From an uncultured Candidatus Altimarinota bacterium (GTDB taxonomy: Bacteria; Patescibacteriota; Gracilibacteria; CAIRYL01): a stretch of DNA of 33,312 nucleotides. Shown here piece after piece: positions 1 to 33,312 of the stretch (within the stretch, counting starts at the first letter, position 1; every line of letters begins with the position of its first letter). The notes beneath the pieces are model-generated. The model was not told the origin of the DNA and did no database searches. It saw nothing but the letters and a program-made list of their open reading frames with translations. The position numbers and the translations under genes were made by a program. The DNA is taken from contig CAMZKZ010000042.1 in NCBI GenBank assembly GCA_947311645.1, positions 1 through 33,312 of the forward strand. The letters are read 5' to 3'.

Positions 1-660
1 TACATAATAATTATAGATGAAATAAATCGTGGAAATATTTCTAAAATTTTTGGAGAACTCATAACACTTATTGAAGATTCGAAACGAATGGGAAACGATG
101 AAGCACTAGAAATTACTCTTCCAAATTCATCAGGTGAAAAATTTTCTGTTCCAAATAATTTATATATTTTAGGAACAATGAATACTGCAGATAAAAGTAT
201 AGCACTACTTGATACAGCACTTCGTCGTCGATTTGAATTTGAAGAAATAATGCCAAAACCAGATTTATTATCAGAAGATGTAGAAGGGGTAAATCTTCAG
301 GAGTTACTCATTTCAATAAATAAGAGAATAGAATATTTTTACGATAGAGATCATTCTATTGGACATGCATATTTAATAGATGTTAAAAATTTAAAAGATT
401 TGAAAATAATATTTTCAACAAAAATAATTCCGTTATTACAAGAATATTTTTATGATGATTGGGAAAAGATAAATATAATTTTAGGAAATAATGGATTTAT
501 TATAGAAAAACCGAAATTTACAACAGCTGATATTTTTAATATAACATTACCAGATGAATTTTTGCTTGAAGAAGATAAAAAGTTTTTTACAGTAAGTGCT
601 GTTGAGGCATGGAATGCTGAAAGTTTTATAAAAATTTATAAAAAAAATAGTGAAAAATAA
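1..660 (+). CDS. mcrB: McrB-like AAA+ restriction GTPase subunit, 5'-truncated by the window start
   Basis: The frame is open from base 1: YIIIIDEINRGNISKIFGELITLIEDSKRMGNDEA...NLYILGTMNTADKSIALLDTALRRRFEF. This shows the Walker B (IIDEINRGN), sensor and Arg-finger pattern of McrB. It is followed directly by mcrC. Confidence 0.9.
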   Translation, partial: YIIIIDEINRGNISKIFGELITLIEDSKRMGNDEALEITLPNSSGEKFSVPNNLYILGTMNTADKSIALLDTALRRRFEFEEIMPKPDLLSEDVEGVNLQELLISINKRIEYFYDRDHSIGHAYLIDVKNLKDLKIIFSTKIIPLLQEYFYDDWEKINIILGNNGFIIEKPKFTTADIFNITLPDEFLLEEDKKFFTVSAVEAWNAESFIKIYKKNSEK

Positions 661-1897
661 CTCTATTCAAATTGTCGAATATGGATTTTTACATTGTAAT
701 GATTTGTATCAAGAGGAAACTTCAAAATCAGTGTATGTTAAAGAAAAATTTTTTAATGAATTGAAGCAATTTGTTTTAGAAAATAAGTCGGAAGGTTCTG
801 AATTTTTAAAAATTTCACATAAAAAAAACTATGGTGAAATTTTACACGCTCAACAGTTTGTTGGAGTATTGCAAGCGAAAGATGGAACAACTTTAGAAAT
901 TTTGCCAAAAATTACAGATATTTCAGAAAATGTAGAATATAATAAGAATTTGTTTTTAAAAATGCTAATACATTTAAAAAACTCTACATTTAAAAATTTA
1001 AATTTTGCACATTTAAAATCACAAAAAAATTTTCCATTACTAGAAATTTTTATTACATTGTTTTGTGATGAAATCTCAAATCTTATAAAAAAAGGGATAA
1101 AATCTGCATATAATACAAGGAAAGAGAATAGCTTTTTCTTGAAAGGACAATTACTGTTTAAGCAACAGATTACGAAGAATTTTATTCATAAAGAAAAATT
1201 TTTTATAGAATATGATGAATTTTCACTCGATATACCAGAAAATCAACTATTAAAGTCGGCAATAAATCTGTTGATAAAACAATCAAAATCACAAAAAAAT
1301 ATCTCAAAATTACAAGAATATCTTTTTGTATTTGAAGGTATTACGGAGTCGAAAAATATTGATGTAGATTTCAAAAAAATCAAATCGGCAAGGGGGATGA
1401 AACACTATATTAAACCATTACAATTGGCCGAAATGTTTTTACAGCACAAGTATATTTGTCCCGTAGTTGGTTCTACATTAGCATTTAGCTTACTTTTTGA
1501 TATGAATAAAGTTTTTGAAAATTATGTAGCACATTGCTTAAAAAAATCAGGAAAATATCAGAAGGTAAAAACACAAGTTTCACAAGAATATCTTGTTGCA
1601 TTCCCCAATAATAAATTTACATTACAACCAGATATTCTTCTTATAAATTTTGATAATTCAAAAATTATAGCAGATACGAAATGGAAAAAAATATCAGAAA
1701 TAAAAAATATTTCACAAAGTGATATGTATCAAATGTTTGCATATGTCAAAAAATATAAAGTAGGTAAAATACAGCTTATTTATCCAAAGCATTCAGATTT
1801 AATAGAGAAATTTTGCACAATGTATTTTGATAAAGAGAAAAAACTGAGTGTAGAAATATTATTTTTTGATATAGAAAAAGATGAACTATGCTCATAA
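650..1897 (+). CDS. mcrC: McrC-like 5-methylcytosine restriction system subunit
   Basis: 415 aa with GTG start overlapping the mcrB 3' end. Contains GVLQAKDGTTLEILPKI and a C-terminal nuclease pattern LQPDILL...IIADTKWKKI (PD-(D/E)XK-like), typical of McrC. Confidence 0.88.
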   Translation: MKNNSIQIVEYGFLHCNDLYQEETSKSVYVKEKFFNELKQFVLENKSEGSEFLKISHKKNYGEILHAQQFVGVLQAKDGTTLEILPKITDISENVEYNKNLFLKMLIHLKNSTFKNLNFAHLKSQKNFPLLEIFITLFCDEISNLIKKGIKSAYNTRKENSFFLKGQLLFKQQITKNFIHKEKFFIEYDEFSLDIPENQLLKSAINLLIKQSKSQKNISKLQEYLFVFEGITESKNIDVDFKKIKSARGMKHYIKPLQLAEMFLQHKYICPVVGSTLAFSLLFDMNKVFENYVAHCLKKSGKYQKVKTQVSQEYLVAFPNNKFTLQPDILLINFDNSKIIADTKWKKISEIKNISQSDMYQMFAYVKKYKVGKIQLIYPKHSDLIEKFCTMYFDKEKKLSVEILFFDIEKDELCS

Positions 1898-1907
1898 TAT
1901 AAATTCC

Positions 1908-2816
1908 ATGAAAGCGATTCAAATAATGTCAATTATAAATATTACACCAAATAGTTTTTCTGACGATGGTGTGTACATGAATGAAAAAAAAGTATTGGAA
2001 GATATTTCCAATAATATTGCGTCTGGTGCGGATATAATTGATATTGGGGCAGAAAGTACAGCTCCACATAATTCTGCAATTTCTGAAGAAGAAGAGTGGA
2101 GTAGACTCGAAACACTTCTTCCGAAAATATTTTCATATATTTCTCAGTATAATACACAGGTAGAAAAAAATAATAAAAACAATAAAACAAACAAGTGTAT
2201 TAAAATTTCACTTGATTCGTATAAAGTAGAAATATGGAAAAAATTTCTTTGCAGTGCAGAAGACAATAATTTTGATATAAATGCTATTATTATAAATGAT
2301 GTTTCTGGCTTGCATAGTACTCTTGATTGTAAAAATATCTGTGAAAAAAAAATACATACTATTAAGTATTATGCAGAACGATATGAGGGCTTTCAAGTGT
2401 GTGTAATGTTTGATAAACATAAAACTTCTGAAGTCTTAACACCAGAAAATATTAGCAAAGAAATCATTCTATATTTTACAAAAATTATTCATATATTTTC
2501 TGAAAATAATATCAATAAAAAACACCTTATTATAGATACAGGAATGGGTGGGTTTTTATCAAAAAATGCAGAAGTTTCTTTTTCTGTACTTAGAAATTTA
2601 CACGATGTGCGGCGTTTCGCAGATGAAAATAATATTGCAGATATTCTCGTTGGGACATCGCGAAAAACATTTCTTGCTCCAGAAAAATTACCAAAAGATA
2701 GAGTGAAAGAGTCTGTTTCATCAAGTATTCAATGTGTAAAAAATGGTGCGAATATTATTCGAATTCATGATACAAAAGAGGTAGTGCTTGGTATGAAAAA
2801 AGAGTGTATAGTGTAG
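1908..2816 (+). CDS. folP: Dihydropteroate synthase (FolP)
   Basis: Motifs IMSIINITPNSFSDDG, DIIDIGAESTAP, ISLDSYK, INDVSG, IDTGMGGFL, VGTSRKTFL, NGANIIRIHD. The ORF is open from 1881, overlapping mcrC; the likely start is ATG 1908. Confidence 0.88.
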   Translation: MKAIQIMSIINITPNSFSDDGVYMNEKKVLEDISNNIASGADIIDIGAESTAPHNSAISEEEEWSRLETLLPKIFSYISQYNTQVEKNNKNNKTNKCIKISLDSYKVEIWKKFLCSAEDNNFDINAIIINDVSGLHSTLDCKNICEKKIHTIKYYAERYEGFQVCVMFDKHKTSEVLTPENISKEIILYFTKIIHIFSENNINKKHLIIDTGMGGFLSKNAEVSFSVLRNLHDVRRFADENNIADILVGTSRKTFLAPEKLPKDRVKESVSSSIQCVKNGANIIRIHDTKEVVLGMKKECIV

Positions 2817-2829
2817 TATAACTAATAAT

Positions 2830-3654
2830 ATGAAAATAATTTCTTGGAATGTAAATGGGATTCGTGCAGTTCATAAAAAAAAAGAATTGGAAGGGTGTTT
2901 ACAAAAGTATCAGCCAGATATTTTTTGTATGCAAGAAACAAAATGCAAGGAAAATCAAATTACCAATATTATTGAGGAATTTTCAGAATTTATTCAATTT
3001 TATACAGAAGCAGAAAAAGCTGGGTATTCAGGAACTTCTATTTGGGTATCGAAAAGTTTTTTAGAAGCTAATGCAATAGAGAAAGACGATATAACATTTG
3101 TGTCTGGTATGTCTCCGTTTTATGAAGATAACGAAGGGCGAATATCACGGATAGATTTTATAAGCAATAAAAAAGAGTATTCTGTGCTTACCGTCTACTT
3201 TCCAAATGGTGGGAAAAGTGAGGAAGCATGGAATCAAAAACTTGTATTTTATAGAAAGTTTTTAGAATATGTGCAGTATTTAGAAGCAAGCAAAAGCGAA
3301 GGAGGGTGTGAAAAAACTGTTATTTTTTCGGGAGATGTAAATGTGTGTCATGAGGAAATAGATATTGCGCGTCCAAAGCAAAATGATGGGAAAATAGGGT
3401 TTCATCCTTTGGAACGACAAGAGATTACAAAATGGGTAGACGCAGGGTTTAAAGATGTATGGAGAGAAAAAAATGCAACACAGGTAGGGCAATATTCATG
3501 GTGGAGTTATAGAGGTGGAGCAAGAGCACGAAATGTTGGATGGAGGATTGATTATTTTTTTGTTCCGCAATATTTATTGGAATCGGTGTGCACTATAGAA
3601 TATCTTAATGAGCAAGTCGGTTCTGATCATTGTCCTATTTTATTAGAAATATAA
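2830..3654 (+). CDS. xth: Exodeoxyribonuclease III / AP endonuclease
   Basis: MKIISWNVNGIRAVHKK...DIFCMQETKCKENQ...FSGDVNVCHEEIDIARPK...WWSYRGGARARNVGWRIDYFFV...GSDHCPILLEI, the EEP-family ExoIII signature. Confidence 0.95.
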   Translation: MKIISWNVNGIRAVHKKKELEGCLQKYQPDIFCMQETKCKENQITNIIEEFSEFIQFYTEAEKAGYSGTSIWVSKSFLEANAIEKDDITFVSGMSPFYEDNEGRISRIDFISNKKEYSVLTVYFPNGGKSEEAWNQKLVFYRKFLEYVQYLEASKSEGGCEKTVIFSGDVNVCHEEIDIARPKQNDGKIGFHPLERQEITKWVDAGFKDVWREKNATQVGQYSWWSYRGGARARNVGWRIDYFFVPQYLLESVCTIEYLNEQVGSDHCPILLEI

Positions 3655-3726
3655 ATTATTTTTTGCTAGAGTGTGTGTAAAAGAGAAAAATTTAAATTTT
3701 GAAATAGTAAATATATATTGAAGCAT

Positions 3727-5829
3727 ATGTCTGAAGAATTAAAAAATAGTGTAAAAGAAAAAGTTCAAAATAACGCTGAGAGTACAACTGAGAGTGAAAA
3801 TCACGATAAAAGAGGGGAGAAAGGGGAAGATGTGTCTAAAAATGCTGTTGTTTTAACAGAGGAAGAAAAAAAAAGATTGAAAGAAGAGGCAAAAGAAATT
3901 TTAGAAAAAAGTTCATCTGGATGTGTCTTGGAAGAGAAGCTGAAATTGAATGATAAAAATAAGAATATATATTCAAAAATAAAAAGTTTTTTTACCTTTG
4001 AACAATTTGAGTTTTTAGAGCAATCAGATAAAAAGAAAGAAGAAATTGCATTGCTTATTAAAGCGCAAAACAATCCAGATAAATTGTATTGGATGGAAAT
4101 TTTACTTTCTACTCTTATTGCAACCTTTGGTCTTTTGCAAAATTCTGTTGCGGTAATTATTGGGGCAATGCTTATTGCTCCGCTTATTCGACCGATGCAA
4201 GGAATGAGTTTTGCTATGGCAAGAGGACAGTCGCGTTTTTTTTGGAAAACAACTTCATTACTTTTTAAAAGTGTAGTTATTTCTATTATCGTATCATTTT
4301 TGTTTGCATTGTTGATTCCGCTAAAAATAGAGCAACCGGAAATATTAGCACGAACATCTCCAAATATTCTTGATTTATTTATTGCAATTTTCTCAGCAAT
4401 TATTGCGCTTCTTTCTCTTGGGTATGAACGGCTTTCTGCGAGTGTTGCTGGGGTTGCAATGGCAGCGAGTTTGATGCCACCTTTGGCGGTTGTGGGAATA
4501 GAGCTTTCTTTGGGAAATCCTATGGCAGCATGGGGAAGTTTTCTTTTATTTTTTGTCAATTTTCTCGCTATTTTATTAGTAGGGGTTGTGGTTTTGTTGG
4601 CATATGGTTTTACTCCAACACAAGAATTAAAAAAACAGGTTTCTGTACGAAAGATTTTAACATTATTAGTAATTATTTTGTTTACTTCAATTCCGTTGTA
4701 TTCTTCGCTTTCTACTATTTCTGATAAAATTGAAGTAGAAAGAGCATCAAAAGAATTACTCGAACAACTTATTCCAGAGAAAATTCAAGATGCAAAATTG
4801 AAAGGATTGAAAGTTTTAGAAGTTACAGAAGAATCAATTAAGATGGTTGGGGAATTGCAGGTTCCAGAAAATATTAAAATTTTTAATTCAACGAAAATAG
4901 CAATTATTTCAGATCTTGAATCGCATTTTAATAAAGAAGTTATTATTGATTTTGAAACAATTCGTACTGCAAATTTTAGTTCTCCAGATGTATTACATAA
5001 GCTAAAAAAAGAAATTATTGATGTGTTTACAGTATATCTTTCTGAAGTAGCACCAAATTTTACGCTCTTGCAGGTATCAGCAGAAGAAGTGGATGAAAGT
5101 GTATGGAAAATTATCGCAGTGGTAAGTGTGCCAGATGGGGAGTTTTTAACAGATGAAATACAGAAATTATTTGAACAAAAATTTGTAGAACAGTTTGATA
5201 AAAGCATAACATTTAAATGGGTTACGGTTGCGGGAAGTCCACGAAAAGAAAACACAAAACCGCTTACGACTGTGCAAATTGTGCAAGCTGATATTATGAA
5301 GCAAATTCAAGAATTTCTTTCTCGACCAGATATGAAAGGAATAAAACTTGAAAATATTGTAATAGATATTGATGTGGCTGGGGAAGATGCACGCCTTGAA
5401 AATATATATGTATCGGCACGAGTATTGTATGAGGTAGAAATGAAGGATGAATCTCCTCGGGAAAATGATGATATTAGAGATGTTTTATCGGAGTTATGGA
5501 GGGTGTCTTCTGATGTTTCAACGCAAGAAATAAAGAAGGTAAACGATGGAAAGGTGGGTTCTGATGAAAGCAGTATTCGAGAATATTTTACGGAAGATTT
5601 TGTACAAATGATGCAGTCTTTACCGTATGAGAATATCCATCTGAATCTTGAATATATTCCGTATTCGGTGCAGGTTATAGATGTATCGCAAGTAGATAAA
5701 GAAGCAGATAAAGATAAAGATAAAGAGGTGATAACTTTAAAAGAACAAGAACAAGCGGATGAGGTAGTGAATGATAAGCAGAAAGGGAGTTTGTCGTTAG
5801 GGGGTATTACTGATAGTGTAGAGCAATAG
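3727..5829 (+). CDS. DUF389 family multi-pass membrane protein with long C-terminal soluble region
   Basis: YWMEILLSTLIATFGLLQNSVAVIIGAMLIAPLIRPMQGMSFAMARG and following hydrophobic helices match the DUF389 core. ORF track start is TTG 3718; ATG 3727 is preferred. Confidence 0.85.
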   Translation: MSEELKNSVKEKVQNNAESTTESENHDKRGEKGEDVSKNAVVLTEEEKKRLKEEAKEILEKSSSGCVLEEKLKLNDKNKNIYSKIKSFFTFEQFEFLEQSDKKKEEIALLIKAQNNPDKLYWMEILLSTLIATFGLLQNSVAVIIGAMLIAPLIRPMQGMSFAMARGQSRFFWKTTSLLFKSVVISIIVSFLFALLIPLKIEQPEILARTSPNILDLFIAIFSAIIALLSLGYERLSASVAGVAMAASLMPPLAVVGIELSLGNPMAAWGSFLLFFVNFLAILLVGVVVLLAYGFTPTQELKKQVSVRKILTLLVIILFTSIPLYSSLSTISDKIEVERASKELLEQLIPEKIQDAKLKGLKVLEVTEESIKMVGELQVPENIKIFNSTKIAIISDLESHFNKEVIIDFETIRTANFSSPDVLHKLKKEIIDVFTVYLSEVAPNFTLLQVSAEEVDESVWKIIAVVSVPDGEFLTDEIQKLFEQKFVEQFDKSITFKWVTVAGSPRKENTKPLTTVQIVQADIMKQIQEFLSRPDMKGIKLENIVIDIDVAGEDARLENIYVSARVLYEVEMKDESPRENDDIRDVLSELWRVSSDVSTQEIKKVNDGKVGSDESSIREYFTEDFVQMMQSLPYENIHLNLEYIPYSVQVIDVSQVDKEADKDKDKEVITLKEQEQADEVVNDKQKGSLSLGGITDSVEQ

Positions 5830-5857
5830 AAGAAATAATATTATATAAAAAAATACA

Positions 5858-6991
5858 ATGTTTTCAAAATATTTAGAAGAAACGGGGCAGAAAAAATTTA
5901 GAATCACTCAGGTAAATCAAGCAATTTTTAGAGATTTAGTATCAAGTTTTTCTGAAATAACTACCTTGTCTGAACAGTTGCGAGAAGATTTAGAAAAAAA
6001 TCAAAAATTTTCTGTTTTAAAAAAAACAAAGCATGTAAAAAGTAAGGATACAGAAAAAATTCTTTTTCAAACAGAAGATGGGAAGTTTATAGAATCTGTT
6101 TTAATGCGACATAAGGGGCGAAAAACAGTGTGTATTTCATCGCAAATTGGGTGCCCTGCAGGGTGCGTGTTTTGTGCAACTGGAAAAATGGGGATTATTC
6201 GAAATTTGACTGATAGAGAAATTTATGAACAAGTATTGTATTGGAATAGGGTGTTAAAAGATGAATATATTGCAGAGTGTGAAGATCGTGGAGAAGATCC
6301 AAAATGGAATGGAAAAAATCCTCCACATGAAGCACGAGTTCGAAATATTGTTTTTATGGGAATGGGAGAGCCAATGTTTAATTATGAAAATGTTATTTCT
6401 GCAATTAAATTTTTAAACGACGATAAAAAATTTGGAATTGGGGTTCGGCATATTACTCTTTCGACAGTGGGGATTGTTCCAGGAATTGAAAAGTTATTAG
6501 AAGAAGGGTTGCTTATAAATCTTGCATTTTCATTGCATGCTGCAACAAATGAGTTACGAGATAAATTGGTTCCAATGAATAAAACATATAATTTAGATGT
6601 GTTGATGCCTGTTTTAGATAGATATACAAAAAAAACAGGACGACGAATTTTTTATGAATATGTTGTATTAAAGGGGAAAAATGATAGACCTCAAGATGCT
6701 CATGATTTAGGAAAATTGTTACAGCACAGAATGGCGCATTTAAATTTTATTCCTTATAATGTAAATCCTGAATGTGGAGATGATTTAATTACTCCAGATG
6801 AGCCAGAAATGCGTATTATGCAAAATATTCTATTGAATGAATATGATGTTCCTTCTACTATTAGAATGACGATGGGAGATGATGTGGATGCAGCATGTGG
6901 ACAATTGGCGAATAAAGAAGATAAACCAGAAAATAAGGATAAAATTGTAAGTATTGTAGAGGGGAATTTTGAGCCAACAGGGCAAGCATAA
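5858..6991 (+). CDS. rlmN: 23S rRNA (adenine2503-C2)-methyltransferase RlmN, radical SAM
   Basis: CISSQIGCPAGCVFCATGKMG (CxxxCxxC), NIVFMGMGEPMFNYENV, HITLSTVGIVPGI, FIPYNVNP, MGDDVDAACGQLA. Confidence 0.97.
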   Translation: MFSKYLEETGQKKFRITQVNQAIFRDLVSSFSEITTLSEQLREDLEKNQKFSVLKKTKHVKSKDTEKILFQTEDGKFIESVLMRHKGRKTVCISSQIGCPAGCVFCATGKMGIIRNLTDREIYEQVLYWNRVLKDEYIAECEDRGEDPKWNGKNPPHEARVRNIVFMGMGEPMFNYENVISAIKFLNDDKKFGIGVRHITLSTVGIVPGIEKLLEEGLLINLAFSLHAATNELRDKLVPMNKTYNLDVLMPVLDRYTKKTGRRIFYEYVVLKGKNDRPQDAHDLGKLLQHRMAHLNFIPYNVNPECGDDLITPDEPEMRIMQNILLNEYDVPSTIRMTMGDDVDAACGQLANKEDKPENKDKIVSIVEGNFEPTGQA

Positions 6992-7043
6992 AAAATATAC
7001 AAATATTATCTTGTCAGAAAAAATAATCTTTGTAATACTGTTT

Positions 7044-7065
7044 CATGCAAAAAATATTTTGCATG
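7044..7065. repeat. Perfect 9-bp inverted repeat (CATGCAAAA-aata-TTTTGCATG) just upstream of tRNA-His
   Basis: Read directly: catgcaaaa aata ttttgcatg. There is no following T-tract. Confidence 0.8.
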
Positions 7066-7069
7066 GTAT

Positions 7070-7147
7070 GGCGATTGTAGCTCAGTTGGTTAGAGCATCG
7101 GGTTGTGATTCCGAGGGTCGAGGGTTCGAACCCCTTCATTCGCCCCA
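7070..7147 (+). tRNA. tRNA-His (anticodon GTG), CCA encoded
   Basis: ggcgattg ta gctc agttggtta gagc a tcggg ttGTGat tccga gggtc gaggg ttcgaac ccctt cattcgcc cca. Cloverleaf with G-1:C73 typical of tRNA-His. Confidence 0.95.
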
Positions 7148-7157
7148 GAATTTTTTT

Positions 7158-7192
7158 AAAAAAAACAAATAATGTATTTATTTGTTTTTTTT
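7158..7192 (+). terminator. Hairpin with T-run after tRNA-His
   Basis: aaaaaaaacaaata / tatttgtttttttt, stem about 14 bp, loop atgtatt. Confidence 0.75.
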
Positions 7193-7257
7193 TAATTATT
7201 TTGTTTTGTGTGTTTTGTATGATACTATTTGTTGTAAGTAATATTTTATAAAAATAT

Positions 7258-7563
7258 ATGGGGGAATATAATAATGGTGAAGATTGGGATAATATGGAAT
7301 GGGATGAGGAATTAGGAGATTTTGTATGTAAACAAAAGGAGGAAGAAATTGCTATTGTGACAAAAGATTCAAATGGTGTGGTATTGGAAACAGGTGATAC
7401 TGTTATTTTAACACGAGATTTAGATGTAAAAGGCGTGGCAATATCTATGAAAAGAGGGGATAAATTGAAAAAAATTCGAACAGGTGATGATCCAGAATTG
7501 ATTGAATGTAAAATTGGAAAAAAAGGGGTGTATATCAAAACATGTTTTGTAAAAAAGGTATAA
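7258..7563 (+). CDS. PhnA/YjdM C-terminal-domain-like small protein lacking the N-terminal zinc ribbon
   Basis: 101 aa: KDSNGVVLETGDTVILTRDLDVKGVAISMKRGDKLKKIRTGDDPELIECKIGKKGVYIKTCFVKKV resembles the PhnA domain (DSNG..L.DGD.V...DLKVKG....KG.KVK.IRL...IDCKI...G...LK..FVKK). Confidence 0.75.
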   Translation: MGEYNNGEDWDNMEWDEELGDFVCKQKEEEIAIVTKDSNGVVLETGDTVILTRDLDVKGVAISMKRGDKLKKIRTGDDPELIECKIGKKGVYIKTCFVKKV

Positions 7564-7585
7564 ATTCTAAATTTTAAGGGGAAAA

Positions 7586-8266
7586 ATGAAACACATACTT
7601 TCTTTTGTAGAGCTTGAAAAAGAATTGCAAAAAAGATTTTGTATTCCATATGAATGGGGTGGAAAAAAGCAAAATAATAGAGATGATAAAAGGAGTAATT
7701 TTATATATAAAGCTCCTTTTTTTGTATATGTGCAACACATGATAGCGAAAAATGAATGTGAAGATATTGCTTCATATACAATGAATAGGTGGTATAATTT
7801 TTGGTCAGCAAAAGCAGTAGAGTCGATTTTTACTAAAAATAATTATATTACAGCGAATAAAAATACAAAAAGTAAAACGGTTGATTTTACTTTTTATGAT
7901 ATAGAAACAAAGCAGTATATAGGTTTTGATCATAAAACTACTGTGTTGCCGAGATATTTTTGGAAAAAAATACATGATTTTTTAGAGACGAATAGTGTGA
8001 AAAATCTTCATGTATTTGATGAGGAGCTTGTTGGATGGTTGTATGAAAATCAGAGTCAGCAACAGCGAAAACATTGGAAGAATAGATTTTTTGTTGTGTT
8101 GATAGATAAGAAAAAGAATGAGCACTGGAAAATAAAATCTGAGCTTTTATTTTTGCATGAAAATATTTCTCATTATTTACAAAATTTTTCTTTGAAAAAG
8201 TGTGTGAAATTTATTCATGAGAAAAATCAAGTGTATGCATCGATAATTTGGATTGTAAAAGACTGA
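7586..8266 (+). CDS. Conserved hypothetical protein, putative PD-(D/E)XK nuclease fold
   Basis: 226 aa preceded by an SD-like aagggg. Contains NRWYNFWSAKAVESIF...KTVDFTFYDIETKQYIGFDHKTTVLP, consistent with D-Xn-DxK catalytic spacing. Family assignment is from pattern recognition only. Confidence 0.5.
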   Translation: MKHILSFVELEKELQKRFCIPYEWGGKKQNNRDDKRSNFIYKAPFFVYVQHMIAKNECEDIASYTMNRWYNFWSAKAVESIFTKNNYITANKNTKSKTVDFTFYDIETKQYIGFDHKTTVLPRYFWKKIHDFLETNSVKNLHVFDEELVGWLYENQSQQQRKHWKNRFFVVLIDKKKNEHWKIKSELLFLHENISHYLQNFSLKKCVKFIHEKNQVYASIIWIVKD

Positions 8267-8294
8267 TTAATAGTTTTTAGTGTATATATTAGTC

Positions 8295-8322
8295 TTGTTT
8301 TTTGTTGGTAAAAAAGTATAAT
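8295..8322 (+). promoter_or_regulatory. Putative sigma70-type promoter for rpoB (TTGTTT-16-TATAAT)
   Basis: TTGTTT at 8295-8300, TATAAT at 8317-8322, spacer 16. This would leave a leader of about 95 nt before the rpoB ATG. Confidence 0.55.
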
Positions 8323-8424
8323 AGGTCTACATTATATCCATTCTTTTCTGTTTTGATTGAGTAACGAAAGAAAAAGAAGGCATTTTTATAGTGTTTTTCT
8401 TATTTTTTTATACATTTTTACAGT

Positions 8425-11400
8425 ATGCCGAACGCATTACAAAAAGATTTGTTTACTCAAAAACCTACAAAGGTTGTGAATGGGCGATACTTTTTTTCGG
8501 AAAGTGAAGATGCGGAATATCTTCCAAATCTTATTCAGGTTCAGCTTGATTCATATGATGATTTCTTGAAAAATGGAATTCATGAAATGCTTCAAGAGAT
8601 TTCTCCGTTACAAGATTTTTCTGGAAAAAAAGTAGAGGTTCACTTTTTAAAGCATTCTTTAGAGGAAGCAAAAATTGATCCAGAAACTGCTAAACGGGAT
8701 AATCTTTCATATGAAGCAAATCTAAAAGTAGAGGTAAAGCTTGTTAACAAAGAAACTGGTGAAATTAAGCAACAAGAAGTATTTCTTGGGGTTATGCCAT
8801 TGATGACAGAAAAAGGAACATTTATTATAAATGGTATTGAGAGAGTTGTTGTAAACCAGATTGTTCGTTCTCCAGGTGCATTTTTCTCTCGAGTGCAAGG
8901 AGTTCCAGGTGCATTTGCAACGAAAATTATTCCTCGTCGAGGAGTATGGCTTGAAATTGAATCGGATAAAAAAGGATTGCTGTATGCAAAAATAGATAGA
9001 AAACGAAAATTTCCTGCAACACAATTAATGCGTATTTTTGGGTATGAAACCGATGCAGACATTATTGAAGCATTTGGTGATATGCATGAAGCAGATAGAG
9101 AGGTGTTATTGCAAACACTGGAAAAAGATTCTGCAAAAACTGTAGCAGAAGCGTATCAGTCAATTTATCGGAAAATTCGACCAGGAGATATGGCAACTGC
9201 GGAAAATGCAAAATCTCTTGTGGATTCGATGTTTTTTGATTTTCGAAAATATGACTTAGGTCCTATTGCTCGATATAAATTAAATAAACGATTTAATCTG
9301 GATAAATCAGATACTCGAGAAAATAGAATTTTCCAAATTTCTGATTTTCTTCCAATTATGAAGGAGTTAATTCAATTAACTGCAAAAACTGGAGGACAGG
9401 TAGATGATATTGATCATTTGCAAAATCGACGAATTCGAAGTGTTGGGGAATTAGTAATGAATAAATTTCGAGTTGGGTTGATGAGAGTTGATCGAATTGC
9501 AAAAGATAGAATGACTGTTGTTGATCTTGAAGCAATTACAGCTGTACAAATTGTGAATTCACGACCTATTACAGCGGCAATGCGAGAATTTTTTGCAAGT
9601 TCTCAATTGTCTCAATTTATGGATCAAATTAATCCTTTGGCAGAACTTGCGCATAAACGGCGTATTTCTACAATGGGACCTGGAGGGCTTTCTCGAGAGC
9701 GTGCAGGGTTTGATGTGCGAGATGTGCATTCGTCTCACTTTGGACGAATTTGTCCTATTGCAACTCCAGAGGGGCCAAATATTGGACTTGTTCTGCATTT
9801 TGCATCGTATGCAAAAGTAAATGAGTATGGGTTTATTACTACACCTCTGCAGAAGGTTAAAAATGAACTTCCGGTATCAGGTGATATAGTAGGAAGAATA
9901 CTTGGAGAAGATATTGCTGGAGGAAAAATTGGAGATGTAATAACAGAAGCACTTGCAAAAAATATTGTTTCTTCAGGGAAAGATATAGTGCGGTTACAAT
10001 CATTTGTAGATGGTGATATTCATTATTTAGATGCAGCAGAAGAAGAGTCAATTATTGTTGGTCAGCTTGCTGGAAATGTAGATGATTATGGAAATGTAAT
10101 AGGAACAATGATTGCTGCTCGTGTAAAAGGAGAAGCATCGTTGGTTCCTGTAGAATCAATTACTCATTTTGATATTTCGTCAAAACAAATTGTTTCGGAA
10201 ACAACAGCACTTATCCCATTTCTAGAAAATGATGATAATACGCGAGCATCGATGGGGTCGAACATGCAACGGCAAGCGGTTCCATTAGTATCTCCTCATT
10301 CTCCAATTGTTGGAACTGGTTTAGAGGGAGAAGTGGCAAGGGCTGCAGGTACTGCAATTGTTGCAGATGAAGACGGAGAAATTACTGATGTTGATGCACG
10401 AGAACTTACTGTTCAGTATGCTTCTGGAAAAAGAAGAACATATGAACTTCCAAATTATGTGCGGTCAAATCAAACAACATGTTTTCATTTTTCTCCATCT
10501 GTTTCAAAAGGGGATAGCGTAAAAAAAGGACAAACACTTATAAATGGAGCATCTACAGAGAATGGAGAATTGGCTCTTGGTCAAAATCTTCTTGTGGCAT
10601 ATATGACATGGGAGGGGTATAATTACGAAGATGCCATTATTATATCGGATAAGGTAGCACAAAAAGGGTTTTATGATTCAATTCATATTGAGAACTTTTC
10701 TATTGATATTCGAGAAACAAAACTTGGAAATGAGCAAGTAACACGAGATATTCCAAATGTTGGAGATGCAAAACTTGCAAATCTTGATGATGAAGGGATT
10801 ATTCGAGTTGGTTCTTGGGTAAATGATGGAGATATTTTAGTTGGGAAAATCACTCCAAAAGGAGAGGTTGAACTTACTCCAGAAGAGCAATTACTGCAGT
10901 CTATTTTTGGGGAAAAAGCAAAAGATGTACGAGATTCGTCGCTTCGTCTTCCAGGGGGAGAAGGAGGAAAAGTTATTGATATTCAAGTGTTTACAAAAGA
11001 AAAAGGACACGATTTACATCAAGGTGTATTAAAACAAATTCGTGTATATGTTGCACAAACACGAAAAATTCAAGTAGGAGATAAAATGGCAGGACGACAT
11101 GGAAATAAAGGGGTTATTTCAAAAATTGTTCCTCGAGAAGATATGCCATTTTTAGCAGATGGAACACATGTAGATATTATTTTGAATCCATTAGGGGTTT
11201 CGTCTCGTATGAATATTGGGCAAATTTTAGAAACACATTTAGGGCTTGTTGGAAATAAGCTTGGTATACGATTTGCAACTCCAGTATTGAATGGTATTAC
11301 ATCGGAAGAAATTAAACAGTTTTTAAAAGATGCTGATTTACCAGAAGATGGGAAATCACAATTATTTGATGGGAAAACAGGGGATCCATTTCAATTTAAA

Positions 11401-11925
11401 ACAACAATGGGGGTTACTTATATGATTAAGTTGAATCATCTTGTTGAAGATAAACTTCATGCTCGTTCTGTTGGGCCATATTCTATTGTGACGCAACAAC
11501 CTCTTGGAGGGAAAGCACAGCAAGGGGGGCAACGGTTTGGAGAAATGGAGGTATGGGCATTGGAAGCATATTCTGCATCACATATTCTTCAGGAAATGCT
11601 TACGATTAAATCTGATGATGTAGTGGGTCGTTCAAAAGCATATGAATCGATTGTGAAGGGATTACCTCTTGGAAAACCTTCTATTCCAGAGTCATTTAAT
11701 GTACTTCTTCATGAATTACGAGGTCTTGGATTAGAGGTTGATTTAGCAAATGAAGAGGATAAACCTGTAGACTTAGCTCTTGATGAGTTGTATACAGATG
11801 AAGAATCAGGAATTCCAGAAGAAGATAAAGTTTCTGAGTTAAAAACATCTCTTCATGAAACAGATGCGGAGATTGACTCGGAAGTGCATGGAGAAATTCC
11901 ATCTGCACAAGAGGGAGAGGTATAA
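8425..11925 (+). CDS. rpoB: DNA-directed RNA polymerase subunit beta
   Basis: 1166 aa with hallmark motifs, e.g. SSQLSQFMDQINPLAELAHKRRISTMGPGGLSRERAGFDVRDVHSSHFGRICPIATPEGPNIGL and GDKMAGRHGNKGVISKI. Confidence 0.99.
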   Translation: MPNALQKDLFTQKPTKVVNGRYFFSESEDAEYLPNLIQVQLDSYDDFLKNGIHEMLQEISPLQDFSGKKVEVHFLKHSLEEAKIDPETAKRDNLSYEANLKVEVKLVNKETGEIKQQEVFLGVMPLMTEKGTFIINGIERVVVNQIVRSPGAFFSRVQGVPGAFATKIIPRRGVWLEIESDKKGLLYAKIDRKRKFPATQLMRIFGYETDADIIEAFGDMHEADREVLLQTLEKDSAKTVAEAYQSIYRKIRPGDMATAENAKSLVDSMFFDFRKYDLGPIARYKLNKRFNLDKSDTRENRIFQISDFLPIMKELIQLTAKTGGQVDDIDHLQNRRIRSVGELVMNKFRVGLMRVDRIAKDRMTVVDLEAITAVQIVNSRPITAAMREFFASSQLSQFMDQINPLAELAHKRRISTMGPGGLSRERAGFDVRDVHSSHFGRICPIATPEGPNIGLVLHFASYAKVNEYGFITTPLQKVKNELPVSGDIVGRILGEDIAGGKIGDVITEALAKNIVSSGKDIVRLQSFVDGDIHYLDAAEEESIIVGQLAGNVDDYGNVIGTMIAARVKGEASLVPVESITHFDISSKQIVSETTALIPFLENDDNTRASMGSNMQRQAVPLVSPHSPIVGTGLEGEVARAAGTAIVADEDGEITDVDARELTVQYASGKRRTYELPNYVRSNQTTCFHFSPSVSKGDSVKKGQTLINGASTENGELALGQNLLVAYMTWEGYNYEDAIIISDKVAQKGFYDSIHIENFSIDIRETKLGNEQVTRDIPNVGDAKLANLDDEGIIRVGSWVNDGDILVGKITPKGEVELTPEEQLLQSIFGEKAKDVRDSSLRLPGGEGGKVIDIQVFTKEKGHDLHQGVLKQIRVYVAQTRKIQVGDKMAGRHGNKGVISKIVPREDMPFLADGTHVDIILNPLGVSSRMNIGQILETHLGLVGNKLGIRFATPVLNGITSEEIKQFLKDADLPEDGKSQLFDGKTGDPFQFKTTMGVTYMIKLNHLVEDKLHARSVGPYSIVTQQPLGGKAQQGGQRFGEMEVWALEAYSASHILQEMLTIKSDDVVGRSKAYESIVKGLPLGKPSIPESFNVLLHELRGLGLEVDLANEEDKPVDLALDELYTDEESGIPEEDKVSELKTSLHETDAEIDSEVHGEIPSAQEGEV

Positions 11926-11966
11926 TGAAGAGATGAGCACTATAAAAACTGTATATAATTCGTATT

Positions 11967-12356
11967 ATGAAACCCTTTAAAACAGTTAATTCGGTTACAC
12001 TTCTTGGGAAAATTTCAAGAAGTCCAGATCGTAAAACTATTACATCGGGGAGAAAGCTTGCAGTGTTTTCTCTTCAAACACAAAATGATGATATGTATTC
12101 ATCGTCGGAATTTCATAATATTGTTGCATGGGATGAGCTATCGGATATAGCAGAGTCATGTACGGTATCAGATACTGTTTATATTGAAGGCTGTATTAAA
12201 ACACGAAATTTTATAAATAAGCACAATATAAAAATTTTTAAAACAGAAATAATTGCTCAAAAAATAATAGTACTTTCTTCGAATGAAAAAAAAGGATTTA
12301 CAGCAGAGGAAGAAAAAACTTTTTTTTCTGCTTCTAAAAAAGACTTTTATTTATAA
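11967..12356 (+). CDS. ssb: Single-stranded DNA-binding protein (SSB-like OB fold)
   Basis: 129 aa: VNSVTLLGKISRSPDRKTITSGRKLAVFSLQTQ...SSEFHNIVAWDELSDIAESCTVSDTVYIEGCIKTRNF...KTEIIAQKIIVL follows the SSB pattern. Confidence 0.8.
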   Translation: MKPFKTVNSVTLLGKISRSPDRKTITSGRKLAVFSLQTQNDDMYSSSEFHNIVAWDELSDIAESCTVSDTVYIEGCIKTRNFINKHNIKIFKTEIIAQKIIVLSSNEKKGFTAEEEKTFFSASKKDFYL

Positions 12357-12407
12357 AAAAAATCTCAAAAAAATCTCAAAAAATATATTCTTAATAAAAA
12401 TTGTTGT

Positions 12408-15400
12408 ATGAAACAAATTGATAATGACTTTGCGTCAATTTCTTTGAAAATTGCGTCACCAGAATTGATTCATGAATGGTCTCATGGAGAAGTTACAAAA
12501 CCAGAAACTATTAATTATCGAACACAGCGTCCAGAGCTTGATGGATTGTTTTGTGAGAGAATTTTTGGTCCTTCAAAAAACTACGAATGTTATTGTGGTA
12601 AATATAAACGAATTCGGTATAAAGGAATTACATGTGAAAAATGTGGAGTTGAAGTAACGAAATCTATAGTTCGTCGAGAAAGAATGGGGCATATTGATTT
12701 ATGTGTTCCTGTTTCTCATACATGGTATGTTCGGTCTACTCCTTCACGGATTGGTATTGCTTTAGATTTACCTGTAAAAACACTTGAGCAAATTTTATAT
12801 TTTGCATCGTATATCATTACAAATGTTGATGAATCGGAACGAGAAAATGTAAAACTTGACTTGATGAATCAAGCAAAACAGGCAAAGAAAGATATTCAAA
12901 ATACATTTAAAAATGAAGAAGTTCGAGTGCAAGCAGAAATTCGAGATGGAAATCTTAATAATTCTGATTTAGAAAAATTACAATCAGATTTTGCAGATCG
13001 TTTAGAAGAGCTACAAGAAGCTATGAAACAGGCAGAAATAGAATTGGAAAAAGTTCAAGTACGATCGGTTATATCAGAAATTGAATACCGAAATTTAAGT
13101 ATGAAGTTTGGTCATATTTTTACAGCAGGAACAGGTGCAGAAGCTGTAAAAATCCTTTTAGAACAGGTTGATATTGATGCAGAGCTTGAATTGTTGCGAG
13201 AGCAACAACCTGCTGCGACAGGGCAAAAACAGGTAAAAATTATTCGAAATATTCAATTTTTTGAATCACTTAAAAAATCTGGTATTCGTCCAGAATGGAT
13301 GCTTATTACAACGCTTTCGGTAATTCCACCTGATTTACGGCCGATGGTGCAGTTAGATGGTGGGCGATTTGCAGCATCAGATTTAAATGATTTATATCGA
13401 AGAATTATTAACCGTAATAATCGATTAAAACGATTATTATCGATTGGAGCACCAGAAGTAATTTGTCGAAATGAAAAACGAATGCTTCAGGAAGCTGTTG
13501 ATACACTTTTAAATAATTCACCTCGATCTGGTCGAGTTGCCTTTGCGTCTGATAAAAGACAATTAAAATCTCTTTCAGATATGTTGAAAGGAAAACAAGG
13601 ACGATTTCGTCAAAATCTTTTAGGGAAACGAGTTGATTACTCTGGTCGATCTGTAATTGTTGTTGGTCCACAGTTAAAACTTCATCAATGTGGTATTCCA
13701 AAAAAAATGGGATTAAAATTATTTAAACCATTTGTAATTGGGGCATTAATTCAAAATGAATATACTCATAATGTAAAAGGAGCAGAAAAAATTATTGCTT
13801 CAAATGCAGAAATTGTATGGGATTTATTAGAAGAAATTATTTCTGATAAATATGTTTTATTAAATCGAGCACCAACTCTTCATAGATTAGGTATTCAAGC
13901 ATTTTCTCCAGTGTTAATTGAGGGACGAGCGATTCAAATTCATCCACTTGTGTGTGCTGCATATAATGCGGATTTTGATGGGGATCAAATGGCGGTTCAT
14001 CTTCCTTTATCTGAAGAAGCACAAAAAGAAGCAAAAGAATTGATGCTTGCATCTACAAATATTTTAAAATTATCAGCAGGAGATCCTATTATTACTCCGA
14101 GTCAAGATATGGTTCTTGGGTCATATTACATTACGACTATTCATGATAATAGAAAAGGTGAGGGAAATGTATATGGTTCGATGGAAGAAGCAAAATATGC
14201 ATATGATACAGGGCATTTAGATATGCAAGCACGAATTTCTCTTCGATTGAATGGTGAAATCATTGAAAATACTTCATATGGTAGAGCAGTATTTAATGCA
14301 ATTATTCCAGAAGAACTCGGATATAGAAATGAGATATTTAAAAATAAAACAATTCATAATCTTTTTACAGAAATTTTTGAAACAGTTTCTCCTGATCGAG
14401 TTGTAGAATTTGCGGATAATATTAAAGAATTAGGATTTAAATATTCAACAAAATCTGGGTTATCTATTGGTATGGATGATATGGTTGTTCCAGAAGAACG
14501 GCATGCAGTATTAGATACATCAACACAATTGCTAGAAAAAGTAACAGATGCGTATACAAAAGGTCTTCTTTCTGATGAAGAACGATATACTCATTCAATT
14601 AAAATTTGGGCTGATGCAAAAATTAAAATCTCAGATTCAATGGTTACAGAGTTTAAGAAAAATCCAGAAAATCATATTTATTATATGATTGACTCTGGAG
14701 CTCGAGGGAACTGGGGGCAAATTACTCAAATGTGTGGGATGAAAGGTTTGGTAGCAAATCCGGGAGGACGAACTATTGAGCTTCCTATTAAATCAAATTT
14801 AAAAGGAGGATTTTCTATTGTAGAGTACTTTATTGCAACCCATGGGGGACGAAAAGGGAAATCTGATACAGCCTTAAAAACAGCAGAAGCAGGGTACTTA
14901 ACTCGTCGTCTTGTAGATTCTGTTCAAGATACAATTATTAGAGAAGAAGATTGTGGAAATAACTATCCATATATTGTAACACGAGAAGATGCAAAATTAT
15001 TAGGAGTAACATTTGATCAACGGCTTCTTGGGCGACATCTTGTAGAAGATTTAGCAGATAATGATGGAGAACTTATAGGTGTGCGAAATCAAGAAATTGA
15101 TAGAGCAATGTTGAAAGTTATTAATGAAAAAGAAGTAAATACTGTTAAAATTCGAGCAATTCTTGACTGTACTGTAGAAAAAGGAGTGTGTCAAAAATGT
15201 TATGGTCGAGATTTAGGAGATGATAAACATGTGAAAATTGGTACACCAGTTGGAATTATTGCTGCACAATCAATTGGGGAACCAGGAACACAGCTTACTA
15301 TGCGAACATTCCATATGGGAGGGGTTGCTGATGCTGGAAATGATATTACGCAAGGTCTTTCGCGAGTAGAAGAATTATTTGAAGCACGAAATCCAAAAAC

Positions 15401-16277
15401 ACCTGCTATTTTGTCAAAAATTAATGGAAAAGTGCGATTTGAAAGAAATAATAAATCGGTTACTATTTACATTGAAGCACAAGAAAAAGGAGAGGATGTG
15501 TATCCTATTACTCCTCTTATGAAAATATTAGTTTCAGAAGGAGATGTAGTAAAATCTGGAAAAATTCTTGCGAAAGGAACAACTATTATTCGAGCAAATT
15601 ATCCAGGGACAATAGAAAAAGTTTCAGAAAATGAAATTATTGTAAAACATGATGAGAAAATTTCTGATCAATATGAATTTAATGGAAATGAAAACTTCTT
15701 AGTAGAAGATGGAGATTTTATACAATCGGGAGATCCTTTAATTTCTGGACATTTTAATCTTCGAGAATTATTACAACAAACAGATTTCGCAACGGTACAA
15801 CGATATATTACACGAGAAATTCAAGGAATTTATGCATCACAAGGGCAAACAATTCATGATAAACATATGGAGGTAATTGTGCGAGAAATGTTTTCTAGAG
15901 TACGAATTATTGATAAAGGGGAGTATTCTGATTTGGTAAATGGAGAACTTACAGATTATTATAAAGTTCTTCGATTTATTACAGATAATCCAGATAAGAA
16001 AGCTCCAGTATTTGAACGACAACTTCTTGGGCTTACACGAAGTGCTTTAACAACTGATTCATGGTTGTCTGCGGCATCGTTCCAAGAAACAATTCGAGTA
16101 TTGGTAGATGCATCTATTTCAGGGAAAAAAGATACATTACATGGTCTAAAAGAAAATGTAATTATTGGGAAATTAATTCCTGCGGGAGAAGTGTTTCGAA
16201 AAAAATATGAAAAAGAGAAACTAAAAAAAGCTGAAGTTCTTTCAAAGGCAGAAGATAGTGTTTCTGAAGATGTGTAA
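12408..16277 (+). CDS. rpoC: DNA-directed RNA polymerase subunit beta'
   Basis: 1289 aa with the Zn-finger CYCGKYKRIRYKGITCEKCGVEV, catalytic YNADFDGDQMAVH, and GIIAAQSIGEPGTQLTMRTFHMGGVA. Confidence 0.99.
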   Translation: MKQIDNDFASISLKIASPELIHEWSHGEVTKPETINYRTQRPELDGLFCERIFGPSKNYECYCGKYKRIRYKGITCEKCGVEVTKSIVRRERMGHIDLCVPVSHTWYVRSTPSRIGIALDLPVKTLEQILYFASYIITNVDESERENVKLDLMNQAKQAKKDIQNTFKNEEVRVQAEIRDGNLNNSDLEKLQSDFADRLEELQEAMKQAEIELEKVQVRSVISEIEYRNLSMKFGHIFTAGTGAEAVKILLEQVDIDAELELLREQQPAATGQKQVKIIRNIQFFESLKKSGIRPEWMLITTLSVIPPDLRPMVQLDGGRFAASDLNDLYRRIINRNNRLKRLLSIGAPEVICRNEKRMLQEAVDTLLNNSPRSGRVAFASDKRQLKSLSDMLKGKQGRFRQNLLGKRVDYSGRSVIVVGPQLKLHQCGIPKKMGLKLFKPFVIGALIQNEYTHNVKGAEKIIASNAEIVWDLLEEIISDKYVLLNRAPTLHRLGIQAFSPVLIEGRAIQIHPLVCAAYNADFDGDQMAVHLPLSEEAQKEAKELMLASTNILKLSAGDPIITPSQDMVLGSYYITTIHDNRKGEGNVYGSMEEAKYAYDTGHLDMQARISLRLNGEIIENTSYGRAVFNAIIPEELGYRNEIFKNKTIHNLFTEIFETVSPDRVVEFADNIKELGFKYSTKSGLSIGMDDMVVPEERHAVLDTSTQLLEKVTDAYTKGLLSDEERYTHSIKIWADAKIKISDSMVTEFKKNPENHIYYMIDSGARGNWGQITQMCGMKGLVANPGGRTIELPIKSNLKGGFSIVEYFIATHGGRKGKSDTALKTAEAGYLTRRLVDSVQDTIIREEDCGNNYPYIVTREDAKLLGVTFDQRLLGRHLVEDLADNDGELIGVRNQEIDRAMLKVINEKEVNTVKIRAILDCTVEKGVCQKCYGRDLGDDKHVKIGTPVGIIAAQSIGEPGTQLTMRTFHMGGVADAGNDITQGLSRVEELFEARNPKTPAILSKINGKVRFERNNKSVTIYIEAQEKGEDVYPITPLMKILVSEGDVVKSGKILAKGTTIIRANYPGTIEKVSENEIIVKHDEKISDQYEFNGNENFLVEDGDFIQSGDPLISGHFNLRELLQQTDFATVQRYITREIQGIYASQGQTIHDKHMEVIVREMFSRVRIIDKGEYSDLVNGELTDYYKVLRFITDNPDKKAPVFERQLLGLTRSALTTDSWLSAASFQETIRVLVDASISGKKDTLHGLKENVIIGKLIPAGEVFRKKYEKEKLKKAEVLSKAEDSVSEDV

Positions 16278-16321
16278 AACATTGTAAATATTTTCATGAG
16301 ATGAAGAACTGCTGGAAAAAT

Positions 16322-16358
16322 AAAAAAAATAATACCAACTCTGGTATTATTTTTTTTT
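16322..16358 (+). terminator. Intrinsic terminator after rpoC
   Basis: aaaaaaaataatacca actc tggtattatttttttt, about 16-bp stem with T-run. Confidence 0.85.
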
Positions 16359-16392
16359 ACTATCCTATTTGTATCCGAAAAAATAGTGTACA

Positions 16393-16425
16393 AAAAAACC
16401 TCTCAATAAAATTGAAAGGTTTTTT
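16393..16425. terminator. Hairpin with flanking A/T tracts, probably terminator of the minus-strand tRNA-Asn
   Basis: aaaaaacct c tcaat aaa attga a aggtttttt. Symmetric A/T tracts make it potentially bidirectional. Confidence 0.7.
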
Positions 16426-16438
16426 ATAGTATAAAAGT

Positions 16439-16513
16439 TGGCTCCCCGGACTAGATTCGAACTAGTGACCTAACGGTTAACAGCCGTGTGCTCTACCACT
16501 GAGCTACCGAGGA
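16439..16513 (-). tRNA. tRNA-Asn (anticodon GTT), CCA encoded
   Basis: Reverse complement: tcctcggtagctcagtggtagagcacacggctGTTaaccgttaggtcactagttcgaatctagtccggggagcca folds as a standard cloverleaf. Confidence 0.97.
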
Positions 16514-16653
16514 ATATTCCTTTTATAGCTGATAGATTTTACAGTATAATAGAATGGAGAATCAAGCTATTTTTATATTTTTATAGAATATTGAGAGAGA
16601 ATATATTTACTAAAAAATAAAATATTGTATAGTAAAAAAACTATAGTATCTTT

Positions 16654-18039
16654 TTAATCAGATCCTTTTCCAATAAGCAGTACAATTGGTGTTTTAAAAA
16701 ATATTTTGAGATCAAGCCAGATATTCATATTTTCACAATAGTATGAGTCAAGAAAAATTTCTCTTTGAAATGATAAATCACTTCTTCCTGAAACTTGAGA
16801 GAGCCCAGAAATTCCTGGTTTAATTGATAAAATTCGTCGTTGAGAAAGTGTGTATTGTTCAATTTCTGATGGTAGGTGAGGGCGAGGTCCAATTAACGAC
16901 ATATCACCTTTTATAACATTCCATAGTTGTGGAAGTTCGTCTATAGAAGTTCTTCGAATAAATTTTCCAAAAGCAGTAATTCGTGGGTCATTTTTTATTT
17001 TAAAGAGTGGGCCTTTTCTTTGATTCTGTTCTAAAAGTGTATCTTTTATTTTATCTGCATTTACTATCATCGATCGAAATTTGTAAATCGTAAAAAGCTG
17101 TCCATTTTTTCCTACTCGTTGCGATGCATAAATAATATGTGTTCGAAGTTTATACGCAACAAAAAGAAAAAGAGGAGAGAGGAGTATGAGTAAAATACTA
17201 CTAATTATAATATCAAAAAATCGTTTAAGCGCAAAAAACCAATAGTTTTGTTTAATATGTGTATGTGTTGTGAGTGGAATATCTTCTATGGTATTAAAAT
17301 ACGAATGTCCTAAAAATTCTTGAGAGTGGTGAGGAATAATATGAAGATGAAATCCTTTTTCTGCAGAGAGCACTTTTATATGTTCTCTGTATGTAAATGT
17401 TTCTCTGTCTTTTCCATCGGTGAAAAAAATATCTGTAAGTTGTGTTGTGTTACTATCTAAAAAGTCTAAAAAATCTATTGATGTTCCAGAAAAGCAAAGA
17501 GAGTATTTAGGGTTATTATCAAAGATTTGTAAGAGCTGTTCTCTTCCTTTTTCATTGCTGATAATTGCAATATTTTTTTTAATAATAAAATATTTTTCAA
17601 AGATTACTCGAAGAAGAAATCGAAAAAATAGTCCAATTATTCCGGTAAAAAGCATTGCTTGTGCAAGCATTACTCTTGAAAAAATAAGTTCATGAAAAAC
17701 AAGAGCATATACAGCAATAATACTCATTCCCCATAATATAATTCCCCATATATATTTCCCTATAACATTCCATGAAAAATATTGAATGGTATGGTGTTTT
17801 TTATTATATGAATACAGTGACAGAGAGAAGAGAATACCAATAAAGCCCACTGCAGAAATAAGTGTAAAATTAAGAAAAAAAACTTTATTTGGTAAATTTT
17901 CTACAGGGAAATAATACGCACTATTTGGAATTAAATCAGTAATTGGGCGTATAAAATATGCTAGTATCCATGCACTGGTTACAGAGATGCTATCTGTAAC
18001 AATTCGAGTAAATCCTTGAAAAAATTCTTTTTTATGCAT
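16654..18039 (-). CDS. Undecaprenyl-phosphate sugar phosphotransferase (WbaP/exopolysaccharide polyprenyl glycosylphosphotransferase family)
   Basis: N-terminal TM helices. C-terminal catalytic domain [22 protein letters not shown]...[15 protein letters not shown]...[36 protein letters not shown]...[20 protein letters not shown]. Confidence 0.92.
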
Positions 18040-18193
18040 AGGTATATATAAGTTTCTCTCTTGTTTATTATACAGTAAAAAAATATAAAAAATAACTATA
18101 TTTCAATTTTTATTTTATTTATACTAATATAGATAGTGATACAGAGAATTATACATCTAATGATAGAGGTGAAGAGATTTAATACTAAAAAAC

Positions 18194-18730
18194 ATGAATA
18201 TATATGGGAAAATAGGGTTTGTTGTATGTACGACACTTATAGGAAGTCTGTTTGGGTTTCAAAAAAGTAATTCGGAAATCAGTACGGTAAATTATGAAAC
18301 GGTTCTCTTTGCTACAGTTTTAAGTAGTGATGCGGATTCAAGTGTAGAAGAAAAAGAAGCATCGTCTCATTTTTTTTCTGAAGCAATTTTAGGTTGGACA
18401 CTTTCTCCTTATTTTAAAGAAGAGGTAGGGTTTTCATTTTCGGGAAGAAAGCAAGAAAGAGGAAATATTATTTTTGAATTTACCTCGACTACAGAAGAAA
18501 AAGCTGATGAAAAAACACAGAAATTTATTACAACTTTGGCAGATAAACTTACAAAATATAACGAAAGAGCAGTAACACAATTTGATATTTTGCTTGATCC
18601 TGCATTTACAACTGTAAAAAACCCTCATAAAAGTTTTTGGACAATGGGAGGTGGGATTGCTGGATTTTTCTTTGGATTATTTCTTGTGGAAGTGTATATC
18701 TTTCTACGACAGAAAAAAGAAAAAAAATAG
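18194..18730 (+). CDS. Small Wzz-like (chain-length determinant-like) membrane protein
   Basis: 178 aa with an N-terminal TM (IGFVVCTTLIGSLFGF), a soluble middle, and a C-terminal TM after NPHKSFWTMGGGIAGFFFGLFLVEVYIFLRQKK. The topology resembles Wzz; sequence support is weak. Confidence 0.5.
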   Translation: MNIYGKIGFVVCTTLIGSLFGFQKSNSEISTVNYETVLFATVLSSDADSSVEEKEASSHFFSEAILGWTLSPYFKEEVGFSFSGRKQERGNIIFEFTSTTEEKADEKTQKFITTLADKLTKYNERAVTQFDILLDPAFTTVKNPHKSFWTMGGGIAGFFFGLFLVEVYIFLRQKKEKK

Positions 18731-18733
18731 TTG

Positions 18734-19834
18734 TTACTGTAGAATATCAGGAAAGAAGTTTTGTAGCTTCTTTTTTTGTACTGTTAAAAATTTATTATTT
18801 TGCTCTGTAAAGTTATATGCATTATGTGATTGAAGTATTTTGAGTCGTGTTTGAAAATTCTGTATGCTTTTTTTTGTTTTTTTTATCTGATGTGCATCAA
18901 TGATATTTTGAGGAAGTGATTCGCTCAGTAGATTTTTTACTTTATCTCGACATGAAATTGCGAGAAAATTTGTACTACATACCGATGCTAAAATATTGGC
19001 ATGGAGTCGTGAAGAGCATACAAAATGTGCAGAGGATATTTTAGAGAGTAACTGTTCTATATTTTCTGGGTAAAATACAGAAATATTTTTATGTCGTTCC
19101 GCAAATTTTTCATCGTGTGATTGATGAGACTGCATAACAATACATTCAAATGTATAGGTTTTAAGCGGGAATTGTTGCTGAAGGGCAGAAAGTATAATTT
19201 TTTCTTGTTCAATACTTATATCACCTTCACGCATTGCAAGAAGAATACATTTTTTTTTTGAAGTATGTGTAGGTGGTTCTAAAAAAAATGCAGCATCTGC
19301 AGTAGTATTTATTTTTGCACTGTGCACATGGTATGTGTTTTTAAGAATTTCTTCTGATTGTGTATCGCGTACTGTAAAAAATTTTACTTTTTTAAAAAGT
19401 TTTGTAGTTTTTTGAATAATTTTTTTATATTTCTTTGTATGAGAAGAAGGGTTTGAAAGGATTGAAAAAGAGGTTCCAAGGCTCAATACTTTTTTTTCAA
19501 AAAAGAGACAAATATCTAAGTAAAAATTCCACAAGGCCATAGCTTTTAGTGGTTTTGGTTGCCATAGTCCTCCTCCACCAATAATAATATAATCAGCATT
19601 TTTTATTTCTTTAATGGTTTGTATCCATTGAAATGAAAAAAAGCTTCGAATTCCAAATGGGGGAGGGGAAAGTGCCTTCACATTATGAAGTGTTTCTGTT
19701 TGTTGTGGTGCATGAGAAATAACGGTTACAGAAAAACGAGCTATGTTTATTTGTGATATAATACCAGATAAAATAGCTTCGTCTCCCCAGTTTGGAACAC
19801 CATAGTGCCCGAATATAACAATTTTTTTTCTCAT
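18734..19834 (-). CDS. csaB: Polysaccharide pyruvyltransferase family protein (CsaB-like)
   Basis: KKIVIFGHYGVPNWGDEAILSGIISQI...NADYIIIGGGGLWQPKPLKAM...VCSSRLHANILASVCSTNFLAISCRDKVKNLLSE. Confidence 0.85.
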   Translation of the reverse strand: MRKKIVIFGHYGVPNWGDEAILSGIISQINIARFSVTVISHAPQQTETLHNVKALSPPPFGIRSFFSFQWIQTIKEIKNADYIIIGGGGLWQPKPLKAMALWNFYLDICLFFEKKVLSLGTSFSILSNPSSHTKKYKKIIQKTTKLFKKVKFFTVRDTQSEEILKNTYHVHSAKINTTADAAFFLEPPTHTSKKKCILLAMREGDISIEQEKIILSALQQQFPLKTYTFECIVMQSHQSHDEKFAERHKNISVFYPENIEQLLSKISSAHFVCSSRLHANILASVCSTNFLAISCRDKVKNLLSESLPQNIIDAHQIKKTKKSIQNFQTRLKILQSHNAYNFTEQNNKFLTVQKKKLQNFFPDILQ

Positions 19835-19844
19835 TATTTATAAT

Positions 19845-20408
19845 TTAGTGTAGAGCTAATTTTGTTATTTTTTCTAAAATTTTATTTTTATCTTGTTCTG
19901 TTGTTTTTCCAATTGATCCAAAATCTAAAAAGTCTGTTGTTTTTACTCCACAAAATTTAAGAATATTTTTTGTAATAAGTTTTTTTATTGGAAATGGTGT
20001 AAACCAATATACCCATGAAGGAGCATCGTATGTTGTGATAATTTTTGCAGTTTTTCCCTTTAATAACGGAGTTGGTTTTCCTTTTTCATATGTAAATGCG
20101 AATCCAGCACCAAAGACATTATCAAAAAAATTTTTTAGAATTGCAGGCATGCTTCCCCACCAGAGTGGAAAGATGAACACTAATTCATCAGCATCAGCAA
20201 TTTTATTTTGTAATTTTTTTACTGTATCGGAAACTTTAATTTCTCGTATATTTTCAAAAGCAAGAAATGGAATAGCATATTCTTCATCATATAAATTGAT
20301 AATTTCAGATTGAAGGTCTGTATTGTTTTTTGTTCCATTGTATTGCGATGCAAGAGTGTGGACGAATCCTTTTGAGCTTGGTTGAGCTGTAAAAATAAGA
20401 GTTTTCAT
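19845..20408 (-). CDS. NAD(P)H-dependent flavodoxin-fold oxidoreductase (NQO1/YwrO/KefF type)
   Basis: MKTLIFTAQPSSKGFVHTLA...DELVFIFPLWWGSMPAILKNFFDNVFGAGFAFTYEKG. Confidence 0.85.
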   Translation of the reverse strand: MKTLIFTAQPSSKGFVHTLASQYNGTKNNTDLQSEIINLYDEEYAIPFLAFENIREIKVSDTVKKLQNKIADADELVFIFPLWWGSMPAILKNFFDNVFGAGFAFTYEKGKPTPLLKGKTAKIITTYDAPSWVYWFTPFPIKKLITKNILKFCGVKTTDFLDFGSIGKTTEQDKNKILEKITKLALH

Positions 20409-20436
20409 ATGTTTTATAAAATATGTATAGAGAGGG

Positions 20437-21030
20437 TTAGACTATATTTCCCATGATAAGAAAGAAGATAAACAATAAAAAAAGTAAGATGAGGGAGACA
20501 ATAAAAAATATACTTCTTCCACTTCGTGCTGTTTTAATATCTTCAAGAAGGAATGTTTTTTCTGCTTCTAGGGTTGCAATATTTTTTTCGAGCATTTGCT
20601 TTTCATTTTCTGCTTCAAGTACAGGAATTTTTGATTTTGATTCTGTTTCAAGTATTCCAAGTTGATAATGCATATGTCGTAACAATTCATCTTTTTTTTC
20701 AAGTTCTTGTTTTGCATCATCATATAATACTTTGTATTTATGTATTTCTTGTGCAAATTGATTCTGAAGTGCTATATCTGTGTTTGGTTCTGTGTATGGA
20801 GAGTCGTCTTCTGTATGCTTTGGTTTTGATTTCTTTCCAATTACTTGTGTTACACTTGGGTTTTTTTCATTTTTTATTACATCGAGTTCTGTAATAAGAA
20901 GGAGAACATGCCCATTTTCTCGGGTAATGGATAATTTCCCTTTGGCAACATATCTATCAAGTGTTCGAGTTGAAACACCAATATATTTTGCTGCATCAAT
21001 TCTATTTAAAAATGTGGTTTCGTCGTACAT
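20437..21030 (-). CDS. HTH (MerR/excisionase-like) - coiled coil - C-terminal TM protein
   Basis: N-terminal NRIDAAKYIGVSTRTLDRYVAKGKLSITRENGHVLLLITELDV, a charged heptad-like middle (YDDAKQELEKKDELLRHMHYQLGILETES...NEKQMLEKNIATLEAEKTFLLEDI), and a C-terminal TM SIFFIVSLILLFLLFIFFLIMGNIV. Confidence 0.7.
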   Translation of the reverse strand: MYDETTFLNRIDAAKYIGVSTRTLDRYVAKGKLSITRENGHVLLLITELDVIKNEKNPSVTQVIGKKSKPKHTEDDSPYTEPNTDIALQNQFAQEIHKYKVLYDDAKQELEKKDELLRHMHYQLGILETESKSKIPVLEAENEKQMLEKNIATLEAEKTFLLEDIKTARSGRSIFFIVSLILLFLLFIFFLIMGNIV

Positions 21031-21069
21031 AATATCTTTTTTTAGGAGTAAAAAGTGCTTACAAATCTC

Positions 21070-22359
21070 TTAAAAAGTTTTAATTATATTTCCTACTCGT
21101 GAAGAAAAAAGAGGATGAGAAATATATTCCTCTTTTTTTGATTGAGGAACTTCCCAGCATACACCGTATTGTATAGATTTAAGAGGTATTTCTGGAAGTG
21201 TATGAGAAAGATGTTCGTGTTTTTCTTGTCCTTTAAAATCATCTTTTGCTTCTACTATAAAACAATTTTCTTCTGAGAATCGTGCTTCTGATAGAATAAA
21301 TTCATTAGTATTTGTCCAGTCGTACCATTTTCCATCGATTTTTGCGACTACCAATTGTTTATTTAAATTTACAAGTTCTCCAGAGGTAATGATTTTTGAA
21401 AGTGTTTGTATTTTTTCTTCGAGAGAAAGTGTTGCATCACAGTAAAATCCCCATTTTTCTCTTCTTTTAATATTTTCTTCATGAAGAGTATTTGCAAATG
21501 TTTTTTCTGTTTTATCTGTAATTTTTAATCGCACAAGTATCGTGAGTTCGGTTGGGTCAATTTGTTGAGGAATAATATCTGTGAAGTCCGTTACCGATAT
21601 TGTTTGGTTGTTCAATTCGGTAGTATTTTTATTTTGAAAATATTCCCAAAGCGATGCAAATACTGGGTTTCCATTTTCATTTCTTTCTGGATGAGGCATG
21701 AGTGCAACTACATTTCCTTTTGGATTACAAATTGCTGCTGCATTTTTAAAACTTCCATTTGGATTTGTTGGATAATGGTTATCTTCTTCACCTTTATCAT
21801 TTACATATGTAAATACAATAAGATTTTTTTCTGCTACCTCTTTTTCCATTTCAGGAGTAAGTGTAAATCGTCCTTCACCATGGGCAATAGGAATATGAAT
21901 ATTTTCTGAAAAATTTGAAAATGGTGTTTTTGTATTTACGGGTTTAAGTGTTCTATAAGAGTGGTAAAACCCTGTTCCAAGAATTTCTCCTTTTGCATTT
22001 GTTCGTTTGTTATCTAGTAATGCAATAGTTGGAATATTGTTAGAATCAGAAAGAATGAGCCCACTTTCTACAAGCATTTGTGCTCCATTACAAATTCCTA
22101 GAATTGGAGTATTGTTTTTTGCCATTTCTGTAAGTGTAGAAAAAATTGCTTCTTGGCTAGAGACAATACCACTTCTACCTCTGTCTTCAAAAGAAAATCC
22201 ACCAGGAAGTACAACCCCATCAAATGTTTGAAGTTCTTGTGGGTTTCTATTCCATAAAAATACTTCAGCTTGAAAACCTTGGTTTTGTAAGGCTCGTACT
22301 GTTTCTGTTTCGCAGTTATTTCCTGGAAATGTAAGTACTGCAATATTTGGTGTATTCAC
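21070..22359 (-). CDS. purQ: Phosphoribosylformylglycinamidine synthase glutaminase PurQ with an additional C-terminal domain
   Basis: GTG start. NIAVLTFPGNNCETETVRALQNQG...DGVVLPGGFSFEDRGRSGIVSSQEAIF...PILGICNGAQMLVESGLI...MPHPERNENG, then about 170 further residues that I cannot assign. Confidence 0.85.
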   Translation of the reverse strand: MNTPNIAVLTFPGNNCETETVRALQNQGFQAEVFLWNRNPQELQTFDGVVLPGGFSFEDRGRSGIVSSQEAIFSTLTEMAKNNTPILGICNGAQMLVESGLILSDSNNIPTIALLDNKRTNAKGEILGTGFYHSYRTLKPVNTKTPFSNFSENIHIPIAHGEGRFTLTPEMEKEVAEKNLIVFTYVNDKGEEDNHYPTNPNGSFKNAAAICNPKGNVVALMPHPERNENGNPVFASLWEYFQNKNTTELNNQTISVTDFTDIIPQQIDPTELTILVRLKITDKTEKTFANTLHEENIKRREKWGFYCDATLSLEEKIQTLSKIITSGELVNLNKQLVVAKIDGKWYDWTNTNEFILSEARFSEENCFIVEAKDDFKGQEKHEHLSHTLPEIPLKSIQYGVCWEVPQSKKEEYISHPLFSSRVGNIIKTF

Positions 22360-22440
22360 AATGTGATAATAAAATAATGTAAGATTTTTGATATTTTTAT
22401 TTTATCATATATTTGGTGAAAATTCTAAACAATATATAAA

Positions 22441-22477
22441 AAAAAGCCTCGGAATATAAAATATTCTGAGGCTTTTT
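22441..22477. terminator. Strong terminator hairpin downstream of the 22497-23324 gene
   Basis: aaaaagcctcggaatat aaa atattctgaggcttttt: 17-bp stem with one G-T wobble and A/T flanks. Confidence 0.9.
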
Positions 22478-22496
22478 ATAAAAAGTACTATAAAAA

Positions 22497-23267
22497 TTAT
22501 TTACAGATTTTGTTAATAATTTCTTTTGCTTTGTCTTGTCCTCCAAGACCAAAAGCAATACCACCAGCAATAGTAAGAACTCCAACAATTCCAGAGAATA
22601 GTGTTTGAATTAATTCTGCTGCAATGTTTAATTGGTTTAATACAGCCATTACTGTGAATACAAGTACTGCAATTTTTGCAATTTTCGCTACTGTTGTCGC
22701 AGTATCTGCAGATGCAAATAATGATGCAGAGTTTTGAATAAGGTTTTTAACAAAGTTTGCAATTGCAACTCCTGCAAGAAGAAGAATAACAGCAACAATT
22801 CCATCAGAGATAAGAAATGTAAGAATATCTTGCATAAGAGTTGAAAGTGCTGGTATTCCTAATACATTAATAGCTGCCATATATAATGCAACTTTCGCAA
22901 CAACTCCAATCACTCCTGCTACAGCAGTAGATGGTGAAATATCAATTCCAAATTCTTTTAATTGACCTGTTAATCCAACTTTTTCAAAAAGTGCATCGAC
23001 TCGTGCTTTTTCAAGAGCAATTTGTACAAATTTCAAAATTTTTGAAATAATCCATCCTCCTACGATGATGATAATAAGTGCAACCAATGCTGGTTTTACA
23101 AAAGTAAGAACTCCTCCTAGTGTAGAAAGAATATTGTCTACAATTCCTTGAGATGTGGCTATTGTAGAATCAGCAATTCCTTGCGTATTAATGTTAAGCA
23201 TAAATATAAAATGTAAAATAATAAATAACACAGTAATTATCTCATGTATTGTTATGAAGAGCAATTT
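22497..23267 (-). CDS. Conserved TM-helix-repeat protein (MscS-like/CmpX-type, without a clear MscS beta domain)
   Basis: Repeated hydrophobic segments: VKPALVALIIIIVGGWIISKILKFVQIALEKARVDALFEKVG; GIVAVILLLAGVAIANFVKNLIQ; IAGGIAFGLGGQDKAKEIINKI. The ORF is open to 23324; the likely start is the internal ATG (MKLLFITIHE) near 23267. Confidence 0.75.
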   Translation of the reverse strand, partial: KLLFITIHEIITVLFIILHFIFMLNINTQGIADSTIATSQGIVDNILSTLGGVLTFVKPALVALIIIIVGGWIISKILKFVQIALEKARVDALFEKVGLTGQLKEFGIDISPSTAVAGVIGVVAKVALYMAAINVLGIPALSTLMQDILTFLISDGIVAVILLLAGVAIANFVKNLIQNSASLFASADTATTVAKIAKIAVLVFTVMAVLNQLNIAAELIQTLFSGIVGVLTIAGGIAFGLGGQDKAKEIINKICK

Positions 23268-23316
23268 CATCCCCCTTGTTTTTTTATACTTGTATTGTTG
23301 TATAGTTGTTGGATAC

Positions 23317-25941
23317 TTATGCAATTTTTATTGCAGTTTTGTCGCTATTTACATCAATATAAACAGTTGCTTTTTCTGTTTCTTCATTACATTCTAAATT
23401 TCCTTCAATAAGTTTCATTGCAAGTTCATCGAGTAATTCGTTTTGAATTGCTCTTGCAAGTGGTCGTGCTCCAAATTCTTGGTCGTATCCTTTCTCTATT
23501 AAAAAGTTTTTTGCAGTATCAGAAATTTCAAAAAGAATATTTTGTTTTTCTAATTTTTTTGTAAGTGAAGACAAGTGGATATCTAAAATTTTTCTTACAT
23601 CATCTTTTGAAAGCTGATTAAATGTTACAATCTCATCTATTCTATTGATAAGTTCTGGTCGGAAAAAAGTTAATAATTCTTGTTGTATTTCTTTTCGAGA
23701 TTTTGCCTCTCCTTTGTCATTATTCATATCTGTTACAAGATTTGAAGTCATAACAATTATTGTATTTTTAAAATTTACAATTCGACCTTTACTGTCTGTT
23801 AAATGCCCTTCGTCTAATATTTGTAAAAAAAGTTTAAATACATCTGGGTGTGCTTTTTCTATTTCATCAAAAAGTAAAACAGAAAAAGGTTTTCTTCGTA
23901 CTTGTCCTGTTAATTGTCCTTCGTCATCGTGTCCAACATATCCAGGAGGAGATCCAATAAGTTTAGAAACACTATGACTTTCCATAAATTCAGACATGTC
24001 AAATCGAATCATTGCATGTTCATCTGAAAATAAAAATTCGGATAATGCTTTTGAAAGTTCTGTTTTTCCTACTCCCGTTGGTCCTAAAAATAAGAAGCTT
24101 GCAAGTGGTTTATTTTCATCACTCAGTCCAGAACGAGATCGTCGTACTGCATTTGCAACAGATTGTAGTGCATTTTCTTGCCCAATAACTCGCTCTCGTA
24201 AATGCGTTTCTAATTGTAATAATTTTTGTGTTTCTGTTTCTGTCATTTTTTCTGCAGGAATTCCTGTCCATCGTTCTAAAACTTCTGCAATTTCTTTTAC
24301 TGTTACTTCTTCTCGTAATAATTTATGTTCAGATGTATTTTCTCTATTTTCCGCTGTTTCATTTTTTCGTAATAATTCTTCAAGTGCTGGAATTTTATTA
24401 TATCGAATTTCTGCAACTTTTTGGAGTTCTCCATTTCGTTCGGCTACTTCGGCTTCTTGTCTGAGTGCATCAATATTTTTTTGAGCATTTCTAATTTCTA
24501 CGACAGAGGCTCTTTCTTTTTCCCATTGCATAGAAATTTCTTGAAACTCTTCTTTTAATTCAGAAAGAATTTTATTGATTTCATGTAATCGTTTTGCATT
24601 TTTACTCTGTGTAGTGTTTTTATTTTTTTTCTCATTTTTACTTTCTTGAAGAACTGCTTGTTTTTCAATTTCAAGCGTTCGTATTTTTCGCTCTAATATA
24701 TCTAAAATTTCTGGCTGACTTTCTATTTCCATTTTTAATGCAGAGGTAGCTTCATCCATTAAATCGATTGCTTTGTCTGGAAGTTTTCGGTCTGTTAAAT
24801 ATCGAGCAGAAAGTGTTGCAGATGCAATAACTGCTTCATCTGTAATTCGTACTCCGTGGTGGACTTCGTATTTTTCTTTAATTCCTCGTAAAATCGCAAT
24901 TGTATCTTCAATACTTGGTTCATCAACTTTTACTGGTTGAAATCGTCGCTCAAGAGCAGAATCTTTTTCAATGTATTTTCTGTATTCTGAAAGTGTTGTA
25001 GCACCAATTACACGAATTCTTCCACGAGCAAGAGCTGGTTTTAAAATATTTCCTGCATCCATGCTTCCTTCTGCACTTCCAGCTCCTACAATTGTATGTA
25101 ATTCGTCAATAAATAAGATGATTTCACTATTGGATTTTTTTGATTCTTCCAGTTCTTTTACGATAGATTTAAGCCGTTCTTCAAACTCTCCTCTGAATTT
25201 TGTTCCTGCGACTAAAGCTCCCATATCAAGTTCTAAAAGTTTGATATTTTTTAAATTATCAGGGACTTCGCCAGCAATAATTCGTCGTGCTAACCCTTCT
25301 GCAATTGCGGTTTTTCCCACTCCTGGGTCTCCCACTAAAACAGGGTTATTTTTTGTTCTTCTTGATAAAATTTGCATTGTTCGTCGAATTTCACTATCTC
25401 TTCCAATAATAGGATCTATATTTCCGCTTTCTGCTTCTGCTGTTAAATCTTTGCAGAATTTTTTTAATGCATCTCGTTTTGCTTCGGGGTTTGCATCGGT
25501 AACTTTTTCAGAACCTCTTATTTTTGTAAATATTTTGATAACTTCGTCTTTGTTGAAAAACTGTTCTACAATGCTTTTTGCAGAGTTTGTTGTTTCAAAA
25601 AATGCTAAAAATATATGTTCTACAGAAATAAAACTATCTCCCATAGTTTGCATATTTTCTTCTGCTTTTTCAAAAATACGCGTAAATTCAGAATCAAAAT
25701 TACGAGTAATATCGCCGGTAACGGTTGATTCTTGTTGTAATTTTGTAGAAATATTTTCAATAAATTGAAGTCTATCTATTTTGGTAATTTCGAGTAAATT
25801 TGGAATAACTGTATCGTTTTGATCAAGCAAAATTCGTAATACATGAATAGCTTTTACACTTGCATGAGAAAGTTCTTTCGCAAGGTTTTGTGCTTTTTGC
25901 ATGCTTTCAGCTACTCGTTGAGTAAATTTTTCTGGATTCAT
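23317..25941 (-). CDS. clpB: ATP-dependent chaperone ClpB
   Basis: 874 aa with two AAA+ modules ([43 protein letters not shown]), a middle coiled coil, and [39 protein letters not shown]. Confidence 0.98.
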
Positions 25942-25983
25942 AAAATATGTGGTTAAAATGTAATGTTTGTGTTGTCTTTCTTT

Positions 25984-26013
25984 ATATTACCAATTTTAGC
26001 AGTTGAATGTCAA
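25984..26013 (-). promoter_or_regulatory. clpB promoter: -35 TTGACA, 18-bp spacer, -10 TAATAT
   Basis: Minus strand TTGACA (26013-26008), spacer ttcaactgctaaaattgg, TAATAT (25989-25984). Confidence 0.75.
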
Positions 26014-26022
26014 GAGTGCTAA
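25996..26022. promoter_or_regulatory. CIRCE-like HrcA operator overlapping the clpB -35 box
   Basis: TTAGCAGTT-gaatgtcaa-GAGTGCTAA against CIRCE consensus TTAGCACTC-N9-GAGTGCTAA: right arm 9/9, left arm 7/9, spacer exactly 9. Confidence 0.85.
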
Positions 26023-26082
26023 TTTTAAAAATATGTTACTCTGTTTTTGTTGAATATTTACTAGTTCTGTAACAAAAAAATT

Positions 26083-26607
26083 ATGAAAATTTATTGCTTT
26101 TTAGGAAATATTGGAAAAGAGTATGAAAAAACACGCCATAATGTTGGATTTTTATGTGGTGATTTTTTACGAGAAAAATTGAATTTTTCAGAGTGGAAAA
26201 AAGAAAAAAAGTTTTTTGGAGAAATTGCAGAGGGAATGGTAAATGGTGAAAAAACTCTTTTTCTTAAACCACATACCTATATGAATGCAAGTGGGAAAAG
26301 TTTGCTTGCGGTGCATCAGTTTTATAAAACAGAAATTTCTGATATTTGTGTGATATATGATGATAAAGATATGGTATTGGAAAAAATTCGATACCGGAAA
26401 AAAGGGTCGAGTGGAGGACAAAATGGAATAAAAAATATTATTTCTGTATTTGGAACAGATGAAATTTCACGAATAAAAATAGGTGTTGGAAACGAAAAAC
26501 AAGTCTATTTTAACGATACTGCAGATTTTGTATTATCAAAATTTTCAAGTGATGAGCTTTCTTTTTTAGAGACGGATATTTTTCCGCAAGTTTTTACACT
26601 GTTGTAA
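26083..26607 (+). CDS. pth: Peptidyl-tRNA hydrolase
   Basis: MKIYCFLGNIGKEYEKTRHNVGFLCGDFL...FLKPHTYMNASGKSL...ICVIYDDKDMVLEKIRYRKKGSSGGQNGIKNII. Confidence 0.95.
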   Translation: MKIYCFLGNIGKEYEKTRHNVGFLCGDFLREKLNFSEWKKEKKFFGEIAEGMVNGEKTLFLKPHTYMNASGKSLLAVHQFYKTEISDICVIYDDKDMVLEKIRYRKKGSSGGQNGIKNIISVFGTDEISRIKIGVGNEKQVYFNDTADFVLSKFSSDELSFLETDIFPQVFTLL

Positions 26608-26660
26608 ATTCTAAAAAAAATATAAACTCTTGATAGAACATATAATTTATCTCTTTTTTT

Positions 26661-27110
26661 ATGCGTAAAATTTTTATAGGAAATGATCATGCAGGTCCAG
26701 AATATGTAGATGCTATTATTGAATATTTACAATCTAAACAGTATGAAGTAGAACATGTTGGAAGTGTTGGAGGTACATCGGTGGATTATCCAGATTTTGG
26801 GGAAAAGTGCGGAAAGGCTGTTGCCGAAAGTAATGCACAAAATGAAAATTCTGCATTTGGAATTGTTATTTGTGGAACAGGGTTGGGGATTGGAATTGCT
26901 GCAAATAAAGTAAAAGGAATTCGATGTGCACACTGTGTAAGTCCATATTATGCAGAAATGGGAAGAAGTCATAACGATGCAAATATGATTTCTTTGGGTG
27001 CACGAGTTATTGATTTAGAAAATGCAAAAACGATTATTGATACATTTTTAGAAACAGAATTTGAAGGAGGTCGACATGAAAGACGAGTGAAAAAATTAGA
27101 TGTAATTTAA
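26661..27110 (+). CDS. rpiB: Ribose-5-phosphate isomerase B (RpiB/LacAB family)
   Basis: MRKIFIGNDHAGPEYVDAIIEYL...DYPDFGEKCGKAVAE...GIVICGTGLGIGIAANKVKGIRCAHC...NDANMISLGARVI. Confidence 0.95.
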   Translation: MRKIFIGNDHAGPEYVDAIIEYLQSKQYEVEHVGSVGGTSVDYPDFGEKCGKAVAESNAQNENSAFGIVICGTGLGIGIAANKVKGIRCAHCVSPYYAEMGRSHNDANMISLGARVIDLENAKTIIDTFLETEFEGGRHERRVKKLDVI

Positions 27111-27216
27111 TAGGGTGAGTTTTTTTGAAAAAATAAACTTGTTTTGTTGTATATAGGTATGGTAACATTATATGAAATTTATAATTTTACCTTTCATAGT
27201 ATGTTAATTTTTGGTA

Positions 27217-27255
27217 CTCAGCTCAGCTCAGCTCAGCTCAGCTCAGCTCAGCTCA
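27217..27255. repeat. Pentanucleotide tandem repeat (CTCAG)n, 7.8 copies, perfect
   Basis: Read directly: ctcag x7 + ctca, from 27217 to 27255. Confidence 0.98.
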
Positions 27256-27283
27256 TGAATTTTATTTTTTAGAAAAACGATTT

Positions 27284-28735
27284 TTGTATTTACGATCTGC
27301 TCCTTCGGAGGCAGGGGATTCTTTAGAGAATCGAGCAGAGGCTATTGATGGAAAGGTTGAATCTGTAGAAGAAATTGTTAAAAACGATTTGAACGCATTA
27401 AAACAAGCAGTTAAAAAATCTATTATACCGAAGAATGCTGAATTATTTGATGCAGCATTAGAAAAAGCAAATTCACTTGATGATATTGAGAAAGCTGTAG
27501 ATGTATATGCAGAATCTGTTGAAAAAGCAATTGATCTCGCGGAGGATAGAAACAAAGCAGTTATAGATTTAATTGAAGGTGATTTATTAAGTGATTCGGA
27601 AAAACAAGAATTATATGGAACTCAAAATCCAAAGATTTCAATATTGTTTGCTGCTGCACAAGAACAAGTACAAGCATTAATTAATCTTAAAGAAAAATAT
27701 GATATTAGTGCAGATGTCTTTGATGAAGCTGATTTTGAAGATATAGTTGAAGAGGTGAAAGATGATTTAGCTGATCGAATTCATCAATCAGGAAAATATT
27801 CAGATAAATTTTTACTTACATCAGAGAGAGATAAGTTGGTCTTAGAATATCGTAATATTGAATTCGGAGAATATGATAGAAGCCCAGTGTTGCGAAATAT
27901 TGTAGCAATGAGGAAAAACTTAAATAAGTCTAAAGGAATGTTGAATAATGCTATTAATGCTTCTCTTAAATCTTCTATTGTATCTGCGAATTCTGTTAAA
28001 TTTGCTGCAATTCAGGCAGAGGTTACAGATTTATCAAATATTGTAAAAACTTTTAATCAGCAATCTGAAAAAGTAGAAGCACAGCGTTCTTCATTACGAA
28101 AAGAAATAGCACAATTAGAAAAAGTAGTTTCTGGAGCAAAAAAGAAATTATTACGTTTTGATAAATCAATTGATAGTTTGGAAAAATCTATAGGTAAAGC
28201 GGAAGATAGTGTAGATGGTGCAGAAGACAGCTATAGTGCAATAAGAAGAAAACATGGTGTATTTTGGACAATGGAAAAAAATATCAAAGAGGTTCTTGTT
28301 GAAAAAAAAGAAGATGAATTAATAGATGAAATAAAGGAAAAAGATGATAAATTTTTACTCGATAAGGAGAGAAATTTAAGAATTTTAAAACTGAGAAAGT
28401 TAAGAAGTGGGTCATTAGATCTTCCAGAAATTAAAAAAGCATTAGAGGAAATAAAACAAGCAAAACAAGCAATTATTAATTCTGAAAGAAATGTTGATCA
28501 AGGAGAGGCTCGTTTATTTGAATTAGAAGGGCAACAAAAAAGTGTTGAAGATATTATAGAAAATCTTGAAGGAGGTATATTTACCGAAGGAAAAATTGAA
28601 AAACTTAAAAAAGAATTATCGAATGTAACAGCTGAATATGAAAAAGGATTTTGGAACACTGTATCTTCATGGTTTTCAAGTCCTGATTCGACGAACACGA
28701 TTGATGATAATGAGGATGATGGTTATAATTATTAG
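27284..28735 (+). CDS. Predicted coiled-coil protein of unknown function; possible phase-variable gene
   Basis: Long, Glu/Lys-rich heptad-like ORF with no recognised domain. No in-frame ATG lies upstream; the ORF track start is TTG 27284. The frame is open back through the repeat to a TAG at 27197. Confidence 0.7.
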   Translation: MYLRSAPSEAGDSLENRAEAIDGKVESVEEIVKNDLNALKQAVKKSIIPKNAELFDAALEKANSLDDIEKAVDVYAESVEKAIDLAEDRNKAVIDLIEGDLLSDSEKQELYGTQNPKISILFAAAQEQVQALINLKEKYDISADVFDEADFEDIVEEVKDDLADRIHQSGKYSDKFLLTSERDKLVLEYRNIEFGEYDRSPVLRNIVAMRKNLNKSKGMLNNAINASLKSSIVSANSVKFAAIQAEVTDLSNIVKTFNQQSEKVEAQRSSLRKEIAQLEKVVSGAKKKLLRFDKSIDSLEKSIGKAEDSVDGAEDSYSAIRRKHGVFWTMEKNIKEVLVEKKEDELIDEIKEKDDKFLLDKERNLRILKLRKLRSGSLDLPEIKKALEEIKQAKQAIINSERNVDQGEARLFELEGQQKSVEDIIENLEGGIFTEGKIEKLKKELSNVTAEYEKGFWNTVSSWFSSPDSTNTIDDNEDDGYNY

Positions 28736-28740
28736 AACTC

Positions 28741-29307
28741 CTACTTCTCTGTCTTTTTCATAGTATACATTCCATAGACTCCAGTGATAAATAAGACACA
28801 GTCTGTTAATGCTCCTCCAATAGAACCGTTTGAAATATTATAAGTAAACCACCCTAAAAGCATTATTGTAAATGCAATTCGCATCCAAATACCTTTTAAG
28901 GTAAATAAAATAATAGTACTGATAATTGAGGCACCAACAGGGATAAGATTTATCATTTTTTCAGTATCTGTTCCATCATCAATATATATATATAAGTAAA
29001 ATCCAATAAAAATATAAATAAGAACAATTACAAAAGATATTTTTTTGTTAAATGGATATTTAATAGCTAATAAATTTTTTATTACATCAACAGCATTTAA
29101 AAATCCTGCAGAAAGTGCTCCTAAAAGCAGGAAATGTATTGCCCAAATAAAAGATGAAATCGTCATTCGTATCATAAATTTTTCGTTGTTATTGCTCAGA
29201 AATGTTAAAAGAGACATTCCAAATCCTGCAAACCCAATAATTTGAGCAAGTGGATTTTCTTGAAAAAGGTGAATAAGATTGAAAAATAAGTCAGTAAATA
29301 TATCCAT
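28741..29307 (-). CDS. YgjV-family inner membrane protein
   Basis: 188 aa: NPLAQIIGFAGFGMSLLTFLSNNNEKFMIRMTISSFIWAIHFLLLGALSAGFLNAVDVIKNLLAIKYP... with several TM helices, resembling YgjV. Confidence 0.7.
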   Translation of the reverse strand: MDIFTDLFFNLIHLFQENPLAQIIGFAGFGMSLLTFLSNNNEKFMIRMTISSFIWAIHFLLLGALSAGFLNAVDVIKNLLAIKYPFNKKISFVIVLIYIFIGFYLYIYIDDGTDTEKMINLIPVGASIISTIILFTLKGIWMRIAFTIMLLGWFTYNISNGSIGGALTDCVLFITGVYGMYTMKKTEK

Positions 29308-29383
29308 GTTTTTTTGGTATGTAAAAATAATTGTAATGATATATGGAGTGTAGCAAAAAGAAAAACTATGCTAAAATAAAAAT

Positions 29384-30709
29384 ATGAAAAATTCCAAAAA
29401 AATATTATTGGCAATAACAGGGTCTATAGCAGCTGTAAAAGCATATGATGCAATTCGAATGTTTCAAAATGATGGATATGAAGTGCAATGTGTGGTGAGT
29501 AAAGGTGGGGAGAAATTTATTTCTCGTTTATCGCTTGAAGCACTTTCTTTATATCCAGTTTTAGGTCCAGATATTTTTAGTTTTCCATCTTCGGAACATA
29601 CAAATCTTACATTACAAAATTATACTACAAAACATTCTTCTGATATTTTTGCACATATAGAATGTACGAAAGATGTGGATGCGGTGGTTGTGCTTCCTGC
29701 ATCTGCAAATTTTTTAGCAGATTTTTCTCAGGGAAGAGCAAGCGATTTTTTATCGAGTATGATGCTTGCAAATACAAAGCCAGTGTTGTTGTGTCCTGCA
29801 ATGAATGGGAATATGTGGAAAAATGAAGCAGTTCAAAATAATATAAAACAAATTAAAAAGAGAGAGGGAAATATCGAAATAGTAGCACCACAAAAATCTG
29901 GAATTTTAGCATGTGGAGATGAAGGAGTGGGGAAGTTAGCTCTCCTTCAAAATATAAGATTATATCTTGAAAAAGTATTAGCAAAACATGGTACTATAAA
30001 TACTCTTGAAAATACAACAGTTGTAATAACTATGGGAGGAACACAAGAAAAAATTGATCCTGTTCGTTTTCTTGGAAATTTTTCTTCTGGAGAAACAGGG
30101 AAAATTATTGCAGAGCAGTGTTTTATTTTAGGGGCAAAAAAAGTGATTTGTATAGTGGGAAATGTGAGTGTTTCTTTGGAATATTTGAAAGAAATAGAAA
30201 ATTTTGAAATTGTTACTTTGAACAATAACTCAGCACAAGAAATGTTAATTGCTACAGAAAAATATGTACAAGATGCTGATATTATAATTTTTGCCGCAGC
30301 AGTTGCAGATTTTACACCAAAAAATTATTCGGAAAATAAAATAAAAAAAATACATGATAATGGTAGTATTCCTGCACATGTAGTGCTAGATTTACAAGAA
30401 ACAATAGATATTGCAAAATATATTACAGAATACTGTAAAAAAACTCTTAATAATAAACAAATATTTGTAGGGTTTGCACTTGAAACAGAAAAAAAAAGAG
30501 AACATTTTAAACAGATTATTCAACAAAAATGTGAAAAGAAAAATTTAGATTATGTATTGGGGAATACACCACAAAATTTTTCTCAAAACGGAATATCTCA
30601 AAATTTTAATTATGTAGTGTATTCAAAAAAAACTCAAACCTTTACAGAAGGTGTTGAGTTTTTCGATAAAAAAAGTTTTTTTACAGCGTTTTTAAAATCT
30701 CTTTTGTAA
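29384..30709 (+). CDS. coaBC: Bifunctional phosphopantothenoylcysteine decarboxylase/phosphopantothenate-cysteine ligase
   Basis: KILLAITGSIAAVKAYDAIRMF...VVLPASANFLADFSQGRASDFLSSMMLA..PVLLCPAMNGNMW...VVITMGGTQEKIDPVRFLGNFSSGETGKIIAEQC...DIIIFAAAVADFTPKNYSENKIKK. Confidence 0.95.
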   Translation: MKNSKKILLAITGSIAAVKAYDAIRMFQNDGYEVQCVVSKGGEKFISRLSLEALSLYPVLGPDIFSFPSSEHTNLTLQNYTTKHSSDIFAHIECTKDVDAVVVLPASANFLADFSQGRASDFLSSMMLANTKPVLLCPAMNGNMWKNEAVQNNIKQIKKREGNIEIVAPQKSGILACGDEGVGKLALLQNIRLYLEKVLAKHGTINTLENTTVVITMGGTQEKIDPVRFLGNFSSGETGKIIAEQCFILGAKKVICIVGNVSVSLEYLKEIENFEIVTLNNNSAQEMLIATEKYVQDADIIIFAAAVADFTPKNYSENKIKKIHDNGSIPAHVVLDLQETIDIAKYITEYCKKTLNNKQIFVGFALETEKKREHFKQIIQQKCEKKNLDYVLGNTPQNFSQNGISQNFNYVVYSKKTQTFTEGVEFFDKKSFFTAFLKSLL

Positions 30710-31940
30710 TGCATTTAGACCGTTCAACTCCTGGTTGATTAAATGTGTTTACACCAAGCATTTCCCCAATAAAGGCAGTAGAAGCTTCTAAAAATAAAAA
30801 GAGTTGTCCGAGTGTGTTCTCGTTTATTTCAGAAATATGAAGGGTAAGGTTCGAGACATTTTTTTCTTGAAGTGAAGTTTGTGTTCCTTGAAGTTCTGCG
30901 TGAATTAAATCTTGAAATGTTTTCTTATGAAAAATTTTGTGTTGTGAAGAGAGAGAATCGCTTTGTGTGATGAAAACAGTATTTTCAAAGTTTTCTACTT
31001 TTACAAAAATAACAAGTTTATCTTCTGGTCCATCGGAAAAGAGTTGGAGTTGAGAATGTTGATCGGTTGCACCAACAGCAGAAAGAACAGTGTATCCTTG
31101 TCCGTCTTTTCCTGTCGATTCTGCTAAGAGTTGTGTGTACCACGCTCCAAGTTGCTGTAGTCGAGAAGAATAGGGCATAAATGCATGAATGGGTTCATCG
31201 GCTAAATAACAGCTGAGAGCAAATTGAAATGGAGTATTGTTGTGAGGGTTAGGATCGGTAAACAGTTTTACCATTTTTTTTGCACCAGCAATCATTTCAT
31301 CAATATCTATTTTCATGAAAAGAGCTGGAAGCAGTCCTACGGCAGTAAGTACAGAAAATCGTCCGCCAATATTTTCTGGTACAGAAAAGGTTGGAATATT
31401 ATATTTTTCCCCTTCTTCTCGTAAAAATCCAGTTTTTCCAGTGATGATAGCTATATTGTTTTGTAATTCATCATCTGTACTCTTTCCTTCTGTTTTAAGA
31501 AGATTAGAAAAATATAAGTATTGTGAAACCGTTTCAGATGTTCCACCAGATTTTGAAATAATAATAAAAAGTGTTTTTTTAAGTGTTATTTTTTGAGTAC
31601 ATGAAAATATTATATCTGGATCACTATTGTCGAGAATATGTAAGTTTGGAGTATTTTTTTTTGGTAATGCATTTACTATCGCAGATAGCCCAAGTGCAGA
31701 TCCTCCAATTCCACAAATTACAATATCTGTGAAATTATTTTTATTTTTTTTATAAAATAATTGTATTTCTTGTATTTCATTTTGAAATGCAGGTGTTTCA
31801 AATATTGAATAAAACCCTTGTTCGTGTTTGTGTATTCTTGTAAGAAGTTCTGGTAGTTTTTTTGTTCCTACTTCCCAGTGGTCATCATAAATTTTTTGTG
31901 CAGAAAATAAATTTGTATTATTAAGCGTTATAGTGGTCAT
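30681..31940 (-). CDS. pgi: Glucose-6-phosphate isomerase
   Basis: FTDIVICGIGGSALGLSAIVNAL...FIIISKSGGTSETVSQYLYF...ENIGGRFSVLTAVGLLPA...MLGVNTFNQPGVERSKCITKEIL. The ORF is open to 32000; the likely start is ATG 31940 (MTTITLNN), which avoids overlap with the next gene. Confidence 0.93.
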   Translation of the reverse strand: MTTITLNNTNLFSAQKIYDDHWEVGTKKLPELLTRIHKHEQGFYSIFETPAFQNEIQEIQLFYKKNKNNFTDIVICGIGGSALGLSAIVNALPKKNTPNLHILDNSDPDIIFSCTQKITLKKTLFIIISKSGGTSETVSQYLYFSNLLKTEGKSTDDELQNNIAIITGKTGFLREEGEKYNIPTFSVPENIGGRFSVLTAVGLLPALFMKIDIDEMIAGAKKMVKLFTDPNPHNNTPFQFALSCYLADEPIHAFMPYSSRLQQLGAWYTQLLAESTGKDGQGYTVLSAVGATDQHSQLQLFSDGPEDKLVIFVKVENFENTVFITQSDSLSSQHKIFHKKTFQDLIHAELQGTQTSLQEKNVSNLTLHISEINENTLGQLFLFLEASTAFIGEMLGVNTFNQPGVERSKCITKEILKTL

Positions 31941-31950
31941 AAGAAGTATA

Positions 31951-32607
31951 TTATTTAAATATTTTGCTATTAAAGGCAAAGTATAATTGTTCTGTTGCAA
32001 GAATTACGATGGGAAGCATCATCCAGATAAATGGGGTAAAGAGAACGGTAACCATTGTGTTTGAAGATGGAGCACCAATTCCTATATAAATAAGAATAAG
32101 CAGTGTTTGTGAAAGTGTAACACCAATCACACCTCCAATAGCATACTTCACTCCTGCAAAAATTTCTGCAAATAATGCGGATCCACTAGCAGAAAGAAAA
32201 AGATGTATTCCAGCGATGGTAAGGGTGAAACTTTGAGTTGAAGATAAAAGGTAGAAGGGAAGTACTGTAATAAATAAAAATATATTTAAGAAAAATACGG
32301 CTTGCAGAGTTTGTTTTGTATATACATATTTTTTTTTATTGTATTTTGTTAAAAAATATACCGCAGAAAAATTTGATGAAAATGATAATATGAATAATAT
32401 AATGAGCAAACTACTTCCAGAGAAGTCTGCTGAAGTAAGGCTATTCATAGAATTAAGATACATTATTGCTACCATTGCGAATAGTGCAATTACAGTACCG
32501 AGTAATCCTCCTGCAGTGCATGAAGCAATATCAGTAAAAAAATTTCCGATAGAGTGGGTATTTTCTTTTTTTGATTGCATTGTCATAAATGTTATAGGCT
32601 TTCCCAA
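31951..32607 (-). CDS. Hypothetical multi-pass membrane protein
   Basis: 218 aa with five or so hydrophobic segments (GGLLGTVIALFAMVAIMYL, SLLIILFILSFSSNFSAVYFL, VFFLNIFLFITVLPFYLL and others). No family recognised. Confidence 0.6.
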   Translation of the reverse strand: MGKPITFMTMQSKKENTHSIGNFFTDIASCTAGGLLGTVIALFAMVAIMYLNSMNSLTSADFSGSSLLIILFILSFSSNFSAVYFLTKYNKKKYVYTKQTLQAVFFLNIFLFITVLPFYLLSSTQSFTLTIAGIHLFLSASGSALFAEIFAGVKYAIGGVIGVTLSQTLLILIYIGIGAPSSNTMVTVLFTPFIWMMLPIVILATEQLYFAFNSKIFK

Positions 32608-32903
32608 ATACCATGAAGGTTACAGAATGCATGTGCAGATAGTGTATCTGTATCAGTAAGGTTAGACACAGTGAATACTGCTTTTGGTTCATCTGTTTTT
32701 TTCAGTGTTATTTTTTCAACTGATTCTCCATTTTTAAAGAGTTCAATAAAAATAATCCAGTGGTCATCTTCCATTGGGTGTGTAATTCCATCTCCACAGC
32801 TTACGGTTACAGTATTTTCCGATATTGTGATAAAAGGAATATGTTTTCGTTCAGAATCTGTAAGATTGTTTTTATCTACTGCAGTTTTAATAAGTGGTGC
32901 CAT
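32592..32903 (-). CDS. Superoxide reductase (neelaredoxin/desulfoferrodoxin Fe-centre II type)
   Basis: MAPLIKTAVDKNNLTDSERKHIPFI...CGDGITHPMEDDHWIIFIELFKNG...LSAHAFCNLHGIWESL gives the His4-Cys iron ligand pattern. The ORF is open to 32999; start ATG 32903 preferred. Confidence 0.88.
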   Translation of the reverse strand: MAPLIKTAVDKNNLTDSERKHIPFITISENTVTVSCGDGITHPMEDDHWIIFIELFKNGESVEKITLKKTDEPKAVFTVSNLTDTDTLSAHAFCNLHGIWESL

Positions 32904-32973
32904 TGTAATATAGGGGTAAGATAGGGTGATAGTAATATATTCTATAGAAAGTGTAACAAAATCATCTCTATAA

Positions 32974-33009
32974 AAAAAGAGCAGTGAAATATTTTTCACT
33001 GCTCTTTTT
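32974..33009. terminator. Bidirectional-looking terminator hairpin between typA and the superoxide reductase gene
   Basis: aaaaagagcagtgaaa tatt tttcactgctcttttt: perfect 16-bp stem. Confidence 0.9.
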
Positions 33010-33030
33010 ACTAATACTTAGGCGTTCTTA

Positions 33031-33194
33031 TTAATTTTTCTTTCCATTTCGTTTTCGTTCTGTTTCAGTAAGCCATCGTTTTCGTAATCGAATATTTAAT
33101 GGAGTAATTTCTACAAATTCTGTTGCATCGATATATTCAAGAGCGATTTCAAGAGACATTGGAAGTGGTGGTGTAAGATTTACAGCATCATCTT
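33031..33194 (-). CDS. typA: GTP-binding protein TypA/BipA, C-terminal fragment
   Basis: Minus-strand translation DDAVNLTPPLPMSLEIALEYIDATEFVEITPLNIRLRKRWLTETERKRNGKKN* matches the conserved TypA C-terminus (..LTPP..LEALEYI..DELVEVTP.SIRLRK..L.E.ERKR). The 5' portion is missing at the fold-back. Confidence 0.85.
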
Positions 33195-33312
33195 TTCCAA
33201 TGTCTCTTGAAATCGCTCTTGAATATATCGATGCAACAGAATTTGTAGAAATTACTCCATTAAATATTCGATTACGAAAACGATGGCTTACTGAAACAGA
33301 ACGAAAACGAAA
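33047..33312. repeat. Perfect inverted repeat, 118-bp arms (33047-33164 and 33195-33312) with a 30-bp loop, reaching the contig end
   Basis: tttcgttttcgttctg...gacattggaa is exactly reverse-complemented as ttccaatgtc...cagaacgaaaacgaaa. Confidence 0.97.

Follow-up and report, generated by a model that had tools for sequence, protein, structure and literature searches.

PurQ fused to a putative tandem PurS domain in Gracilibacteria and across several phyla

A 429-amino-acid protein encoded in a 33,312-nucleotide stretch of DNA from an uncultured Candidatus Altimarinota bacterium (the whole stretch analysed here, hereafter ‘the window’) is very probably a subunit of a two-part FGAM synthase, in which a PurQ glutaminase carries two PurS-like units at its C-terminus (PurQ-PurSS) and partners a separate, small PurL. 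FGAM synthases are otherwise described as either a large single-chain PurL or a small PurL acting with PurQ and PurS, where PurS, required in B. subtilis, is the counterpart of the N-terminal domain of large PurL (PMC3261824). PurS forms a homodimer whose two units equal that N-terminal domain (PMC3815217), and in archaea a PurL with a fused PurS-like N-terminus (mdPurL) replaces free PurS (PMC3261824). The function of the N-terminal/PurS domain in FGAM synthase is still described as unclear (PMC3815217).

Gene layout and the PurQ core

The purQ-purSS open reading frame (21070–22359, minus strand) starts with GTG, stops with TAA and is of the same length in congeners. Its first 242 residues (21634–22359, minus strand) make up the PurQ core, supported by two family matches: residues ~4–228 match Pfam GATase_5 (PF13507, E 2e-44), and the score of 189.7 bits against the NCBIfam PurQ equivalog TIGR01737 exceeds the cut-off of 177.8. 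The Cys-His-Glu glutaminase triad is complete and invariant in an alignment of 17 fused homologues, with the nucleophile C90 at 22090–22092, H223 at 21691–21693 and E225 at 21685–21687 (all minus strand). These matches bear out the PurQ-type glutaminase core that a preliminary description had recognized from a GICNGAQML nucleophile motif and an MPHPER histidine motif, and by equivalog score and triad we assign the predicted protein to PurQ (FGAM synthase subunit I).

The core is followed by a linker (residues 243–270; 21550–21633, minus strand) that varies in length across alignments and has lower confidence in structural models, and then by a C-terminal domain. Residues 250–429 searched alone matched no Pfam or NCBIfam family and nothing worth keeping among PDB sequences, confirming the earlier observation of an unassigned ~170-amino-acid domain; weak matches to Lipin_mid, DUF5816, a U4/U6.U5 protein and a spermidine acetyltransferase were at chance level.

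The gene stands alone, separated from its upstream neighbour by what reads as a terminator-like hairpin. As the preliminary description had it, no second pur gene was noted among the open reading frames of the window; purL, purF and purM are found on different contigs of the same genome. Elsewhere in the window, the plus strand at 1–1897 encodes the terminal part of an AAA protein, by eye McrB-like, and then a McrC-type protein (PF10117, E 7e-92), likely a McrBC restriction pair interrupted by the contig end, and at 3718–5829 (plus strand) a 703-amino-acid protein has a DUF389 membrane domain with long flanks lacking family matches. A 197-amino-acid product (20437–21030, minus strand) whose N-terminus resembles MerR/HTH_17, though below Pfam cut-offs, and which has a coiled coil and a C-terminal transmembrane stretch, is possibly a membrane-anchored regulator. 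Three further plus-strand products, of 178 (18194–18730), 226 (7586–8266) and 483 amino acids (27284–28735, the last rich in coiled coil), have no match above Pfam cut-offs.

The C-terminal domain as a tandem PurS

Profile comparison, a Pfam model applied to a homologue and structural prediction, which we regard as three independent lines, identify the C-terminal domain (~160–170 amino acids) as a predicted tandem of two strongly diverged PurS units, equivalent to the PurS dimer and to the N-terminal domain of large PurL. The reference for the profile comparison was the tandem PurS at the N-terminus of PurL from other Patescibacteria (‘PurS2-PurL’, in frames of about 925–1035 amino acids), itself anchored by PDB PurS entries as its best matches. 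Using hhalign, the second half of the C-terminal domain matched the first PurS unit of this tandem (probability 92.4, E 5e-7) and the first half matched the second unit (probability 86.5, E 4.6e-6), while whole-length alignments gave E-values between 4e-4 and 6e-5. All 150 column-shuffled decoys fell short of each of the four observed scores, the best decoy probability being below 5%, and reversed profiles gave no match. The pairing of the halves is in swapped order with respect to PurS2-PurL (window 21073–21549), which counts against the assignment.

The Pfam PurS model (PF02700) came close to detecting the domain in one homologue, in genome G300, where it matched the expected stretch, the first repeat, at E 3e-4 and 21.4 bits against a cut-off of 22.2 (locus L012). 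A match at E 0.007 to the C-terminal domain of the same genome in the phylum scan was set aside as evidence by itself because PF02700 also matches GroEL and GlyA at E 0.002–0.006. The cut-off was not exceeded in any C-terminal domain tested, and that of the window has no PurS match at all. The domain is thus no formal member of PF02700, its divergence placing it below the cut-off so that the PurS relationship is revealed only by profile and fold comparison.

An AlphaFold2 model of the domain, built from a 31-sequence alignment (pLDDT 89.9, pTM 0.84), contains two beta-alpha-beta-alpha-beta units. When this model was compared with 350,542 PDB chains using Foldseek, the best 13 of 503 matches were all Salmonella FGAM synthase, with probabilities of 0.85–1.00 over 170–182 columns, or almost the entire domain. 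E-values were modest, the best being 0.008, and the TM-score to the query was about 0.48, but the next match had a probability of only 0.08, and human FGAM synthase appeared at rank 31. The full-length model of PurQ-PurSS has a pTM of 0.89, so the predicted packing of the domain is at a defined place.

Repeat a (residues 271–342; 21334–21549, minus strand), placed by hhalign, the model and the PF02700 match in the homologue, is a predicted beta-alpha-beta-alpha-beta unit with the motifs ITDN/ITDK and SGELVNLNK. It is joined to repeat b by a connecting hairpin (residues 343–360; 21280–21333, minus strand), placed by modelled strands at positions 95–99 and 105–108 of the domain and by an alignment gap, and far shorter in several homologues such as that of Legionella. 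Repeat b (residues 361–429; 21073–21279, minus strand), placed by hhalign and the model, has the same predicted topology and terminates at the site of IFxNPHS in homologues, comparable to LLANPVIE in PurS.

The preliminary description had not recognized the C-terminal part as PurS or PurL, and had named alignment to PurS as an outcome that would speak against its reading; profile and fold comparison do align the part to PurS, as two diverged copies. It could still be argued that an unrelated domain has assumed the bridging role of PurS, since the Pfam model finds nothing on the window's own domain and sequence identity is low throughout. We consider this very improbable given the decoy-controlled hhalign matches, the near-cut-off PF02700 match, the FGAM synthase matches in Foldseek and an LLxNP-like end motif common to PurS and the C-terminal domains of the homologues.

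Purine genes in the source genome and its class

Family searches of the source genome (775 kb, 87% complete, 53 contigs) found a single PurL of 786 amino acids, scoring 543.5 bits against the TIGR01736 cut-off of 525.75, which begins directly at its own core and leaves no space for PurS. A PurF match lies above and a PurM match below the respective cut-offs. PF02700 detected no PurS in this genome even at E 10, while the identical search found PurS in 12 of 14 control genomes; a PurS search of plasmids also gave no match. Looking for purL and purS elsewhere in the genome, as had been proposed at the outset, therefore yields the former and no detectable trace of the latter.

Full-length fused proteins are carried by four congeners (70–81% identity) and by a second genus of the family (~50%). 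The C-terminal domain alone proved too diverged to use as a query in the contig search across genomes. A match of the domain to a methionyl-tRNA-synthetase-like frame in a single genome (L017:1229–1693, E 3.5e-5) looks like chance. A profile of the domain matched in 134 of the 353 genomes of the class, mostly in frames of ~400–520 amino acids, and all 33 loci read out consist of PurQ followed by the domain. The fusion is no assembly accident, given its presence in congeners, a second genus and these 134 genomes.

The fusion is complementary to PurS-bearing PurL. A third genus of the same family (G002) has a plain PurQ (289-amino-acid frame) together with a 1035-amino-acid PurL that carries a tandem PurS at its N-terminus. 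In the class genomes for which a PurL frame is listed, this frame is shorter than 940 amino acids in 103 of 104 fused genomes versus 5 of 46 unfused ones, the other 41 having a long, PurS-bearing PurL; the p-value of 5e-30 is not to be taken literally, as the genomes are not phylogenetically independent. The pattern holds across many families as well as inside that of the window, and PurS2-PurL and PurQ-PurSS almost never occur together within the class. The sole long PurL among fused genomes (1090 amino acids, G529) is extended upstream by a stretch not recognizable as PurS, and the unfused genomes with short PurL frames include incomplete ones. In size, the PurQ frames of a phylum sample form three groups, plain (~200–310 amino acids), fused (~390–520, with 889 in one case) and single-chain (~1250–1390). 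All-in-one FGAM synthases of the last size occur in many Patescibacteria (G375, G240, G225, G326 and others), and the three architectures coexist in the phylum.

An incomplete genome in 53 contigs could hide a normal PurS, whose genes are short and easily overlooked (PMC3261824), and the C-terminal domain would then be an added regulatory or oligomerization domain. We give this explanation hardly any credence: fused genomes in the phylum sample, many of them 97–100% complete, have no PF02700 match besides the C-terminal domain, the fusion alternates with PurS-bearing PurL in the class, and purS is absent from the genes found in relatives' operons. The reading of the domain as PurSS accommodates the missing purS directly.

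Distribution, operons and origin

A scan of named genome records found the same PurQ fusion in Gracilibacteria, Peregrinibacteria, Peribacteria, Uhrbacteria and Magasanikbacteria, and also in Legionella (including cultured species), other Gammaproteobacteria, Neomarinimicrobiota, Opitutae/Puniceicoccaceae (Verrucomicrobiota) and Spirochaetia (Spirochaetota); the sequences of several of these were read out. The arrangement is thus not lineage-specific, as the preliminary description had supposed, but occurs in several phyla. In Legionella, Neomarinimicrobiota and Spirochaetota the fused gene is part of an operon, purL-purM-purQSS-purC-purF-purD-purN, of which Verrucomicrobiota and other Patescibacteria have abbreviated forms; PurL frames in these operons are 777–849 amino acids where measured, and no purS is among the genes found. 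In Ca. Magasanikbacteria RIFCSPHIGHO2_01_FULL_33_34 (L015:7–2673, minus strand; the same record as L141), a single 889-amino-acid frame reads PurQ-PurSS-PurC-PurE, a four-domain purine enzyme, with domains beyond PurQ named by eye and PurC also by tblastn. A 923-amino-acid frame (L198), considered as an extra N-terminal fusion, owes its length merely to a GC-rich stretch that stays open ahead of the ATG.

This gene context bears on whether the protein might be a repurposed glutaminase, its PurQ core supplying ammonia to another enzyme and its C-terminal domain serving as a new targeting domain. In favour of this are the versatility of the PurQ-like glutaminase fold and the position of the gene in the window, not next to purL. 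Yet the protein is the sole PurQ in a genome with PurL, PurF and PurM and scores above the PurQ equivalog cut-off, PurL is present in 123 of the 134 fused class genomes, and in other phyla the fused gene sits inside purL-purM-...-purN operons, all of which makes repurposing most improbable. The preliminary description had left the choice between an FGAM synthase arrangement and such repurposing; our analysis bears out the former and speaks against the latter.

In a tree of 115 PurQ cores, all fused proteins fall on one side of a branch with SH-aLRT support of 100, and the Legionella and Neomarinimicrobiota sequences nest among Patescibacteria-type sequences. The separating branch is long, and the unfused set consists of 11 proteins, all from Patescibacteria. 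The phylogeny of the core, suggested earlier as a check, thus sets the fused proteins apart from an unfused sample of this narrow range, and suggests a single origin of the fused PurQ.

Relation to known FGAM synthases and proposed mechanism

By analogy with characterized FGAM synthases, the N-terminal PurQ glutaminase would release ammonia from glutamine, and the C-terminal PurSS would stand in for the separate PurS homodimer and dock PurQ onto the small PurL, to whose FGAR/ATP site the ammonia would pass. The predicted enzyme would be a two-chain complex of PurL and PurQ-PurSS, as opposed to the usual PurL, PurQ and two PurS; we infer complex formation, stoichiometry and ammonia channelling from those characterized enzymes. 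In large PurL, the surface that the N-terminal domain buries amounts to 1033 A2 at the synthetase and 1919 A2 at the glutaminase domain (PMC3815217), and because of the latter contact the tethering of PurSS to PurQ appears sterically natural.

The arrangement shares features with each known form. Like the three-subunit PurL/PurQ/PurS enzyme (B. subtilis, T. maritima; PDB 3D54; TIGR01736/TIGR01737, PF02700), it has a small PurL, the same PurQ catalytic residues and an expected two PurS units per complex; here, however, both units form one predicted tandem domain on the PurQ C-terminus and free PurS was not found. In large single-chain FGAM synthases (E. coli/Salmonella PurL, PDB 1T3T and mutants, TIGR01735; clostridial TIGR01857), structures of which are the best fold matches of the C-terminal domain, the PurS-dimer-like domain is also covalently attached, but it lies N-terminal to PurL with PurQ C-terminal, whereas in the present case PurL is a chain of its own and PurQ precedes the PurS part. 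Archaeal mdPurL (PMC3261824) and the PurS2-PurL of Patescibacteria (G002, G033, G277) likewise have a doubled PurS fused to another subunit, that subunit being PurL rather than PurQ. PurQ-PurSS is therefore a further way of wiring the PurL, PurQ and PurS parts, and its chemistry is not new. Neither the searchable literature (subscription papers lying outside it) nor the family libraries searched yielded a description of the fusion, and the family models run label the fused proteins merely as PurQ.

A broader proposal, which we hold with as much doubt as confidence, is that PurL with PurQ-PurSS is a widespread, undescribed FGAM synthase architecture of several phyla, with a PurQ partner of apparently single origin that spread partly by operon transfer, and that its two chains make up an enzyme of fixed 1:1 composition, for which the ligand-dependent assembly of the three-subunit form may have become dispensable.

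The fusion accounts for an apparent PurS gap in purine synthesis, both in genomes of the Gracilibacteria/Peregrinibacteria type and in operons of the Legionella type, and corrects the annotation of proteins named simply PurQ. As a natural covalent module, PurQ-PurSS would also offer a means to probe the role of PurS in FGAM synthase.
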